Assembly (NCBI RefSeq): GCF_003202235.1
Contig: NZ_MASU01000003.1
Span: 124,001 to 188,000 of the forward strand
Length of the DNA stretch: 64,000 nt
Source of the DNA: Prauserella flavalba
GTDB taxonomy: Bacteria > Actinomycetota > Actinomycetes > Mycobacteriales > Pseudonocardiaceae
Direction of reading: 5' to 3'
In this document: positions 1 to 64,000 of the stretch, one piece after another
Numbering within the stretch: position 1 is the first letter of the stretch
Layout: every line of letters starts with the position of its first letter
The notes under the pieces: model-generated
Seen by the model: the letters and a program-made list of their open reading frames with translations, nothing else
Databases searched by the model: none
Told to the model about the DNA's origin: nothing
Program-made: the position numbers and the translations under genes

Positions 1-174
1 CTGGAGGCGCTGAAGAACGCGGCCGTGCGGCCGTTGACCCCGGCCTACCAGAACCTGTCCACGGTGATGTCGAAGGTGCTCTCCCCGCCGTCGGACATCG
101 ATCCGCAAGGCACGGCGGAGCAGTTGCGTGAGCAGCTGACCGACGCGCTCGACTCGAAGGGCGTGATCCCATGA
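1..174 (+). CDS. lpqY: Trehalose-type ABC transporter substrate-binding protein, C-terminal fragment
   Basis: Only the last 57 codons are present; the gene begins before the window. The reading frame is open from base 1 and ends in TGA, overlapping the next ATG in an ATGA junction. The visible tail (AAVRPLTPAYQNLS near its start) resembles the C-terminal helices of extracellular sugar-binding lipoproteins. It sits directly upstream of two permeases and an ATPase in the order of mycobacterial lpqY-sugA-sugB-sugC, so it should be the cell-surface receptor that captures trehalose or a related disaccharide. The lipobox and sugar-binding residues are outside the window, so substrate is inferred from the neighbours only. 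Confidence 0.72.
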   Translation: MEALKNAAVRPLTPAYQNLSTVMSKVLSPPSDIDPQGTAEQLREQLTDALDSKGVIP

Positions 175-1115
175 GCCACGCAGTCACCGAGGCACCGGCG
201 AAACCCGTACCCGCCAAGGGAAAGCCGGCGCTGAGCGAGGGCAAGCGGGCGGAGCGGAGGCTGGGGCTGCTGCTGTGCGCCCCGGCGGCGATCGTGATGC
301 TCGCCGTCACCGGCTACCCGATCGCCTACTCGATCTGGCTGTCGTTGCAGCGCTACGACCTGCGGTTCCCCGACGAGCGGCAGTTCGTGGGCTTCGAGAA
401 CTACGTCGCGGTGCTGTCCAACTCGTACTGGTGGACCGCGTTCGGCACGACGATGTTCATCACCGTCGTGTCGGTGGCGATCGAGCTCGTGCTCGGCATG
501 GCCCTCGCGCTGATCATGCACCGCACACTGGTCGGCCGTGGCCTCGTGCGCACGGTGACGCTGATCCCGTACGGCATCGTCACCGTGGTGGCGGCGTTCT
601 CGTGGTTCTACGCGTGGACGCCGGAGACCGGTTATCTGGCCAACGCGCTGGCGGGGGAGAGCGCTCCGCTCACCGAGCAGTGGCCGTCGCTGTGGATCAT
701 CATCCTCGCCGAGGTGTGGAAGACGACGCCGTTCATGGCACTGCTGCTGATGGCGGGGCTGGCTCTGGTGCCGGACGACCTGCTGAAGGCGGCGTCGATG
801 GACGGCGCCAACGCGTGGCAGCGGTTCACCAAGGTCATGGTGCCGGTGATGAAGCCGGCGATCCTGGTGGCGTTGCTGTTCCGCACGCTGGACGCCTTCC
901 GCGTCTTCGACAACATCTTCGTGCTCACCAACGGCGCGAACGACACGGCGTCGGTGTCGATGCAGACCTACAACAACCTGATCAAGGGGTTGAACCTCGG
1001 CATCGGTTCGGCGATGGCGGTGCTGATCTTCATCACGGTGGCGCTGATCGCGTTCATCTTCATCAAGGTGTTCGGCACCGCCGCACCGGGCAGCGACCAA
1101 GGGGGTAAGCGCTGA
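171..1115 (+). CDS. sugA: Carbohydrate ABC transporter permease, SugA/MalF type
   Basis: 314-aa integral membrane permease of the LpqY-SugABC-type importer, which recycles trehalose across the cytoplasmic membrane. After a charged N-terminus of about 30 residues there are six hydrophobic segments. The EAA loop that contacts the ATPase is visible around residues 205-225 ([19 protein letters not shown]). Long stretches such as [18 protein letters not shown] and [11 protein letters not shown] closely match what I remember of mycobacterial SugA. The start overlaps the stop of the binding protein (ATGA) and the stop overlaps the start of sugB (TGATG), so the genes are translationally coupled. A different alpha-glucoside substrate cannot be excluded. 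Confidence 0.9.
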
Positions 1116-1957
1116 TGGCCATCGGAGGTGCGGTCACGACCGGCCGCAAAGCCAGGTGGGCCCTGGTCGACATCATCGTCGTGGTGTACGCGCTGGTGCC
1201 GGTGCTCTGGATCGTGTCGCTGTCGTTCAAGACCAAGGAAACCCTGGCCGACGGCAACTTCATCCCGCGTGAGTGGACGTTCCAGAACTACGCCGACATC
1301 TTCGCCACCGACGAGTTCATCCGGCCGCTGATCAACTCGCTGGGCATCTCGATCATCGCGACGCTCATCGCGGTGGTGCTGGGCATGATGGCCGCCTACG
1401 CCATCGCCCGGCTCGACTTCCCAGGCAAGAAGGCCCTTGTCGGTGTCTCGCTGCTGATCGCGATGTTCCCGCAGATCTCGCTGGTGACGCCGCTGTTCAA
1501 CATCGAGCGTCAGCTGGGGCTGTTCGACACGTGGCCCGGCCTGATCCTGCCCTACATCACCTTCGCGCTGCCGCTGGCGATCTACACGCTGTCGGCGTTC
1601 TTCCGCGAGATCCCGTGGGAGCTGGAGAAGGCGGCCAAGATGGACGGTGCCACGCCGGGGCAGGCGTTCTGGAAGGTGATCGCTCCGCTGGCCGCGCCGG
1701 GCGTGTTCACCACCGCGATCTTGGTGTTCATCTTCTGCTGGAACGACTTCCTGTTCGCCATCTCGCTGACGTCCACGGAGGCGTCGCGCACGGTGCCGGC
1801 GGCGCTGTCGTTCTTCACCGGTGCCTCGCAGTTCGAGGACCCGACCGGGACGATCTCCGCGGCAGCCGTGGTGATCACCATCCCGATCATCATTTTCGTG
1901 TTGTTCTTCCAGCGCCGCATCGTCGCGGGGCTGACCTCCGGTGCGGTTAAGGGGTAA
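1115..1957 (+). CDS. sugB: Carbohydrate ABC transporter permease, SugB/MalG type
   Basis: 280-aa second permease of the sugar importer, forming the transmembrane channel with SugA. It has six predicted membrane helices and the EAA-type coupling loop at about residues 170-190 ([19 protein letters not shown]), followed by the family-typical [13 protein letters not shown] near residue 205. The ATG overlaps the sugA stop by one base. The stop is 4 bp before the sugC ATG, so all four genes form one operon. Length matches the MalG/SugB family (about 275-285 aa). Nothing is missing or unusual. Confidence 0.9.
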
Positions 1958-1961
1958 CGCA

Positions 1962-3143
1962 ATGGCTGAGATCGTGCTCGACAAGGTGACCAAGCGGTAC
2001 CCGGACGGAGCACTGGCAGTGTCCGAGATGGACATCGAGATCGCCGACGGCGAGTTCGTGATCCTCGTCGGACCCTCCGGCTGCGGCAAGTCCACCGCGC
2101 TCAACATGATCGCCGGGCTGGAGGACATCTCCTCCGGCGAGCTGCGCATCGACGGGGCCCGCGCCAACGAGAAGGCACCCAAGGACCGCGACATCGCGAT
2201 GGTGTTCCAGTCCTACGCCCTCTACCCGCACATGAGCGTGCGGGAGAACATGGCCTTCCCGCTGCGGCTGGCGAAGGTCGACGACGCCACGGTGCGCTCG
2301 AAGGTCGAGGAGGCGGCCGAGATCCTCGACCTCACCCAGCATCTGGACCGCAGGCCGTCGAACCTCTCCGGCGGGCAACGGCAGCGCGTGGCGATGGGCC
2401 GGGCGATCGTGCGTAGCCCCAAGGCGTTCCTCATGGACGAGCCACTGTCCAACCTGGACGCCAAGCTGCGTGGCCAGATGCGCACCTCGGTGTCGAAGCT
2501 GCAGCGCCAGCTCGGCACCACCACGGTCTACGTCACGCACGACCAGACCGAGGCGATGACCCTCGGCGACCGCGTCGTCGTGCTGCGTGGCGGGATCGTG
2601 CAGCAGATCGGCTCGCCGCAGTTCCTCTACGACCACCCGGCGAACCTCTTCGTGGCCGGGTTCATCGGCTCGCCGTCGATGAACTTCGTACCGGCGACCC
2701 TCGAGGACGGCAGTCTGAAGAGCCCACTGGGCACCATCACGCTGACCGACCGCGTCCGCAGGCTCGCCGAGGCGGCCAACGCGCCGCGAGAGGTCGTGGC
2801 CGGTCTCCGTCCCGAGCACTTCGAGGACGCGGCGCTGATGGAGGAGTCGCACCGTCAGAGCGGCTCGACGTTCACCGCGACCGTGGACGTGCTGGAGTCG
2901 ATGGGCGCGGAGAAGTACGCCTACTTCACCGTCGAGGAGGAACTCGCCACCACGGCCGAGCTGGAGGAGCTCGCCGCCGACGCAGGCTCCGCCGATGTCC
3001 CCGGCACCGGCTCCACCATCGTCACCCGCCTGTCGGCGAGCTCGGAGGCACGGGAGGGCCGGCCGCTCGACGTCTGGTTCGACCCCGACCGCATCCAGCT
3101 CTTCGACCCCTCCAACGGCGCCAACCTCACCTACTCGGGTTAA
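1962..3143 (+). CDS. sugC: Sugar ABC transporter ATP-binding protein, SugC/MsmK/UgpC type
   Basis: 393-aa ATPase that drives the sugABC importer, the same length I recall for mycobacterial SugC. Visible motifs: Walker [10 protein letters not shown] (about residue 37), Q-loop [10 protein letters not shown], signature [17 protein letters not shown], Walker [13 protein letters not shown] and switch histidine [14 protein letters not shown]-terminal TOBE/OB regulatory region (about 240-393) includes GLRPEHFED. An upstream in-frame GTG at 1941 exists, but the ATG at 1962 is preceded by AAGGGG at good distance and begins the conserved [16 protein letters not shown], so I use it. In actinobacteria such ATPases can serve several sugar transporters. 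Confidence 0.93.
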
Positions 3144-3150
3144 CACCGCC

Positions 3151-3210
3151 CGCCCCCAAGGCCACCTTAGGTGCGTTGAACGCACCGAAGGTGGCCTTGG
3201 GGGCGGTTTT
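3151..3210 (+). terminator. Intrinsic terminator of the sugABC operon
   Basis: An 18-bp perfect outer stem (3151-3168 with 3188-3205) is extended, after one A/G mismatch, by 6 bp (3170-3175 with 3181-3186) around a TTGAA loop. A TTTT run follows at 3207-3210. The AAGGCCACCTT/AAGGTGGCCTT core is shared with the palindromes at 4921, 39263, 52097 and 58326. Confidence 0.85.
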
Positions 3211-3290
3211 CTCTCCGCGCTCTCTCAGGGAACAGGTGCGACGATCTCCGCGTTGACCTGAGGGAACCTCGCGGCAGGGGAGGTCCGGGA

Positions 3291-4040
3291 GTGAGCGCAG
3301 GGGGTCCGAGCGTCAGACGCGCCCGCTGGGCGGGTGCATTCTCCGTGCTGGCCTGCGTACTCGCCGTGCTCGCGCTGCTGATACTCGCGCGATCCGTGCT
3401 CGCGATGACCTACCTGAACGTCCACTTCGCGGGCGAGGTCGACCCACTCTCACGCGCGGTCAGTTACTACGTCTTCGTGGAGCGTGGCGCCGAAACGTTC
3501 GACGCCACGCTTGTCGCGGTCGCCACGGCGACAGCCACTATCTTGGTGGGTATGGCGCAGCTGCGCGTCCGCCTCGGTGCGCGCGCCGTGGTCGGCTTCG
3601 GCGCGTGGTGCGTCGCGCTGGTCCTGTGCGCCGTGTTCCCCACCGACAACTCGCCGCAAATCGAGACAGCCAGCGGCTGGATCCACCAGTTCGCGGGCGC
3701 CTCGCTGTTCGTCACGCTGCCCCTCGCGGGGCTCGCGCTGGCCCGCGCGCTCGGCGCGCAGCCCAGCTGGGCGGGCACCGCGCGGGTCCTGCGCGGGCTC
3801 GCGCTCGGCGGCGTCGTGCTCGCGCTGGCCTACCTCGCCGCCCGGTTACCGGACCTCCTGGTGTGGTGGGAGTTCCCGGGGGCACTCGACTGGCGGGCCG
3901 TCTCCGGCCTGATCCAGCGCGGCCTGTTCACCCTCGAGCTGGCCATGCTGCTCGCGCTCGCGACCCGGCTGCTCGTGGTGTCGTGGACGGCCATCCGCGC
4001 GCCCCGCCGCACCGCCGACGACCCGGTGGTGACGTCATGA
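3291..4040 (+). CDS. DUF998-family membrane protein
   Basis: 249-aa polytopic membrane protein with about six hydrophobic helices. The layout is typical of DUF998: an N-terminal helix, a loop carrying polar residues (EVDPLSRAVSYYVF), and FPTDNS in the third loop (about residues 112-117). The GTG start follows AGGGGAGG at 3276-3283 with 7-nt spacing. The stop overlaps the next gene's ATG (ATGA), so the two membrane proteins are probably co-expressed. The function of the family is not established; I infer only a cytoplasmic-membrane location. Confidence 0.75.
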   Translation: MSAGGPSVRRARWAGAFSVLACVLAVLALLILARSVLAMTYLNVHFAGEVDPLSRAVSYYVFVERGAETFDATLVAVATATATILVGMAQLRVRLGARAVVGFGAWCVALVLCAVFPTDNSPQIETASGWIHQFAGASLFVTLPLAGLALARALGAQPSWAGTARVLRGLALGGVVLALAYLAARLPDLLVWWEFPGALDWRAVSGLIQRGLFTLELAMLLALATRLLVVSWTAIRAPRRTADDPVVTS

Positions 4041-4912
4041 TCACCGTCGCGATCCTTTTCGCCGTGCTCGGCGCCGCGTGCAGCGCGATCGGCGCGCAGC
4101 TGCAGCACGATGGCGTCCGCGCCGAGACCAAGGACGGCAAGCTGACGCTGCGCAAGCTCGGCGACCTCGTGCGCAACCCGTTGTGGGTGCGCGGGTTCGC
4201 CGTGCTGTTCGCGTGCGCCGTGCTGCAGATCCTGGCGCTGACGTTCGCGCCCGTCACCGTCGTCGCGCCCATCGTGGTGCTGGCGCTGCCGATGGTCGCC
4301 CTGCTGAACGCGCGCGAGCTCGACGTGCCCGGCTGGGTCGCCGTCGGCGCCACCACGGCCGCCATCGTGCTGTTCGTGACCCACACGGCCGGCGAGGTGA
4401 CCGAGCAGGAGATCCCGGCGAGCGCGGTGCTGCTGGCCGGCCAGTTCGTCGCGCTCGGCGTGGCGCTGCTGGGCCTGCTCGCGGCGCTGAGCAGGGGCAT
4501 CGTGCGATGTGTGTCGCTCGCGATGGCGGCGGGCGCCGCGTACGGGCTCGTGACGGTGCTCGTCCGCGACGTGACCTACACCGTGCGCACGGAGGGCATC
4601 GCACACCTGCCGGTGCTCTCGCTCGTCGCGCTCGTGGTCGCCTTCCTCGCGGGCTCGTGGTTCATCCAGCTCGGCTACGCGAGCGGACCGCCGGACGTGG
4701 TGGTCGGCGCCCAGACCATGCTCAACCCCGCGGTCGCCACCACGATCGGCTTCGCCGTGCTCGACGAGGCGGGCGGCATCAGCTCCGACTTCCTCACCAC
4801 GCTCGTCGTGTGCGGCGTGATCGCGGTCAGCGGCATCGTGGTGCTCGCCCGGCACCACCCCGAGGCCGTCGAACGCCGCCGCCTGCGCCGCGAAGCCCAC
4901 AGCTCCTCGTGA
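4037..4912 (+). CDS. DMT/EamA-like multi-pass membrane transporter
   Basis: 291-aa membrane protein with about nine hydrophobic segments and a small, charged C-terminus. The first 30 residues (AVLGAACSAIGAQLQHDGV) and the repeated two-half organisation resemble drug/metabolite-transporter superfamily proteins, including NIPA-like members. No substrate-specific residue is recognisable. It overlaps the preceding DUF998-type gene by 4 bp and ends just before a strong palindrome. An exporter or ion transporter role is inference from topology only. Confidence 0.6.
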   Translation: MITVAILFAVLGAACSAIGAQLQHDGVRAETKDGKLTLRKLGDLVRNPLWVRGFAVLFACAVLQILALTFAPVTVVAPIVVLALPMVALLNARELDVPGWVAVGATTAAIVLFVTHTAGEVTEQEIPASAVLLAGQFVALGVALLGLLAALSRGIVRCVSLAMAAGAAYGLVTVLVRDVTYTVRTEGIAHLPVLSLVALVVAFLAGSWFIQLGYASGPPDVVVGAQTMLNPAVATTIGFAVLDEAGGISSDFLTTLVVCGVIAVSGIVVLARHHPEAVERRRLRREAHSSS

Positions 4913-4920
4913 CCCACTCA

Positions 4921-4977
4921 CTGCAGTGAAGGCCACCTTCACTGCGTTCAACGCAGTGAAGGTGGCCTTCACTGCAG
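4921..4977. terminator. 26-bp perfect palindrome, bidirectional terminator
   Basis: Arms 4921-4946 and 4952-4977 pair perfectly around a TTCAA loop between two convergent genes. There is no T-tract on either side. The arms contain GCAGTGAAGGCCACCTTCAC, nearly identical to the palindromes at 52097 and 58326. Position and symmetry suggest a factor-assisted or U-less bidirectional terminator. Confidence 0.75.
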
Positions 4978-4992
4978 CAGTAGGGGGAGTTG

Positions 4993-5838
4993 TCAGCGCT
5001 TGCGGTTGCGGAGGGTTTCGATCACGTCGTCGTCCCAGCGGTGGGTGCGGATGAGGCGGTAGCGCTCGCCCGCCACCCACATGTACGCCTCGGCCTCGGT
5101 GCGGTCGCCGATCAGGTCGGCCTGCCGCAGCATCCGCACCACCGGCTCGTACTCCGTCTCGTACCAGCGCGCCGCGATCGTGACGCGGTCGAGGAACGCG
5201 CCCTCGTCCTGCATGAGCCGGAAACCCCACGCCTCCACGTGCTCGCCGAGCTCCGCGTAGTCCCACGGGTCCGACAGCACGATCGCCGCACGTGCCTGCC
5301 CGGTCAGCGGCACGCGTTCGAGGAACAGCCGCCGGTAGTCCTTGACGATCAGGTCGCCGCGGTAGCGGATGCCGCTCGGGTTGAGCTTCGTGCGCACCTC
5401 GGTGACGTGGGCCTCGATCGACTCCAGCCCCAGCGCGTGCGCCACCGACACCCGGTGGTGGCCGTCGATGACGAAATGCAGCTCACCGATCCGGTACACC
5501 TCGATCGGCGGGATGGCCTCGCCGCGGCGGCTCGCCAGCGCGAGCCGTTCCCAGCGCTGCCTGACCCGCCCCGACGTCGGGCGGAACCGACGGTCGAAGT
5601 CCCGGCCCCGGTTGACGCTGCCCACGATCGAGTCGAGCCGGGTCACGCGCAGGCCGATGCGGCGCTCGCCCTCCCAGCCCAGCGCGTCGACCACCTCGTC
5701 GAACGGCAGCATGATGTTGACGTCGTCGGGTTCCCTGCGCAGCCAGGTCGCCAGCCGCGACAGGACCTGCCTGCGGCGGGCGCGCAGGAAGTCGTGCTCC
5801 GCGTCGGCCCTCGGGAACCCGGTCTCGCGCGAGCTCAC
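4993..5838 (-). CDS. ParB/sulfiredoxin-fold nuclease-like protein
   Basis: 281-aa cytoplasmic protein. The centre holds a ParB-N-like block: PPIEVYRIGELHFVIDGHHR (about residues 105-124), where the GHHRV box replaces the GxxR/GERR core of true ParB. It is not a chromosome-segregation ParB, because the HTH domain expected downstream is absent. The GTG start at 5838 overlaps the stop of the upstream phosphoesterase (GTGA), so it is the last gene of the corA-led minus-strand operon. The function is unknown; a nucleotide-dependent or nucleic-acid role is only suggested by the fold. Confidence 0.65.
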   Translation of the reverse strand: MSSRETGFPRADAEHDFLRARRRQVLSRLATWLRREPDDVNIMLPFDEVVDALGWEGERRIGLRVTRLDSIVGSVNRGRDFDRRFRPTSGRVRQRWERLALASRRGEAIPPIEVYRIGELHFVIDGHHRVSVAHALGLESIEAHVTEVRTKLNPSGIRYRGDLIVKDYRRLFLERVPLTGQARAAIVLSDPWDYAELGEHVEAWGFRLMQDEGAFLDRVTIAARWYETEYEPVVRMLRQADLIGDRTEAEAYMWVAGERYRLIRTHRWDDDVIETLRNRKR

Positions 5839-6488
5839 GGCACTCCCACCCCTTGCCTGCCGAGGTCGAGGACGTGGGCGCCGACGACGTTGCGCACCCG
5901 TGTCTCGCCCAGGTGGTGTGCGCGCACCTTCTCGCCGTGCGGGTGGATGTGCCCGTGCAGCAGCCAGCGCGGGCGCAGCCGCTCGACGGTCCGGTGCAGG
6001 CAGTCGAACCCCTGGTGCGGCCGGTCCTCGCGGTCGCCCACCCCGCGCGGCGGTGAATGGGTGAGCAGCACGTCGACGGCCGAGCCGCGCGCCGCGCGCA
6101 CCAGGCGCCGGGCACGCCGGGCCTGCTGGCGCTGCGTCCACTGGTTGGGGCCCTCGTTGTAGCGGATCGACCCGCCGAGGCCCGCGATCCGCAACCCGGC
6201 GACCTCGACCACCCGCCCGTCGGCGTTGACGCCGCCGCAGGGGCCGGGCCACCGGGCCGGGAAGCCCGCGCGGAACACGACTCCCCGGTAGCGGGTGTAC
6301 CCGGTGAGGTCGGGATCGTGGTTTCCTGGCACGAACACAAGCGGTTTCTCCAGCGTGTCCGCGAGGTGTTCGAGGTAGTCGAACGGCAGGTCGCCCGCGC
6401 CAAGGACGAGGTCGACCGAGAGGCTCTGCGCGCAGTCGGTCCAGAGCTTCTCGTCGACCTCGTCGGCGACCACCAGCGCTCGCGGCAT
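5835..6488 (-). CDS. Calcineurin-like metallophosphoesterase
   Basis: 217-aa phosphoesterase with the dinuclear metal motifs in order: VLGAGDLPFDYLEHL (GD), VFVPGNHDPD (GNHD), VLLTHSPPRG (catalytic-side His) and WLLHGHIHPHG (GHxH). The first motif is unusual: ALVVADEVDEKLW instead of the common DxH. I chose the ATG at 6488, which starts MPRALVVADE; the reading frame extends upstream but without homology. It lies 17 bp below the 38-aa membrane gene and overlaps the ParB-like gene by 4 bp. Substrate (nucleotide, phosphodiester or protein) cannot be told. Confidence 0.75.
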   Translation of the reverse strand: MPRALVVADEVDEKLWTDCAQSLSVDLVLGAGDLPFDYLEHLADTLEKPLVFVPGNHDPDLTGYTRYRGVVFRAGFPARWPGPCGGVNADGRVVEVAGLRIAGLGGSIRYNEGPNQWTQRQQARRARRLVRAARGSAVDVLLTHSPPRGVGDREDRPHQGFDCLHRTVERLRPRWLLHGHIHPHGEKVRAHHLGETRVRNVVGAHVLDLGRQGVGVP

Positions 6489-6505
6489 AGGGCCAGAGTA
6501 GGCCG

Positions 6506-6622
6506 CTATTGCGTCCCGAGCGCGTAGTCGGGGTTCTTCGCGATGACGGCGACGACCACGACGATCCAGGTGACCGCGGCGGCCAGCGCCCAGAACTTGA
6601 GGTTGGTCAGCATGCGGGGCAT
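6506..6622 (-). CDS. 38-aa single-span membrane protein in the corA operon
   Basis: A very short gene. ATG at 6622 is preceded (minus strand) by GGGAGA at about 5 nt, and it ends in TAG. The peptide starts MPRMLTNLKFW, has one continuous hydrophobic span (about residues 10-28, rich in Ala and Val) and a soluble tail KNPDYALGTQ. The positive N-terminus predicts N-in, C-out. It is 34 bp after the corA stop and 17 bp before the phosphoesterase start, all on one strand. I do not recognise the family. A small accessory subunit or regulator of CorA is a reasonable guess, not shown. Confidence 0.6.
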   Translation of the reverse strand: MPRMLTNLKFWALAAAVTWIVVVVAVIAKNPDYALGTQ

Positions 6623-6656
6623 GGCATTCTCCCAGTCGCAAATCGAAGATTTCGGG

Positions 6657-7745
6657 TCAGAGCCAGCGGTTCTTCCGGAATATTCGATAAAGCAGCAGAC
6701 AGATGATGAGAATGACGGCGACGATCATCGGATAGCCGTAACGGGAATGCAGTTCCGGCATGTAGTCGAAGTTCATGCCGTAGATCCCGGCCAGCGCCGT
6801 GGGCACCGCGATGATCGCCGCCCACGCGGTGATCTTGCGCATGTCGGTGCTCTGCTGGAGCGTGATCTTGGCCAGCGTCGCGTCGACGAGCGTGGTGAGC
6901 AGCTCGTCGAAGGACTCGACCCGCTCGGCCACGGTCGTGACGTGGTCGTGGACGTTGCGGAAGTACGAGCGCACGTCGTCGGGCACGAGCCGGGTGTAGC
7001 CCTCCGACAGCCTGCGCAGCGGCGTCGCGAGCGGCGACACCGCGCGGCGCAGCTCCAGCACCTCGCGCTTCATCAGGTAGATCTGCTCGGAGGTGACCCG
7101 CGTCCTCGGCGCGAAGACCTCGGTCTCCATCTCGTCGATGTCGTCCTCGATCTTGTCGGTCACCTCGAGGAAGTGGTCGACGACGTGGTCGGCGATCGCG
7201 TGCAGCACGGACGCGGGCCCCGGCACGAGCCGCTCCGGGTCGGCGTCGAGCTCCCGGCGCAGGTTGGCCAGCCCGGTGTGGTTGCCGTGCCGGACGGTGA
7301 TGATGAAGTCGGTGCCGAGGAACGCCATCAGCTCGCCGGACTCGACGATCTCGTTGGCCGTGGTGGGGGACTCGTGCTCCACGTAGCGGACCGTGCGGAA
7401 CACCATGAACAGCGTGTCGTCGTAGCGCTCCAGCTTCGGCCGCTGGTGGGCGTGCACCGCGTCCTCGACGGCCAGCTCGTGCAGGCCGAAGGTCTCGGCG
7501 ACACCCTGGATCTGCTCGGCGTCCGGCTGGTGCAGGCCGATCCAGACGAAGCCCTCACCGCGGTCGCGGACCTCGCGGATCGCTTCGGCGTGCGTCCACG
7601 GCCCAGGGCGGCGGACGCCGTCGACGTACACCCCGCAGTCGACCACGTAGGCCGACGGCGGCACGGGCTTCGGCGGGGCGACCGCGCGCGCCGCGCGGCC
7701 GTTGCCCCGGCCGCGCAGGCCACCGAGGGAGGGAATCGCAGGCAT
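6657..7745 (-). CDS. corA: CorA-family magnesium/cobalt transporter
   Basis: 362-aa divalent-cation channel of the cytoplasmic membrane. It has a large cytoplasmic alpha/beta domain (residues about 30-290), a long stalk helix, and two C-terminal membrane helices. The selectivity signature YGMNFDYMPEL lies at the end of the first helix, and the protein closes with the basic IFRKNRWL tail. In mycobacteria corA lies next to sugC on the opposite strand; here five other genes separate them. The ATG is preceded by AGGAG. The 5' region carries a candidate leader peptide (7837-7911) and a hairpin (7804-7827), suggesting Mg-dependent control as in enterobacterial corA and mgtA leaders. Confidence 0.93.
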   Translation of the reverse strand: MPAIPSLGGLRGRGNGRAARAVAPPKPVPPSAYVVDCGVYVDGVRRPGPWTHAEAIREVRDRGEGFVWIGLHQPDAEQIQGVAETFGLHELAVEDAVHAHQRPKLERYDDTLFMVFRTVRYVEHESPTTANEIVESGELMAFLGTDFIITVRHGNHTGLANLRRELDADPERLVPGPASVLHAIADHVVDHFLEVTDKIEDDIDEMETEVFAPRTRVTSEQIYLMKREVLELRRAVSPLATPLRRLSEGYTRLVPDDVRSYFRNVHDHVTTVAERVESFDELLTTLVDATLAKITLQQSTDMRKITAWAAIIAVPTALAGIYGMNFDYMPELHSRYGYPMIVAVILIICLLLYRIFRKNRWL

Positions 7746-7803
7746 GGGAGATCTCCTGGCTCGTCACTGATGTGGACGATGCACCGGACGAAAGACGTGA
7801 GAC

Positions 7804-7827
7804 GTCCGCCCGGCACTGCCAGCGGAC
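7804..7827 (-). promoter_or_regulatory. Hairpin in corA 5' leader, just after the leader peptide stop
   Basis: GTCCGC (7804-7809) pairs with GCGGAC (7822-7827), and an inner GGC/GCC pairing closes the loop. On the corA transcript it begins 9 nt after the stop of the 24-aa leader reading frame and lies about 60 nt before the corA ATG. It could be one arm of an attenuator or translation switch; no T-tract follows. Confidence 0.4.
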
Positions 7828-7836
7828 CCGGCCCGG

Positions 7837-7911
7837 TTACCGAGAGAGCACGTGCTCGGCCCAGGAGGGAACGCCGGCTGAACTAGGGAGCGGACTATCG
7901 CCACTACTCAT
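7837..7911 (-). CDS. Candidate 24-aa leader peptide upstream of corA
   Basis: ATG at 7911 is preceded by a very strong ribosome site (AGGAGGTGAG, 7921-7930 complement). It opens a 24-codon frame, MSSGDSPLPSSAGVPSWAEH then VLSR, ending in TAA at 7837. The stop lies about 90 nt before corA. Three proline codons and an early acidic residue recall Salmonella MgtL, whose proline-dependent translation senses Mg2+. That mechanism is known only for enterobacterial leaders; its use here is inference. The excellent ribosome site with no long gene behind it is the main evidence. Confidence 0.5.
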   Translation of the reverse strand: MSSGDSPLPSSAGVPSWAEHVLSR

Positions 7912-8050
7912 CGTGCGTTCCTCACCTCCTCAGGCCGAAGGGTGGTGTTACTCGCGTTGACGCACCGCGCGCCAATGGTCAAGGGTACTCCCCAACATCA
8001 CTGGACGTCGCCGCAGGGCGGTGTGACGTTACCGGCAAGGAGGCTCAGCG

Positions 8051-8554
8051 GTGCAGTTCGGGCGGTACTACGAGGAGTTCGAGGTCGGCGCTGTCTACAA
8101 GCACTGGCCCGGGAAAACGGTGACCGAGTACGACGACCACCTCTTCTGCCTGCTCACGATGAACCACCACCCGCTGCACATGGACGCGCACTACGCGGGC
8201 GAGACCACCGACTTCGGCAAGAACGTGGTGGTGGGCAACTACATCTACTCGCTGCTGCTCGGGATGTCCGTGCCCGACGTCTCGGGCAAGGCCATCGCCA
8301 ACCTGGAGGTGGAGTCGCTCCGGCACATCAAGCCGACCTTCCACGGCGACACCATCTACGGTGAGACCGAGGTGCTGGAGAAGACGCCGTCGAAGTCGAA
8401 GGACGATCGCGGCGTGGTGTACGTGGAAACCCGCGGCTACAAGCAGGACGGCACCGTCGTGTGCACGTTCCGGAGGAAGGTCATGGTTCCCAAGCGTTCC
8501 TACGGTGAGGCCCGGGGCGGCGAGCAGCCGGGCCGTCCGGTGCCCCATGAGTGA
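8051..8554 (+). CDS. MaoC-family hot-dog dehydratase
   Basis: 167-aa hydratase with the MaoC active-site layout: the Asp-containing EYDDHLFCLLTMNHHPLHMD (residues about 26-45), corresponding to D-x4-NPxH, and hydrophobic hot-dog strands after it. It should add water to, or remove it from, an acyl-CoA thioester. GTG start follows AAGGAGG with good spacing. It overlaps the DUF2332 gene by 8 bp and lies two genes before an acyl-CoA synthetase, consistent with fatty-acid or branched acyl-CoA metabolism. The exact substrate is unknown. Confidence 0.78.
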   Translation: MQFGRYYEEFEVGAVYKHWPGKTVTEYDDHLFCLLTMNHHPLHMDAHYAGETTDFGKNVVVGNYIYSLLLGMSVPDVSGKAIANLEVESLRHIKPTFHGDTIYGETEVLEKTPSKSKDDRGVVYVETRGYKQDGTVVCTFRRKVMVPKRSYGEARGGEQPGRPVPHE

Positions 8555-9662
8555 TCTGGACAGAATCAAGCGCCGCCTGCGCCGGTTCGCCGAGCAGGAC
8601 GCGGGCGGCACGTCGCCGCTGTACGAGCACCTGGCGGCGCAGGCGGCCGAGGACGACGAGATCGCCGGCCTGCTGACGGCGGCTGACCCGGAGGACGCGC
8701 AGCCGACGCTGCTGCTGGCCGCCGCGCACCGGCTCGTGCAGGCCGACCCGATCCACCCGCTGTCGCGCTACTACCCGTCGCTGGGCGGGTTCGACGGCGT
8801 CGACTCGCAGACGTGGCCGCTGTTCCGCGAGTTCCTGCTCGAGCGGGCCGACAGGGTGCGCGAGCTGGTGAGCACGCGGTTCACGCAGACCAACGAGGTG
8901 CGCAGGGCGACGATCCTGTATCCGGCCGTGGCGATGGTCGCCAAGCAGGCCAAGGGGCCGAAGGGCGCGGTGGGCCTGCTGGAGGTCGGGTGCAGCGCGG
9001 GGCTGCTGCTGGGCCTTGCCTCCTACGGCTACCACTACCAGTGCGACGGCGGCGAGCAGATCGCGGCGGGCCCGGCGCGCACGCCGGTCGGGCTGCACTG
9101 CGCGCTGGAGCTCGGCGAGGGCGCGGCGCTGCCGAAGGTGCCGAAGAAGCTCGCGGTCGGCGCGAAGGTGGGGCTCGACCGGTCGCCGGTGGACAGTGCC
9201 GACGAGGACGAGCTGGCGTGGCTGGAGGCGTGCGTGTGGGCCGACCAGCCCGACCGGATCCGGCTGCTGCGCACGGCCGCGGCCGCGCAGCGCAAGGACC
9301 CGCCGGAGCTGGTGACCGGCGACGCCGTGGCCGACCTGGCCTCGGCGGCCGCGCGGGTGCCCGCCGAGCTGCCGCTGGTGGTGCTCACCAGCTGGGTGCT
9401 GGCCTACCTCTCCGCAGAGCAGCGCTCCGCGTTCGTGTCCGCGCTCGCCGAGGTCGCCGCTGACCGTCCACTGTGGTGGGTCACGGCGGAGCCGTACGAG
9501 TCGGCGCTCGTCCACGTGCTGCCCGGTCGCGACGAGCTGGCGTACAGCCGCACCACGCAGGCCGTGCTCGGCGTGGCCACGTGGAACGGCGACACGGTGC
9601 AGGCGCAGGCGCTCGCGCTCGCGGCGTCTCATGGTCAGCGCATGACCTGGCTTGCCCGGTAG
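8547..9662 (+). CDS. DUF2332-family protein
   Basis: 371-aa soluble protein of the DUF2332 family, common in actinobacteria. Family-like stretches are LVQADPIHPLSRYYPSLGG near residue 70 and the Gly-rich VGLLEVGCSAGLLLGL (about residues 140-155), which looks like a Rossmann methyltransferase motif I (E/DxGxxxG). A later ELPLVVLTSWVLAYL resembles motif IV. It may therefore be an S-adenosylmethionine-dependent enzyme, but no activity is established. The ATG overlaps the end of the MaoC-like gene by 8 bp. Confidence 0.7.
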   Translation: MSDLDRIKRRLRRFAEQDAGGTSPLYEHLAAQAAEDDEIAGLLTAADPEDAQPTLLLAAAHRLVQADPIHPLSRYYPSLGGFDGVDSQTWPLFREFLLERADRVRELVSTRFTQTNEVRRATILYPAVAMVAKQAKGPKGAVGLLEVGCSAGLLLGLASYGYHYQCDGGEQIAAGPARTPVGLHCALELGEGAALPKVPKKLAVGAKVGLDRSPVDSADEDELAWLEACVWADQPDRIRLLRTAAAAQRKDPPELVTGDAVADLASAAARVPAELPLVVLTSWVLAYLSAEQRSAFVSALAEVAADRPLWWVTAEPYESALVHVLPGRDELAYSRTTQAVLGVATWNGDTVQAQALALAASHGQRMTWLAR

Positions 9663-9680
9663 CCCACCGCTGGACAGGAT
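9652..9680 (+). promoter_or_regulatory. Promoter for leaderless acyl-CoA synthetase mRNA
   Basis: TTGCCC at 9652-9657, a 17-bp spacer, then CAGGAT at 9675-9680. The ATG begins 6 nt after the -10 element, leaving no room for a ribosome site, so the transcript is probably leaderless. Confidence 0.45.
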
Positions 9681-9686
9681 GGGGTG

Positions 9687-11306
9687 ATGGCAGTCACCCC
9701 GGAGCACGCGGACACGTGGTACACGCCGCTCACCCCGCTGTCGTTCCTGCACCGTTCGGCCGAGGTGTTCCCCGACAAGGTCGCGATCGCCTACGGGGAG
9801 CGCCGGCTCACCTACCGCGAGTTCGCCGCCGAGGCCACGAGGGTCGCCGGTGGCCTCCGAGCGAGCGGGATCGAGCCCGGCGACCGCGTCGCCTACCTGC
9901 TGCCGAACATCCCCGAGATGCTCGTCGCGCACTTCGCGGTGCCGCTCGCGGGCGGCGTGCTGGTGGCGATCAACACGCGCCTCGCGCCCGCAGAGATCCG
10001 GTACATCCTGGAGCACTCCGGCGCGAAGATCCTGGTGGTCGACGCCGCCCTGCACGGCTCGGTGCCCGCCGACGCGCCCGTGCGCGAGATCGTGACCGTC
10101 ACCGACCCCGCGTCGGGCGCGAGCCCGGACCCGGGCGTCGGCGGTGTCTCCTACGCCGACCTGCTCGCGCGCGGCACTGACGATCCGCTCCCGTGGACGG
10201 TCGCCGACGAGCGCGCCACGATCTCGATCAACTACACGTCGGGCACCACGGGCAAGCCCAAGGGCGTGATGTACCACCACCGCGGCGCGTACCTGAACTC
10301 GCTGGCCGAACTGGTCCACTCGCGGCACACCCCGGAGTCGCGGTACCTCTGGACGCTGCCCATGTTCCACTGCAACGGCTGGTGCACGACGTGGGCGATC
10401 ACGGCGATCGGCGGCACGCACGTGTGTCTGCGTGCGGTGGATGCCGCGGAGATCTGGCGGCTGCTCGACACCGAGGGCGTCACGCACCTCAACGGAGCGC
10501 CGACCGTGCTCAACACGATCGCCAACTTCGAGGGCGCGCACCCGCTCGCCCAGGAGGTGGTGGTGACCACGGCGGGCGCGCCGCCGAGCCCGACGGTCAT
10601 CAAGCGCATGACGGCGCTCGGCGCGCGGCTGGTGCACGTCTACGGGCTGACCGAGACCTACGGGCCCTACACGGTGTGCGAGTGGCAGGAGGGCTGGCCG
10701 AAGCTCGACGTGGAGGCGCGCAGCAAGCTGCTGGCCAGGCAGGGCGTGGGCATGGTGGTGACCGACGGAGTGCGCGTGGTCGCCGAGGACATGACCGACG
10801 TGCCGAGGGACGGCGTCACGATGGGCGAGGTCGTGATGCGCGGCAACAACGTCATGTCCGGCTATTTCGCCGATCCGGAGGCCACGGAGAAGGCGTTCCG
10901 CGGCGGCTGGTTCCACTCCGGCGACCTGGGCGTCTGGCATCCGGACGGCTACATCGAGCTGCGCGACCGGGCCAAGGACATCATCGTGTCGGGCGGCGAG
11001 AACATCTCGACGATCGAGGTGGAGGCCGCCGTCGACTCGCATCCGGCCGTGCTGGAGGTCGCCGTGGTGGGCGTGCCGCACGAGAAGTGGGGCGAGCGGC
11101 CCAAGGCGTACGTGGTGCTGCGGCCCGGCGAGCAGGTGAGCGCCGAGGAGCTGCTGGAGCACGTGCGGGGGCAGATCGCGCGGTACAAGGTGCCCGACGT
11201 CGTCGAGTTCGTCGGCGAGCTGCCCAAGACCTCGACCGGCAAGATCCAGAAGTTCCAGCTGCGCGAGAGGGACTGGGCCGGCCGGGTGAGCCGCGTCCAG
11301 GGCTAA
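9687..11306 (+). CDS. Acyl-CoA synthetase (AMP-forming, FadD/AlkK type)
   Basis: 539-aa member of the ANL superfamily that activates a carboxylic acid as acyl-AMP and then acyl-CoA. Motifs: P-loop YTSGTTGKPKGVM (about residue 183), aromatic/gate region PMFHCNGWC, A5 VYGLTETYGPY, A7 HSGDLGVWHPDGYIEL, A8 RAKDIIVSGGENIS and A10 lysine PKTSTGKIQKF. The pattern is closest to medium/long-chain AlkK-like ligases. ATG at 9687 is chosen over the adjacent GTG because it sits 6 nt below the -10 element. It follows the MaoC-like gene, so a shared acyl-CoA pathway is plausible. Confidence 0.88.
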   Translation: MAVTPEHADTWYTPLTPLSFLHRSAEVFPDKVAIAYGERRLTYREFAAEATRVAGGLRASGIEPGDRVAYLLPNIPEMLVAHFAVPLAGGVLVAINTRLAPAEIRYILEHSGAKILVVDAALHGSVPADAPVREIVTVTDPASGASPDPGVGGVSYADLLARGTDDPLPWTVADERATISINYTSGTTGKPKGVMYHHRGAYLNSLAELVHSRHTPESRYLWTLPMFHCNGWCTTWAITAIGGTHVCLRAVDAAEIWRLLDTEGVTHLNGAPTVLNTIANFEGAHPLAQEVVVTTAGAPPSPTVIKRMTALGARLVHVYGLTETYGPYTVCEWQEGWPKLDVEARSKLLARQGVGMVVTDGVRVVAEDMTDVPRDGVTMGEVVMRGNNVMSGYFADPEATEKAFRGGWFHSGDLGVWHPDGYIELRDRAKDIIVSGGENISTIEVEAAVDSHPAVLEVAVVGVPHEKWGERPKAYVVLRPGEQVSAEELLEHVRGQIARYKVPDVVEFVGELPKTSTGKIQKFQLRERDWAGRVSRVQG

Positions 11307-11313
11307 GGCGCGT

Positions 11314-11545
11314 CTGACAATCCCATTGCCGGCTGCGCTGATCCCCGCGCGCACGGCAGAGGTTGTCAGGCCCGACCGAGGAGCGCACTGAACAACCGCT
11401 GCCCTACTGCGCGACGCCCAGACGGCGCCTCGCTGCGTTGTCGGAAAGCCCGAGTACGACCCGGTACGAGGGCTTCCCTCCGCCTGGCGAGGCCGCCGCC
11501 TGGATCGCCGCTCGCTACGGGCGGGGTCGTTCAGCACGCTCCTAG
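11314..11545. repeat. Structured intergenic element with imperfect terminal inverted repeats (REP/MITE-like)
   Basis: No gene is seen here. CTGACAA (11314-11320) pairs with TTGTCAG (11363-11369). GAGGAGCGCACTGAAC (11378-11393) is matched, with two mismatches, by an inverted copy at 11529-11544. Between them a hairpin AAGCCC...GTAC/GTAC...GGGCTT spans 11446-11475. The layout suggests a small mobile repeat or a structured RNA rather than a simple terminator. Its copy number elsewhere cannot be judged. Confidence 0.5.
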
Positions 11546-11548
11546 CGG

Positions 11549-11947
11549 TCAGGCGTGGGGGAGGACACCCCAGTCACGCAGGGTATCCGCGAGCCCTTCG
11601 GTGAGGTCCCCCGCCGCGGCGAGGGCCGTGAAGGCGGCGGCGTCGACCCAGCGGGCGTCGGCCGCGTCGTCGCCCGCGCTGAGCTCGCCGCCGCTCACGG
11701 TGCACGCGTAGTCGTAGATGACGTACGGCCCCCTCGTCACGCTACCGACGAGCTGACCAGCGACAACCTCGAGTCCGGTCTCCTCGCGCAGCTCACGGGC
11801 CACGGCGTCCACGTCGCTCTCACCCTCCTCGACCCTTCCGCCGGGCAGCGACCACAGGCCCACGGAGGGCTCGTGGGCGCGCTGGATGAGCAACAGGCGC
11901 CCCGCGCGGTCGTGGACGATGCCGCCGACGCACCGAACCCCGCTCAT
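11549..11947 (-). CDS. NUDIX hydrolase
   Basis: 132-aa MutT/NUDIX-fold pyrophosphohydrolase. The NUDIX box runs G...E...REETGLEV (residues about 36-58: GGRVEEGESDVDAVARELRE followed by ETGL), with all metal-binding Glu residues present. N-terminal RCVGGIVHDRAGRLLLIQR is typical of dNTP/8-oxo-dGTP-type members. The ATG at 11947 follows GGAGG at 6-7 nt. It is transcribed away from the 53-aa peptide gene. Substrate may be oxidised nucleotides or another nucleoside diphosphate derivative. Confidence 0.85.
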   Translation of the reverse strand: MSGVRCVGGIVHDRAGRLLLIQRAHEPSVGLWSLPGGRVEEGESDVDAVARELREETGLEVVAGQLVGSVTRGPYVIYDYACTVSGGELSAGDDAADARWVDAAAFTALAAAGDLTEGLADTLRDWGVLPHA

Positions 11948-12105
11948 GTGGAGCCCTCCATGTCACGCTCGGTAGTCAATGGGGCCGATTTGCGCAGTCC
12001 GCTGACCCAAGCGCAGGACTTTCCTCCCGTAACGCTGCGCAGTGCGGTACAAACTTAGTGGCACCTTGCCACCAGGTCTGCACTCGAGAGACGGGATTGA
12101 TCGCC

Positions 12106-12267
12106 GTGAACGCGAAAAAGCTTGCGACTTTCGCTGGTATCGCGTTGGTTCTGTTCTTCGTGATCGCCCAACCCGGAAACGCGGCGGGCCTCGTGAACAA
12201 CATCATCGGCTTCCTCCGCGACGCGGCGGAAGCTGTCATCACCTTCGTGAGCAACATCTTCAGCTGA
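12106..12267 (+). CDS. 53-aa secreted or membrane amphipathic peptide
   Basis: Small gene encoding a basic start (NAKK), a hydrophobic core (FAGIALVLFFVIAQP) ending in an Ala-rich stretch GNAAG that looks like a signal-peptidase site, and a 26-residue tail GLVNNIIGFLRDAAEAVITF and VSNIFS. The tail would form a strongly amphipathic helix. GTG at 12106 is chosen from the NAKK start; an in-frame TTG at 12097 is better spaced (6 nt) from GAGAG and is a real alternative. I do not recognise the family. It could be an exported membrane-active peptide or a single-span membrane protein. Confidence 0.55.
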   Translation: MNAKKLATFAGIALVLFFVIAQPGNAAGLVNNIIGFLRDAAEAVITFVSNIFS

Positions 12268-12274
12268 TCGACGC

Positions 12275-12280
12275 TACCCT
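12275..12280 (+). promoter_or_regulatory. -10 element of leaderless PH-domain gene
   Basis: TACCCT followed by exactly 6 nt and the ATG at 12287; no ribosome site is possible. A matching -35 is not clear. Confidence 0.35.
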
Positions 12281-12286
12281 TCCTCT

Positions 12287-12847
12287 ATGTTCGCTCCGCG
12301 CGACCCAGACGAGTACCTCCTCGACACAGAGCGGAGGGTCATCCGGATCAGGCGCCACTGGTCCTGCCTGGCCTGGGACATGTTCGAGGCCATCGCGCTG
12401 ATCGCGATCTGCGTGATGGTGTCGTACATCCTGCCGCCGTCGTTGTGGGTGGTGCAGAACATCCTCTGGTACCTGGCGCTGCTCGTCGTGCTGCGCTTCG
12501 CGTACCAGGTGATCGAGTGGTGGGTCGAACGGCTGGTCGTCACCGACAAGCGGTTCATCATGACCACCGGTGTCTGGACCACGAAGGTGCTGATGATGCC
12601 GATCACCAAGGTCACCGACCTCACCTACGAGCGCTCCTTCTGGGGCCGCATGCTCGGCTACGGGACGATGGTCGTGGAGTCTGCCGGTCAGATCCAGGCG
12701 CTGAACCGCATCGAGTACCTGCCGAGGCCGGAGGAGTTCTACGACACCATCTCGGCGCTGGTGTTCGGCGACAAGGCCAAGCAGGCGGAGCGGTTCTCGA
12801 TGATCAAGGCGCAGCGCGCCGCACGGGGCAAGCGGATGGTCGGCTGA
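12287..12847 (+). CDS. Bacterial PH-domain membrane protein
   Basis: 186-aa protein with two adjacent membrane helices (about residues 32-52 and 56-75) followed by a bacterial PH (bPH2-type) domain, ERLVVTDKRFIMTTGVW and VLMMPITKVTDLTYERS. The domain therefore lies on the cytoplasmic face. The C-terminus is basic (KAQRAARGKRM). The family is widespread in actinobacteria; no enzymatic role is known. The start has a -10-like TACCCT 6 nt upstream, so the mRNA is likely leaderless. The next gene follows after about 30 bp. Confidence 0.75.
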   Translation: MFAPRDPDEYLLDTERRVIRIRRHWSCLAWDMFEAIALIAICVMVSYILPPSLWVVQNILWYLALLVVLRFAYQVIEWWVERLVVTDKRFIMTTGVWTTKVLMMPITKVTDLTYERSFWGRMLGYGTMVVESAGQIQALNRIEYLPRPEEFYDTISALVFGDKAKQAERFSMIKAQRAARGKRMVG

Positions 12848-12881
12848 TCGCCGCGCGGGACGCCGCTGGACAATGAACCGT

Positions 12882-13742
12882 GTGCGCATCGACCTGCATA
12901 CCCATTCGACCGTCTCGGACGGCACCGACAGCCCCGCGGAACTGGTGGCCACGGCGGCACGCGCCGGCCTGAACGTCGTCGCGCTGACCGACCACGACAC
13001 CACGGCGGGCTGGCAGCCCGCGACCCAGGCGCTGCCGCCGGGCATGCGGCTCGTTCCCGGTGCGGAGCTGTCGTGTGAGTCGGTCGACGCCTACGGCCGC
13101 AGGGTGAGCGTGCACCTGCTCGCGTACCTGTTCGACCCCACGTCGCCGACGATCGTCGCCGAGCAGCAGCGGCTGCGGCGCGAGCGCCGCGACCGGCTGC
13201 GCACGATGGCGGTGCACATGGCGGCCGATGGCCTGCCCGTGGATCCCGACGAGATCCTGGGCCTGCTCGACCCGGACGCGCCCGCCGGCAGGCCGCACCT
13301 GGCGCAGGCGCTCGTGCGGGCCGGGCTGGTGTCGTCGGTCGACGAGGCGTTCACGAGTTACCTCGGCAACGGGCGCGGCTACTACGTGCCCCGGAGGGAC
13401 ACGCCGGTGGAGACGGCGATCGAGATGATCGCCGACGCGGGCGGGGTGACGGTGCTGGCGCATCCGTTCGCGGCCTCGCGCGGCCCGACGGTGACCCCCG
13501 AGGCGATCGCCGACCTCGCCGAGTGCGGGCTCACCGGGCTGGAGGTCGACCACCCGAACCACGACCCGGGAACGCGTGCCGAGCTGCGTGACCTTGCGAA
13601 GGAGCTGGACCTCGTGCGCACGGGTTCCAGCGACTACCACGGCACGAACAAGACGATCGCGATCGGTCAGGAGACCACGGATCCCGAGGAGTTCGAGGCG
13701 CTGGTCGCGCAGGCCTCGGGCGCCGCCGTGCAGGTGGGCTGA
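12882..13742 (+). CDS. PHP-domain phosphoesterase
   Basis: 286-aa metal-dependent phosphoesterase of the PHP superfamily. Metal motifs: RIDLHTHSTVSDGT at the very start, LTDHDTTAGW (about residue 37), VPGAELSC, TVLAHPFA and the C-terminal SSDYHGTNK. These fit the YciV/RnmI-like and polymerase-associated PHP group that hydrolyses nucleotide phosphates or short RNA ends. I prefer GTG at 12882: it gives the family-typical start VRIDLHTHS and lies 7 nt below GACAAT, consistent with leaderless initiation. ATG at 12873 would add three residues. MarC follows after 5 bp. Confidence 0.85.
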   Translation: MRIDLHTHSTVSDGTDSPAELVATAARAGLNVVALTDHDTTAGWQPATQALPPGMRLVPGAELSCESVDAYGRRVSVHLLAYLFDPTSPTIVAEQQRLRRERRDRLRTMAVHMAADGLPVDPDEILGLLDPDAPAGRPHLAQALVRAGLVSSVDEAFTSYLGNGRGYYVPRRDTPVETAIEMIADAGGVTVLAHPFAASRGPTVTPEAIADLAECGLTGLEVDHPNHDPGTRAELRDLAKELDLVRTGSSDYHGTNKTIAIGQETTDPEEFEALVAQASGAAVQVG

Positions 13743-13747
13743 GCGCC

Positions 13748-14374
13748 GTGGCGTTCGCGGACTACTTCGACGCGAACCTGTTCTTCGAGGCGGCGATCAC
13801 GCTTGTCGTGATCATGGACCCGCCGGGGACCGTGCCGGTGTTCCTGAGCCTCGTCGGCCGCAAGCCGCCGTCGGCGAGGGCGCGGGCGGCGCGGCAGTCG
13901 GTACTGGTGTCGCTGCTGGTCATCTCTCTGTTCGCGGTGGCGGGCCAGGCGATCCTCACCTACCTCGGGATCGGCATCCCGGCGTTGCAGGGCGCGGGCG
14001 GGCTGCTGTTGCTGCTCATCGCGCTCGACCTGCTCACCGGGCGGGGCGGCTCCGAACCGGAGGCGATGGAGGACGTGAACGTGGCACTCGTGCCGCTGGG
14101 CACGCCGCTGCTCGCCGGCCCGGGTGCGATCGCGGCGACGATCGTGTTCGTGCGGCAGGCCGAAGGGCGGATCGGCGCGTACGTCGCGCTGGCGCTGGCG
14201 ATCGTGACGGTGCACCTGGTGCTGTGGGCGTGCATGCGCTACTCGGGCGTGCTGATCAAGGTGATCAGGGAGAGCGGCATCACGCTGCTGGCGAAGATCG
14301 CCGGCCTGCTGCTGGCCGCGATCGCGGTGCAACTGGTCGCCGACTCGGTGCGCGGCTTCATCTCGGGGGCGTGA
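13748..14374 (+). CDS. MarC-family membrane protein
   Basis: 208-aa integral membrane protein with six hydrophobic segments. Family marks include VVIMDPPGTVPVFLSL (residues about 21-36) and the GTPLLAGPGAIAATIVF loop (about 118-134). MarC proteins resemble amino-acid/threonine exporters in topology, but their substrate is not settled. The GTG start lies 5 bp after the PHP gene, so it is probably co-transcribed. A terminator hairpin follows. Confidence 0.85.
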   Translation: MAFADYFDANLFFEAAITLVVIMDPPGTVPVFLSLVGRKPPSARARAARQSVLVSLLVISLFAVAGQAILTYLGIGIPALQGAGGLLLLLIALDLLTGRGGSEPEAMEDVNVALVPLGTPLLAGPGAIAATIVFVRQAEGRIGAYVALALAIVTVHLVLWACMRYSGVLIKVIRESGITLLAKIAGLLLAAIAVQLVADSVRGFISGA

Positions 14375-14403
14375 GGTCTCCGCTCGCGGCCCGTCCCCAC
14401 GGG

Positions 14404-14458
14404 GAGCAAGGGAGCTTTACTACCGTTTGGCGGGAGCAAAGCTCCCTTGCTCGCTTTT
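14404..14458 (+). terminator. Intrinsic terminator after marC
   Basis: A 15-bp perfect stem (14404-14418 with 14438-14452, GAGCAAGGGAGCTTT arm) and a 19-nt loop are followed by GCTTTT. The same GAGCAAGGGA arm recurs at 28370-28422. Confidence 0.75.
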
Positions 14459-14509
14459 GGGGCGCGGGGTTGTCGGTGGGGATACGTACGCTGGGACAGG
14501 GTGGTGTGC

Positions 14510-15364
14510 ATGGGGCAGCTGGGCTTCGACTTCGGGGTGCAGCCGAAGCGCTTGACGAAGGTGACGCCGGCGCGGCTGTCGACGTTCGACGACTGCCCGC
14601 GTCGCTACCGGCTGACCTACCTCGACCGGCCCACCCCGCAGCGCACCGGCGCCTGGGCGCACAGCACGCTCGGCGCCGTCGTCCACAACGCCCTGCGCGC
14701 CCTCTTCGACCTGCCCGCCGACCGGCGCACGCCGGAGCGGGCCGCGGCGCTCGTCACCGAGCAGTGGAACGACGCCGGGTTCCTCGACGCCGCTCAGGCG
14801 CACCAGTACCGCGAGCGGGCACGGCAGTGGGTCGCCGAGTACGTCGAGCACAACGACGTCAGCGGCGACCCGGTGGGGCTCGAACGCTGGGTCTCCGCGC
14901 CCGTCAGCGCCGGTGACGGGCCGCCGTCGCTGATCGTCGAGGGCCGCGCGGACCGCATCGACGAGCGCGACGGCGAGCTCGTGATCATCGACTACAAGAC
15001 CGGCAGGAAGGCGCCCGACGAGTACGAGGCCCGCGGCTCACAGGCGCTCGCCCTCTACGCCGTCGCCGCCGCCCGTACGCTGCGCAGGCCCTGCCATCGC
15101 GTCGAACTGCACCACGTGCCCACCGGCACCGTCGCGGCGGCCGAGCACACGCCGGAAAGCCTGCGCAGGCAGCTCACCCGTGCGGATGAGACGGCGGCGG
15201 AGCTGCAGACCGCAACGGATACCCTTGAGGCGGGCGGAGACGCGGACACGTTGTTTCCCGCGCGCACGTCACGGCGCTGTTCCTGGTGCGACTTCCGGCC
15301 GAGCTGCCCCGCCGGGCAGCAGGCGGCGCCCGCCGCCCGTTCGTGGGACCTGCTCGCGCCCTGA
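14510..15364 (+). CDS. RecB-family PD-(D/E)XK exonuclease with probable Fe-S cluster
   Basis: 284-aa single-domain nuclease. After the N-terminal LSTFDDCPRRYRLTYL (first Cys about residue 29) come HSTLGAVVHNALRALFDLP, the catalytic block RADRIDERDGELVIIDYKTG (D...DxK, about residues 145-165) and the Q-containing GSQALALYAVAA. Three clustered cysteines close it: RRCSWCDFRPSCPAG. One N-terminal plus three C-terminal cysteines is the [4Fe-4S] pattern of AddB/Cas4-like nucleases. No helicase domain is attached. It may act in DNA end processing. ATG 14510 starts the conserved region; upstream codons lack homology. Confidence 0.85.
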   Translation: MGQLGFDFGVQPKRLTKVTPARLSTFDDCPRRYRLTYLDRPTPQRTGAWAHSTLGAVVHNALRALFDLPADRRTPERAAALVTEQWNDAGFLDAAQAHQYRERARQWVAEYVEHNDVSGDPVGLERWVSAPVSAGDGPPSLIVEGRADRIDERDGELVIIDYKTGRKAPDEYEARGSQALALYAVAAARTLRRPCHRVELHHVPTGTVAAAEHTPESLRRQLTRADETAAELQTATDTLEAGGDADTLFPARTSRRCSWCDFRPSCPAGQQAAPAARSWDLLAP

Positions 15365-15385
15365 GCGCGGGACGACACACGTGGA

Positions 15386-15742
15386 GTGAGATTGCACGGG
15401 CCGAACACGACAGAGCTCGAGACGGTCGAGTTGGCCACGCCGGGAACGGGGGAGCAGCAGCCCCCTCACCGCACGGGCCGGTGGTGGCGCGGGCTCACCG
15501 GGTCTCTCGCGGCCGGGCTCCTCGTGCTGGCCCTGTTCGTGCTCGTCGTGCAGATCGTGAGCTCGCTGAACGACTCCGAGGGGCCCGGCGTCGTCGCCGT
15601 GCTCGGCCACCTCGCCGGTGCCGCGCTCGCCGTGGTCGCTCAGCTCGTGGTTGACCGCCGCCGCGGCCGCGTCGCGGGCGTGGCCGGGCTGTGCGTGCTC
15701 GCCATCGCGGGCGGCGTGCTGTGGCTCTTCTGGTGGGCCTGA
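15386..15742 (+). CDS. Three-helix membrane protein, unknown function
   Basis: 118-aa protein: a polar N-terminus of about 33 residues, then three hydrophobic helices (GSLAAGLLVLALFVLVVQIV; an Ala/Val-rich second span; GLCVLAIAGGVLWLFWW). The basic loop DRRRGR between the last two fixes topology. I give the GTG at 15386. The TTG at 15392 may be the true start, because GGAGTGAG lies at better distance from it. I do not recognise a named family. It ends 1 bp before the convergent hydrolase gene. Confidence 0.6.
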   Translation: MRLHGPNTTELETVELATPGTGEQQPPHRTGRWWRGLTGSLAAGLLVLALFVLVVQIVSSLNDSEGPGVVAVLGHLAGAALAVVAQLVVDRRRGRVAGVAGLCVLAIAGGVLWLFWWA

Positions 15743-15743
15743 C

Positions 15744-16622
15744 TCACCCGAGCCAGGCCCGCCACTCCGCCGCCAGGATTTCCAGCAACGCACGCGGGTT
15801 CTCCGTGTTCGGTGAGTGCGCCGCGCGTTCGACCACCGCGAACGGCACGTCCAGCCGCCGCGCCATGTCCTTCTGCTGCTCGACGCTCCACGCGTCGTCG
15901 TGCTCACCGGCCACCACCAGGCCCGGCACGCCACGCTCCCGCAGCGCAGCGGCGAGCTCGTCCACGCGGTCCGGCTCCGACCGCAGGCCCGCCGCCATGC
16001 CGAGCAGGCCGGCCGTACTCGACGTCACGAACCGGGTCCGCAGGAACGTCCGCAGCTCCTCGGCCAGTGCGAGCCACGCCGGTGCCTGCGCGCTCACCTG
16101 CTCGCGGACCGCGTAGGCGGCCTCGATGCCGTGGTTGCGCAGGAGCGGTTCGCCCACGTCGAGCGCGCTGAGCCGCGCACCCGGCGGCAACCGGTCCGGC
16201 CCGCTGTCCAGCAGCGTCAGCCCGGCGACCGGCGCACCGGCCAGCACGGCGCCGCGGGCCACCAGCCCGCCGTAGGAGTGCCCCAGCAGCAGCAGCGGGC
16301 GACCGTTCCCACCGAGTGTGGAAACCAGGTCGGCCACCGCCTCGCCCAGCGCCAGCGGCAGGTAGCGAGACTCGTCGTCAGGACCAGGCGACTCGTACTG
16401 CCCAGGCAGGTCGACCGCGACGGGGTGGAGCCCGCCCTCGGCGATGCCGTCGAGCAGCGGCGCGAAGTCCTCCTTCGAACCCGTGTAGCCCGGCAGCAGC
16501 AGGACCGTCGCCAGCGGTTCGGCGGGGTGCGGCCCGGACAGCGCCGCGACGGGCCCGTACCGGCCCGGCAGCGACGTCCTGCGCGCACCGTGCGGCGACA
16601 GCTGGGAGAACGCGGCCGTCAT
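15744..16622 (-). CDS. Alpha/beta-fold hydrolase
   Basis: 292-aa alpha/beta hydrolase. The oxyanion region VLLLPGYTGSKEDF comes near residue 42, the nucleophile elbow LLLGHSYGGLVARG has Ser at about residue 120, the acid is likely in GLVVAGEHDDAW, and the catalytic His lies in VERAAHSPNTENP. This is the lipase/esterase/haloperoxidase-like fold; substrate cannot be told. Its ATG overlaps the stop of the upstream beta-propeller gene (ATGA), linking it to the rhlE locus. Confidence 0.82.
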   Translation of the reverse strand: MTAAFSQLSPHGARRTSLPGRYGPVAALSGPHPAEPLATVLLLPGYTGSKEDFAPLLDGIAEGGLHPVAVDLPGQYESPGPDDESRYLPLALGEAVADLVSTLGGNGRPLLLLGHSYGGLVARGAVLAGAPVAGLTLLDSGPDRLPPGARLSALDVGEPLLRNHGIEAAYAVREQVSAQAPAWLALAEELRTFLRTRFVTSSTAGLLGMAAGLRSEPDRVDELAAALRERGVPGLVVAGEHDDAWSVEQQKDMARRLDVPFAVVERAAHSPNTENPRALLEILAAEWRAWLG

Positions 16623-18001
16623 CGCAGCGCCACCAGAGTGCCCCCACGCTGCTCGAGCAGCACCGGGCCCGCCGAGGCGAGCTGTACCTGCCCCCGGTAG
16701 CCGTGCCGGTCGACGCCCACCGTGCGCACGGTCGAGCCGGTGCCCTCGTCGACCACCGCGAGCCCACCCTCGATCGGCACCACGTACTGGCCGGCGAACA
16801 TGGCGCCGGGGCCGCGCGTGCCGTCCAGGGTCCACTGGGGCGTGAGGTCCTTGCGCGAAAGGGCCACGGTGCTCGAACCCGTGAACCAGTAGATGTTGTC
16901 GGCGCCCTTGGCGGTCGGCACGACCCCGCCCTCCGGCGCGCGCTGGAGATCCGCGGCGGGCACGTCGAGCGGGTACGCCGCGAGCTGCTCGCCCTTGGAC
17001 CCGTAGAGCGCCAGCTGACGGCGCTGGGGGAGCGCGACCGCGACGGTGTCGCCGGACATCGCCACCAGCCACGCGGAGGGGTCCGGCAGCACCGTGCTGA
17101 ACACCTCCTCGGGCTCGTCGGCCTCCTCGCCCGCGGCCTTGAGCACCGTCAGTCGCGCGTTCTGCTCGCCGGGGCAGTCCTCGATCACCCCGACCTCGCC
17201 CGCACCGGCCGCGACCGTGCCGTACGTGCAACCCTCGCGCGGCTGCTTCTCCGGGTTGACCTTCGGGAACACCTCGCCGTACTCGAGGCTTTTCACCAGG
17301 TCGTTGCGCCACGTGTTGAGCAGGTGCTTGCCGGTGGTGGTGACGTGCCCGCCGTCGCTCACGAGGCGGGTGTTCAGCTCGGCGTCGCCGTTGCGCTGCG
17401 CGGTCCGCCTGCCGGTGGACGGGTCGAGCTGCGTGACCTCGCTGCAGCCGGTGTCCTTGTGGTAGACGGCGAGCGCCCTCGACCAGGCGCCCGCGACCGT
17501 GCACAGCTCGAGGTCGCGCGCGTAGCGCCAGCGCACGTCACCGGTCAGCGGGTCGCGCCCGGTCACCTCGCCGCCGGAACCGGTGACCACCGAGGAATCC
17601 TCGCTGACGGGCACCGGGGTCGCCGGGCTCTCGGCCTGCCAGATCTCCTGCAGGGACGCGGGTACCGACGCGGGCGCCGGCGGCAGCGCCGCGGGCGGAT
17701 CGGCCAGTTCGTGGCTGGTGGCCCGCTGGTCGCTGAACGCCCAGACGAGCACACCGGCGACCAGCACGACCACCGTGATCAGCGCAGCGGCCACCCGGTC
17801 CCGCCTGCGGTTCCACGGCGAGGGCCTGCTGCGGGGCGGCGCCGCGTGCCGGGCCCCGCCCGGTGCGGCGGCCGCCTCGCCGGTGTCGTGCTCCGAGGCC
17901 GGAGCGAGCACGTCCTCCGTGCCGGGCGGGAGCACGGGCGGGTCCGCGTCGTGCCGTTCGCTGTCGTCGTGCCTGCGATGCCGCCCGGAGGAGGTGTTCA
18001 C
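16619..18001 (-). CDS. Membrane-anchored PQQ-like beta-propeller protein (Rv3212-like)
   Basis: 460-aa protein: a long charged, Pro-rich cytoplasmic N-terminus, one membrane helix (about residues 68-90, AALITVVVLVAGVLVWAF), then an extracytoplasmic domain of repeated beta-blades (for example GRDPLTGDVRWRY and QLALYGSKGEQLAAY). These are typical of PQQ-binding-like propellers without a catalytic site. In mycobacteria the corresponding gene (Rv3212) follows rhlE, as here. Start GTG is 5 bp after the rhlE stop. A structural or envelope-sensing role is possible; none is proven. Confidence 0.72.
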   Translation of the reverse strand: MNTSSGRHRRHDDSERHDADPPVLPPGTEDVLAPASEHDTGEAAAAPGGARHAAPPRSRPSPWNRRRDRVAAALITVVVLVAGVLVWAFSDQRATSHELADPPAALPPAPASVPASLQEIWQAESPATPVPVSEDSSVVTGSGGEVTGRDPLTGDVRWRYARDLELCTVAGAWSRALAVYHKDTGCSEVTQLDPSTGRRTAQRNGDAELNTRLVSDGGHVTTTGKHLLNTWRNDLVKSLEYGEVFPKVNPEKQPREGCTYGTVAAGAGEVGVIEDCPGEQNARLTVLKAAGEEADEPEEVFSTVLPDPSAWLVAMSGDTVAVALPQRRQLALYGSKGEQLAAYPLDVPAADLQRAPEGGVVPTAKGADNIYWFTGSSTVALSRKDLTPQWTLDGTRGPGAMFAGQYVVPIEGGLAVVDEGTGSTVRTVGVDRHGYRGQVQLASAGPVLLEQRGGTLVALR

Positions 18002-18006
18002 GTGCC

Positions 18007-19695
18007 TCAGTCTGCCCCCGCCGACGTCTCGGCCGTGTTGGGCACCCCGGCCCTGCGCCTGCGGCGGCGCCGCGCGGGACGCTCGGCGCCCTCACCGGCG
18101 GCGGGGTCGGTCTTCTCGCTGCTCGCGGGCGATTCGCCCGCGGGCTTCGAACCGCCGCCGCGGGTGCGGCGCCTGCTGCGGGTGCGGCCGCTCTCGGCCG
18201 CTGCGGCCGCCTCACCGGACTCGGCGGCCTCGCCCTCGGGCTTGGCCTCGCCGGAGAGGTCCTTGCCGCCCCGCGTGCGACGGCGCGACCTGCTCGAACG
18301 CCGGGAGGCGGTGGTGCCGGAGGAGCGTCCCCGGCGCTTGCCGCCGAAGTCCTCCTCTTCCTCGGCCGCGAGCCCGGCGCGGGTGCGCTTGGCCAGCGGG
18401 AGCCGCCCGGTGGCGTCCTCGGGGATGCCGAGGTCGCTGAACAGGTGCTTGGAGGTGGAGTAGGTCTCCACCGGCTCCGGCATGTCGAGGCTCAGCTCGT
18501 CCGAGATCAGCTTCCAGCGGGGGATCTCGTCCCAGTCCACCAGCGTGATCGCGACGCCCGTCTTGCCCGCGCGGCCGGTGCGGCCGATGCGGTGGACGTA
18601 GGTCTTCTCGTCCTCCGGCGTCTGGTAGTTGATCACGTGGGTGACGTCGTCGACGTCGATGCCGCGTGCCGCGACGTCGGTCGCGACCAGCACGTCCACC
18701 TTGCCGGAGCGGAACGCGCGCAGCGCCTGCTCCCTGGCGCCCTGGCCGAGATCGCCGTGCACGGCCGCGGCTGCGAAACCGCGCTCGGCCAGGTCGTCGG
18801 CCACCTTCTGCGCCGTGCGCTTGGTGCGCGCGAAGATCATCGTGAGGCCGCGGTCCTTCGCCTGGAGCACCTTGGCGATGAGCTCGGGCTTGTCGAGCGA
18901 GTGGGCCCGGTAGGCGAACTGCGTGGTGCGCTCGTGCACGGCGCCGGCGTCGTTCTCCTCGGCCCTGATGTGGGTCGGCTGGTCGAGGAACGTCCTGGCC
19001 AGCGTGATGATCGGGCCGGGCATGGTGGCCGAGAAGAGCATCGTCTGCCGCTTCTCCGGCACCATCCGCAGGATCCGCTCGATGTCGGGAAGGAAGCCCA
19101 GGTCGAGCATCTCGTCGGCCTCGTCAAGGACGAGCGCGCGCACCTTGCCGAGCACCAGGTGCCGCTGCTCGGCGAGGTCGAGCAGGCGGCCTGGGGTGCC
19201 GACGACCACGTCGACGCCCTTGCGCAGGGTCGCGATCTGCGGCTCGTACGGGCGGCCACCGTAGATGGACGCGATCCGGATGCCGAGGTTCTTGCCCGCG
19301 TCGGTCAGGTCATGGGTGACCTGGAGGCACAGCTCACGGGTCGGGACCACGACGAGCGCCTGCGGCGTGCCGTCACCGGGCAGCTCCAGCCGCTGGAGCA
19401 GCGGGACGCCGAAGCCGAGGGTCTTGCCCATGCCGGTGCGGGCCTGGCCGATGAGGTCGTCGCCCGCGAGTGCGAGCGGAAGGGTCAGCGCCTGAATGGC
19501 GAAGGTGCGCTCGATGCCGGCCGACTGGAGCGCCGAGACGATCTCGGGGCGGACGCCGAACTCGGCGAAGGTCGGGGACTCCGGCTCGACGGGAGCTCCT
19601 GCCTGCAGCGGGTGCGACGTGTCGGTCGCGGGCAGGCCGCTCTCACTGTGCTCGAGCTCGACGGGGTCTGTACTGGGATTGGTGTTCTGGTCGAT
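18007..19695 (-). CDS. rhlE: DEAD-box RNA helicase RhlE, start codon non-canonical
   Basis: ATP-dependent RNA helicase of about 562 aa. Motifs: Q motif GIERTFAIQ (about residue 60), I ARTGMGKT, II LDEADEM, III SAT, VI HRIGRTGRAG. A basic tail of about 130 residues (RRRTRGG repeats) follows for RNA binding. The first in-frame ATG (19431) lies inside motif I and cannot be the start, because the Q motif is coded upstream. No in-frame ATG, GTG or TTG occurs between it and an in-frame TGA at 19711-19713. I place the start at ATC 19695, 9 nt below GAGAGG; ATT or CTG starts further down, or a sequence error, remain possible. Neighbours match the mycobacterial rhlE locus. Confidence 0.85.
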   Translation of the reverse strand: MDQNTNPSTDPVELEHSESGLPATDTSHPLQAGAPVEPESPTFAEFGVRPEIVSALQSAGIERTFAIQALTLPLALAGDDLIGQARTGMGKTLGFGVPLLQRLELPGDGTPQALVVVPTRELCLQVTHDLTDAGKNLGIRIASIYGGRPYEPQIATLRKGVDVVVGTPGRLLDLAEQRHLVLGKVRALVLDEADEMLDLGFLPDIERILRMVPEKRQTMLFSATMPGPIITLARTFLDQPTHIRAEENDAGAVHERTTQFAYRAHSLDKPELIAKVLQAKDRGLTMIFARTKRTAQKVADDLAERGFAAAAVHGDLGQGAREQALRAFRSGKVDVLVATDVAARGIDVDDVTHVINYQTPEDEKTYVHRIGRTGRAGKTGVAITLVDWDEIPRWKLISDELSLDMPEPVETYSTSKHLFSDLGIPEDATGRLPLAKRTRAGLAAEEEEDFGGKRRGRSSGTTASRRSSRSRRRTRGGKDLSGEAKPEGEAAESGEAAAAAESGRTRSRRRTRGGGSKPAGESPASSEKTDPAAGEGAERPARRRRRRRAGVPNTAETSAGAD

Positions 19696-19984
19696 TGTCG
19701 ATCGCCTCTCTCATACCAGCGCGCACGGCCAGGCATTACGCGGCACTCGACCACGCGGATTGCGGTCCGCTTCGCGGTTGGTCACGCGAAACGCGTCCTG
19801 CGTGGGAACACCGCTCGAGGCGTGCACGCACACTGTGTATTCACCGACGTGCGGCGGCACACGATGAAGTGACAACTTCACTATCAGTCCGAAGTGTACC
19901 TTGTCTACCTGCTCAGTCGGTGACCGTGCTCGCACTGTGTCACGTGTTGTTGGTCTCCCCGGTTACGGGGACGGGTTTCCCCAC

Positions 19985-19990
19985 TACGGT
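19985..19990 (+). promoter_or_regulatory. -10 element of leaderless ferritin-like gene
   Basis: TACGGT followed by 6 nt and the GTG at 19997. The 283-bp region 19714-19996 between this gene and rhlE otherwise shows no confirmed gene; it holds the two divergent promoters and an uncharacterised 74-codon frame on the minus strand. Confidence 0.4.
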
Positions 19991-19996
19991 GAGACT

Positions 19997-20653
19997 GTGA
20001 GTGAGGCGAAGCCACAGATCGCCCCAGGGGTCGCCGACCTGCTGGGGGTGCTCGCGTACAGCGAGCTGTCCGCGTTCGACCGGCTGGCCGAGGACGCGAG
20101 GACGGCCCCCACGCTGGCCGGACGCGCCGCGCTGGCGTCGATGGCCGCCGCCGAGATCGGCCACTACGAGATGCTCGAACGGCACCTCGGCGACCACGGC
20201 GTGGACGTCGAGGACGCGATGCAGCCGTTCGTGCGGCACATCGACGCCTTCCAGAACTCCACGTCGCCGAGGTCGTGGCTGGAGTCGCTGGTCAAGGCGT
20301 ACGTCGTCGACAACCTCGCCGCCGACCTCTACCGCGAACTGTCTCAGGTGCTCGACGAGGAGACCCGCAAGCTCGTGCTGACGGTGCTGGCCGACACGGG
20401 CCACTCCGCGTTCGCCGAGCGCGAAGTCGCCGCGGGCATCATGGCCGACGCCAAGCAGCGTGACCGGCTCGCGCTGTGGGGCCGCAGGCTGCTGGGCGAG
20501 GCGTTGACGCAGGCCCAGTACATCGTGGCCGAGCGGGACGGGCTCGCCGAGCTCATCGTTGCGGGCTCCGGTGATCTCTCCGGCATCGCGGCGCTGTTCC
20601 GGCGGCTTCAGCAGGGTCACACCAAGCGGATGCAGGTGCTGGGTCTCGGCTAG
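19997..20653 (+). CDS. Ferritin-like fold protein (Rv3210c-like)
   Basis: 218-aa all-helical protein of the ferritin-like superfamily (MiaE/Ferritin_2-like). Candidate iron ligands lie in spaced acidic/His helices: [15 protein letters not shown] (about residue 23), [16 protein letters not shown] (EIGHYE, about 57) and [12 protein letters not shown] (about 140). The GTG is chosen because it begins the conserved domain and lies 6 nt after a -10 element. The gene is divergent from rhlE, the same neighbourhood as in mycobacteria. Whether it binds a di-iron centre or stores iron is unknown. Confidence 0.75.
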
Positions 20654-20655
20654 CC

Positions 20656-20661
20656 TTGACA
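20656..20661 (+). promoter_or_regulatory. Consensus -35 upstream of DUF3107 gene
   Basis: Perfect TTGACA 38 nt before the GTG at 20699. A good -10 at 17-18 bp is not obvious (GAACCC-like), so the promoter is only tentative. Confidence 0.3.
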
Positions 20662-20698
20662 GTGAACGAACCGGCATGAACCCAGGCGGAGGTTGCAC

Positions 20699-20938
20699 GT
20701 GGAGGTCAAGATCGGCATCAAGGACACCCCGCGGGAGCTCGTGGTGTCCAGCGGCCAGTCGGCCGAGGAGGTCGAGAAGCTGGTCGCCGACGCACTGGGT
20801 GCCGACAGTGCCGCTAATGGCCTGTTCCGCCTGACGGACGACAAGGGCCGCAAGTACCTGGTTCCGTCGGACCGGATCGCCTACGTCGAGATCGCGCCGT
20901 CGGACGTCCGCAAGGTCGGCTTCGCCGTCGGCTCCTGA
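20699..20938 (+). CDS. DUF3107 protein (TB9.4/Rv3208A-like)
   Basis: 79-aa small protein. VEVKIGIKDTPRELVVSSGQ at the N-terminus and IAYVEIAPSDVRKVGFAVG at the C-terminus match what I remember of mycobacterial TB9.4. GTG at 20699 is used because GGCGGAGG lies 6 nt upstream and orthologues begin VEVKIG; an in-frame TTG lies 6 bp earlier. Function unknown. It sits beside the ferritin-like gene as in mycobacteria, and a strong terminator follows. Confidence 0.88.
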   Translation: MEVKIGIKDTPRELVVSSGQSAEEVEKLVADALGADSAANGLFRLTDDKGRKYLVPSDRIAYVEIAPSDVRKVGFAVGS

Positions 20939-20944
20939 CGCACC

Positions 20945-20996
20945 CGCGGGCCGGGGCCGTGCACACGCTGCACGGCCCCGGCCCGCGTCGTTTTTT
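20945..20996 (+). terminator. Strong intrinsic terminator
   Basis: 19-bp perfect GC-rich stem (20945-20963 with 20969-20987), 5-nt loop, then TCG and six T residues. It separates the DUF3107 gene from the convergent minus-strand operon. Confidence 0.92.
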
Positions 20997-21005
20997 CAGC
21001 CGTCT

Positions 21006-21329
21006 TCAGCCGTTGATCGCCTCGAGCGTGGTGGGCACCGTGAACGGGGGCGTGCTAGTGCCCATGATCCGGTAGCGGTCCCACGGGTCGGGGTCGGAGA
21101 GCTCACCCTGCGCCGCGGCCTCCGGCGTGCGGATCTCGACCTTCTTCTTCTTGCCGCCGGCCAGCGCGGAGAGCTGTTCGTTCACCTTCACGCGGCCGTA
21201 CCAGTGGTAGTAGCCGTCGATCGGCTGGAAGTGGCCGCGCAGCTCCACCTCGATGTCGAGCTCGGTTCCCTCGACCAGCAGCTTCGCCGGCCCGGTGTAG
21301 CCGTCCTCCTCGTGGTCGTGCTCGCTCAC
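21006..21329 (-). CDS. DUF4873-family protein
   Basis: 107-aa protein with the DUF4873 pattern: YTGPAKLLVEGTELDIEVEL (residues about 11-30), GHFQPIDGYYHWYGRV, and the C-terminal DPWDRYRIMGTSTPPF. In other actinobacteria this domain is found alone or fused to flavin monooxygenases. The GTG start overlaps the stop of the TetR gene (GTGA), so the two are co-expressed and probably co-regulated with the divergent AurF-like oxygenase. A binding or accessory role in that oxidation is inference. Confidence 0.75.
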   Translation of the reverse strand: MSEHDHEEDGYTGPAKLLVEGTELDIEVELRGHFQPIDGYYHWYGRVKVNEQLSALAGGKKKKVEIRTPEAAAQGELSDPDPWDRYRIMGTSTPPFTVPTTLEAING

Positions 21330-22087
21330 GATCCGTCTCCCGTCTTCTCCGTCCGGACCTCGGTCAGCTTCACGACCTTGTTCGCCTCGAGCGGCTGGTC
21401 GGGGTCGATGGTCACGCCGTGCTGGCGGGACAGCCCGTCGATGGCCGCCCAGATGATCTGTGTCAGGTACTCCACGACGCTGTCGCGGCTCATGGTCCGC
21501 TTGTCCAGCCACCACTCGCCGGTGTTCTGCACCATGCCGACGATGCCGTAGGCCCACGGCTCCGCGGCGCCGGAGTCCATGTTGAACATCCGCATGTAGT
21601 CGCCGAGCAGCGCGGTGAGCGCCGTCGCGATCACTTCCTTGTCCTCGGCGACCACGTCGGCGTCGACGGGCTTGTCGGCGAACGAGTTACGCGCGAGCAG
21701 GCGGTAGAGGTTCGGGTGCTCCTCGATGACCGTGAAGAACGCGTCGAGCGCCATGCGGATGCGGGGCACCGGCGCGAGCTCGGCGTTGATCGCCGGCATC
21801 AGGCGCTGGAACAGCAGCTCGGTACCGCGCTGGCCCAGCGCGACGTAAAGGTCGGCCTTGTCCTCGAAGTGCCGGTAGAGCACGGGCTTGGTGACGCCCG
21901 CGGCTGCGGCGACATCCTCCATGCCCAGGTCGGGGCCGTGTTCGTCGAGCGCCTTGAGCGCGGCCTCGACGAACTCGGCACGCCGGGCGATGCGGTGCTT
22001 GCGCCACCGGTCGCGGCGGGCATCTCCGGTGCCGGTCGGGGCCTTCTGCTTGCTGTTGCGCTTGACACGGTCGGCCATGCGGCTCAT
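21326..22087 (-). CDS. TetR-family repressor
   Basis: 253-aa regulator with an N-terminal HTH (MEDVAAAAGVTKPVLYRHFE, about residues 57-76) and a helical ligand-binding domain of about 170 residues. It is divergent from the AurF-like oxygenase operon and coupled to the DUF4873 gene. Its own promoter (-35 TTGTAT 22119-22124, 18-bp spacer, -10 TACTTT 22095-22100, all on the complement) places the ATG 7 nt below the -10, so it looks leaderless. The inverted repeat at 22098-22118 lies within that promoter, implying autorepression. Ligand unknown, possibly a lipid or aromatic acid. Confidence 0.82.
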   Translation of the reverse strand: MSRMADRVKRNSKQKAPTGTGDARRDRWRKHRIARRAEFVEAALKALDEHGPDLGMEDVAAAAGVTKPVLYRHFEDKADLYVALGQRGTELLFQRLMPAINAELAPVPRIRMALDAFFTVIEEHPNLYRLLARNSFADKPVDADVVAEDKEVIATALTALLGDYMRMFNMDSGAAEPWAYGIVGMVQNTGEWWLDKRTMSRDSVVEYLTQIIWAAIDGLSRQHGVTIDPDQPLEANKVVKLTEVRTEKTGDGS

Positions 22088-22097
22088 GCTACCAAAA

Positions 22098-22118
22098 GTA
22101 ACTGTTACCCGAGGTTAC
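22098..22118. promoter_or_regulatory. Probable TetR operator between divergent genes
   Basis: GTAAC-T-GTTAC (22098-22108) is a perfect inverted repeat, with a second GTTAC at 22114-22118. The block falls between and over the -35 and -10 of the TetR gene and 26 bp before the AurF-like start, so a bound repressor would block both directions. Confidence 0.55.
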
Positions 22119-22143
22119 ATACAAGGGGAAGGTGGTGTCGGCA

Positions 22144-23049
22144 ATGACGCGGACCCTGGGCGACGCCGGCCGCGAGAAGACCGCCGAACGGCTGCTCAAG
22201 TCGTCGGCGAACAAGTTCTACGACCCCGAGGTCGACATCGACTGGGACGCGCCGCTGGTCGAGGGCAAGCGCTACATCCCGGAACACCGCTCCACCCTGT
22301 ACGGCACCGAGCTGTGGGAGCAGCTGACGCCGGAGCAGCGCATCGAGCTGGGCAAGCACGAGATCGCCAGCGTGGCCACCAACGGCCTGTGGTTCGAGAT
22401 CCTGCTCATGCAGATGCTGCTCAAGGAGGTCTACAACGCCGACCCGACGAGCAACCACGCGCAGTACGCGCTCACCGAGATCGCCGACGAGTGCAGGCAC
22501 TCCACGATGTTCGCCCGCATGGCCGAGCGCATCGGCTGCCCGCCGTACGGCCCGGTGAAGTGGCGCCGCAGGCTCGGCAAGATCCTGCCCGTCATCGGCT
22601 ACGGGCCCGCGCTCTACGGCTCGATCCTGGTCGCCGAGGAGGTCCTCGACCGCCTGCAGCGCGAGCAGATGAACGACCCCGACATCCAGCCGCTCGTACG
22701 CATGGTCAACCGCATCCACGTCCTCGAGGAGGCGCGGCACGTCACGTTCGCGCGCGAGGAGGTCACGCGCGGCATGGCCAAGCTCTCGAAGTCCGAGCTG
22801 GCCTACCAGCGGCTGCTGATCGCGCTGGTGTCCCACGAGGTCACGCGCAGCCTCGTGAACCCCGCCGTCTACAAGGCCGTCGGCATCCGGCCGAGGGACG
22901 GCTACCACGCCGCCATGAACAACCCGCACTGGCAGCGGACCATCCACTACGCCGGGGAGCGGATCATGCCGTTCCTCGACGAGGCCGGCCTCGTCGGCGG
23001 GCCGGGGATGCGCTGGTGGCGGCGGTCGTTCCTGGTGAACGACCGGTGA
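22144..23049 (+). CDS. AurF-like diiron oxygenase
   Basis: 301-aa protein of the AurF (p-aminobenzoate N-oxygenase) ferritin-like family. Carboxylate/His ligands appear as LTEIADECRHS (about residue 116) and VLEEARHVTFAREE (about residue 195), with an upstream Glu in the first long helix. It should activate O2 at a di-iron site to oxidise an organic substrate. GTG codons at 22132 and 22135 are alternative starts; I use ATG 22144, below AAGGGGAAGG. It overlaps the hydrolase gene (GTGA) and is divergent from TetR. The family is broad; substrate unknown. Confidence 0.78.
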   Translation: MTRTLGDAGREKTAERLLKSSANKFYDPEVDIDWDAPLVEGKRYIPEHRSTLYGTELWEQLTPEQRIELGKHEIASVATNGLWFEILLMQMLLKEVYNADPTSNHAQYALTEIADECRHSTMFARMAERIGCPPYGPVKWRRRLGKILPVIGYGPALYGSILVAEEVLDRLQREQMNDPDIQPLVRMVNRIHVLEEARHVTFAREEVTRGMAKLSKSELAYQRLLIALVSHEVTRSLVNPAVYKAVGIRPRDGYHAAMNNPHWQRTIHYAGERIMPFLDEAGLVGGPGMRWWRRSFLVNDR

Positions 23050-23951
23050 CCGCGGCTCCGGCTGCCGCGCGCGCGACGCGCGGCGAGTTCGTCACGAGCG
23101 ACGGCACCCGCCTGCACGTCGAGCTGAGCGGGCCCGCCGACTCGGCGGTGACGCTCGTGCTCGTGCACGGTTGGACGCAGGACCTGCGCACGTGGAACCG
23201 CGTGGTCGGCGAGCTGCCCTCCGGCGTCCGCGTGCTGCGCTACGACCTGCGCGGGCACGGCCGGTCGGCACCGGCCAGGCCCGGCACGGCGACGATCGAC
23301 CAGCTGGCCGACGACCTCGCCGAGCTCGTCGCCGAACGGGTGCCCGAGGGCAGGCTCGTGCTGGCAGGGCACTCGATGGGCGGGATGACGATCATGGCGC
23401 TCGCCGACCGGCATCCCGCGCTGGTGGCGCAGCGCGTGGACGGTGCGGCGTTCGTGGCGACGTCCTGCGGGAACATGGACCGCATCACGCTCGGGCTGCC
23501 GGGGGTGGCCGGGGCAGGCGCGGCCAGGGCGGAGCGGCGGCTGGCCCAGCTGCTGCTGGCCTACCGCAAGGACGCGCTGCCGTTGCGGCCGGGCGCGGCG
23601 AGGGCCGGTGCCCGCTGGCTGGTGTTCGGGCGCAGGCCACGCGGGCAGGACGTGACGTCCGTGGTCGACCAGCTGCTGTGTGCCCACCCGGCGAGCATCG
23701 GCGGGTTCCAGAACGCCATCTCGCTGCACGACCGCAGGGTGGCGCTCGCGGCTCTGCGGACCACGCGCGCCGTGGTGCTGGCGGGAGAGGCCGACCGGCT
23801 CTGCCCCGTGTCGCACGCGCGCGCGATCGCCGAGGAGCTGCCGGGGTCGAGGCTGCGCCTGTACCCGGGGGCGGGGCACATGCTGCCGCAGGAACGAGCG
23901 CACGAGGTGGCCGTGCAGCTCGGCGGACTGGTGCGGGTCAGTACGTCCTGA
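23046..23951 (+). CDS. Alpha/beta hydrolase in the AurF-like operon
   Basis: 301-aa hydrolase: HG motif LVLVHGWTQDLRTW (about residue 41), nucleophile elbow VLAGHSMGGMTIMAL (Ser about residue 110), acid region LAGEADRLCPV and terminal YPGAGHMLPQE. The pattern is that of esterase/epoxide-hydrolase relatives. It is translationally coupled to the oxygenase by a GTGA overlap and so probably acts on the same compound. It ends 3 bp before the convergent TetR gene. Confidence 0.82.
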   Translation: MTAAPAAARATRGEFVTSDGTRLHVELSGPADSAVTLVLVHGWTQDLRTWNRVVGELPSGVRVLRYDLRGHGRSAPARPGTATIDQLADDLAELVAERVPEGRLVLAGHSMGGMTIMALADRHPALVAQRVDGAAFVATSCGNMDRITLGLPGVAGAGAARAERRLAQLLLAYRKDALPLRPGAARAGARWLVFGRRPRGQDVTSVVDQLLCAHPASIGGFQNAISLHDRRVALAALRTTRAVVLAGEADRLCPVSHARAIAEELPGSRLRLYPGAGHMLPQERAHEVAVQLGGLVRVSTS

Positions 23952-23954
23952 CCG

Positions 23955-24620
23955 TCACGGGTGCTGCAGGGGGAACCCGGCACCGATCCCGCGCCAGGCC
24001 AGGGTCGAGGTCAGCGCGACGGCGTCGTCACGGCTCATCGAGCTGTGGTGGGTCAGCCAGAATCGCGCGCTGACCTGGCTCAGGCCGACGAGGCCCACGG
24101 CCAACAGGCGCGCCTTCTCCTCGTCGAGCCCGGCGTCGGCGGTGATCGTCTCGGTGATCGCGTCCACGCTGGCCGACGTGGCCCTGTCCACGGCCTCCTG
24201 CACGGAGGGCTCGCCCCGGAGGTCCGATTCGAACACCATGCGGAAAGCGCCTGCGTCGCCGTTGACGAAGTCGAAGAAGGCGCCGACGGCGTTCTTCACG
24301 CGCTGCTTGTTGTCGGTGGTGGAGGACAGGGCGCCCTGCACGGCCTTGACCAGGCTGTCGACGTGGCTTTCCAGCAGCGCGATGTAGAGGTCGAGCTTGC
24401 CGGGGAAGTGCTGGTAGAGCACCGGCTTGCTCACGCCCGCGCGCTCGGCGATGTCGTCCATGGCAGCCGCGTGGTACCCGTTCGCGGCGAAGACCTGCTG
24501 CGCCGCCGCCAGCAACTGGGCGCGGCGCTCCGTGCGGGGGAGCCGGACGCCACGGCTGAACTGCGCCGATCCGGTGCTCTCGCTCGTCCCCTGCGATTGA
24601 GGGTGCGCCGTCTCAGTCAT
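23955..24620 (-). CDS. TetR-family regulator (Rv3208-like)
   Basis: 221-aa repressor. HTH is MDDIAERAGVSKPVLYQHFP (about residues 53-72), followed by a long helical ligand domain (VKAVQGALSSTTDNKQRVKN). ATG 24620 is chosen because GGAGG lies 4-5 nt upstream; the frame continues a little further. In the mycobacterial locus a TetR gene (Rv3208) occupies the same neighbourhood. A -10-like TAATGT (24648-24653 complement) lies upstream. Target genes are unknown; the divergent hydrolase is one candidate. Confidence 0.8.
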   Translation of the reverse strand: MTETAHPQSQGTSESTGSAQFSRGVRLPRTERRAQLLAAAQQVFAANGYHAAAMDDIAERAGVSKPVLYQHFPGKLDLYIALLESHVDSLVKAVQGALSSTTDNKQRVKNAVGAFFDFVNGDAGAFRMVFESDLRGEPSVQEAVDRATSASVDAITETITADAGLDEEKARLLAVGLVGLSQVSARFWLTHHSSMSRDDAVALTSTLAWRGIGAGFPLQHP

Positions 24621-24695
24621 CCCGCCTCCAACTTCACTTCCCACCGCACATTACTCGCCGGTACACGCCGAACGCCAAGCGCGGCGAACTTGAGG

Positions 24696-24701
24696 CATCC
24701 T
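24696..24701 (+). promoter_or_regulatory. -10-like element of leaderless hydrolase gene
   Basis: CATCCT followed by 6 nt and the GTG at 24708. This matches the spacing seen at 9687, 12287, 19997, 25804, 50423 and 62074. Confidence 0.3.
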
Positions 24702-24707
24702 GGGACG

Positions 24708-25712
24708 GTGTCGGAAACACTGTCCCGCCAGGTGGCTCCCCGCTCAGGAAAGCGGCCGCCGCTGACGCACGTACCCCTGTCGAATACCCCGCTGCCGCCG
24801 CTCGATGCGACGGTGAGCCCGTGGCCGGGCCAACAGGAAAGGGTAGGTGACCTGGATCTGCACGTGCGGCGGACTCCCGGCGCCGACGACGTGACAGTGG
24901 TGTACGTCCACGGCCTCGGCGGTTCGTCCACCAACTGGACGGACCTCGCGGGCCTGCTCGCGCCGCACGCCGGCGGGGTCGCGCTGGACCTGCCCGGCTT
25001 CGGGTTCTCCGAGCCGAAGGACGGGTTCACGTTCAGCCTCACGGCGCATTCCGAGGTCGTGGCCGACTTCATCGAGCGGAACTCGACGGGTCCGGTTCAC
25101 GTGGTCGGCAACTCGATGGGCGGCGCGGTGTCGCTCCTGCTCGCGGCGAAGCGGCCCGACCTGGTGCGCACGCTGACGCTGATCTCGCCCGCCATGCCCG
25201 ACCGCAGGCCCGACCCGAGGCGCCTGTCGGACCCGCGCATGGCGCTCGCGTACCTGCCGTTCGTCGGCAGGCGCGTGCGCAGGCAGCTCGCCGCGATGGG
25301 CCCCAAGGAGCGGGCCCAGCAGGTGATCCGGCTGTGTTTCGCCGACCCGGAGTCGTTCCCGGCGCACCGGTTCGACGAGCTCGCCGACGAGCACAGCAAG
25401 CGGGCGGAGTTCGCCTGGGCGAACATGGCGATGGCCCGGAGCACGCTCGAGATCTTCCGTACGTGGTTCACCGGCGGAGAGCGGTCGCTGTGGGCCGTGG
25501 CGCCGACGGTCGACGTGCCGGCGCTCGTGGTGTGGGGCACCAAGGACAAGGTGATCTCCGTCCGGCGCGCCGCGCGCACCGCGCAGCTGATGCCGAGGGC
25601 ACGGCTGCTCGTGCTGCCCAAGACGGGTCACGTCGCGCAGATGGAGCGACCGGTGACCGTCGCCAGGGCCGTGCTGGGCATGTGGGAGAGCGTCGAAGCC
25701 GACACGTGGTGA
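24708..25712 (+). CDS. Alpha/beta hydrolase
   Basis: 334-aa hydrolase with an N-terminal Pro-rich extension of about 50 residues, then VVYVHGLGGSSTNWTDLAGL (oxyanion region), VHVVGNSMGGAVSLLLA (nucleophile Ser about residue 137), VVWGTKDKVISVRRA (acid) and PKTGHVAQMERP (His). The C-C hydrolase/haloperoxidase-like pattern fits many substrates. GTG 24708 has no ribosome site and sits just below a -10-like element. Divergent from the TetR gene. Confidence 0.8.
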   Translation: MSETLSRQVAPRSGKRPPLTHVPLSNTPLPPLDATVSPWPGQQERVGDLDLHVRRTPGADDVTVVYVHGLGGSSTNWTDLAGLLAPHAGGVALDLPGFGFSEPKDGFTFSLTAHSEVVADFIERNSTGPVHVVGNSMGGAVSLLLAAKRPDLVRTLTLISPAMPDRRPDPRRLSDPRMALAYLPFVGRRVRRQLAAMGPKERAQQVIRLCFADPESFPAHRFDELADEHSKRAEFAWANMAMARSTLEIFRTWFTGGERSLWAVAPTVDVPALVVWGTKDKVISVRRAARTAQLMPRARLLVLPKTGHVAQMERPVTVARAVLGMWESVEADTW

Positions 25713-25791
25713 CCGGACCCTTGCGCCGATCGGGTGATACCGGACCGGCAGGCGGCGGCCGGTCGGCACGGGTCTCACCGTGCGCGTGTGG

Positions 25792-25797
25792 CACCCT
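25792..25797 (+). promoter_or_regulatory. -10-like element of leaderless DUF3152 gene
   Basis: CACCCT followed by 6 nt and the GTG at 25804; no -35 is evident. Confidence 0.3.
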
Positions 25798-25803
25798 GGG
25801 GCA

Positions 25804-26916
25804 GTGGACCGGGTGACGCACGATGTACGACGTGATGGCAGGCGGGCCGAGTATCCGCGCCGGACGTCGTCGGCGTACCGCTACCCGTCGAGGGCGTCGT
25901 CGGAAGACCGTTACCGGCCTGGCGCCCGCCGTGTGTCGGCCGAGCCGCTGCGCGCGTCCTGGCAGCCGACGGCCGAGCCGGAGGAGAGCGAGGACGAGCG
26001 ACCGCCCAGACGCTCGGGCCTGCGCAGGCTCACCTCCACCTACGGCTGGCGGGTCTACGCGATTCCGGTGCTCCTGGTGATCACCGCGTTGGTCGTCGTC
26101 GACACCACGAGGGGCAACCCCGACGAGTCGGGCACCGCCGTCGGCTCGACGTCCGACAACACGGTCGACACCGGCGGCGCCGGCGCCGAAGGTCCCGTGG
26201 CCAGCGAGAATCCGGCGAAGGCCGTGGACCTCAACATCCCCACCGCGAAGCTGCCCGAGGGCGGAGACTTCACAGCCAAGGGCGCGGGCACGTGGCACGT
26301 GGTGCCGGGTTCCAGCGATCCGGTGGGCACGAGCGACGAGGTGCTGACCTACACCGTCGAGGTCGAGGACGGCATCGACCCGTCCAGCTACGCGGGCGAC
26401 GACAGCTTCGCCGACACCGTCGAGGGCACCCTGTCCGATCCGAGGAGCTGGACCGGCAGCGGTGAGATCTCGCTGCAGCGCGTGGACGCGAGCTACCCGA
26501 ACCCGGACTTCCGCGTGAGCCTCACCACGCCCGACACCGCGCACCGGCCCGACATCTGCGGCGGCTCGATCCCCTTCGAGTCCTCCTGCTACCGGCGTGA
26601 CGTGCAGGGCGAGGATCGCGTGGTGATCAACCTGGCCCGGTGGGTGCGCGGGGCGCTGGCCTTCAGCTCGGACATGACCGGCTACCGGCAGTACGCCATC
26701 AACCACGAGGTGGGGCACGCTCTCGGCAACGGCCACGAGGGCTGCGCGCAGAACGACGCGCTGGCGCCGGTGATGATGCAGCAGACGTTCGGCGTCGCCA
26801 ACGACTACGTCGCCCAGCTCAACGACACCCCCGGCGGGGACCAGGGCACGGTGCCCGCGGACGGCAAGGTGTGCAAGCCGAACGCGTGGCCGAACCCACA
26901 GGTGCAGGGCCGCTGA
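25804..26916 (+). CDS. Membrane-anchored DUF3152 zinc metallopeptidase (Rv3207c-like)
   Basis: 370-aa protein: a basic, disordered N-terminus (about 85 residues), one membrane helix (YAIPVLLVITALVVVD), an acidic linker, then an extracytoplasmic DUF3152 domain. The zinc site is INHEVGHALGNGHEGC (about residues 299-314), a full HExxHxxGxxH. Conserved cysteines (DICGG, SSCYRR) may form disulfides. The gene is next to moeZ, as Rv3207c is next to moeB1. GTG 25804 is preceded only by a -10-like hexamer, so a leaderless mRNA is likely. Substrate unknown. Confidence 0.85.
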   Translation: MDRVTHDVRRDGRRAEYPRRTSSAYRYPSRASSEDRYRPGARRVSAEPLRASWQPTAEPEESEDERPPRRSGLRRLTSTYGWRVYAIPVLLVITALVVVDTTRGNPDESGTAVGSTSDNTVDTGGAGAEGPVASENPAKAVDLNIPTAKLPEGGDFTAKGAGTWHVVPGSSDPVGTSDEVLTYTVEVEDGIDPSSYAGDDSFADTVEGTLSDPRSWTGSGEISLQRVDASYPNPDFRVSLTTPDTAHRPDICGGSIPFESSCYRRDVQGEDRVVINLARWVRGALAFSSDMTGYRQYAINHEVGHALGNGHEGCAQNDALAPVMMQQTFGVANDYVAQLNDTPGGDQGTVPADGKVCKPNAWPNPQVQGR

Positions 26917-26947
26917 CGAGGCCCGGCCGTCCACGATGTGGACCGGG

Positions 26948-26973
26948 GGAAGACCTGGATCCCTCTTGCGGTT
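26948..26973 (+). promoter_or_regulatory. SigR/SigH-type promoter upstream of moeZ
   Basis: GGAAG (26948-26952), 18-bp spacer, GTT (26971-26973), continuing GTTATAGAT. The actinobacterial thiol-oxidative sigma factor consensus is GGAAT-N18/19-GTT, so the match is 4/5 plus 3/3. MoeZ/MoeB1-type genes are, as I recall, members of SigR/SigH regulons. Confidence 0.5.
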
Positions 26974-27014
26974 ATAGATTGATGGACCGCGATTCGCGCG
27001 AGATGGAGGATCCG

Positions 27015-28217
27015 ATGTCAGGTGCAGAGGGCGGGCCGCGGGAGACGACGCTGCCGCCGCTCGTCGAGCCGGCCGCCGAGCTCACGAAGGACGAGGTCGC
27101 GCGGTACAGCCGGCACCTCATCATCCCGGATGTCGGGATGGACGGGCAGAAGCGGCTGAAGAACGCCAAGGTGCTCGTGATCGGCGCCGGAGGTCTCGGC
27201 AGCCCCGCGCTGCTGTACCTCGCCGCGGCCGGGGTCGGCACGCTCGGCGTGATCGACTTCGACGTCGTCGACGAGTCGAACCTGCAGCGCCAGGTGATCC
27301 ACGGGCAGTCCGACGTCGGCAAGCCGAAGGCACAGTCGGCGAAGGAGTCGGTGGCGGAGATCAACCCGTTCGTCAACGTGATCCTGCACCAGGAGCAGCT
27401 GACCACGGACAACGCGCTGGACGTGTTCCGCGGCTACGACCTGATCCTGGACGGCACGGACAACTTCGCCACCCGGTACCTGGTGAACGACGCCGCGGTG
27501 CTGCTGGGCAAGCCGTACGTGTGGGGCTCGATCTTCCGGTTCGAGGGCCAGGTCAGTGTCTTCTGGGAGGACGCGCCGAACGGCAAGGGCCTCAACTACC
27601 GCGACCTCTACCCCGAGCCCCCGCCGCCCGGGATGGTGCCGTCGTGCGCCGAGGGTGGCGTGCTGGGCGTGCTGTGCGCGTCCATCGGCTCGATCATGGT
27701 GACCGAGGCGATCAAGCTCATCACGGGCATCGGCGAGCCCCTGCTGGGCAGGCTGATCAGCTACGACGCGCTCGAGATGAAGTACCGCGAGGTGAAGATC
27801 CGCAAGGACCCGGACACCCCGAAGATCACGGAGCTGATCGACTACGAGGCGTTCTGCGGTGTCGTGTCGGACGAGGCGCAGGAGGCGGCGTCGGGCAGCA
27901 CGATCACTCCGGCCGAGCTGAAGGCCAAGTTCGACGCGGGCGAGAACTTCGAGCTGATCGACGTCCGGGAGCCGCACGAGTACGAGATCGTCAACATCAA
28001 GGGCGCCAAGCTGATCCCGAAGGACCGGATCCTCTCGGGTGAGGCCCTGGCCGAGCTGCCGCAGGACAAGCCGATCGTGCTGCACTGCAAGTCGGGTGCG
28101 CGTTCGGCGGAGGCGCTCGCGGCGCTGCACCGGGCGGGCTTCAAGGACGCCACGCACCTGGGTGGCGGCGTGCTCGCGTGGGCGAAGCAGATCGACCAGA
28201 GCCTGCCGACGTACTGA
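27015..28217 (+). CDS. moeZ: Adenylyltransferase/sulfurtransferase MoeZ
   Basis: 400-aa two-domain enzyme. The ThiF/E1-like domain (about 30-290) has the ATP loop VLVIGAGGLGSPALLYLA and IDFDVVDESNLQRQ. The rhodanese domain (about 300-400) has the active-site loop VLHCKSGARSAE with catalytic Cys. It adenylates the C-terminus of small sulfur carriers (MoaD, ThiS, CysO types) and transfers sulfur for molybdopterin, thiamine and cysteine synthesis. ATG 27015 follows TGGAGGA. It could help supply the molybdenum cofactor needed by the nitrate reductase nearby, though its locus is older than that operon. A SigR-like promoter precedes it and a terminator follows. Confidence 0.93.
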   Translation: MSGAEGGPRETTLPPLVEPAAELTKDEVARYSRHLIIPDVGMDGQKRLKNAKVLVIGAGGLGSPALLYLAAAGVGTLGVIDFDVVDESNLQRQVIHGQSDVGKPKAQSAKESVAEINPFVNVILHQEQLTTDNALDVFRGYDLILDGTDNFATRYLVNDAAVLLGKPYVWGSIFRFEGQVSVFWEDAPNGKGLNYRDLYPEPPPPGMVPSCAEGGVLGVLCASIGSIMVTEAIKLITGIGEPLLGRLISYDALEMKYREVKIRKDPDTPKITELIDYEAFCGVVSDEAQEAASGSTITPAELKAKFDAGENFELIDVREPHEYEIVNIKGAKLIPKDRILSGEALAELPQDKPIVLHCKSGARSAEALAALHRAGFKDATHLGGGVLAWAKQIDQSLPTY

Positions 28218-28306
28218 TGCGTTCTGGGCCCGTCGCGGCCCGGGTGCCGAGGTACGGCTGACGTACCGAGGTGCCGAGGGCGTCTGGCGGGTCGTTTCCA
28301 GGGTGC

Positions 28307-28352
28307 GGTGAGGGCTCCGTTCGTGTGGTGCGAACGGAGCCCTCACCTTTTT
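28307..28352 (+). terminator. Intrinsic terminator of moeZ
   Basis: 17-bp perfect stem (28307-28323 with 28331-28347), 7-nt loop and TTTTT at 28348-28352. Confidence 0.92.
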
Positions 28353-28369
28353 CGTGCCCGTCCGCATCC

Positions 28370-28422
28370 GGGAGCAAGGGACCTTTGCTCCCGGAAAACG
28401 GGAGTAAAGCTCCCTTGCTCCC
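28370..28422. repeat. Second long hairpin, GGGAGCAAGGGA family
   Basis: A 12-bp outer stem (28370-28381 with 28411-28422) continues into an 11-bp inner stem (28383-28393 with 28399-28409, one G-T pair). No T-tract. The arms match the terminator at 14404-14452. It lies between a terminator and the next promoter, so a pure terminator role would be redundant. Confidence 0.6.
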
Positions 28423-28491
28423 TTCGGGGCGGGAAACTCGGGTTGCGGGGACGGCGCGGGGTGGCTACCACCCGGGCGGGTGTGGTCGCGG

Positions 28492-28497
28492 TAACGT
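28492..28497 (+). promoter_or_regulatory. -10 element of leaderless TIGR02569-type gene
   Basis: TAACGT followed by 8 nt and the GTG at 28506. Confidence 0.35.
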
Positions 28498-28505
28498 CGC
28501 ACGCT

Positions 28506-29306
28506 GTGGTCCCCAGCCGTGAGCCGCCGCCTGTGCACGTGTGCACGGCGTTCGGCGTCAGCCACCACGACGCGGAGCGCCTTGCCGGCGAGGGCAACGC
28601 GTGGCTCTGCGGCGACGTCGTGCTGAGACAGGTCAGCGACAGAGCCCACGCCGTGTGGCTCGCCCGCACCTTCGCCGCCATCGACAGCCCCGACATTCGC
28701 ATCGCCCGCCCACTTCAGACCACCGACGGCCGGTGGGTGATCGCGGGCTGGGCCGCCGGCCGCCACGTGCCCGGCACCCCCGAGGACCGCCCCGACGAGG
28801 TCGTCCTCACCGCCGTCCGCCTGCACCGCGCCACCGCGCATCTGCCGCGTCCCGACTTCCTTTCCCGCCGCACCGACATCGCCTCCGTCGCCGAGCGCAT
28901 CGCCTGGGGCGAGCAGGACGCCGAGCTCGACGAGACCAAGGGTGGGCGCTGGTTCGAGGTGCTCGCTCCCGCGCGGCGCCCCGTGAAGCTCCCCGACCAG
29001 CTCGTGCACGGCGAGCTGTTCGGCACCGTTCTCTTCGACGGCGACGCCCCGCCCGGAATCGTCGACTTCGTCCCGTACTTCCGCCCCGCCGAATGGGGTG
29101 CCGCCATCGCCGCCGTGGACGCGATCGCCTGGGGCGGCGCCGACGGCGAGCTGCTGCGCCGCTGGTCGCACCTGCCGGACTGGCCGCAGCTGCTGCTGCG
29201 CGCGGCCCTCTTCCGGCTCGCCTTCAACGCGCTGCACCCACGCTCCACCGCCGCCGCACTCGACGGCCTCCGCATGGCCGCCAGCGAGGTGAGCGACCTT
29301 ATCTGA
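28506..29306 (+). CDS. TIGR02569-family protein, phosphotransferase-like (Rv3205c-like)
   Basis: 266-aa soluble protein of an actinobacteria-specific family. It has a kinase/aminoglycoside-phosphotransferase flavour: GEGNAWLCGDVVLRQV at the start (a lysine-poor nucleotide-binding strand), LVHGELFGTVLFDGDAPPGI (about residues 164-183, HGEL-F in place of HGDxxxxN) and VDFVPYFRP in place of the DFG-like IDWE. Catalytic competence is uncertain because the HxDxxxxN Asn is absent. The frame extends upstream, but GTG 28506 lies just below a -10 element. It marks the last gene of the Rv320x-like order before the nitrate operon. Confidence 0.65.
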   Translation: MVPSREPPPVHVCTAFGVSHHDAERLAGEGNAWLCGDVVLRQVSDRAHAVWLARTFAAIDSPDIRIARPLQTTDGRWVIAGWAAGRHVPGTPEDRPDEVVLTAVRLHRATAHLPRPDFLSRRTDIASVAERIAWGEQDAELDETKGGRWFEVLAPARRPVKLPDQLVHGELFGTVLFDGDAPPGIVDFVPYFRPAEWGAAIAAVDAIAWGGADGELLRRWSHLPDWPQLLLRAALFRLAFNALHPRSTAAALDGLRMAASEVSDLI

Positions 29307-29307
29307 C

Positions 29308-29330
29308 CGCAGTGAAGGTGGCCTTCACTG
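29308..29330. repeat. Short hairpin related to the AAGGTGGCCTT palindromes
   Basis: GCAGTGAAGG (29308-29317) pairs with CCTTCACTGC (29321-29330) around TGG. It equals one arm of the larger palindromes at 4921, 52097 and 58326 and follows the stop codon of the preceding gene by 2 bp, so it may end that transcript. Confidence 0.6.
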
Positions 29331-29356
29331 CATCGGGCCCTATCTGGGCGGGCAAT

Positions 29357-29372
29357 GTCGCACGGCCGAAAC
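29357..29372 (+). promoter_or_regulatory. Possible GlnR box upstream of the nitrate operon
   Basis: GTCGC-N6-GAAAC fits the actinobacterial GlnR pattern gTnAC-N6-GaAAC with one mismatch. It lies 71 bp before the TTG start. GTAAC at 29389-29393 may be part of a second half-site. Confidence 0.35.
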
Positions 29373-29442
29373 ATTCGGCCATTTCCAAGTAACACGGGCT
29401 ACCTACCGTCAGGGACTGCCAGCGAGCAGCAGGAGGTGCCCG

Positions 29443-31529
<2,087 letters not shown>

Positions 31530-31533
<4 letters not shown>

Positions 31534-32975
31534 GCCCGCGCAACGTGGTCGTGCTCGGTTACGGGATGGCAGGGGCGCGCCTGGCCGATGAGATCCGCCG
31601 CCGCGACCCGCACGGTGAGCGCGTGCACCTGACCGTGATCGGCGACGAACCGCACCACGCCTACAACCGCGTGCTGCTCTCCGCCGTGGTCGGCGGCACG
31701 ATGCGGCCGGAGAGCGTCCGCCTGCACGACGAGGAGTGGGCGGCGAGGCATGGCATCGACCTGCGGCTCGACACCGAAGCGCGCGAGATCGACCGCGCGG
31801 CAAGGAAAGTCATGCTCGTCGACGGCACGAGCGTCGGGTACGACGCGCTCGTGCTCGCCACCGGCAGCACGCCGTGGCTGCCGCCCGTCGAGGGCCTCAC
31901 CGATGAGGACGGCGAGCTCGCCGAGGGTGCCGTCGCGTTTCGCTCGCTCGCCGACTGCGAGCGCATTCTGGACGCCGCTCGCGTCGGCGCCCCGGTCGCC
32001 GTGCTCGGCGGCGGGCTGCTCGGGCTGGAGGCCGCGAGGGGCCTCGCCGGGCGCGGAAACCACGTCACCGTGGTGCATCCGGCCGGGCACGTCATGGAAC
32101 GTCAGCTCGACGCGGGCGCGGGCCGCGTGCTCGCGAAGACGCTCGGCGACTTCGGTATCGACTTCCGGCTCGGCCGGTTCGCCGCCAAGTACGTGCCCGG
32201 CGACGGCCTGAAACTCGACGACGGCAGCCACGTGCACGCGGACCTAGTGGTGGTGTCGGCCGGGGTGCGCGCGGACACCACGCTCGCCGCCGGGGCCGGC
32301 CTCGCCGCCGACCGGGGCGTGCTCGTCGACGACGCGCTGCGCACGAGCGATGGTCGCATCTACGCGATCGGCGACTGCGCCCAGCATCCCGGCACGGTGT
32401 CCGGGCTCGTGCAGCCCGCGTGGGAGCAGGCCGATGTGCTCGCCGACCTGCTCACCGGCACCGACACGGCCGCGCGCTACCGCGGCACGTCGGTGGTGAC
32501 GCGGCTCAAGGCACGCGGCATCGACCTCGCCGCGCTCGGCGAGACCCACGCCGAGACCGGCGACGACGGCGCCGAGGTGCTGTGTCTCGACGATCCCGCG
32601 CGCGGCCGCTACGCGAAGCTCGTGCTGCGCGGCGACCGCGTGGCCGGTGCCATCGTGCTGGGCGTTCCCGACGCCGCCGCCACCATCACGCAGCTCTACG
32701 ACCGCGGGGTGCCCGCGCCGAGCGACCGGCTCGCGCTGCTGCTCGGCCGCGCACTGCCCTCCGGTGCACCGAACGCGGCCAGCCCGGCCGACCTGCCCGC
32801 CGCCGCGGTGGTCTGCCGGTGCAACTCGGTGAGCAAGGGCCAGCTCGTGGACGCGTGGCGGGCAGGCGCGTCCAGCGTGGCCGAACTCGCCTCGGCCACC
32901 AGGGCCAGCACCGGTTGCGGCAGCTGCAAGGACGCGGTGTGCGGCATCGCCGACTGGCTCGCGAGCACCACATAG
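31530..32975 (+). CDS. Nitrate reductase electron-transfer subunit: FAD/NAD(P)H oxidoreductase with BFD [2Fe-2S] domain
   Basis: 481-aa flavoprotein, related to the N-terminal half of NirB and to NasB-type subunits. FAD loop VVVLGYGMAGARLADEI at the start, NAD(P) loop VAVLGGGLLGLEAARGL (about residue 155) and IYAIGDCAQHPG. A C-terminal BFD-like cluster follows: VCRCNSVSKG (about 428) and TGCGSCKDAVCG (about 462), four cysteines for [2Fe-2S]. It should pass electrons from NAD(P)H to the molybdenum subunit encoded just upstream. ATGA overlap shows coupling. It lacks the siroheme domain, so it is not a nitrite reductase. Confidence 0.85.
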
Positions 32976-33054
32976 ACCGGAACCTCACAGCGCAAAGGCA
33001 CTGCGGTGAGGAGAAGTTTGCAACGACGCGACCACGTGACGCCGGTTCGTGAAA

Positions 33055-33092
33055 CGGGCGCCGCCTAGGTTTTGCGCTCATCACGGCGCCCG
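33055..33092 (+). promoter_or_regulatory. Hairpin in the narK 5' region
   Basis: CGGGCGCCG (33055-33063) pairs perfectly with CGGCGCCCG (33084-33092) across a 20-nt loop containing TAGGTT, which could instead be a -10 element. It lies 22 bp before the narK ATG. Either a leader RNA structure or a palindromic protein site; not resolved. Confidence 0.35.
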
Positions 33093-33114
33093 CCCGACGA
33101 AGAGGAGTGACACC

Positions 33115-34482
33115 ATGTCCGATGCGACGCACACCGGCAAACGGTGGATCCAGCACTGGGATCCCGAGGACACCGAGCTCTGGGAGAACGGCGGCAAGAA
33201 GATCGCCACCCGCAACCTCTGGTTCTCGATCTTCGCCGAGCACATCGGGTTCTCCATCTGGACACTGTGGTCGGTGCTGGTGCTCTTCATGGGCCCCGAG
33301 TACGGCCTCTCGCCCGCCGACAAGTTCCTGCTCGTGTCAACGCCGTCCCTCGTCGGCGCGATCCTGCGCATCCCCTACACGCTGGCCGTCGCGAAGTTCG
33401 GTGGTCGCAACTGGACGATCATCAGCGCGGGAATGCTGCTGGCGCCGACGATCCTCGCCGCGATCGTGATGGAGCCGGGGACGCCACTGTGGGTGTTCAT
33501 GCTCATCGCGGCGATCGGTGGTGTCGGCGGCGGCAACTTCGCGTCGTCGATGACGAACATCAACTCGTTCTTCCCCGAGCGGCTCAAGGGTGCCGCCCTG
33601 GGCCTGAACGCGGGTGGCGGCAACCTCGGTGTCGCCGCGATCCAGATCGTCGGCCTGATCGTGATCAGTACGGCGGGCGCCTCGGCCCCGCAGATCATCT
33701 TCTACATCTACCTTCCGCTGATCGTCGTCGCGATGACGGGCGCCGCCCTGTTCATGGACAACATCGCCGACGTCAAGAAGGAAGGCAACGCGATGCGCGA
33801 GGTGCTGACGGACAAGCACTCGTACGTCATGTCCTTCCTCTACATCGGCACCTTCGGCTCGTTCATCGGCTACAGCTTCGCGTTCGGTCTCGTGCTGCAG
33901 AACCAGTTCGACCGCTCGCCGCTGCAGGCCGCGCAGGTGACGTTCATCGGCGCGCTGCTGGGCTCGGTGATCCGCCCGGTCGGCGGCTGGCTCGCCGACA
34001 AGCTGGGCGGCGCGAAGGTGACGCTCTGGACGTTCCTCGGCATGGCGGTGGGTACCGTGCTGTGCATCGTGGCGTCCAATGCGGACTCGCTGCCGCTGTT
34101 CATGACCGGCTTCATCGGCCTGTTCGTGTTCTCCGGCATCGGCAACGGCTCGACGTACAAGATGATCCCGGCGATCTTCCGCACGAAGGCGCTCGCGGCC
34201 GTCGCCGAGGGCGAGTCCAAGGAGACGGCGATGCCGAGGGCCCGCAGGCTCTCCGGCGCGCTCATCGGCATCGCCGGTGCGGTCGGCGCGCTCGGCGGCC
34301 TGTTCATCAACCTCGCCTTCCGCTCGGCGTTCACGAGCACCGGCAGCGGCGTGCCGGCGTTCGTGGCCTTCCTGGTGTTCTACGGGCTGTGCTTCGCGAC
34401 CACGTGGGCCGTGTACCTGCGCGGGCCCATCGTGCGCACCGCCGAGGAGAAGAAGGCGGCGCTCGCGGGCGCCGGTATCTGA
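33115..34482 (+). CDS. narK: Nitrate/nitrite MFS transporter NarK
   Basis: 455-aa nitrate/nitrite transporter with 12 predicted helices. Family marks: FSIFAEHIGFSIWTLWSV in helix 1, RIPYTLAVAKFGGRNW (the conserved Arg of helix 2), GGVGGGNFASSMTNINSFFP (nitrate signature Gly-rich helix) and SGIGNGSTYKMIPAIF (second signature). An N-terminal tail (WIQHWDPEDTELWE) is typical of actinobacterial NarK. ATG 33115 follows AGAGGAG. The 139-bp gap before it may hold its own promoter or leader. It imports nitrate for the reductase and may exchange nitrite. Confidence 0.94.
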   Translation: MSDATHTGKRWIQHWDPEDTELWENGGKKIATRNLWFSIFAEHIGFSIWTLWSVLVLFMGPEYGLSPADKFLLVSTPSLVGAILRIPYTLAVAKFGGRNWTIISAGMLLAPTILAAIVMEPGTPLWVFMLIAAIGGVGGGNFASSMTNINSFFPERLKGAALGLNAGGGNLGVAAIQIVGLIVISTAGASAPQIIFYIYLPLIVVAMTGAALFMDNIADVKKEGNAMREVLTDKHSYVMSFLYIGTFGSFIGYSFAFGLVLQNQFDRSPLQAAQVTFIGALLGSVIRPVGGWLADKLGGAKVTLWTFLGMAVGTVLCIVASNADSLPLFMTGFIGLFVFSGIGNGSTYKMIPAIFRTKALAAVAEGESKETAMPRARRLSGALIGIAGAVGALGGLFINLAFRSAFTSTGSGVPAFVAFLVFYGLCFATTWAVYLRGPIVRTAEEKKAALAGAGI

Positions 34483-34528
34483 CCTTTTCGCCCCATGCAC
34501 GGGTTCTGACCTGCGAAGGGAGTTTTTG

Positions 34529-34555
34529 GTAACAGCGCCGCAACGTCTCGGAAGC
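34529..34555 (+). promoter_or_regulatory. GlnR box upstream of nirB
   Basis: GTAAC-N6-GCAAC-N6-GAAGC (34529-34533, 34540-34544, 34551-34555) fits the periodic gTnAC-N6-GaAAC-N6 pattern of GlnR sites, 54 bp before the nirB ATG. GlnR control of nirBD is established in Streptomyces and mycobacteria. Confidence 0.5.
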
Positions 34556-34609
34556 GCGGGGGATACGCGCACTGGCGAGCATTGAGGGCAGTTCTACGGA
34601 GGTTGGTCT

Positions 34610-37129
34610 ATGAGTCGAACGTTGGTTGTCGTCGGGCACGGAATGGTGGCTCACCGGCTGGTGGAAGCCGTCCGTTCCGACGACGTCGACGGGACGTGGC
34701 GGATCGTCGTCATCGGGGAGGAGGCCCGCCCCGCCTACGACCGGGTCGCCCTCACATCCTATGTGGACACCTGGGACCCCGAGGACCTGGCGCTGCCCGG
34801 CTCCACCTACGCCGGTGACGGCAACGTCGAACTGCGTCTCGGCGACCCGGTGGTCGCGGTGGACCGCGAGGCGAAGCGGGTCACCACCGCGAGCGGGCGC
34901 GTGCAGCCCTACGACGCGCTGGTGCTCGCCACCGGGTCCCGTCCCTTCGTGCCGCCGGTGCCGGGGCACGACCTGCCCGGCTGCTTCGTCTACCGCACCA
35001 TCGAGGACCTCGACGACATCCGGGACGCCGTCGAGCGGGCACGGCACGGCCGGGGCAGGCCCGCCGCCGCGGTGGTCGGCGGCGGCCTGCTCGGGCTTGA
35101 GGCGGCGAAGGCCCTGCGCGACATGGGCCTCTCGCCGCACGTCGTCGAGATGGCGCCCCGGCTCATGCCGCTACAGGTCGACGAGGGCGGCGGCAGCCTC
35201 CTGCGTAGACTCATCACCGACCTCGACGTGACCGTGCACACCGGCACATCGACCGACGCGATCGAGGCCGACCGTGGCAGGCTCGTCGCCAAGCTCGGCA
35301 ACGGCACCGAACTCGACATCGATCTGCTGGTGTTCTCCGCCGGTGTCCGCCCGCGCGACGACCTGGCCCGCGACTGCGGCCTCGACGTCGGCGAGCGCGG
35401 CGGCGTGCTCGTGGACGCCACGTGCCGCACGAGCGACCCCGACGTCTTCGCGATCGGCGAGTGCGCGGCACTGGAGGGTCGTGTGTACGGCCTGGTCGCG
35501 CCCGGCTACTCGATGGCCGAGGTCGCCGCGGCGACACTGCTCGGCAAGGAGGCGTCGTTCCCCGGAGCCGACACCTCCACCAAGCTCAAGCTGATGGGCG
35601 TCGACGTCGCGAGCTTCGGCGACGCACACGCCGTGACCGAGGGCGCGCTGGAGGTGGTGTTCAACGACGCCGTCAGCGGCTCCTACAAGAAGCTCGTGGT
35701 GTCCGACGACGCAGGCACGCTGCTCGGCGGCGTGCTCGTCGGCGACGCGAGCGAGTACAACCTGCTGCGCCCGCTGGTCGGCAACACGCTGCCTACGGAG
35801 CCCGCCGCGCTGATCGCCCCCGCCGGCGGCGGCGACGCGGCGGTGGGGGTCGACGCGCTGCCCGACGAGGCGCAGATCTGCTCGTGCAACGCGGTCACCA
35901 AGGGCGCGATCGTCCACGCCGTCACCGAGGAGGGTTGCGACAGCGTCCCGAAGATCAAGGCGTGCACCCGTGCGGGAACCTCCTGCGGCTCGTGCGTGCC
36001 GATGCTGGGCAAGCTGCTCAACGCGTGCGGCGTCGAGCAGTCCAAGGCCGTGTGTGAGCACTTCCCGCAGTCGCGCGCCGAGCTGTTCGAGATCATCCGC
36101 GCCACGCGCGTCACCACGTTCTCCGAGCTGATCACCAAGCACGGCAAGGGCAAGGGCTGTGCGATCTGCAAGCCCGCGGTCGCCTCGATCCTCGCCACGC
36201 TCGGTAACGGGCACATCCTCGGTGGCGAGCAGGCCACGCTGCAGGACACCAACGACAAGTTCCTCGCCAACATGCAGCGCAACGGCACCTACTCGGTGGT
36301 GCCGCGAATCCCGGGCGGCGAGATCACGCCCGACAAGCTCATCGTGATCGGCGAGGTCGCCAAGGAGTTCGGGCTCTACACCAAGATCACCGGTGGGCAG
36401 CGGATCGACCTGTTCGGCGCGACCGTGGACCAGCTGCCGCTGATCTGGCGCAAGCTCGTCGACGCCGGGTTCGAGTCGGGGCACGCGTACGGCAAGGCGC
36501 TGCGCACCGTCAAGTCGTGCGTGGGCACCACGTGGTGCCGCTACGGCCAGCAGGACAGCGTCGGCCTCGCGGTGGAGCTGGAGCTGCGGTACCGGGGCCT
36601 GCGCTCGCCGCACAAGCTCAAGTCCGCCGTCTCCGGCTGCGCCCGTGAGTGTGCCGAGGCCAGGAGCAAGGACTTCGGCATCATCGCCACCGAACAGGGC
36701 TGGAACCTCTACGTCGGCGGCAACGGCGGGGCCATCCCGAGGCACGCCGATCTACTCGTGTCCGATGTGGACACCGAAACCCTGATCAAGATCATCGACC
36801 GGTTCCTGATGTTCTACGTGCGCACGGCCGACCGGCTGCAGCGCACGGCGCCGTGGGTGGAGGAGATGGAGGGCGGCCTCGACCACCTGCGCGCGGTGAT
36901 CGTCGACGACAGCCTCGGCATCTGCGCCGAGCTGGAGGAGGCGATGGCCGAGCACGTCGCGGGCTACCGCGACGAGTGGAAGGGCGTGCTGGAGGACCCG
37001 GAGAAGCTCGCGCGGTTCACGTCCTTCGTCAACGCGCCCGGCACGCCCGACCCGACGATCTCCTTCCGTACCGAACGTGAGCAGAAGGTGCCCGTGATGC
37101 TGGGCGTCCCGGAGGTGGTGAGCCGATGA
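34610..37129 (+). CDS. nirB: Assimilatory nitrite reductase large subunit NirB
   Basis: 839-aa NAD(P)H-nitrite reductase that makes ammonium from nitrite in six electrons. Order: FAD domain (VVVGHGMVAHRLVEAV at the start), NAD(P) domain (AVVGGGLLGLEAAKAL about 153), BFD [2Fe-2S] domain (ICSCNAVTKG about 424 and TSCGSCVPMLG about 458), and the siroheme/[4Fe-4S] domain with SCVGTTWCRYG (about 637) and SGCARECAEA (about 680). All four cluster cysteines are present. ATG follows ACGGAGG. It overlaps nirD by 4 bp and is preceded by a GlnR box. Confidence 0.95.
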   Translation: MSRTLVVVGHGMVAHRLVEAVRSDDVDGTWRIVVIGEEARPAYDRVALTSYVDTWDPEDLALPGSTYAGDGNVELRLGDPVVAVDREAKRVTTASGRVQPYDALVLATGSRPFVPPVPGHDLPGCFVYRTIEDLDDIRDAVERARHGRGRPAAAVVGGGLLGLEAAKALRDMGLSPHVVEMAPRLMPLQVDEGGGSLLRRLITDLDVTVHTGTSTDAIEADRGRLVAKLGNGTELDIDLLVFSAGVRPRDDLARDCGLDVGERGGVLVDATCRTSDPDVFAIGECAALEGRVYGLVAPGYSMAEVAAATLLGKEASFPGADTSTKLKLMGVDVASFGDAHAVTEGALEVVFNDAVSGSYKKLVVSDDAGTLLGGVLVGDASEYNLLRPLVGNTLPTEPAALIAPAGGGDAAVGVDALPDEAQICSCNAVTKGAIVHAVTEEGCDSVPKIKACTRAGTSCGSCVPMLGKLLNACGVEQSKAVCEHFPQSRAELFEIIRATRVTTFSELITKHGKGKGCAICKPAVASILATLGNGHILGGEQATLQDTNDKFLANMQRNGTYSVVPRIPGGEITPDKLIVIGEVAKEFGLYTKITGGQRIDLFGATVDQLPLIWRKLVDAGFESGHAYGKALRTVKSCVGTTWCRYGQQDSVGLAVELELRYRGLRSPHKLKSAVSGCARECAEARSKDFGIIATEQGWNLYVGGNGGAIPRHADLLVSDVDTETLIKIIDRFLMFYVRTADRLQRTAPWVEEMEGGLDHLRAVIVDDSLGICAELEEAMAEHVAGYRDEWKGVLEDPEKLARFTSFVNAPGTPDPTISFRTEREQKVPVMLGVPEVVSR

Positions 37130-37470
37130 CCGCGATGGCCGAGCAGACCTGGGTCGCCGTGTGCCGGACCGATGCCGTGCCGCGGGCCTACGGGGTGGCC
37201 GCACTGCTCGAGAACGGTGAGCAGGTGGCGATCTTCCGGACCGAGGACGACGAGTTCTACGGACTGTCCAACCTGGACCCGTTCAGCGGGGCGGCCGTGT
37301 TGTCGCGAGGGATCATCGGCGACACGGGCGGGGTTCCCGTGGTGGCCTCGCCGATCTACAAGCAGCAGTTCGAGCTGCGCACGGGCCGGTGTCTCGACGA
37401 CGACACCGTCTGCGTCGCCACGTATCCCGTGCGCGTGATCGACGGTGTCGTGCACGTGGGCTCACCGTGA
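37126..37470 (+). CDS. nirD: Nitrite reductase small subunit NirD
   Basis: 114-aa Rieske-fold partner of NirB. The beta-rich domain is recognisable (VAVCRTDAVPRAYGVAALLE, EFYGLSNLDPFSGAAVLSRG, PIYKQQFELRTGRCLDD). As in other NirD proteins the Rieske Cys/His ligands are replaced, so no [2Fe-2S] cluster is expected. It overlaps nirB (ATGA) and nnaR (GTGA), so the three proteins are made in coupled fashion. Confidence 0.92.
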   Translation: MTAMAEQTWVAVCRTDAVPRAYGVAALLENGEQVAIFRTEDDEFYGLSNLDPFSGAAVLSRGIIGDTGGVPVVASPIYKQQFELRTGRCLDDDTVCVATYPVRVIDGVVHVGSP

Positions 37471-38585
37471 CCGACGTGATGCCGCTGGCCGGGTTCGCGA
37501 TCGGCATCACCGCCGCGAGGCGCGCCGACGAGCTCGGTGCGCTGCTGGTGCGCAAGGGCGCCACCGTGCGCTACGGTCCGGCGATCCGGATCGTGCCGCT
37601 GGCCGACGACACCGAGCTGCACGCGGCGACCAGGCTGCTTCTCGACAAGCCCGTCGACGCCGTGGTGGCGACCACCGGCATCGGCTTCCGCGGCTGGATC
37701 GAGGCCGCGGAGGGCTGGGGCGTCGGCGAGGCCCTGCTCGACCGGCTCGCCTCCACGAACGTGCTGACGCGCGGCCCGAAAGCGAAGGGCGCGGTGCGGG
37801 CCGCGGGGCTCTCGGAGGTGTACTCGCCGGCGTCGGAAAGCAACGCGGAGCTGCTGCAGCACCTGCTCGACTCCGGTGTGGACGGTCAGCGGATAGCGGT
37901 GCAGCTACATGGCGAGCCGCTGCCGTACTTCGTGGACTCGCTGCGTTCGGCGGGCGCCGAGGTGGTGGAGATCCCCGTGTACCGCTGGGTCGGGCCCACC
38001 GATCCGGGGCCGCTCGACCGGCTCATCGACGCCGTGCTGGACGGTTCGGTCGACGCGCTGCCGTTCACCAGCGCGCCCGCCGCGGCGAGCATGCTCGCGA
38101 TGGCGAAACGGACCGGGCGGCAGGCCGCGCTCGTCGACGCGCTCACGCGCCGGGTGCTGGTGGCGTGCGTCGGGCCGATCACCGCGGGTCCCCTCGCGGC
38201 GCTGGGCATCCCGACCGTGCAGCCGCAGCGGGCGCGGATCGGTGCGCTCGCGCGCACGCTCGCGGAGGCGCTGATCGCCCGCTCGCCCCGGCTGTGCGCC
38301 GCGGGCAGGCAGATCGAGCTACGCGGGCAGGCCGCCGTCGTCGACGGGCAGTTGTGCGAGGTGGCGCCCGCGCCGATGGCGGTACTGCGGGCACTGGCGC
38401 GGCAGCCGGGCCGGGTCGTGTCCCGGCGCGAGCTGACGGCCGCGCTGCCCAGCGGGGGAGAGGAGCACGCGGTGGAGACCGCGATCGGCAGGCTGCGCAC
38501 GTCGCTCGGGGAGGGCAGGCTCGTGCAGACGGTCGTCAAGCGCGGTTACCGGCTCGCCGTCGTCGCCGAGGGGGAGTCCGCGTGA
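37467..38585 (+). CDS. nnaR: NnaR-type regulator: HemD-like domain fused to winged-helix DNA-binding domain
   Basis: 372-aa fusion. Residues about 1-265 form a uroporphyrinogen-III synthase (HemD) fold (IGITAARRADELGALLVRKG, RGPKAKGAVRAAGL, PFTSAPAAASML). Residues about 275-372 are an OmpR-like winged helix (GRVVSRRELTAALP, ETAIGRLRTSLGE, VKRGYRL). Proteins of this build, NnaR in Streptomyces and mycobacteria, act with GlnR to activate nitrate/nitrite genes. Position inside the nas/nir operon supports that role. Whether the HemD domain still makes uroporphyrinogen III or only senses a tetrapyrrole is open. Confidence 0.88.
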   Translation: MTDVMPLAGFAIGITAARRADELGALLVRKGATVRYGPAIRIVPLADDTELHAATRLLLDKPVDAVVATTGIGFRGWIEAAEGWGVGEALLDRLASTNVLTRGPKAKGAVRAAGLSEVYSPASESNAELLQHLLDSGVDGQRIAVQLHGEPLPYFVDSLRSAGAEVVEIPVYRWVGPTDPGPLDRLIDAVLDGSVDALPFTSAPAAASMLAMAKRTGRQAALVDALTRRVLVACVGPITAGPLAALGIPTVQPQRARIGALARTLAEALIARSPRLCAAGRQIELRGQAAVVDGQLCEVAPAPMAVLRALARQPGRVVSRRELTAALPSGGEEHAVETAIGRLRTSLGEGRLVQTVVKRGYRLAVVAEGESA

Positions 38586-39256
38586 TCGTGCTCGTCGCGC
38601 ACGGCACCCGCGACCCGGCTGGGCCGAAGGTGACCGAGGAACTGGCCGCGCGCGTGCGCTCGCGCGGGGTCGAGGTGAAGATCGCCTACGCCGACGTCCG
38701 GCAGCCCGACGTGACGACCGTGCTCGACTCGGTGCGTGGCCCCGCAGTGGTGGTACCCGCGTTCCTCGCCGCCGGCTACCACGTGCGCGTCGACATCCCC
38801 GCGCAGGTCGCGGCCAGCCGCAACCGCGACGTCGTGGTGGCGGAGGCGTTCGGCCCCGCGCCGGAGCTGCTCGACGCGCTGACGGAACGCCTGCGGCAGG
38901 CGGGAAGGCGGCCCGGCGACGCGGTGGTGCTCGCCGCGGCGGGCTCCAGCGACCAACGGGCACTCCGCGACGTCGCCACGGCGGCACACGCCCTCGCCGG
39001 ACGGCTGCGGACCCCGGTGCGCGTCGGCTACGCGGCGACGACGAGTCCCTCCGTGGCCGAGGTGGTCGCGGCGGCTCGCGGCGAGGGCAGGCGGGTCGCG
39101 GTGGCGTCGTGGCTGCTGGCGCCGGGCCTGTTCCAGCGCAGGGTGACCGATGCGGCCGCCGACGTCACCGCCGAGCCCCTTGGCGCCCACCCCGCCATCG
39201 CCGACCTGGTACTCCGCCGCTACCGAGAAGCCCTCCGCGCCGCTCGAGCCGCGTAG
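38582..39256 (+). CDS. CbiX-type sirohydrochlorin chelatase
   Basis: 224-aa chelatase with two CbiX/CbiK-like halves: VLVAHGTRDPAGPKVTEELA (metal-binding His near residue 7) and VPAFLAAGYHVRVDIP (His about 64), followed by a degenerate second half (VVLAAAGSSDQRALRDV). It probably inserts Fe into sirohydrochlorin to make the siroheme of NirB. The GTG start overlaps nnaR by 4 bp, and the operon ends here at a palindrome. Cobalt insertion is possible but less likely in this context. Confidence 0.82.
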   Translation: MIVLVAHGTRDPAGPKVTEELAARVRSRGVEVKIAYADVRQPDVTTVLDSVRGPAVVVPAFLAAGYHVRVDIPAQVAASRNRDVVVAEAFGPAPELLDALTERLRQAGRRPGDAVVLAAAGSSDQRALRDVATAAHALAGRLRTPVRVGYAATTSPSVAEVVAAARGEGRRVAVASWLLAPGLFQRRVTDAAADVTAEPLGAHPAIADLVLRRYREALRAARAA

Positions 39257-39262
39257 CCCATC

Positions 39263-39317
39263 TGCCCCCAAGGCCACCTTTGTTGCGTTCAACGCAACAA
39301 AGGTGGCCTTGGGGGCA
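39263..39317. terminator. 25-bp perfect palindrome ending the nitrate operon
   Basis: Arms 39263-39287 and 39293-39317 pair perfectly around TTCAA. It lies between convergent genes, 6 bp from one stop and 6 bp from the other. The outer arm (GCCCCCAAGGCCACCTT) matches the sugC terminator, and the loop matches those at 4921, 52097 and 58326. Confidence 0.82.
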
Positions 39318-39323
39318 CGTAGT

Positions 39324-40442
39324 TCAGGTCCAGGTGATGCGCGGGGTGGGGTAGGCGCGAGCGGCGGCCACGCGTTCGGCTTCCGTTTCCGCTTCGGTGC
39401 GCTGGGCCTTCGTCAACGGCCACAGTTCGGTGAGCGTGAACTCCAGGCGCTTGCCCGCCGACTTCGTCCGCCAGAAGCCCGCGATCTCCCCGTCGGCGAG
39501 CAGCGCGCCGGGGTTGCCGAGGATCTTCCACAGCTCCTTCTGGTGCGCCTTGTCCGGCACCAGGGTCGCGCGGTCACGGGCCTGGAGCAGCGGATCCCAC
39601 GGCGGCAGCAGGCGCACCACACCCGGCTCCGGCGGGCTCTCGAGCTCCGCCAGGTGCGCGGCGGGCAGGTACGCCGTGCGCCCGGCCACCCTCACCTCCG
39701 CCAGGCCGGACGGCCACAGGCGCTCGGCGACCGTCTTGCGCGTGGTGCCCACGAACCCCGCGGCGTCGCCTGCCGTCGCCGGGCCGTGCAGGCGCAGGTA
39801 GGTCTCCACGACGCGCGTCGCGCCCGCGACATCGGCCTTCGCCGGAATGCGCGGCCGCTTCGCCAGCGGAGCGAGCGTGGCCGGGCTCGTGCCCGGTTCC
39901 AGCCGTAGCCCCGCGAGCGGTGTCGCCAACCGCATCAGCTGTTCGTGGATGTGCGTGGCCTGGCAGCCTCGGCACCAGCGGCTGAACCCCTCGGGGATGC
40001 GCTTGGTGACCTCCGTGCTCGCCGAGCCCTTCGTCATCGGCCGGTCGACCACGTCGCGCAGCGCCTTCGCCGCCGTCAGCAGCACGTCCTTGGCGGGCAT
40101 CCCGGCGGCCGTCACCTCCTTGCGCTGCCACAGCATCCGCGCCTCGGCGTCCGCGTCGTCCAGGGGTACGAGCGCCGGGATCAGGGCGCGGAACTCCTCG
40201 GAGCGGTGGTAGTGCGGGGCCCCGCGGTGGGTCCAGCCCAGCGTGAACCGCGCGTCGTCGAGCAGTGCCTCCGCCCCGGCCGGCAGGCGGGCCACGAGCG
40301 CGAGCACGGCCGTGTCGCGCTTCGTGACGTCCTGCACCCCGAGGTCGAACACCGCGAGCTCCCCCGCGTCGCGCACGTCGCGGTGCAGGCCGTGCGCGGC
40401 GATCCGGTACGCGAGGACCTGCCTGCGGTCGACCTCCAGCAT
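39324..40442 (-). CDS. Winged-helix AlkZ-like protein (HTH_42 family)
   Basis: 372-aa protein of the winged-helix DNA-binding family that includes AlkZ DNA glycosylases. Visible parts: VLAYRIAAHGLHRDV at the start, GTTRKTVAERLWPSGLAEV (winged helix, about residues 225-245) and VRLLPPWDPLLQARDRATLVP (about 275-295), which corresponds to the catalytic-region LLPxFDPxL. I do not see the exact QxQ catalytic motif, so glycosylase activity is uncertain. It is 9 bp downstream of the DUF3224 gene and probably shares its promoter. Confidence 0.7.
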   Translation of the reverse strand: MLEVDRRQVLAYRIAAHGLHRDVRDAGELAVFDLGVQDVTKRDTAVLALVARLPAGAEALLDDARFTLGWTHRGAPHYHRSEEFRALIPALVPLDDADAEARMLWQRKEVTAAGMPAKDVLLTAAKALRDVVDRPMTKGSASTEVTKRIPEGFSRWCRGCQATHIHEQLMRLATPLAGLRLEPGTSPATLAPLAKRPRIPAKADVAGATRVVETYLRLHGPATAGDAAGFVGTTRKTVAERLWPSGLAEVRVAGRTAYLPAAHLAELESPPEPGVVRLLPPWDPLLQARDRATLVPDKAHQKELWKILGNPGALLADGEIAGFWRTKSAGKRLEFTLTELWPLTKAQRTEAETEAERVAAARAYPTPRITWT

Positions 40443-40451
40443 CGCCTCTCC

Positions 40452-40853
40452 TCAGCCGAGCGTGTAGTCGAAGGTGTAGTCGACGGTCTCCGAGTCGCCG
40501 CTCGCCGTGCCCGTGCCGGAGAGCCCGGCGAGCTCGCCGGTACCCGAACCGGGCACCACGGACCAGACATCGGAGATGCCGTCCGCTCCGTAACGTACGT
40601 CGTGCCGGACGAGGAAGCTGCCCTTGCGGCCCGCGACGCTGCCCTCGATCCGCTCGTAGCCCGGCGCGGCCTGCCCGTTGCCGTCGTCGTGGCCGGGCGT
40701 GGCGTAGTAGAGCAGGTAGTCGCAGCTCGACGTGCCCTCGATGATCCCGGTGTAGACGAACGTCGCGTGGGCGTGCGCATAGCGGGGACCGTCCTCAGGG
40801 CCGCTCACGACCTGCTCGTCCCAGCTCTGCATCGTGAAGGTGTTCTCGTTCAT
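40452..40853 (-). CDS. DUF3224-family protein
   Basis: 133-aa beta-barrel-like protein: N-terminal TFTMQSWDEQVVSGPEDGPR, GIIEGTSSCDYLLYYA, IEGSVAGRKGSFLVRHD and the C-terminal YTFDYTL, typical of DUF3224. These proteins are often beside WYL/YafY regulators, as here, where the regulator is divergent with 61 bp between starts. ATG 40853 has no rival nearby. Function unknown; it could bind a small hydrophobic ligand. Confidence 0.8.
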   Translation of the reverse strand: MNENTFTMQSWDEQVVSGPEDGPRYAHAHATFVYTGIIEGTSSCDYLLYYATPGHDDGNGQAAPGYERIEGSVAGRKGSFLVRHDVRYGADGISDVWSVVPGSGTGELAGLSGTGTASGDSETVDYTFDYTLG

Positions 40854-40875
40854 GGGCCCACTCTCACACCGATAA

Positions 40876-40895
40876 CTGTCACCTTCTGTCAGGTT
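40876..40895. promoter_or_regulatory. CTGTCA direct repeats between DUF3224 and WYL genes
   Basis: CTGTCACCTT and CTGTCAGGTT in tandem give a 10-bp period, about one helical turn. They lie in the 61-bp divergent promoter region, a likely binding site for the adjacent WYL regulator. Confidence 0.45.
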
Positions 40896-40914
40896 TTCGG
40901 GAGACACTGACGGC

Positions 40915-41880
40915 ATGCGCGCGAGCAGGTTGTTGTCGGTGCTGCTGCTGTTGCAGAACCGGGGCCGGATGACGGCCGACGAGCTGGCGAGCGAGCTGGA
41001 GGTCTCGGTACGCACGGTGTACCGCGACATCGAGGCGCTCGCCGAGGCCGGTGTGCCCGTGTACGCCGACCGCGGCCGCTCCGGCGGCTACCAGCTCGTC
41101 GGCGGTTACCGGACCCGGTTGACCGGGCTGAGCGAGGAGGAGGCCAGGTCGCTGGCGCTGGCCGGGCTGCCGGTCGCCGCGGCGGAGCTGGGCCTCGGCA
41201 CGGTGCTGGCGGCCGCGCAGCTCAAGCTCTACGCCGCGCTTCCCGAGGAGCTGCGCACGCGCGCGGGCCAGGTCGCCGAGCGCTTCTACCTCGACGTTCC
41301 CGGCTGGCATCGCGGCATCGAGCGGCTCGACCGGCTCGAGGAGGTCGCCGACGCCGTGTGGCGCTCGCGGCGGTTGAAGGTGCGGTACCGGCGCTGGGAC
41401 GACAGCGCGGTCGAGCGGGTCCTCGAACCGCTCGGGCTCGTGCTCAAGGCCGGCAACTGGTACCTCGCGGCCCGGTGTGACGGCAGCGAACGGACCTACC
41501 GCGTCTCCCGCATCGACGAGCTGGCCGACGACGGCGCGTTCGTCCGGCCCGACCGCTTCGACCTCGCCGAGTACTGGCGGCAGTGGTCGGAGCAGTTCGA
41601 GCGCAGAATGTTTCCCAGAGTTGCCCTGGTGCGGCTTTCGCCGCTCGGGCGCGACCTCGTACCGTTCTACCTGGGAGCCGTCGGCGCGCGGGCGTTGCGC
41701 GAGAGCGGCGGCGAGCCGGACGAGGACGGATGGTCGCGCGTGGAGCTGCCGGTCGAACCGGGTGCGCCCGCCCTCGGCGAGCTGCTGCACTTCGGTCCCG
41801 AGCTGGAGGTGCTCGAGCCCGCCGACCTCCGGGAACAGGTGGCCGAGGCCGTGGCGAGGATGGGTGCGCTCTATGGGTGA
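40915..41880 (+). CDS. YafY/WYL-domain transcriptional regulator
   Basis: 321-aa regulator. N-terminal HTH (MTADELASELEVSVRTVYRD, about residues 19-38), a linker, the WYL-domain core (LKVRYRRWD and VLKAGNWYLAARCDG, about 150-190) and a C-terminal WCX extension. WYL proteins sense ligands or nucleic acids. It is divergent from DUF3224, which it probably controls, and overlaps the downstream HemD-like gene by 8 bp, so that gene is in its operon. Confidence 0.88.
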   Translation: MRASRLLSVLLLLQNRGRMTADELASELEVSVRTVYRDIEALAEAGVPVYADRGRSGGYQLVGGYRTRLTGLSEEEARSLALAGLPVAAAELGLGTVLAAAQLKLYAALPEELRTRAGQVAERFYLDVPGWHRGIERLDRLEEVADAVWRSRRLKVRYRRWDDSAVERVLEPLGLVLKAGNWYLAARCDGSERTYRVSRIDELADDGAFVRPDRFDLAEYWRQWSEQFERRMFPRVALVRLSPLGRDLVPFYLGAVGARALRESGGEPDEDGWSRVELPVEPGAPALGELLHFGPELEVLEPADLREQVAEAVARMGALYG

Positions 41881-42679
41881 GCTGGGCGGCGTGACCATCG
41901 GCATCACCGCGGAGCGGCGTGCGGAGGAGTTCATCGGCGCGCTGGAGCGCAACGGCGCGACCGTGTGGCACGCGCCGACGATCAGCATCGTCCCGCTCTC
42001 CGGTGACGAGCGACTGCGGGCGGCGACGGAAGCGGTGATGGCCGAGGACGTCGACGTCGCGGCGGTGACGACGGGCGCCGGGTTCCGCGGCTGGTTCGCC
42101 GCGGCGGAGGAGTGGGGGCTCGCCGAGCGGCTGCACGGCACGCTGTCGCGCGCGAAGGTCTACGTGCGCGGCCCCAAGGCGAAGGGCGCCGTGCGCGGGC
42201 GGGGACTCACCGAGCAGTGGTCGGCGCCCGGCGAGAGCAACCGCGAACTGTTCGAGCACGTGCTGGCCCAGGGCGTGCGCGGCAGGCGGGCGGCAGTACA
42301 GCTGCATGGTCAGCCGTTGCCGGAGTTCACCGACGCGCTGCGCGAGGCGGGCGCGGAAGTGATCGAGCTGCAGCCGTACCGTTGGCAGTGGCCCGCCGAT
42401 CTGACGCCCGCGTACCGACTGATCGACGGCGTGCTGGCGGGGGAGGTCGACGCGCTGGCGTTCACGAGCGCGCCCGCGACGGCGAACCTGCTCACGCTGG
42501 CGCGCGAACGGGGCGTGCACGACGAGTTCGTGGCCAGGCTCGGCAAGGACGTCGTGTGTGCCTGTGTCGGCCCGGTGACGGCCGCGCCGCTGACCGCTCT
42601 CGACGTGCCGACGCTGCAACCCGACCGCCAGCGCCTTGGCGCCCTGGTCAAGCTCCTGGTGGCCGAACTGGCCCGCTAA
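41873..42679 (+). CDS. Uroporphyrinogen-III synthase-like protein, stand-alone
   Basis: 268-aa HemD-fold protein lacking the DNA-binding tail of NnaR. It matches NnaR along its length: IGITAERRAEEFIGALERNG, RGPKAKGAVRGRGLTEQWSA, VQLHGQPLPEFTDALREAGA and FTSAPATANLL. ATG 41873 overlaps the WYL gene, so the regulator and this protein are co-produced. The close similarity to NnaR suggests a duplication. It may be an enzyme for siroheme supply or a sensor partner; the housekeeping hemD is expected elsewhere in the genome. Confidence 0.82.
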   Translation: MGELGGVTIGITAERRAEEFIGALERNGATVWHAPTISIVPLSGDERLRAATEAVMAEDVDVAAVTTGAGFRGWFAAAEEWGLAERLHGTLSRAKVYVRGPKAKGAVRGRGLTEQWSAPGESNRELFEHVLAQGVRGRRAAVQLHGQPLPEFTDALREAGAEVIELQPYRWQWPADLTPAYRLIDGVLAGEVDALAFTSAPATANLLTLARERGVHDEFVARLGKDVVCACVGPVTAAPLTALDVPTLQPDRQRLGALVKLLVAELAR

Positions 42680-42686
42680 CTAACCC

Positions 42687-42770
42687 GCGAGTCGTGCGTT
42701 CCAGCCCGCGAGTCGTGCGTTCCCGACAGCGAGTCGTGCGTTCCCGACAGCGAGTTGTGCGTTCCCGACA
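42687..42770. repeat. Four tandem 21-bp repeats
   Basis: Units GCGAGTCGTGCGTTCCCGAC plus A begin at 42687, 42708, 42729 and 42750, each exactly 21 bp. The first differs at its end (CAGCC) and the fourth has one T for C. They fill the gap between the convergent HemD-like and siderophore-interacting genes. No spacers, so not CRISPR. Confidence 0.85.
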
Positions 42771-42782
42771 GCCGGCGGCGGC

Positions 42783-43631
42783 CTACTCCTCCTCGGGAGC
42801 CACGCCGGAGTCGGTCTGCCGCAGGCTCTCGCGGCCGGTGTCCTCCTCGCTGCGGCCGATCCGCCAGTACCCCGTGAACGTGATGGCCCGCTTGTCGACA
42901 CCCCGTTCGCGCACGAGGTGCCGTCGCGCGAACTTGACCATGCCCGCCTCGCCGGAGAGCCACGCGTACGGCCGCCCGGCGGGCAACGTCGCTCCCCGCA
43001 CGGCGTCGAGCACGGGCTCACCGTGCGGGGAGCCGTTGCGGGTGACCCAGTTGATCTCCACGTCGGCGTCGGTCGCGAAGTCCTGCCGGTCGCTCGGGTC
43101 GCCGACCTCGATGAACACCCGCGCCGCCGCCCCCGACGGCAGCGCCTCGACGATCGCGCCGATCGCGGGCACCGCCGTCTCGTCACCGACGAGCAGCTGC
43201 CACGACGTGCCCTCCGGCACCGAGTAGAGCCCGTGCGGACCCAGCAGTGCGACCTGGCCGCCGACCGTCGCCCGCTCCGCCCATGCCGACGCCGGACCGC
43301 TGTCGCCGTGCAGCACGAAGTCGATGTCGATCTCCCGCGCCTCGGGCCGGTGCGCCCGCACCGTGTAGGTCCGCATCGGCGGGCGGACGCCGTCGGGCAT
43401 CGCGAGGTAGGTGCGGTACCACGAGGTGACGTCCGAGGACACGGGCGGCGGCAGCTGCGGCCGGTCCTCGCCGGGCAGCGGGAAGAAGACCTTGACGTAC
43501 TGGTCCGGCGCCACGCTGACGAAGCCGTCCAGTTCGCCGGTGAAGGTGATCCGGGCCATGTGCGGGGTGAGCCGCCGGATCGCGGTCACCTGGAGCGAGC
43601 GGTAGGTCAGCTGAGGCGCGGCCGTCGTCAT
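42783..43631 (-). CDS. Siderophore-interacting protein (FAD-dependent ferric-siderophore reductase)
   Basis: 282-aa SIP-family flavoprotein. The FAD domain (MARITFTGELDGF, PDQYVKVFFP, RTYTVRAHRPEAREIDIDFV with the RxYT box, about residues 25-110) precedes the NAD(P)H-side domain (LLVGDETAVPAIGAIVEALP, about 145; YAWLSGEAGMVKFARRHLV, about 220). It should reduce Fe(III)-siderophore to release iron in the cytoplasm. An iron box overlaps its start codon, and the TAGCCT -10 leaves 6 nt before ATG, so transcription is likely leaderless and repressed by DtxR/IdeR with iron. Confidence 0.9.
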   Translation of the reverse strand: MTTAAPQLTYRSLQVTAIRRLTPHMARITFTGELDGFVSVAPDQYVKVFFPLPGEDRPQLPPPVSSDVTSWYRTYLAMPDGVRPPMRTYTVRAHRPEAREIDIDFVLHGDSGPASAWAERATVGGQVALLGPHGLYSVPEGTSWQLLVGDETAVPAIGAIVEALPSGAAARVFIEVGDPSDRQDFATDADVEINWVTRNGSPHGEPVLDAVRGATLPAGRPYAWLSGEAGMVKFARRHLVRERGVDKRAITFTGYWRIGRSEEDTGRESLRQTDSGVAPEEE

Positions 43632-43649
43632 TAGGCAAGGCTAACCTAC
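43631..43649 (-). promoter_or_regulatory. DtxR/IdeR iron box overlapping the SIP start
   Basis: TTAGGCAAGGCTAACCTAC on the plus strand matches the 19-bp consensus TTAGGTTAGGCTAACCTAA at 16 positions. It covers the first base of the SIP ATG on one side and the stop codon of the upstream alkyltransferase-like gene on the other. Confidence 0.75.
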
Positions 43650-43936
43650 GGCTGACGCCAGCGGTACCTCTTGAGATCGATTCGCTGTCCGTCGGCGAGC
43701 ACACCCTCCGCGCGCAGCAGCTCCAGCTGCCGGTGCACCAGGTGCGGCGCGGGGGTTCCGTTCGCGCGCAGGACCCGGTGCCACGGGAGATCGTGCCCGT
43801 CCTCGGAGAGGATGCGGCCCACCAGCCGCGGGGTGTTCGCGCCCGCCGCCGCGGCGACATCGCCGTAGGTCGACACCGAGCCCGGCGGGATGGCCGCGAC
43901 GACCTCGCGCACGCGCTCGTGCAGCTCCTCGTCCAT
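43646..43936 (-). CDS. Alkyltransferase-like (ATL) protein of the MGMT family
   Basis: 96-aa DNA-binding domain of the O6-alkylguanine-DNA methyltransferase family. The HTH region has IPPGSVSTYGDVAAAAG (about residues 16-32) and NTPRLVGRIL. The active-site box reads LPWHRVLRANG, so the methyl-acceptor Cys of PCHR is replaced by Trp. It therefore cannot repair by alkyl transfer but should bind alkylated DNA and recruit nucleotide excision repair, as ATL proteins do. ATG 43936 is used; a GTG 9 bp upstream is possible. The equivalent mycobacterial gene (Rv3204) lies beside adnA. Confidence 0.85.
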   Translation of the reverse strand: MDEELHERVREVVAAIPPGSVSTYGDVAAAAGANTPRLVGRILSEDGHDLPWHRVLRANGTPAPHLVHRQLELLRAEGVLADGQRIDLKRYRWRQP

Positions 43937-44024
43937 AGCGCACACTCTAGGCAGATTCCCTGGTCATCGGTCACGTGCCGTGGCGCTGTGCGGTTTCGTC
44001 GGCCCGGCGTGGTTCCATCTGATC

Positions 44025-47000
44025 GTGAGCAGGAGTGGACTGAACGCGAGGCTCGTGCGCTCGCCGGCTCAGCCTCCCCGGCCACACGTGTGGGAGGGCG
44101 GAGCCGCCGGGCTCCTCGAGGCACCCTCGGGATTCCGGAGGGTGCTCGGCGGCCCCGGCACGGGCAAGACCACGCTGCTCGCCACGGTCGCCGCCGAACG
44201 GGTCAGCCAGGGCGCCGATCCGGAGAGCCTGCTGGTGCTCACGGCGTCACGCCGCGCGGCCGACGCCGTCCGCGCCGACATCACCCGCAGGCTCACCGCC
44301 GACCCCGGTCACAGCGGCCGCACTATCCGCGAGCCGCTCGTGCGCACGGTGCACTCCTACGCCTTCGCGGTGCTGCGCCTGCAGGCCGGGCTCCAGGACC
44401 TGCCCGCGCCGCGCCTGCTCTCCGGGCCCGAGCAGGACGTCGTGGTGCGCGAGCTGCTCGCCGGTGACCTCGAACGCGGCGCCGACTACTGGCCCGAGAC
44501 TTTGCGCCCCGCCCTGCTCGTGCCCGGCTTCGCCGAGGAACTGCGGGACCTCCTGCTGCGCGCGGCCGAACGAGGCCTCGGCCCCGAGGACCTGGTCAAG
44601 CTCGGCCGCCAGCAGCAGCGCGAGGCGTGGGTCGCGGCCGGGACCTTCTGGCGGCAGTACGAGGAGGTCACGCTCCTGCTCGGCTCGGGAGGCAACGCGC
44701 TCGGCCAGCCGGGCGCGCCCGCGCTGGATGCCGCCGAGCTGGTGGCGAGTGCGCTCGTGGAGCTGGAGGGAGACCCCGGCCTGCTGGCCCGTGAGCAGCG
44801 GCGCATCCGGCACCTGTTCGTGGACGACGCCCAGCACCTCGACCCGCTGCAGTTCCGGCTCGTGCGGCTGCTGGGCGGGGCGGCCGACGACTTCGTGGTG
44901 GCCGGGGATCCCGACCAGTCCGTGTTTTCCTTCCGTGGCGCCGATCCGCGCCTGCTCGCCGCGCTCGACGACGATGGTGATCGCACCATCACGCTCGCCC
45001 GCAGCCACCGGATGACCGAGGAGGTGCACGCCGCCGTCTCGCGCGTGGCCGCGAACCTGCCGGGCGTGCGCCGCCTCGTGGAGCCCGCGAGTGACGACGA
45101 GGGCGTGGTGCGCACCAAGCTGCTGCCGACGCCCGCCGCGGAGGCGAGCTGGGTGGCCGACCAGCTGCGGCGAGCGCACCTGATCGACGAGATCCCGTGG
45201 TCGGAGATGGCCGTGCTCGTCCGCTCGCCGTCGCGCTCGTTCCCCGTGCTGCAGCGTGCGCTGGGAGCCGCGGGCGTGCCGATCGCCTCGGCCACCGAGG
45301 AGCTGCCGCTCGCCCGCCAGCCGGGGGTGCGCCCGCTGCTGGCGGTGCTGCGCCTGGCCACGGAGCCCGACGCGCTCGACGTCGACCTCGCCGAGATGCT
45401 GCTTTCCTCGCCGCTCGGCGGTGCCGATCCGCTCGCGCTGCGCCGCCTGCGCCGGGGTCTGCGCAGGCTGGAGCTCGCCGCCGGTGGCGAGCGCTCCAGC
45501 GACGAGCTGCTGGTGGAGGCGTTGCGGGACAACGACATCCTCGCCGGGCTGGCCGATGCCGAGGCCGCGCCGGTGCGCCGTGTCGGCGGCCTGCTCGCCA
45601 CCGCGCGCGACTGCGTGCGCAGGGGGCTCGGCGTCGAGGACGTGCTGTGGCAGGTCTGGCAGGCCAGCAAGCTGGAGGGCAGGCTGCTGCGGCAGATCGC
45701 GCGCGGTGGCTCGCTCGCCGCGCAGGCCGACCGCGACCTCGACGCCGTGGTGGCCCTGTTCCACGCCGCCGGTCGCTATGTCGACAGGCTGCCCAAGGCG
45801 AGCGTGGCCGGGTTCGCCGAGTACCTGACCTCCCAGCACATCGCGGGCGACAGCCTGGCGCCGACGGCCGCGCGCGGCAAGGGCGTCTCCCTGCTGACGG
45901 CCCACGGTGCCGCCGGTCGCGAGTGGACGGTCGTCGCCGTCGCCGGCGCTCAGGAGGGTAGCTGGCCGGACCTGCGGCTGCGGGGCACGCTGCTGGGTGT
46001 GGAGCGGCTCGTCGACCTGCTGTCCGGTGTGGACGGTGAGCACCTTTCGGCTACGGCGCCGCTGCTGGCGGAGGAGCGCAGGCTGTTCTACGTCGCCGCG
46101 AGCAGGGCGAGTCGCGTGCTGCTGGTCAGCGCCGTGCAGGGGGAGGACGAGCAGCCGTCGCGGTTCGTCGACGAGCTGATGGACTCCGGCGGCGACGACC
46201 CTGGCCCCGACGTCCGCCGCTACACGCGGGAGCGCTCGCTCGTGCTCTCCGAGCTGGTCGGTGAGTTGCGATCGGTCGCCTGCGACTCCGGCGCCGAGCC
46301 GCGCAGGCGGGAGGTCGCCGTCCGCCAGCTCGCGAGGCTCGCCCGCGCCGGGGTGCCCGGGGCGCACCCCGACCAGTGGTACGGCCTGCCCGGTCCGAGC
46401 ACGGACGAGCCGCTGCGGCCGGCCGACGCGCTCATCCGCATCTCGCCATCCACTGTGGACGTGCTGTCGAAATGCCCGCTGCGCTGGCTGCTCGAACGCC
46501 ACGGCGGCAGCGATCCGGCGCAGCTGGCCGCCGTCACCGGCACGCTCGTGCACGCGCTCGCGCAGGCCGCGGCGAGCGGCGCCGACGCCGAGCAACTCAA
46601 GGCGGAACTGGACTCGGCGTGGGCGAAGGTCGACGCTGGCGCGCCGTGGTTCTCCCGGCGGGAACGCCGCCGCGTGGAGCAGATGGTGCAGAACTTCCTC
46701 GCCTGGCTTCGCAACAGCCGGGGGGAGCTGACCCAGCTCGCGGTGGAGCAGGAGATGGAGGTGGAGCTGCCCGCGGAGGACGGCGAGCCCCGCGTGAAAC
46801 TTCTGGGCCGCGTCGACCGGCTGGAGGTCGACAACCAGGGCAGGCCCGTGATCATCGACGTCAAGACCAGCAAGACGCCGGTGAGCGCCGCCGACGCGGA
46901 GAAGCACCCGCAGCTCGCGGCCTACCAGCTCGCGCTGCTGCTCGGCGCGTTCGCCGAGCACGGTGGCACCACCGGCGGCGCGAAACTCGTCTACGTCGCC

Positions 47001-47210
47001 AAGGCGCACAACAAGACCGGCTCCTCCCAGCGTTCGCAGCCGCCGCTCGACGAGGACGGCGGCAAGCAGTGGCTCGAGCTGGTCCGGCAGGCCGCCGCGG
47101 CCACGGCCGGCCCCGAGTACGCGGCGCAGGAGAACGCGGACTGCGACCGCTGCCCCGGCCGTTCGTCGTGCCCGCTGCGGCCGGAGGGCAGGCAGGTGAC
47201 CGGGCCGTGA
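44025..47210 (+). CDS. adnA: AdnA: helicase-nuclease subunit for double-strand break end resection
   Basis: 1061-aa subunit of the actinobacterial AdnAB complex. N-terminal UvrD-like motor: Walker A GGPGTGKT (about 42), motif II LFVDDAQHL (about 264; D-D-A-Q rather than DExQ), motif III VAGDPDQSVFSFRG, motif VI FYVAASRASRVLL. C-terminal RecB-like nuclease: LSKCPLRWLLERHGG (first Fe-S Cys about 815), RVDRLEVDNQGRPVIIDVKT (catalytic D...DxK, about 930-947) and CDRCPGRSSCPLRP (three Fe-S Cys, about 1040). It partners AdnB, whose gene overlaps by 4 bp. GTG 44025 lacks a ribosome site but begins the conserved region. Confidence 0.9.
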   Translation: MSRSGLNARLVRSPAQPPRPHVWEGGAAGLLEAPSGFRRVLGGPGTGKTTLLATVAAERVSQGADPESLLVLTASRRAADAVRADITRRLTADPGHSGRTIREPLVRTVHSYAFAVLRLQAGLQDLPAPRLLSGPEQDVVVRELLAGDLERGADYWPETLRPALLVPGFAEELRDLLLRAAERGLGPEDLVKLGRQQQREAWVAAGTFWRQYEEVTLLLGSGGNALGQPGAPALDAAELVASALVELEGDPGLLAREQRRIRHLFVDDAQHLDPLQFRLVRLLGGAADDFVVAGDPDQSVFSFRGADPRLLAALDDDGDRTITLARSHRMTEEVHAAVSRVAANLPGVRRLVEPASDDEGVVRTKLLPTPAAEASWVADQLRRAHLIDEIPWSEMAVLVRSPSRSFPVLQRALGAAGVPIASATEELPLARQPGVRPLLAVLRLATEPDALDVDLAEMLLSSPLGGADPLALRRLRRGLRRLELAAGGERSSDELLVEALRDNDILAGLADAEAAPVRRVGGLLATARDCVRRGLGVEDVLWQVWQASKLEGRLLRQIARGGSLAAQADRDLDAVVALFHAAGRYVDRLPKASVAGFAEYLTSQHIAGDSLAPTAARGKGVSLLTAHGAAGREWTVVAVAGAQEGSWPDLRLRGTLLGVERLVDLLSGVDGEHLSATAPLLAEERRLFYVAASRASRVLLVSAVQGEDEQPSRFVDELMDSGGDDPGPDVRRYTRERSLVLSELVGELRSVACDSGAEPRRREVAVRQLARLARAGVPGAHPDQWYGLPGPSTDEPLRPADALIRISPSTVDVLSKCPLRWLLERHGGSDPAQLAAVTGTLVHALAQAAASGADAEQLKAELDSAWAKVDAGAPWFSRRERRRVEQMVQNFLAWLRNSRGELTQLAVEQEMEVELPAEDGEPRVKLLGRVDRLEVDNQGRPVIIDVKTSKTPVSAADAEKHPQLAAYQLALLLGAFAEHGGTTGGAKLVYVAKAHNKTGSSQRSQPPLDEDGGKQWLELVRQAAAATAGPEYAAQENADCDRCPGRSSCPLRPEGRQVTGP

Positions 47211-50200
47211 GCGACCTCGTCGATCCCGCCGAGATCGCCCACGCACTCGGCCTGCATCCGCCCACGCCCGAGCAGGCCGCCGTGATCGCGTCGCCCGCCG
47301 AGCCCGCGCTCGTGGTGGCGGGCGCCGGTGCGGGCAAGACGGAGACGATGGCCGCGCGCGTCGTGTGGCTCGTCGCCAACGGACTCGTGACGCCGGAACG
47401 CGTGCTGGGCCTGACGTTCACGCGCAAGGCCGCTCGTCAGCTCGCCGACCGCGTGCGGGCCCGGCTACGCCGCCTCGCGGGCTCCGGCCTGCTCGACCGG
47501 ATCGACCCCGGCGGCGAGCGGCGGATGGCGGTCATGACCGGCGAGCCCACCGTGCTCACCTACCACGCCTACGCCGGGCGGCTGCTGGGTGAACACGGGC
47601 TGCGGCTGCCCGTGCAGCCCGGCGTGCGGATGCTGTCGGAGACGGCGTCGTGGCAGCTCGCGCACCGCGTGGTGTCCACATGGGACAAGGATTTGGACAC
47701 CGACCGCGTGCCCCCGTCGGTCACCGCGCAGCTGCTCGGCCTCGCTGGGGAACTGGGCGAGCACCTGGTCGATCCCGAGAAGCTGCGGGCCTACACGGCG
47801 TGGTTCTGCCGCATCGTGGAGAACGCGCCGAGGGCGAAGGGACAGCGGGAGGCGTTGCCCGTGGCACTCAACGACATTCTCGTCGCCCAGCGGTTCCGGC
47901 TCGACCTGCTGCCGCTGATCGAGGCGTACGAGCAGCGCAAACGCGCCGACGGCGCGCTCGACTTCGCCGACCAGATGTCACTTGCGGCCACGCTCGCCGA
48001 GTCGCAGCCCGAGGTCGTCGCGGGCGAGCGTGACCGCTACGGCGCCGTGCTGCTCGACGAGTACCAGGACACCGGGCACGCCCAGCGTGTGCTGCTGCGC
48101 TCGCTCTTCGGCGGGACGGAGCCGATGCCGGTGACGGCCGTCGGCGACCCCGCGCAGGCGATCTACGGCTGGCGCGGGGCGAGCGCGGCCAATCTGCCCC
48201 GCTTCACCACGGACTTTCCCCGGCGCGGCAAGGAAGGCCTGCTGCCCGCGCGCGAGTACGGGATGCTCACGAGCTTCCGCAACCCGCCCGAGGTGCTCAC
48301 GCTCGCCAACGCCGTGGCCGAACCGTTGCGCGCGCAGGGCCTCGGCGTGCAGCGGCTGCGGGCCCGCGACGGTGCCGGCCCCGCCGACGTGCGGTGCGCG
48401 CTACTGCCCGACGTGCGGGCCGAGCGCGACTGGCTCGCCGACGAGCTGGCCGCGGTGTGGTTCGCCGAACGCGACGAGACGGGCACCCCGCCCACGGCCG
48501 CCGTACTCGTGCGCAGGCGGGCCGACATGGCCCCGGTCGCCGCGGCCCTGCGGGCGCGGGGACTGCCCGTGGAGGTCGTCGGCCTCGGCGGACTGCTCGA
48601 CGAGCCAGAGGTGGCCGACCTCGTCGCCACGTTGCGGGTGCTCGCCGAGCCGCTGTCGGGCACGGCCGCGGCCCGGCTGCTCACCGGAGCGCGCTGGCGG
48701 CTCGCCGCGGCCGACCTCGGCGCGCTGTGGCGGCGGGCGGGGGAGCTGTCGGCCGACGCCGACGTGCTCGTGGCCGAGCGCGCCGAACAGGCCGGCCTCG
48801 TGGACGCGATCGACGACCCCGGCGACCCGGCCCGCTACTCCGAGGAGGGCTACGCCCGGATCCGCAGGCTCAGCAGGGAACTGTGGGCGCTGCGGCGCAG
48901 GCTCGACCAGCCGCTGCCGGAGCTGGTGGCCGACGTCGAGCGCACGATGCTGCTCGACGTCGAGGCGCTCGCGAGGCCGGGCAGCGCGGGGCGCGCGCAC
49001 CTGGACGCCTTCGCCGACGTGGTCACCGAATACGCCGAGCACGCGCCCACCGGCACCCTCCTGTCCTTTGTGGACTACCTCGCGACGGCGGAGCACGCCG
49101 AGGACGGCCTGCCGCCTGGCGAGGTCGAGGTGGTGGCCGACCGCGTGCAGGTGCTCACCGCGCACTCCGCGAAGGGCCTGGAATGGCGGGTCGTGGCCGT
49201 GCCGCACCTGGTGCAGGACACCTTCCCCGGCAAACGGCGCTCGTCGTCGTGGCTGCGGACCGTGCCGGAGCTGCCCGCCGCGCTGCGCGGCGACGCACAG
49301 GACCTGCCCGAGCTGCGGCTGCACGGCGACGAGAACCGCAAGGAGGTGCTCGACGCCTGCGCCGACCACGAGGAACGGTTCGCCGCGCGGCACGCCGAGG
49401 AGGAGCGGCGGCTCTGCTACGTGGCGCTGACCAGGGCCGAGCACTGCCTGCTCGCCTCGGGGCACTGGTGGAACGAGAGCAGCGCGCGGCCGAAGGGGCC
49501 CTCGGAGTTCCTCACCGAGATCGCCGACGTGCTGCGGGAAGAGGAGGGCGTCGGCACGGTCGCCCACTGGGCGGAGCCGCCCGGCGAGGACGAGGACAAC
49601 CCGCTGGTCACCGCGTCGCGCTCGGCGAGCTGGCCGGTGGATCCGCTGGGCGAGCGGCGCGCGGCCGTGCGCGAGGGCGCCGACCTGGTGCTCGCGGCGC
49701 TGGACGAGCTCGACCTGCCCATCGCGGACGACGATCCGGACGGGTGGATCGCCGACACCGACGTGCTGCTGGCGGAGCGCGAGCGCGCCTCGGGCGACGG
49801 TGACCAGGTGACCCTGCCGGGCCAGCTCTCGGTGAGCCAGCTGGTGGAACTCGCCGGGGAGCCCGAGGCGCTCGCCCGAAGGCTGCGCAGGCCGCTGCCG
49901 TTCCCGCCCAACGCCTTCGCTCGCAGGGGCACCGCGTTCCACGGCTGGCTGGAGCGGCGGTTCGCCGGGGAACGCCTGCTGGAGCTGGAGGACCTGCCCG
50001 GCGCCGCCGACTTCGGCGAGGCGAGCGACGCCGAGCTGGAGGCGTTGCAGGAGGCGTTCGAGCGCAGCGCGTGGGCACACCGCACACCCCACGAGGTGGA
50101 GGTGCCGTTTTCCACCGACATCGACGGGGTCACCGTGCGCGGCCGGATGGACGCCGTGTTCGCCGACGACGACGGCGGCTGGACCGTCGTCGACTGGAAG

Positions 50201-50413
50201 ACCGGCGCCGTGCCCGAGGACGGCAAGCTGCCGGCCCTGTCGGTGCAGCTCGCGGCGTACCGGCTGGCGTGGGCGGGCCTGTCGGGCGCCCCGCTGGAGA
50301 AGGTGCGGGCGGCCTTCCACTACGTGCGCCCCGACCGGACGGTGCGGCCGGTGGATCTGCTCGACGCGGACGGGTTGCGGGAGCTACTGCGCGGGGTCCC
50401 GGGAAGCGGTTAA
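47207..50413 (+). CDS. adnB: AdnB: lead helicase-nuclease subunit
   Basis: 1068-aa UvrD-type motor plus RecB-type nuclease. Walker A VVAGAGAGKTETMAARV (about 38), motif Ia LTFTRKAARQLADRV, motif II VLLDEYQDTGHAQR (about 281, canonical DExQ), VGDPAQAIYGWRGA, motif V TAHSAKGLEWRVV, motif VI CYVALTRAEH. Nuclease core RRGTAFHGWLERRF and RMDAVFADDDGGWTVVDWKT (about 979-998). In mycobacteria the AdnB motor drives translocation and both nucleases cut the unwound strands. The intact motor here contrasts with the altered Walker B of AdnA. A TrkA-type channel gene follows after 9 bp. Confidence 0.92.
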   Translation: MSDLVDPAEIAHALGLHPPTPEQAAVIASPAEPALVVAGAGAGKTETMAARVVWLVANGLVTPERVLGLTFTRKAARQLADRVRARLRRLAGSGLLDRIDPGGERRMAVMTGEPTVLTYHAYAGRLLGEHGLRLPVQPGVRMLSETASWQLAHRVVSTWDKDLDTDRVPPSVTAQLLGLAGELGEHLVDPEKLRAYTAWFCRIVENAPRAKGQREALPVALNDILVAQRFRLDLLPLIEAYEQRKRADGALDFADQMSLAATLAESQPEVVAGERDRYGAVLLDEYQDTGHAQRVLLRSLFGGTEPMPVTAVGDPAQAIYGWRGASAANLPRFTTDFPRRGKEGLLPAREYGMLTSFRNPPEVLTLANAVAEPLRAQGLGVQRLRARDGAGPADVRCALLPDVRAERDWLADELAAVWFAERDETGTPPTAAVLVRRRADMAPVAAALRARGLPVEVVGLGGLLDEPEVADLVATLRVLAEPLSGTAAARLLTGARWRLAAADLGALWRRAGELSADADVLVAERAEQAGLVDAIDDPGDPARYSEEGYARIRRLSRELWALRRRLDQPLPELVADVERTMLLDVEALARPGSAGRAHLDAFADVVTEYAEHAPTGTLLSFVDYLATAEHAEDGLPPGEVEVVADRVQVLTAHSAKGLEWRVVAVPHLVQDTFPGKRRSSSWLRTVPELPAALRGDAQDLPELRLHGDENRKEVLDACADHEERFAARHAEEERRLCYVALTRAEHCLLASGHWWNESSARPKGPSEFLTEIADVLREEEGVGTVAHWAEPPGEDEDNPLVTASRSASWPVDPLGERRAAVREGADLVLAALDELDLPIADDDPDGWIADTDVLLAERERASGDGDQVTLPGQLSVSQLVELAGEPEALARRLRRPLPFPPNAFARRGTAFHGWLERRFAGERLLELEDLPGAADFGEASDAELEALQEAFERSAWAHRTPHEVEVPFSTDIDGVTVRGRMDAVFADDDGGWTVVDWKTGAVPEDGKLPALSVQLAAYRLAWAGLSGAPLEKVRAAFHYVRPDRTVRPVDLLDADGLRELLRGVPGSG

Positions 50414-50416
50414 GGT
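50411..50416 (+). promoter_or_regulatory. -10 element of leaderless K+ channel gene
   Basis: TAAGGT overlaps the adnB stop codon and stands 6 nt before the GTG at 50423, so the channel can be transcribed apart from adnAB. Confidence 0.4.
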
Positions 50417-50422
50417 TCGCGC

Positions 50423-51496
50423 GTGATCAAGCGCTTCATCCGGATGCCGCTGACCGACCAGCCCGGTCACGCGCTCGTCGGCGTCATCCGGATGCCGGAG
50501 ACGAAGGTCAGTCCGCTGCGTTCGATCGGGCGGCGCATCATCGGGGCCTTGCTGTTCCTGTTCGCGGCCGTGCTGATCGTGTACATCGGGCGCGACGGCT
50601 ACCGCGACGCCAACGAAGACGGGCTGTCGTTCCTGGACTGCTTCTACTACGCGACCGTCTCGCTGTCGACCACCGGGTACGGTGACATCACGCCGGAGAC
50701 GGACCTGGCCCGGCTGATCAACATCGTGGTGATCACCCCGCTGCGGGTGATGTTCCTGATCGTGCTGGTCGGTACCACACTGGAGGTGCTGACCGAGCGT
50801 TCCCGGCAGGCGCTGAGGATCCAGAAGTGGAGGAACAGGGTGCGGGACCATGTGGTGGTCGTGGGCTTCGGCACCAAGGGCCGTTCGGCGGTCAACTCCC
50901 TGCTCGCCGAGGAAGGCGCCGAACCGAGCCAGATCGTGGTGGTGGACACCGACCAGCAGGCGCTCGACGCGGCCAGCGCGCTCGGGCTCATCACCGTGCA
51001 CGGGTCGGCGACCCGCTCCGACGTGCTCCGGGTGGCCGGTGCGCAGCGGGCGCGCGCGATCGTGATCGCCCCGAACCGCGACGACACGGCCGTGCTCGTG
51101 ACGCTCACGGCGCGGGAGCTCGCCCCGAAGGCCAGCATCCTGGCGTCGGTGCGGGAGGCGGAGAACGTTCACCTGCTGAAGCAGTCCGGCGCCGACCAGG
51201 TGGTGGTGTCGAGCGAGACGGCGGGCAGGCTGCTGGGCATCGCCACGCGCACGCCGCTCGTGGTCGACATGGTCGAGGACCTGCTCACCCCCGAGACGGG
51301 GCTGGCGATCGCGGAGCGGCCGGTGGAGCCGTCGGAGGAGGGCGGCTCGCCGCGGCATCTGCCGGACATCGTGCTCGGCGTGGTGCGGGACGGGAACCTC
51401 TACCGCGTGGACGCGCCCGAGGTCGACGCCATCGAGCCGGGCGACCGGCTGCTGTACGTCCGCAAGGTCACACCCGCGAAGGACGCGGCGCGCTGA
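50423..51496 (+). CDS. Two-helix K+ channel with RCK/TrkA domain (Rv3200c-like)
   Basis: 357-aa potassium channel subunit. First membrane helix at about residues 38-55, the pore with filter SLSTTGYGDITPETD (about 82-96), second helix LRVMFLIVLVGTTLEVL, then a cytoplasmic RCK domain beginning VVVVGFGTKGRSAVNSLL (NAD/nucleotide loop, about 145) and a C-terminal RCK_C portion (DGNLYRVDAPEVDAIEPGDR). It should open or close with a bound nucleotide or ion and set K+ flux. It is adjacent to adnB as in mycobacteria. Confidence 0.88.
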   Translation: MIKRFIRMPLTDQPGHALVGVIRMPETKVSPLRSIGRRIIGALLFLFAAVLIVYIGRDGYRDANEDGLSFLDCFYYATVSLSTTGYGDITPETDLARLINIVVITPLRVMFLIVLVGTTLEVLTERSRQALRIQKWRNRVRDHVVVVGFGTKGRSAVNSLLAEEGAEPSQIVVVDTDQQALDAASALGLITVHGSATRSDVLRVAGAQRARAIVIAPNRDDTAVLVTLTARELAPKASILASVREAENVHLLKQSGADQVVVSSETAGRLLGIATRTPLVVDMVEDLLTPETGLAIAERPVEPSEEGGSPRHLPDIVLGVVRDGNLYRVDAPEVDAIEPGDRLLYVRKVTPAKDAAR

Positions 51497-51570
51497 GGTG
51501 CCCGGTCGTGTGATGTTGGGAGCACGTCGTTTTCTGTGCTTCGTCGTGATGATCTGGAACGATTGACGCC

Positions 51571-52044
51571 GTGTGGCAGCGAGCGAATGGATCCGGGCGG
51601 CCGATGCCGCCGCTGACGTGGAAGGTCCTCGGCGTCTCCGCCGCCACCGGCATCCTCATCGTCCTCGCGGCCTGGTGGGCGGGCCCCTCGCTGTTCGGCT
51701 CCGCCGAGGCCGCCGAGACGCGCACCGTCGAGGCCACCGTCACGCTGCCCGCCGACTGCACCAGGCCGAACGCCGAGGAGACCGTGCGTTTCGAGCTGGA
51801 CGGCACCACCCGCAACGGCACCCTCAGCGGCTGCGGGCACGACCAGGACGAGCGGATCGAGATCTCGGTGCCCCACGCGGCGGCCGAGGGGCTGATCGAC
51901 GTGCAGCTCGCCAACGCCGCGGTGGGCAGCAGTGACCTGCGGCGCCCCGTCGGGCTCGCGCTGCTGGTGCTGAGCTGCGCGGGCGGCGGCACCTACGCGT
52001 TCCTCCTCGCCCGAGGCCCCCGCCGCACCGCCGCGATCCTCTGA
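51571..52044 (+). CDS. Small exported-domain membrane protein, unknown
   Basis: 157-aa protein: one membrane helix near residues 18-38 (VLGVSAATGILIVLAAWWAG), an extracytoplasmic beta-rich stretch with two cysteines (LPADCTRP and LSGCGHDQDE, possible disulfide), and a second helix (GLALLVLSCAGGGTYAFLLA) near the end. GTG 51571 is taken as the start; ATG 51604 would still leave the first helix. I do not recognise the family. It is followed by a palindromic terminator. Confidence 0.6.
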   Translation: MWQRANGSGRPMPPLTWKVLGVSAATGILIVLAAWWAGPSLFGSAEAAETRTVEATVTLPADCTRPNAEETVRFELDGTTRNGTLSGCGHDQDERIEISVPHAAAEGLIDVQLANAAVGSSDLRRPVGLALLVLSCAGGGTYAFLLARGPRRTAAIL

Positions 52045-52096
52045 CGCGGGCGAGAGCGGGAGCCCCTTCCGCCCGCTTTGCCCCTTCTGCCCGACC

Positions 52097-52149
52097 GCAG
52101 TGAAGGCCACCTTCACTGCGTTCAACGCAGTGAAGGTGGCCTTCACTGC
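52097..52149. terminator. 24-bp perfect palindrome, bidirectional terminator
   Basis: Arms 52097-52120 and 52126-52149 around TTCAA, between convergent genes; no T-tract. Arms are identical to those at 58326 and nearly all of 4921. Confidence 0.75.
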
Positions 52150-52169
52150 AGTCAGGCGGGTCAGGCGGG

Positions 52170-53267
52170 TCAGGCGACGTCGGCGCTGCTGGCCGCGAAG
52201 GTGTTGCAGTCGACGATGCGGTTGTCGTAGGCGCCGGCTCGCCACCACGCCGCGTAGTTCTGGTTGCTGCCGTGGTCCTGCGTGCCCGACGTGTCGTCGC
52301 CGCGGGTCTCCTGGTCGTACCACGCCTTGTCGTACATGTCCCTGGTGATCGTGCCGCCGCGGTCGACGTGCGCGCCCATGAACATGCCCGAGAAGCACTG
52401 GGCCTGCAGCTCCTTGCGCCGCGACATCTCCAGCCCCGCCGGGCTGTTCTGGCCCACCGCGTAGATCTCCTCCCACGCGGCGTCCATGATCCCCGCCACC
52501 TCCTGCACGTGATGGCCGTACTCATGCGCGAACAGCGCCAGGTACACGCCGGGGTTGTTGCCGTACTGCTCGGTCTGCAACCCCGCGAAGGGCACGTACA
52601 GGTTGTTCTCGCAGTAGTAGGCGGCCGTGGCGATGCCCACCTCGATCGTGCCGCAGGGGGTGTCGAAGCTGCCGCCCGACGGGAAGTGCAGCGTCGGCGA
52701 CACGAACGGCAGGTTGTAGTACTCGAGGAACGGCCCCCACGCCGCGTCGAGGCAGCCCGCCGCCGCGGTGAAGAACGCCTCCGCGGCCGCCGGGTTGCTC
52801 TCCCACGCGGGCAGGTTGCAGGCGAGGTTTTGCAGGCCCGCGTCCGGATCCTGGAGGATCGGGTGGTCGGCGAGCGCGAGGATCTTCTGCGGGCCCTGCT
52901 CGACCTCCGAGGTGCTGGTCTCGGTGGACGTCTCGCTGCTCTCGGTGGTGGTCGTGGTGGTGCTCGACTCCGTCGTGGTGGTGGACTCCACCGTGCTCGT
53001 GGCAGCGTTGTTGGTGTAGCCGCCGTCGGCCGACGGTTCGTCGTCCCCGCCGTTCGTGAGGGTGAAAACCACGATCAGGCTCAGCACGAGCAGCGTGGCA
53101 CCGCCGATGGACGCCACGATGAGAGGACCGCGTGGCTTCCGCGGCGGCGGGTAACCCGGGTATGCGTACCCGGGCTGCCCGTACGGGTGCGGAGCCGGGG
53201 GCTGCTGCGGCCCCTGTGGTCCATGCGGCCACTGGGGACCGTAGGGGCCCTGCGGCGGTTGTGTCAT
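52170..53267 (-). CDS. Membrane-anchored neutral zinc metallopeptidase (YpfJ-like)
   Basis: 365-aa protein. A Gln/Pro/Gly-rich cytoplasmic head (about 45 residues) precedes one membrane helix (LIVASIGGATLLVLSLIVVF), a Thr/Ser/Glu-rich linker (TTTTESSTTTTTTESSETST), then an extracytoplasmic neutral zinc peptidase domain with LFAHEYGHHVQEVAG (HExxH, about residue 250). A downstream Glu lies in MSRRKELQAQCFSGMF. Four or more cysteines suggest disulfides. The linker is typical of cell-wall-spanning proteins. Substrate is unknown. Confidence 0.85.
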   Translation of the reverse strand: MTQPPQGPYGPQWPHGPQGPQQPPAPHPYGQPGYAYPGYPPPRKPRGPLIVASIGGATLLVLSLIVVFTLTNGGDDEPSADGGYTNNAATSTVESTTTTESSTTTTTTESSETSTETSTSEVEQGPQKILALADHPILQDPDAGLQNLACNLPAWESNPAAAEAFFTAAAGCLDAAWGPFLEYYNLPFVSPTLHFPSGGSFDTPCGTIEVGIATAAYYCENNLYVPFAGLQTEQYGNNPGVYLALFAHEYGHHVQEVAGIMDAAWEEIYAVGQNSPAGLEMSRRKELQAQCFSGMFMGAHVDRGGTITRDMYDKAWYDQETRGDDTSGTQDHGSNQNYAAWWRAGAYDNRIVDCNTFAASSADVA

Positions 53268-53396
53268 GTACTCGTCCCGACGCCTAGATCGATTTCCGGC
53301 TCAGCATAACGAGCGGGTGAGCCCGCGGGGTGCGGCTTGCCTAATCTGGCGGCACCGACGACGTGCGTGGTTCCTACGAAATGCGAGGATTGCTCA

Positions 53397-54353
53397 ATGA
53401 CTGATCCCAGTGGCTGGTCGTCACCGGACTCCGGTGACGAGCCCCGCCGCGCGCAGCATCCCCAGCACCCCCAGTATCCGCAGTACCCGGGCGCGGGACG
53501 CGGCTCGCAGGGACAGCCGGGCGTGATCCCGCTCCGGCCGCTCGCGCTCGGCGAGATCCTGGACGGCGCCATGAGCACGATGCGCAAGTACGCCGGCATC
53601 GTGTTCGGTTCCTCGGCCGTCGTCGCACTGATCAGCGCGGTGCTCTTCCTGCTGGCCGACCGGTTGCTGCTCGGCTCGGTCGAGCCGGTGCTGCTCGACC
53701 CGAACGCGACGCAGGAGGAGCAGCTCGACGCGGTGTGGGAGGCCCTGCGCCAGACGCTGCCGGTCAACGCCGTGATCCTGATCGTGACGATGGTGACGCA
53801 GACGTTCCTCACCGGTCTGCTGATGGTCGTGGTCGGCAAGGCCGTGCTGGGGCAGCCGATCACGTTCGCCGAGGCGTGGGAGGAGCTGCGGCCGCGCGTG
53901 CTGCCGCTGCTCGGGCTCACCCTGCTGGTCGCGCTGATCGTCGCCGTCGGCACGGTGCTCTTCCTCGTCCCCGGCATCGCCGCCTACGTGTTCCTGAGCC
54001 TGGCCACCCCCGCGCTGGTGCTGGAGCGGGGCAAGGTCGGCAAGTCGCTCGGCCGGTCCACGGCGCTGGTGCGCGGCTCGTGGTGGCGCGTGTTCGGCAT
54101 CCTGCTCGTCGCGCTGATCATCACGTTCGTGATCAGCCTGATCATCCAGATCCCGTTCGGGTTCGCCGGCGGCGCCGACATCGGTCAGGGCGCCTCCACG
54201 GGCAGCCTGCTGATCGGTGAGCTGGGCAGGGCCGTCGCGCAGACCATCACGGTGCCGTTCGCGGCCGGTGTCACCGCGCTGCTCTACATCGACCAGCGCA
54301 TGCGCCGCGAGGGACTCGACAGGGAGCTGGCGCGCGCGGCCGGCGGCGAATGA
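53397..54353 (+). CDS. YciC/glycerophosphodiester phosphodiesterase-like membrane-domain protein
   Basis: 318-aa membrane protein with a His/Pro/Gln-rich N-terminus (about 50 residues, QHPQHPQYPQYP) and about six helices beginning RPLALGEILDGAMSTMRKYA. This opening is characteristic of membrane domains related to the GDPD membrane region and YciC. The LVPGIAAYVFLSLATPALVL and GRSTALVRGSWWRVFGILL segments also fit. ATG 53397 follows GAGG. It overlaps the DUF4129 gene by 4 bp and heads a five-gene MoxR operon; function unknown. Confidence 0.75.
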   Translation: MTDPSGWSSPDSGDEPRRAQHPQHPQYPQYPGAGRGSQGQPGVIPLRPLALGEILDGAMSTMRKYAGIVFGSSAVVALISAVLFLLADRLLLGSVEPVLLDPNATQEEQLDAVWEALRQTLPVNAVILIVTMVTQTFLTGLLMVVVGKAVLGQPITFAEAWEELRPRVLPLLGLTLLVALIVAVGTVLFLVPGIAAYVFLSLATPALVLERGKVGKSLGRSTALVRGSWWRVFGILLVALIITFVISLIIQIPFGFAGGADIGQGASTGSLLIGELGRAVAQTITVPFAAGVTALLYIDQRMRREGLDRELARAAGGE

Positions 54354-54976
54354 TCGGACTCGCCGACGTCCCGGTCGACGTCGGACGCGACGAGGCCCAG
54401 CGGGCCGCGCGCGAGGAGCTGGCCGACCGGGTGTACCAGGAGGCACAGCCCGGCCTGGTCGAGCGCGTCGTCGACTGGCTTGCCGACCGGCTCGCCGACT
54501 TCTTCGGCGTCATCGACGGGGCACCGGGCGGCGCGGCGGGCCTGGTGTTGTTCCTGGTGCTGCTCGTCGTCCTCGTCGTGGTGGTCAGGCTGCGGACCGG
54601 CAAGGTCGTGCGACGGCGGCGTGTGCGCAGGGCCGAGGTGTTCACCGGCCCGGCGAGAAAGGCCGCGGCCCACCGGCTCGCCGCCGAACGGGCGCGGGCG
54701 GGCGGTGAGTACGCCGAGGCCGTGCGCGAATGGTTCCGCGCCATCGCACGTGAGCTGGAGGAACGCGGGGTGCTCGACGAGCGCTCCGGCCGCACCGCCG
54801 ACGAGCTCGCCGCGGAGGCGGGCGCACTGCTGCCCGGCTCGGCCGCCGAGCTCCGGGCTGCTGCCGTGTTGTTCGACGACGTGCACTACGGCGGAAGGGC
54901 GGCCACGGCCGAGGGCGTCGAACGGCTCGCCGCGCTCGACGCCGCCGTGCGCGAGAGCAGGGCGGTGGCCACGTGA
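54350..54976 (+). CDS. DUF4129-domain membrane protein
   Basis: 208-aa protein: an acidic/basic N-terminal portion, one helix (GAAGLVLFLVLLVVLVVVVR) and a cytoplasmic C-terminal DUF4129 region (AEAVREWFRAIARELEERGV, about residues 120-139; FDDVHYGGRAATAEGVERL near the end). DUF4129 proteins accompany MoxR/DUF58 systems and are often fused to transglutaminase-like domains, absent here. It overlaps both neighbours by 4 bp. Confidence 0.82.
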   Translation: MIGLADVPVDVGRDEAQRAAREELADRVYQEAQPGLVERVVDWLADRLADFFGVIDGAPGGAAGLVLFLVLLVVLVVVVRLRTGKVVRRRRVRRAEVFTGPARKAAAHRLAAERARAGGEYAEAVREWFRAIARELEERGVLDERSGRTADELAAEAGALLPGSAAELRAAAVLFDDVHYGGRAATAEGVERLAALDAAVRESRAVAT

Positions 54977-56052
54977 GCACCTCGGTCTCGCCCGACGCCG
55001 CGCGTGTGTGGCGGGCCGCGAGGGCACCGCTCGTGATCGTCTTCGCGGTGCTCGCGACGGCCGTGGTGCTGAGCCTGTCGCGCGGCGGCGACGGCGGCGC
55101 GCTGGACCCGGAGTCGGCGAGCGAGGACGGCAGCCGTGCCGTGGCCAGGCTGCTCGGCGCGCAGGGCGTGACCGTGGAGACCCGTCACTCCAGCGAGGGC
55201 CTCGACGTCCGGGGCGCGACGCTGTTCGTGGCCCGTCCCGAACTCGTCGAGCCCGGCGCGCTGCGGACGCTCACCCGCGAGGCGGCCTCGGTGGTGCTGC
55301 TCGCGCCCTCCCAGGACACGCTCGACGCCGTCGCACCGGGGATCACCGAGCTCGGACCGCTCGCCGAGGAGGTCCGGCGGCCCGGCTGCGCGCTGCCCGC
55401 CGCCGTCGCGGCCGGGGCCGTGACGCTCGGCGGCACCGACTACGCCGCGGTGCTCACCTGCTACGACGGTGCGCTCGCGACCGATGGGGCGGTGACCGTC
55501 CTCGGCGGGCAGGCCCCGCTCACCAACGCCCGGCTCGACGAGGAGGGCAACGCCGCGCTGACCCTGCGCGTGCTCGGCGGGCACGAGCGCCTCGTCTGGT
55601 ACCTGCCCTCGCCCGGCGACCCCGCCCTGCGCGGCGAGGAGGCGCTCACGGACCTGCTGCCGGACGCCTGGGTGTTCGGCGCCGTGCAGGTCGGGGTCGC
55701 GGCGGTGCTGCTCGCGCTGTGGCGGGCCCGCAGGCTCGGCCCCGTCGTCACCGAGCCGTTGCCGGTGGTGGTGCGGGCGGCCGAGACCGTTGAGGGCAGG
55801 GCACGCCTCTACCGCAGGGCCGGAGCCGCCGACCACGCCGCGGACGCACTGCGCCGCGCGAGCGTCGAGCGGCTGCTGCCCGCACTGGGCCTGCCCGGCG
55901 ACGCCGAACCGGCCGCCGTCGTGGCGGCGATCGCGGCACGGACCGGCCGCGACGCCGGAGCACTGCTGTACGGTCCGCCCCCTGCCGACGACGCCGCGCT
56001 CGTGCGGCTCGCCGACGAACTGGACGCACTCGAGAACGAGGTTCGCCTGTGA
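54973..56052 (+). CDS. DUF4350-domain protein (Rv3691-like)
   Basis: 359-aa protein anchored by an N-terminal helix (APLVIVFAVLATAVVLSL) with the DUF4350 domain outside or beneath it (GSRAVARLLGAQGVTVETRH, VVLLAPSQDTLDAVAPG, YLPSPGDPALRG), then a second helix (WVFGAVQVGVAAVLLALW) and a helical tail. Neighbour order DUF4129-DUF4350-MoxR-DUF58 is the same as in mycobacteria. GTG start overlaps the upstream gene, and the stop overlaps moxR. Role unknown; probably part of a membrane MoxR complex. Confidence 0.8.
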   Translation: MSTSVSPDAARVWRAARAPLVIVFAVLATAVVLSLSRGGDGGALDPESASEDGSRAVARLLGAQGVTVETRHSSEGLDVRGATLFVARPELVEPGALRTLTREAASVVLLAPSQDTLDAVAPGITELGPLAEEVRRPGCALPAAVAAGAVTLGGTDYAAVLTCYDGALATDGAVTVLGGQAPLTNARLDEEGNAALTLRVLGGHERLVWYLPSPGDPALRGEEALTDLLPDAWVFGAVQVGVAAVLLALWRARRLGPVVTEPLPVVVRAAETVEGRARLYRRAGAADHAADALRRASVERLLPALGLPGDAEPAAVVAAIAARTGRDAGALLYGPPPADDAALVRLADELDALENEVRL

Positions 56053-57008
56053 CCGCATCGCACGACGCCCGCCAGTCGCTCATCGCGCTGCGCTCCGAGG
56101 TCGCCAAGGCGATCATCGGCAACGACGCCGCCGTCACCGGGCTGATCCTCGCGCTGCTGTGCCGGGGGCACGTGCTGCTCGAAGGCGTTCCCGGCGTCGC
56201 GAAGACACTGCTGGTGCGGACGCTCGCGGCGGCGCTGGACCTGCGCACCACGCGCGTGCAGTTCACCCCCGACCTCATGCCCGGCGACGTGACGGGCTCG
56301 CTGGTCTACGACCCGCACACCGCCGAGTTCTCCTTCCGCGAGGGCCCGGTGTTCACCAACCTCCTGCTCGCCGACGAGATCAACCGGACACCGCCGAAGA
56401 CCCAGTCGGCGCTGCTGGAGGCGATGGAGGAGCGGCAGGTCTCCGTCGACGGCGAGCCGAGGAAGCTGCCGGAGGTGTTCGTGGTGATCGCCACGCAGAA
56501 TCCCGTCGAGTACGAGGGCACCTACCCGCTGCCGGAGGCGCAGCTCGACCGGTTCCTGCTCAAGCTCACGATGCCCGCACCGTCCAGAGAGGACGAGATC
56601 GCCGTGCTGACCAGGCACGCCGAGGGCTTCGACCCGCGTGACCTCACCGCGGCCGGGGTGCGGCCCGTCGCCGGGCCCGCCGAGCTGTCCGCCGCGCGGG
56701 CGGCCGTGCGCGAGGTGACCGTCGGCCCCGAGGTGACCGGCTACGTCGTCGACCTGTGCCGCGCCACCCGTGAGGCGCCCGCGGTGCGGCTGGGCGTCTC
56801 GCCGAGGGGGGCCACCGCGCTGCTGTCGGTCGCGAGGGCGTGGGCGTGGCTCTCCGGTCGCGCGTACGTGACCCCCGACGACGTCAAGACGCTGGCCCGT
56901 CCCGCGTTGCGGCACCGCCTCGAACTGCGGCCGGAGGCCGAGTTGGAGGGCGCGACCGCCGACGGCCTGCTCGACCGCCTCCTCGCGACCGTCCCGGTGC
57001 CCCGCTGA
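56049..57008 (+). CDS. MoxR-family AAA+ ATPase
   Basis: 319-aa AAA+ chaperone-like ATPase. Walker A LLEGVPGVAKTLLVRTLA (about residue 44), Walker B NLLLADEINRTPPKTQSALL (about 105), sensor 1 VIATQNPVEYEGTYPLPEAQ and sensor 2 GVSPRGATALLSVARAWA. MoxR proteins insert metals or remodel partner proteins that carry VWA/DUF58 domains, such as the next gene product. Coupled by 4-bp and 1-bp overlaps to both neighbours. Confidence 0.93.
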   Translation: MTASHDARQSLIALRSEVAKAIIGNDAAVTGLILALLCRGHVLLEGVPGVAKTLLVRTLAAALDLRTTRVQFTPDLMPGDVTGSLVYDPHTAEFSFREGPVFTNLLLADEINRTPPKTQSALLEAMEERQVSVDGEPRKLPEVFVVIATQNPVEYEGTYPLPEAQLDRFLLKLTMPAPSREDEIAVLTRHAEGFDPRDLTAAGVRPVAGPAELSAARAAVREVTVGPEVTGYVVDLCRATREAPAVRLGVSPRGATALLSVARAWAWLSGRAYVTPDDVKTLARPALRHRLELRPEAELEGATADGLLDRLLATVPVPR

Positions 57009-58303
57009 TGGCGCTCACCGCGCGCACCCCGCTGCTGGCACTCGCGGGCGCGCTCGTCGTGGCGCTGCTCACCCCGACGCTCGCCGGGGTGCTCGTGGTG
57101 TGCGCGGTGGTGCTCGCGGGCGTGGTCGTGGACCTGGCTGTGGCGGGCAGCGTGCGGGCGCTGACGCTCTCGCGGGACGGTGCGACGTCCGTGCGGCTCG
57201 GCGAGCGGGCGGAGGTGCGCCTGCGCGTGGCCAACCCCGGCAGGCGCACCGTGCGCGGCGTGCTGCGCGACGCGTGGCAGCCGAGCGCGGGCGCCGAGGC
57301 CGACCGGCACCGGATCGCCGTGCCGCCGGGACAGGCCCGCACGGTGACGACCGTCCTGCGGCCCGTCCGGCGCGGCGACCGCCTCGCACACCGGGTCACC
57401 GTGCGCGCCGTCGGCCCGCTCGGGCTCGCCGCGCGGCAGGGCTCGCACGAGGTGCCGTGGTCGGTGCGGGCACTGCCGCCGTTCCACAGCAGACGGCACC
57501 TGCCAGGCAGGCTCGACCGGCTGCGCAGGCTCGACGGCCGCAGCGCCGCGCACGTGCGTGGGCAGGGCACCGAGTTCGACTCGCTGCGTGAGTACGTCCT
57601 CGGCGACGACGTGCGCTCCATCGACTGGCGGGCCACCGCCAGGGCCGCGGACGTCATGGTGCGCACGTGGCGGCCCGAGCGCGACCGGCACGTGCTGCTC
57701 GTGCTCGACACCGGGCGCACGGCGGCGGGCCGGATCGGCGACGGCACCCGGCTCGACGCCGCGATGGACGCCGCGTTGCTGCTCGCCGCGCTGGCCTCGC
57801 GTGCGGGCGATCACGTGGACCTGCTCGCCTACGACCGCCGGGTGCGGGCGAGCGTGCAGGGCGTCGCTCCCGCGCAGTTGCTGCCGTCGCTGGTGACGGC
57901 GATGGCGCCGCTGGAGCCTGAGCTCGTGGAGTCCGACGCGCGCGGGCTCGTCGGCGAGGTGTTGCGGCGAACGCGGCGCCGTTCGCTCGTGGTGCTGCTG
58001 ACCGGGCTCGACCCGGCGCCGCTGGAGGAGGGGCTGCTGCCGGTGCTGCCGTCGCTCACCGCGCGGCACCGGCTGCTGGTCGCCGCGGTCGCCGACCCGG
58101 CGGTCGCCGAGCTGGCGCGCGGGCGGGGTGACGCCGACGCCGTGTACGGAGCCGCCGCGGCGGAACGCACGCTCGCCGAGCGCGCACACGTCACCGCCCT
58201 GCTCACCCGCCACGGCGCCGAGGTGGTGGACGCCGTCCCGGAGCGCCTGCCTCCCGCCCTCGCCGACCGCTACCTCGACCTCAAAGCAGCCGGGCGCCTG
58301 TAG
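57008..58303 (+). CDS. DUF58/VWA-like protein, MoxR partner
   Basis: 431-aa protein: two close N-terminal helices, a beta-rich region, the DUF58 signature GTEFDSLREYVLGDDVRSID followed by WRATARA (about residues 188-214), and a VWA-type fold with the metal-site-like LLVLDTGRTAAG (about 234, D-T-G rather than DxSxS). It is the usual binding partner of MoxR ATPases. ATG overlaps the moxR stop (TGATG). It is followed by a palindromic terminator, which separates it from the flavodoxin-like gene. Confidence 0.88.
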   Translation: MALTARTPLLALAGALVVALLTPTLAGVLVVCAVVLAGVVVDLAVAGSVRALTLSRDGATSVRLGERAEVRLRVANPGRRTVRGVLRDAWQPSAGAEADRHRIAVPPGQARTVTTVLRPVRRGDRLAHRVTVRAVGPLGLAARQGSHEVPWSVRALPPFHSRRHLPGRLDRLRRLDGRSAAHVRGQGTEFDSLREYVLGDDVRSIDWRATARAADVMVRTWRPERDRHVLLVLDTGRTAAGRIGDGTRLDAAMDAALLLAALASRAGDHVDLLAYDRRVRASVQGVAPAQLLPSLVTAMAPLEPELVESDARGLVGEVLRRTRRRSLVVLLTGLDPAPLEEGLLPVLPSLTARHRLLVAAVADPAVAELARGRGDADAVYGAAAAERTLAERAHVTALLTRHGAEVVDAVPERLPPALADRYLDLKAAGRL

Positions 58304-58325
58304 CGGGCAGACGGCCTGGCCCAAC

Positions 58326-58380
58326 CGCAGTGAAGGCCACCTTCACTGCGTTCAACGCAGTGAAGGTGGCCTTCACTGCG
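58326..58380. terminator. 25-bp perfect palindrome after the MoxR operon
   Basis: Arms 58326-58350 and 58356-58380 around TTCAA; no T-tract. Here the neighbours are in the same direction, so it ends the MoxR operon before the next gene. Confidence 0.75.
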
Positions 58381-58488
58381 GATAAGGGAGGGTGGCCGCC
58401 ACGCCATGCGCTTTTCAATCGCCGTAACGCGGCGTGGCCCCCGGGGACTGAACAAGCACACGAGTCGGCCCCCAGGGAGGCAGCCATC

Positions 58489-59214
58489 ATGGTCACCCCG
58501 AACCACGCCGCACCCGCCTACGCCGACCTCCGCGCGCTGTTCGTCAACTGCACCCTCAAGCGCTCGCCCGAACGCAGCAACACCCAGGGCCTGATCGACC
58601 TGAGCGCGCAGATCATGGAGAAGCACGGCGTGCGGGTGGAGCACCTGCGCGCGGTCGACCACGACATCGCCACCGGCGTGTGGCCGGACATGACCGAGCA
58701 CGGCTGGGAGAGCGACGAGTGGCCCGCGATCTACGAGAAGGTGCTCGCCGCCGACATCCTCGTGCTGGCGGGCCCGATCTGGCTCGGCGACAACTCCTCC
58801 GTCACCAAACGCGTCATCGAGCGGCTCTACGGGTGCTCACATCTGCTCAACGACGCCGGGCAGTACGCCTACTACGGCCGGGTCGGCGGCTGCCTCGTCA
58901 CCGGCAACGAGGACGGCGTCAAGCACTGCGCCATGAACATCCTCTACAGCCTGCAGCACCTCGGCTACACCATCCCGCCGCAGGCGGACTCGGGCTGGAT
59001 CGGGGAGGCCGGCCCCGGACCGTCCTATCTGGACCCCGGCTCGGGCGGCCCCGAAAACGACTTCACCAACCGCAATACCACGTTCATGACCTGGAACCTG
59101 CTGCACGTCGCGCGCATGCTCAAGGACAGGGGCGGCATCCCCGTGCACGGCAACCAGCGCAGTGAATGGGAGGCGGGGTGCCGGTTCGACTTCGAGAATC
59201 CCGAACACCGCTAG
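58489..59214 (+). CDS. Flavodoxin/NAD(P)H-dependent FMN reductase-like protein
   Basis: 241-aa flavoprotein. Flavodoxin-fold FMN loops: LFVNCTLKRSPERSNTQGLI (about residues 17-36, phosphate loop), DILVLAGPIWLGDNSSVTKR (about 90-109) and GGCLVTGNEDGVKHCAMNIL (about 130-149). ATG 58489 follows AGGGAGG. It should bind FMN and transfer electrons from NAD(P)H. It stands between the DUF58 and SpoIIM genes, which are neighbours in mycobacteria, so it looks inserted. Partner unknown. Confidence 0.85.
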   Translation: MVTPNHAAPAYADLRALFVNCTLKRSPERSNTQGLIDLSAQIMEKHGVRVEHLRAVDHDIATGVWPDMTEHGWESDEWPAIYEKVLAADILVLAGPIWLGDNSSVTKRVIERLYGCSHLLNDAGQYAYYGRVGGCLVTGNEDGVKHCAMNILYSLQHLGYTIPPQADSGWIGEAGPGPSYLDPGSGGPENDFTNRNTTFMTWNLLHVARMLKDRGGIPVHGNQRSEWEAGCRFDFENPEHR

Positions 59215-59265
59215 GACGGGACGACGGCCGACCGGCGGACCGTTCGCAACGAGCACCGCGCACCG

Positions 59266-60273
59266 CTACCCCGTCGAGGGCAGGGTGTCCCCGGCGTGCC
59301 TGGCGTCCACGTCGCCCGTCTCGCCCTCGGCCGCCGCGCGCCTGCCGAGCACGAACACGTAGGCGAGGAACGCCGCCTCAGCGAGGCAGCCGATGCCCAC
59401 CCTCGCCCACGTCGGCAGGCCCGACGGCGTCACGAACGCCTCGATCACGCCGGAGATCAGCAGCACGCACACCAGGCCGAGCGCGATCGCGCCCACGGCA
59501 CGCCCGGCCTCGGCGAGCGCCACCGAGCGGGGCCTGCCGCCGGGGTCGATCACCGTCCACCCGAGCCGCAGCCCAGCGCCCGCGGCGACGAACACCGCCG
59601 TCAGCTCCAGCAGCCCGTGCGGGGCGAGCAGGCCGAGGAAGAACTCCCCACGACCCGCTGACGCCATGAGCCCGATGCCGACGCCGAGGTTGAGCGCGTT
59701 CAGCCACAGGATCAGCACCACCGGAACGCACAGCAGCACGCCGAGCAGCAGGCACGCCGCGGCCACCTGCGCGTTGTTGGTCCACACCTGCGCCGCGAAC
59801 GAACTGGCGGGCCCGCTGGAGTAGTAGCTCTCGTAGGCGCCGCCCGGCTGCGTCATCGCGCGGATCTCCCCTGGCGCGGCGATGGTGGCCCGCACCCGCT
59901 CGTCACCGGCGACCCACGCCGAGAGCACGCCGGTGACCAGCACGAACACCGCCGCCGTGGCGCCCCACCACGCGCGGCTGGAGTACAGCGCGGCGGGGAA
60001 GCGGCGGGAGAAGAACGACCCGACCTCGCGCCACGCGGGGTTGTGCGTGCCCGTTACCGCGGCGCGGGCCTTCGCCACCAGCGCCGACAGCCGCGCGAGC
60101 AGCGCGGGGTCGGGGGCGGTCGAGCGCAGGATCGACAGGTGGGTGGCGGTGCGCTGGTAGAGCCGCACGATCTCGTCGGCCTCGGCGCCCCGCAGCCGGG
60201 CACCGCGGGAGACGAGTTCGGCCAGCCGGTCCCATTCGGCGTTGTGCGCGGCGACGAACACATCCAGATCCAC
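59266..60273 (-). CDS. SpoIIM (DUF95)-family membrane protein (Rv3694c-like)
   Basis: 335-aa membrane protein. A helical cytoplasmic N-terminus (VDLDVFVAAHNAEWDRLAEL; LYQRTATHLSIL) is followed by about six helices with the family stretch NNAQVAAACLLLGVLLCVPV and GLLAPHGLLELTAVFVAAGAG (LLPHG/E motif). In Bacillus SpoIIM helps remodel peptidoglycan in sporulation; actinobacterial members lie beside MoxR/DUF58 and RDD genes as here, with unknown role. GTG 60273 starts the conserved VDLDVF. Divergent from the RDD gene by 52 bp. Confidence 0.85.
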   Translation of the reverse strand: MDLDVFVAAHNAEWDRLAELVSRGARLRGAEADEIVRLYQRTATHLSILRSTAPDPALLARLSALVAKARAAVTGTHNPAWREVGSFFSRRFPAALYSSRAWWGATAAVFVLVTGVLSAWVAGDERVRATIAAPGEIRAMTQPGGAYESYYSSGPASSFAAQVWTNNAQVAAACLLLGVLLCVPVVLILWLNALNLGVGIGLMASAGRGEFFLGLLAPHGLLELTAVFVAAGAGLRLGWTVIDPGGRPRSVALAEAGRAVGAIALGLVCVLLISGVIEAFVTPSGLPTWARVGIGCLAEAAFLAYVFVLGRRAAAEGETGDVDARHAGDTLPSTG

Positions 60274-60325
60274 GCGAACACCCCTGCCGATCCGTTGGCC
60301 CCTGTGCGCCAACGATACTGGTCGT

Positions 60326-61174
60326 GTGCAGCGCGAACCCGATCTCGTCACCGGCGACGCCGTGGTGCTCGACCTGCGGCTGGCGCGCTCCGCCAGCCGC
60401 GCGCTGAGCTACGGCCTCGACCTCCTCGTGCAGGTGGCGTCGCTGCTGCTCGTGCTCCTGGTCTTCGCGCTCACGTCCGTGCCAGAGGACACCGCGCTCG
60501 TGGTCGCGATCGTCACCGCCGTGCAGGTGCTCGTGCTCGTCGGCTACCCCGCGATGTGCGAGACCCTCACGAGGGGCCGCACGCTCGGCAAGGCGGCGCT
60601 CGGCCTGCGCGTGGTCCGCGACGACGGCGGCCCCATCCGCTTCCGGCACGCGCTCGTCCGCGCGCTCGCGGGCGCGTTCGTGGACTTCGGGCCGTTCGGC
60701 GCCTGGAGCGTCGTCGGGTTCCTGACCTCGCTGGCCTCGGCGAAGGGCAAGAGGGTGGGCGACTACCTCGCGGGCACGGTGGTGATCAGGGACAGGGTGC
60801 CCGAGCCGCGCGGCGCGGGGCTCGTCATGCCGCCCGCGCTCGCGCACTGGGCGGCCCAGCTGGACCTCACGCGCCTGCCCGACGCGCTGGCCCTGCAGGC
60901 ACGCCAGTACCTCGGCCGCTACCACGAGCTGAACCAGGGCGCCCGCGACCGCATCGGCGCCGAACTGGCGGCCGAGATCGCGCAGCACATCGGGGCCGAG
61001 GTGCCGCCCTACACGCCCGCCTGGGCCTATCTCTCCGCCGTGCTCGCCGAGCGACAGGCCCGCGACTACGCCCGGCTCTCGGCCGCGCCCCGGCAGCAGG
61101 AGCCGCCCGCCGAACCCCCACGGCCGTCCACTTCGGACTCGCCGGGGGAGTCGCCGTTCGCGCCGCCTAGCTGA
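60326..61174 (+). CDS. RDD-family membrane protein (Rv3695-like)
   Basis: 282-aa protein with an RDD domain: VVLDLRLARSASRALSYGLD (R...D, about residues 13-32), hydrophobic helices, TLGKAALGLRVVRDDGG (the RDD-typical GRTLGK...GLRVV, about 92) and GKRVGDYLAGTVVI. A soluble tail of about 120 residues, rich in Ala/Gln, follows. GTG 60326 has GATACT 6 nt upstream and no ribosome site, suggesting leaderless expression. It overlaps the convergent SDR gene by 8 bp at their ends. Confidence 0.85.
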   Translation: MQREPDLVTGDAVVLDLRLARSASRALSYGLDLLVQVASLLLVLLVFALTSVPEDTALVVAIVTAVQVLVLVGYPAMCETLTRGRTLGKAALGLRVVRDDGGPIRFRHALVRALAGAFVDFGPFGAWSVVGFLTSLASAKGKRVGDYLAGTVVIRDRVPEPRGAGLVMPPALAHWAAQLDLTRLPDALALQARQYLGRYHELNQGARDRIGAELAAEIAQHIGAEVPPYTPAWAYLSAVLAERQARDYARLSAAPRQQEPPAEPPRPSTSDSPGESPFAPPS

Positions 61175-61973
61175 GTGCGGCGGCGATCAGCTCGTCGCTG
61201 AGCAGGCGCAGGCTCTCGCGTGCCTTCGGGTCCTCGGCCTGCCGGTGCGGGTCGGCGGGCCGCAGACCGTCGAAGTAGTGCCCGCTCACCCCGCCCAGCT
61301 CCGCTGCGGTGATGAGCCGCAGCGTCGCGGCCGCGCCCTCCTCGATGCGGCTGTGCGGCGTGGTGCCGCTCTCGCGGACCATCGTGGTGTCCATGAACGT
61401 CGCGGGGTGCAGCGCGTTCACGGTGATCCCGGTGCCGCGCAGCTCCTCCGCGAGGTCGATCGTGAACATGATCTGCGCGAGCTTGCTCTGCCGGTAGGCG
61501 CGGACGCCGTCGTAGTGCTCGTGCAGCAGCGGGTCGGCGAAGTCGATCTCCTGCTGGCCCGCCGAGGCCACGTTGACGATCCGCGCCGGCGCGTAGAGCA
61601 GCGGCAGCAGCTTGTGTGTGAGGTGGTAGCCGGCGAGGTAGTTGACGGCGAACCGCAGCTCGATGCCGTCGGCGCTCTCCTCGCGCCGCGCCGGGTCGGG
61701 GCCGAAGCCGACGCCGGCGTTGTTCACCAGCACGTCGATGCGGTCGTACCGCTGGGTCAGCTCCTCGGCGAGCCGCTCGACCTGGCGCAGCTCGGCGAGG
61801 TCGGCCCTCGCGGTCTCGGTGCCCAGCTCCTCGCGGAGCTCGCGCAGCTTGCCGGGGTCGCGGCCGTGTGCGATCACGCGGGCACCCCGTCCGGCCAGGT
61901 CGGCGGCCAGGTGGCGGCCGAGTCCGTCGGTGGCGCCGGTGATGAGGATGGTCTGTTCGCTGAGTGGTCTCAT
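61167..61973 (-). CDS. Short-chain dehydrogenase/reductase
   Basis: 268-aa SDR. NAD(P) loop LITGATDGLGRHLAADLAGR (TGxxxGxG, about residues 10-25), VLVNNAGVGFG (NNAG), catalytic Ser in IVNVASAGQQ and YRQSK (YxxxK, about 160). The pattern is near retinol-dehydrogenase/WWOX-like SDRs. ATG 61973 is chosen because GGGCGAG precedes it; ATG 61985 is also possible. Substrate unknown. Confidence 0.85.
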   Translation of the reverse strand: MRPLSEQTILITGATDGLGRHLAADLAGRGARVIAHGRDPGKLRELREELGTETARADLAELRQVERLAEELTQRYDRIDVLVNNAGVGFGPDPARREESADGIELRFAVNYLAGYHLTHKLLPLLYAPARIVNVASAGQQEIDFADPLLHEHYDGVRAYRQSKLAQIMFTIDLAEELRGTGITVNALHPATFMDTTMVRESGTTPHSRIEEGAAATLRLITAAELGGVSGHYFDGLRPADPHRQAEDPKARESLRLLSDELIAAALS

Positions 61974-62061
61974 GTGCTCGCCCATCGGACTGGAGTGACT
62001 GTCGCCACAATGACTCGACACTACCGAGTCCGGGCCGGACCGCCGAGTGGCGCCGCTCCCG

Positions 62062-62067
62062 TAGGGT
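62062..62067 (+). promoter_or_regulatory. -10 element of leaderless M16 protease operon
   Basis: TAGGGT followed by 6 nt and ATG 62074, with no ribosome site. Confidence 0.45.
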
Positions 62068-62073
62068 GTGCAC

Positions 62074-63360
62074 ATGGCCGCACCCGAGCTACACAGACTG
62101 ACCCTCGACAACGGCCTGCGGGTCGTGCTCGCGCCCGACCGGACCGCGCCGGTCGTCGGTGTCAGCGTGCACTACGACGTGGGCTTTCGTTCCGAGCCGG
62201 AGGGGCGGACCGGGTTCGCGCACCTCTTCGAGCACCTGATGTTCCAGGGCAGCGAGAGCCTCGAGAAGCTCGCGCACTTCCGGCACATCCAGGGCAGCGG
62301 CGGAACGTTCAACGGCTCCACCCACCCGGACTACACGGACTACTTCGAGGTGCTGCCCTCCGCCGCGCTGGAGCGGGCCCTCTTCCTCGAGGCCGACCGC
62401 ATGCGGGCGCCGAAACTGACGCGGGAGAACCTGGCCAACCAGATCGACGTGGTCAAGGAGGAGATCCGCCTCAACGTGCTGAACCGGCCCTACGGCGGGT
62501 TCCCGTGGATCCTCCTGCCCCCAGTGCTCTACTCGACCTTCCCCAACGCCCACAACGGGTACGGCGACTTCACCGACCTCGAGCAGGCCTCGCTCGACGA
62601 CTGCGCGGCCTTCTTCGACACCTACTACGCGCCTGCCAACGCGGTGCTGACGGTCGCGGGCGACTTCGAGCTGGACCGTGCCCGCGAGCTGATCGACAAG
62701 CACTTCGGTGACGTGCCCGCCAGGCCCAGGCCGCACCGGCCCTCGTTCGCCGAGCCGAGGCCCACCACGGAGCTGCGGGACACCCACACGGACCCGCACG
62801 CGCCGCTGCCCGCGCTGGCGGTCGGCTACCGGATGCCGGATCCGGTCAACGAGCTCGACGGCTACCTCGCCCATCTCGTGCTGGCCGGAGTGCTCGCCGA
62901 CGGCGACGGCTCGCGGCTGCAGCAGCGGCTGGTGCACCGCGAGCCGCTGGTCACCGACATCAACGCGGGCGCGGGCCTGTTCGGGCCGTTCGAGGCGCGC
63001 GATCCCGACACGTTCTCGGTGACGGCCATCCACGCGCCCGACGTCACCGCCGACCGCGTGCTGGGCGCGCTCGACGAGGAGCTCGACGCGCTCGCCAGCA
63101 CGCCGCCCGGCGAGCAGGAGCTCGCGAAGGTGACCGCGCGGTGGAGCGCCAACCTGCACTCCGAGCACGATCGCCTCGTCTCGCGCACGCTCGCGCTCGG
63201 CGCGTTCGAGCTGCTCTACGGCGACGCGGCGCTCGCCTACGACGTCGCCGACCGCATCGCGGCCGTCAACCCGGAGCAGGTCGCCGAGGCCGCCAAGGGC
63301 CTGCGCCCCGACTCGCGCGCCGTGCTCGTCGTCAAGCCTCAGGAGGGGGACGCCCAGTGA
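62074..63360 (+). CDS. M16-family zinc peptidase, catalytic subunit
   Basis: 428-aa M16 (pitrilysin/PqqL-like) peptidase. The inverted zinc motif is FAHLFEHLMFQG (HxxEH, about residues 46-57), and the distal Glu lies in VVKEEIRLNVLNRP about 76 residues on. The C-terminal half is a second M16 fold without a zinc site (HAPLPALAVGYRMPDP, about 245). It is coupled by GTGA to a second M16 gene, and the two should form a heterodimer. ATG 62074 sits 6 nt below a -10 element. Substrate: probably small peptides. Confidence 0.88.
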   Translation: MAAPELHRLTLDNGLRVVLAPDRTAPVVGVSVHYDVGFRSEPEGRTGFAHLFEHLMFQGSESLEKLAHFRHIQGSGGTFNGSTHPDYTDYFEVLPSAALERALFLEADRMRAPKLTRENLANQIDVVKEEIRLNVLNRPYGGFPWILLPPVLYSTFPNAHNGYGDFTDLEQASLDDCAAFFDTYYAPANAVLTVAGDFELDRARELIDKHFGDVPARPRPHRPSFAEPRPTTELRDTHTDPHAPLPALAVGYRMPDPVNELDGYLAHLVLAGVLADGDGSRLQQRLVHREPLVTDINAGAGLFGPFEARDPDTFSVTAIHAPDVTADRVLGALDEELDALASTPPGEQELAKVTARWSANLHSEHDRLVSRTLALGAFELLYGDAALAYDVADRIAAVNPEQVAEAAKGLRPDSRAVLVVKPQEGDAQ

Positions 63361-64000
63361 CCTCAGCGACGCACCGCAGCGCGGAGGAGATCGGCCGCAC
63401 GGCGACCGGGCCGAGGGAGCTGCCGCCGCTCGGCGAGCAGCGCGCGGCGGCCGACCTCGCCCACACCGACACCGTGCTCGGCAACGGCCTGCGCGTGCTG
63501 GCCGTGCGCAAGCCCAACGTGCCGATGGTCGAGCTGCGCATGGCGATCCCGTTCGCGGGTGACGACCCGGCGCACCCGGCGACGGCCGAGGTCCTCGCGG
63601 AGACCATCGCGACCGGCACCCGCCGCCGCGACCGGGTGGCCATCGACACCGAGCTCGCGCTCATCGGCGGCGACCTCGGCACCGCCGTGGACCCGGAGCA
63701 CCTCTCGGTGTCGGCCAGCTCGCTCGCGAGCGGGCTGCCCACACTGCTCGACGTGCTCGCCGACGTGCTCACGGAGGCGTCCTATGTGGACAACGAGGTG
63801 CGCAGGGAGAGCGACCGCATCGTCGAACGGCTCGCCGTCGCGCGCACGCAGCCGCGCGTGATCGCGCGCGAGGCGCTGCAGCGGCACCGCTACGGCGACC
63901 ACCCGTACACGCGCGAGGTGCCGAAGCCCGAGGACGTCGCGCAGGTGACGCCCGAGGCGGTGCGCGCGCTGCACGCCTCCGCGGTGCTGCCGAGGGGTTC
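63357..64000 (+). CDS. M16-family peptidase-like partner, truncated by the window end
   Basis: The first 214 residues of a second M16 protein. VLGNGLRVLAVRKPNVPMVE matches the M16 N-terminus. At the place of HxxEH it reads HPATAEVLAETIATGTRRRD, with no HxxEH, so it is expected to be the non-catalytic half of a heterodimer. GTG overlaps the stop of the catalytic subunit. The C-terminal part lies beyond base 64000. Confidence 0.85.
   Translation, partial: MTSATHRSAEEIGRTATGPRELPPLGEQRAAADLAHTDTVLGNGLRVLAVRKPNVPMVELRMAIPFAGDDPAHPATAEVLAETIATGTRRRDRVAIDTELALIGGDLGTAVDPEHLSVSASSLASGLPTLLDVLADVLTEASYVDNEVRRESDRIVERLAVARTQPRVIAREALQRHRYGDHPYTREVPKPEDVAQVTPEAVRALHASAVLPRG

What the first reader, a model, noticed from the sequence alone, without database searches (positions are those of the whole stretch)
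7746..7935. Candidate Mg2+-sensing leader peptide in front of an actinobacterial corA
The corA 5' region encodes a 24-codon frame (7911 to 7837, minus strand) behind one of the strongest ribosome sites in the window (AGGAGGTGAG). It has three prolines (SPLPSS and GVPSW) and ends about 90 nt before corA, and a hairpin begins 9 nt after its stop. Enterobacterial mgtA and corA use proline-rich leader peptides to sense Mg2+; I know of no described actinobacterial equivalent. A peptide-controlled switch would be new. Seen: the frame, ribosome site and hairpin. Inferred: the regulation.
Basis: partly seen in the sequence, partly recalled or inferred. Interest (0 to 1): 0.7.

Follow-up and report, generated by a model that had tools for sequence, protein, structure and literature searches.

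The report
Magnesium-linked leader peptide before corA
In front of a magnesium-channel gene, this soil bacterium carries a tiny translated-looking reading frame whose RNA pairs with the stretch behind it, and the same tiny frame sits behind magnesium riboswitches in a related family, so it is probably part of how these bacteria set magnesium uptake.

Summary
Observation confirmed: a 24-codon frame (7911-7837, minus) behind a perfect 9-nt ribosome site, 91 nt before corA. Not chance: 95 of 101 corA loci of close relatives carry a leader ORF; the distance from its start to a downstream RNA arm takes 12 values, in one frame in 75 of 77. That arm, on codons R/S-V-P, pairs with a segment behind the ORF (stem P1; 13 of 13 pairs with double changes). 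The rare codon AGU is 185 of 372 leader Ser codons against 12 of 1036 in the same corA genes, and stands exactly 10 nt before P1 in 71 of 77. A pattern of the ORF start hits only corA leaders in its family (24 of 24) and only M-box Mg2+ riboswitch leaders in another (12 of 12), the place of uORF2/Rv1805A, published in 2026 as mycobacteria-specific with unclear role. Best reading: a Mg2+-regulon leader ORF whose translation sets P1 and so corA. Mg2+ response and output step are inferred; tests for a conserved competitor stem and for ribosome-site masking were negative.

The parts
7982..7987 (-). putative -10 element TACCCT of the corA promoter (start of transcription then near 7975)
   Evidence: GAGTACCCT or a close variant stands in most of the upstream sequences aligned; it lies next to corA in L012, which lost the leader. 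The TAnnnT consensus is recalled; no mapped start site.
7921..7930 (-). ribosome site AGGAGGTGAG of the leader ORF
   Evidence: 12 such sites with ATG 4-12 nt on in the whole genome; nearly invariant in alignment A1
7837..7911 (-). leader ORF, 24 codons, MSSGDSPLPSSAGVPSWAEHVLSR
   Evidence: a leader ORF in 95 of 101 corA loci; frame test 75 of 77
7882..7884 (-). conserved AGU serine codon (codon 10), 10 nt before the first aligned base of the P1 arm
   Evidence: AGT at this place in 71 of 77 leaders; further AGT codons here at codons 2, 3 and 6
7867..7878 (-). P1 5' arm, inside the ORF (codons around G-V-P)
   Evidence: covariation on 76 sequences
7818..7829 (-). P1 3' arm, after the ORF stop
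   Evidence: unconstrained folding of L001 pairs the 3' arm downstream (0.72) rather than in P1 (0.00)
7753..7757 (-). corA ribosome site AGGAG
6657..7745 (-). corA, 362 aa, CorA-like Mg2+ transporter with YGMNF
8051..8554 (+). divergent MaoC-like hydratase; bounds the corA promoter region

Best explanation
The corA transcript starts upstream of a translated 24-codon leader ORF of a family tied to the Mg2+ regulon. Shown by sequence: a very strong ribosome site; a frame kept in register with an RNA arm; rare AGU serine codons kept as codons, one of them 10 nt before stem P1; P1 pairing the later part of the ORF with the spacer; a place in front of corA; and the same ORF start behind M-box Mg2+ riboswitches in a related family. 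How fast it passes the AGU and Asp/Pro stretch decides whether P1 stays folded or is opened, and that decides whether corA is expressed, as with corL in front of enterobacterial corA. The signal is most likely Mg2+ (low Mg2+ slows the ribosome, P1 stays, corA on). The last step is probably Rho-dependent termination or access to the corA ribosome site; the data here do not choose.
For: Leader ORF in 95 of 101 in-family corA loci. First start codon after the ribosome site is in register with the P1 arm in 75 of 77 over 12 spacings, no peptide criterion at this step. P1: 79.5% of cells paired against 36-45% when slid, 13 of 13 pairs with double changes, covariation 0.317 against at most 0.134 slid and 0 of 500 shuffles as high (shuffles do not correct for relatedness). 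AGT 185 of 372 leader Ser codons, 12 of 1036 in the same corA genes (Fisher p about 1e-108, sequences not independent). Model R1 hits 120 of 150 family genomes, one match in each; 29 of 29 and 91 of 91 of these lie in front of a CorA gene. The model was built from this family, so hits there are expected by construction; their place is not. Pattern hits: 24 of 24 at corA in the family, 12 of 12 behind M-boxes in family f8. SD-chosen uORFs behind M-boxes: 25 of 27 hold AGT; 51 of 126 Ser codons against 31 of 514 in the longest downstream frames. M-box not found in this genome and in 23 of 25 family genomes searched, own included. The mycobacterial uORF2 is reported translated, with Rho-dependent termination in its leader (PMC12810186, Results read).
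Against: No conserved competitor for P1: arm2 with downstream sequence is no better than shuffles (p 0.28). Blocking arm1 does not change access to the corA ribosome site (66 leaders, p 0.94). An anti-ribosome-site pairing is seen in some lineages but fails the swap test (59 leaders, p 0.13). Unconstrained folding gives P1 in a minority (mean probability 0.30, median 0.06), and P1 is imperfect in the window. Excess of synonymous change in the N-terminus is modest: p 0.14, 0.03, 0.036, 0.68 in four groups. L012, L014, L023 and L027 lack the leader, 30 of 150 family genomes gave no R1 match (at least one, G007 = L030, does carry a leader ORF), and L189 and L190 keep the ORF start but overlap corA without P1, so neither is indispensable. 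In the mycobacterial leaders the main termination site lies upstream of uORF2 (PMC12810186 Discussion). No expression, start-site or Mg2+ data for this organism.
Confidence: 0.6

Rival explanations
1. The product matters: the ORF makes a small protein that acts in trans, for example on CorA or other Mg2+ transporters, as D'Halluin et al. suggest for Rv1805A. P1 would then be a separate feature.
For: N-terminus MSxxDSP shared by two families; synonymous drift in the Lentzea/Saccharothrix group and one Pseudonocardia group.
Against: I see no residue kept across groups in the C-terminal half beyond the stem codons; lengths run from 18 to 39 codons; rare AGU codons are kept where other Ser codons would give the same protein; amino-acid changes in the arm follow the RNA pairs, e.g. 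Val to Ala and Val to Ile with compensation.
Confidence: 0.14
2. RNA-only sensor: the leader RNA binds a metal or other ligand and the ORF is just part of its output.
For: P1 covaries strongly; a conserved block lies between the likely start of transcription and the leader ribosome site.
Against: Frame kept over 12 spacings; AGU codons kept outside P1; no plausible match to any Rfam family; loop lengths inside P1 vary widely, unlike an aptamer.
Confidence: 0.12
3. Attenuator for charged tRNA-Ser that reads AGU, i.e. serine or general starvation and not Mg2+, feeding into corA.
For: AGU is a rare Ser codon and is kept as a codon, the classical choice for control codons (recalled, as in leu leaders).
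Against: AGU-holding ORFs stand behind Mg2+ riboswitches, in front of genes that read as ion transporters or as unknown proteins, none read as serine genes (by eye); outside the Amycolatopsis/Prauserella type 45 of 52 leaders carry only one or two AGU codons.
Confidence: 0.09
4. Chance ORF: a strong ribosome-like site and short frame without function.
For: Short frames are common; 42 frames of 20 or more codons overlap 5500-10000 of the window.
Against: The conservation tests.
Confidence: 0.02

Closest known systems
uORF2 / Rv1805A, Rv1535A, Rv0115A of mycobacterial M-box leaders (D'Halluin et al. 2026, PMC12810186; outline with abstract, Results, uORF2 section and Discussion read)
   Same: Strong conserved ribosome site, short ORF with a conserved N-terminus and Pro at position 7, tied to Mg2+ genes. 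The ORFs I found behind M-boxes align by eye with the window's: L149 MSSSDSPDRSPGGVPS against MSSGDSPLPSSAGVPS, 11 of 16 identical without gaps.
   Different: Here there is no M-box; the gene is corA; stem P1 ties ORF to spacer. The paper calls the peptide mycobacteria-specific; AGU codons are not mentioned in the sections I read. Its peptide sequences are in figures I could not see, so identity with my loci rests on place, Pro7 and the conserved N-terminus.
corL leader ORF of enterobacterial corA (PMC11552253, abstract start and passages seen; Salmonella work cited there)
   Same: Same gene, short ORF in the 5' leader, ORF overlapped by a stem, proposed read-out through ORF translation.
   Different: No competing stem found conserved here; Rho not tested; start codon and ribosome site are strong here, UUG start in E. 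coli; no sequence relation tested. AGU codons are a feature of the family described here.
mgtL proline/acidic leader of enterobacterial mgtA (recalled; mentioned in PMC11552253 passages)
   Same: Acidic and proline residues early in a short leader ORF before a Mg2+ transporter gene.
   Different: Prolines are not the conserved feature here; transporter family differs.
corA motif of gamma-proteobacteria (Stav et al. 2019, PMC6429828, passages seen)
   Same: Structured leader in front of corA.
   Different: Reported there only in gamma-proteobacteria and metagenomes; the window leader matches no Rfam family.

Membership tests
M-box-associated uORF2 (Rv1805A type) | conserved N-terminus with Pro at position 7 behind a strong ribosome site | tested here: met
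   MSSGDSP, AGGAGGTGAG; a pattern from it found only M-box and corA leaders in the genomes searched
M-box-associated uORF2 (Rv1805A type) | lies behind an M-box aptamer | tested here: not met
   no RF00380 in the window or genome
M-box-associated uORF2 (Rv1805A type) | translated | not testable with these tools
   shown for the mycobacterial ORFs in PMC12810186; for the window only frame conservation
corL-type leader control of corA | short ORF in the corA 5' leader, overlapped by a stem | tested here: met
corL-type leader control of corA | two mutually exclusive stem sets | tested here: inconclusive
   P1 shown; competitor not above shuffles, alternatives only in single lineages such as the window's own hairpin
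corL-type leader control of corA | Rho-dependent termination | not testable with these tools
   leader segments hold more C than G, which is no test
corL-type leader control of corA | corA expression depends on Mg2+ through ORF translation | not testable with these tools
   no expression data
M-box or other Rfam riboswitch | match to the family model | tested here: not met

The most novel reading that the evidence does not exclude
A portable, ribosome-read Mg2+ sensor: short AGU-rich leader ORFs form one family across Mycobacteriales, standing alone in front of corA in Pseudonocardiaceae and in tandem with the M-box riboswitch elsewhere. Decoding of the AGU wobble codon just in front of a stem is the Mg2+-sensitive step, so the ribosome measures cellular Mg2+ and the published mycobacterial uORF2 is a sensor, not a small protein.
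Probability: 0.3. Interest if true: 0.9.

Novelty: new variant of a known kind. Interest (0 to 1): 0.78.

Why it matters
It would be the first leader ORF described for an actinobacterial corA (none among the papers listed by the searches; lists were capped and the library holds open-licence papers only). It extends a mycobacterial uORF of unknown role to a second family where it stands without a riboswitch, which allows its part to be studied alone. The codon-level conservation gives a sharp test of whether peptide, codons or RNA carry the function, and of whether ribosomes read Mg2+ outside Enterobacteriaceae.

Tried and rejected
Classical attenuator with arm3 competing for arm2: rejected as a general feature, duplex energies equal shuffles (75 of 77 leaders used). 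Masking of the corA ribosome site by the segment after arm2: good in some Amycolatopsis/Prauserella-type and group-B leaders, poor in Pseudonocardia and Lentzea/Saccharothrix leaders; the segment is among the best tenth of leader windows in 15 of 59, swap test p 0.13 (59 of 76 used, the rest dropped for short tails or no clear corA ribosome site). Switch of ribosome-site access when arm1 is blocked: none (66 of 77 used; ten loci with uncertain corA start and L072 left out). Consensus folds of the region behind P1 differ between three groups of 18, 16 and 9. Pairing of the 5' block with the leader ribosome site: CACC/GGUG in one group, nearly invariant, so uninformative. P1-like pairing in M-box uORFs: mean z -0.59 (23 of 27 used) against -0.96 in corA leaders and 0.10 in a control, suggestive only. 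The first R1 hit in f8 looked like chance (one search found its downstream protein in 1 of 41 genomes); the order-wide search then showed five such hits. The weak hit L113 was not followed.

Rows dropped: L049 (masked bases) and L100 (start uncertain) were not judged and count among the 6 of 101 without a called leader; L072 left out of A1; 18 near-duplicates removed before the 77-leader set. L024 and L084 were first assigned wrong ORFs and set by hand. Among the nine Mycobacterium/Nocardia corA loci, L103 gave one longer frame unlike the family, which I did not count as a leader; the other eight gave no candidate. In one search the Actinokineospora-type group and one Pseudonocardia group showed no excess of synonymous change.

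Full report
What was claimed and what is there. On the minus strand the frame 7911-7837 reads MSSGDSPLPSSAGVPSWAEHVLSR, behind AGGAGGTGAG (7930-7921), and ends 91 nt before corA. corA is a PF01544 protein. The closest named genome is Prauserella endophytica, 98% identical in CorA. Twelve sites in the 8.1 Mb genome have AGGAGGTGA with ATG 4-12 nt on, this one included. No Rfam family reaches its threshold in the window, and four relatives' loci gave one match at E up to 1, a miRNA model far below its cut-off.

Conservation. I took 30 CorA loci from a search of 60 unnamed relatives and 80 named loci (capped at 80 of 566). Some named and unnamed loci are the same genome; after removing 18 near-duplicates 77 leaders remain. 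Of L001-L101, 95 carry a leader ORF behind a strong ribosome site; L012, L014, L023 and L027 do not, L049 is masked and L100 was not judged. Of the nine Mycobacterium and Nocardia corA loci L102-L110, eight gave no candidate and L103 an unlike longer frame. N-termini fall into groups: MSSGDSPLPSS (Amycolatopsis, Prauserella), MSNDPHPAST (Saccharothrix), MSKDPHPAST (Lentzea), MDPAPGSST and MPTAPGCSSC (Pseudonocardia), and others. A covariance model of the element (R1) hits 120 of 150 family genomes, with one match in each, and 3 of 296 across the phylum, own genome included. It was built from this family, so hits there are no surprise; but all 120 lie in front of a CorA gene: 29 by coordinates, 91 by tblastn on fetched stretches.

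The frame is translated-like. With the start chosen only as the first start codon after the ribosome site (ATG preferred), its distance to the P1 arm takes 12 values and keeps the same register in 75 of 77 leaders. Exceptions are L028 and L072. Change in the N-terminus is mostly at third positions in two groups; a conservative test gave p 0.14, 0.03, 0.036 and 0.68 in four groups, so peptide-level selection is likely but modest.

The stem. The 5' arm lies on the codons R/S-V-P. The 3' arm starts behind the stop in 75 of 77 (L007 and L036 overlap it) and ends 14-145 nt, in 70 of 77 cases 40-95 nt, before the corA start used. On 76 sequences 79.5% of cells pair, against 36-45% when the partner is slid by 1-3 columns; all 13 pairs have double changes; the covariation score is 0.317 against at most 0.134 slid. 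Examples: GCATCCC/GGGATGC in L026, GCGCCCC/GGGGCGC in L099, CCGCTTCC/GGAAGCGG in L008. RNAalifold alone predicts five of these pairs. In the window the stem has a 2x2 internal loop, and unconstrained folding there favours other pairings.

The AGU codons. AGT is 185 of 372 Ser codons in the 77 leaders, 12 of 1036 in the corA genes of the same loci and 3.2% in window genes. In group A codon 2 drifts between AGT, AGC, TCC and TCG, whereas codons 3, 6 and 10 are AGT in 17, 18 and 15 of 18 unique sequences. One AGT stands exactly 10 nt before the stem in 71 of 77. Controls: AGT is 7 of 77 Ser codons in codons 2-25 of 43 window genes and 2 of 12 in the other 11 strong-site ORFs. From recalled ribosome geometry, a ribosome with that AGU in its A site would just touch P1.

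The link to magnesium. A pattern of the group-A ORF start (AGGTGAGG, spacer, MSxxDS with AGT at codon 6) was searched in 201 genomes of another family, f8, unnamed, which I take to be Mycobacteriaceae from gene content. It gave 12 hits in 8 genomes and none for the reversed pattern. All 12 loci carry an M-box Mg2+ riboswitch just upstream on the same strand. Downstream lie small proteins of unknown role, some with a gene reading like ileS beyond, genes that read like NRAMP-type transporters, and one that reads like MgtE (names by eye, not by family search). In 150 genomes of the own family the pattern has 24 hits: 22 overlap R1 hits, all in front of corA, and two in a genus without R1 hits also lie at corA. 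In 296 genomes of the phylum a looser pattern has 6 hits: the window's corA leader and five behind M-boxes. Independently of the pattern, I took 34 M-box loci (30 of 36 matches, 4 of 6) and chose the ORF by ribosome site alone: 27 have an ORF of at most 60 codons, 25 of these with AGT; AGT is 51 of 126 Ser codons against 31 of 514 in the longest downstream frames. The other seven had no start, an immediate stop or a long frame behind the site. Codons 2 and 6 dominate (13 and 18 cases).

What it is. D'Halluin et al. 2026 (PMC12810186; outline, Results, uORF2 section, Discussion read) describe a conserved uORF2 behind mycobacterial M-boxes, translated, with Pro at position 7, called specific for mycobacteria and of unclear role; its leader ends transcription through Rho, mainly upstream of uORF2. 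By place, N-terminus and Pro7 the ORFs are this family, though its printed sequences were not visible to me. The window's ORF aligns with L149 by eye without gaps, 11 of 16 residues identical. No M-box was found in this genome and in 23 of 25 family genomes searched, own included. So the same leader ORF serves with the riboswitch in one family and alone in front of corA in another.

How it most likely works. Shown: ORF, frame, AGU codons, P1, place. Inferred: ribosome progress over AGU and the Asp/Pro stretch sets P1, and P1 sets corA. Enterobacterial corA has a leader ORF, corL, whose translation is inversely related to corA expression, with Rho involved (PMC11552253, passages). I could not find the output step here: no conserved competitor stem, no change of ribosome-site access, lineage-limited anti-site pairing. 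Translation control or Rho remain open. Mg2+ is the likeliest signal from gene and family context, not from any measurement.

Promoter. GAGTACCCT or a close variant stands upstream of the ORF in most aligned sequences. L012, which lost the leader while its congener L118 (the genome of L056) keeps it, has this element next to corA. This argues that the transcript includes the ORF, but no start site is mapped.

Prior art. None of the papers listed by the searches describes an actinobacterial corA leader ORF; the lists were capped and the library holds open-licence papers only. Two further papers name Rv0115A or Rv1535A (PMC10824437, PMC11895460; listing only). The corA motif of Stav et al. is limited to gamma-proteobacteria (PMC6429828, passages).

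Verdict. Chance is excluded; this is a new variant of leader-ORF control, and by sequence it belongs with a uORF family until now reported from mycobacteria only, outside its riboswitch setting.

Noticed in passing
L114, L119 (unnamed family genome G021): An M-box riboswitch in a genome of the window's family stands in front of genes that read like a PLP decarboxylase and an AdoMet decarboxylase, i.e. polyamine synthesis; it also has an AGT-rich leader ORF. Gene names by eye.
   Followed up: partly
L189 and L190: In one genus the leader ORF start is kept but P1 and most of the spacer are gone and the frame runs into the corA start.
   Followed up: partly
L035, L045, L008: Some Prauserella-type leaders hold in-frame repeats of about 18 nt around CAGTAC, in differing copy number, lengthening the leader ORF.
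   Followed up: no
L012 against L118: Loss of the whole leader within one genus, with the promoter element now next to corA: a natural experiment.
   Followed up: partly
window 6506-6622 (minus): A 38-aa frame with a hydrophobic stretch lies between corA and a metallophosphoesterase; similar sequence is visible behind corA in several relatives.
   Followed up: no
window about 7940-7975 (minus): Between promoter element and leader ribosome site lies a conserved block (CGTCAACGC in group A, GTGTGTGAGCGA.TCCACC in group B), perhaps a hairpin.
   Followed up: partly
L083, L087, L097: In some Pseudonocardia the P1 3' arm can form a strong local hairpin (GGGACRCGA...TCGTGTCCC), a possible lineage-specific alternative to P1.
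   Followed up: no
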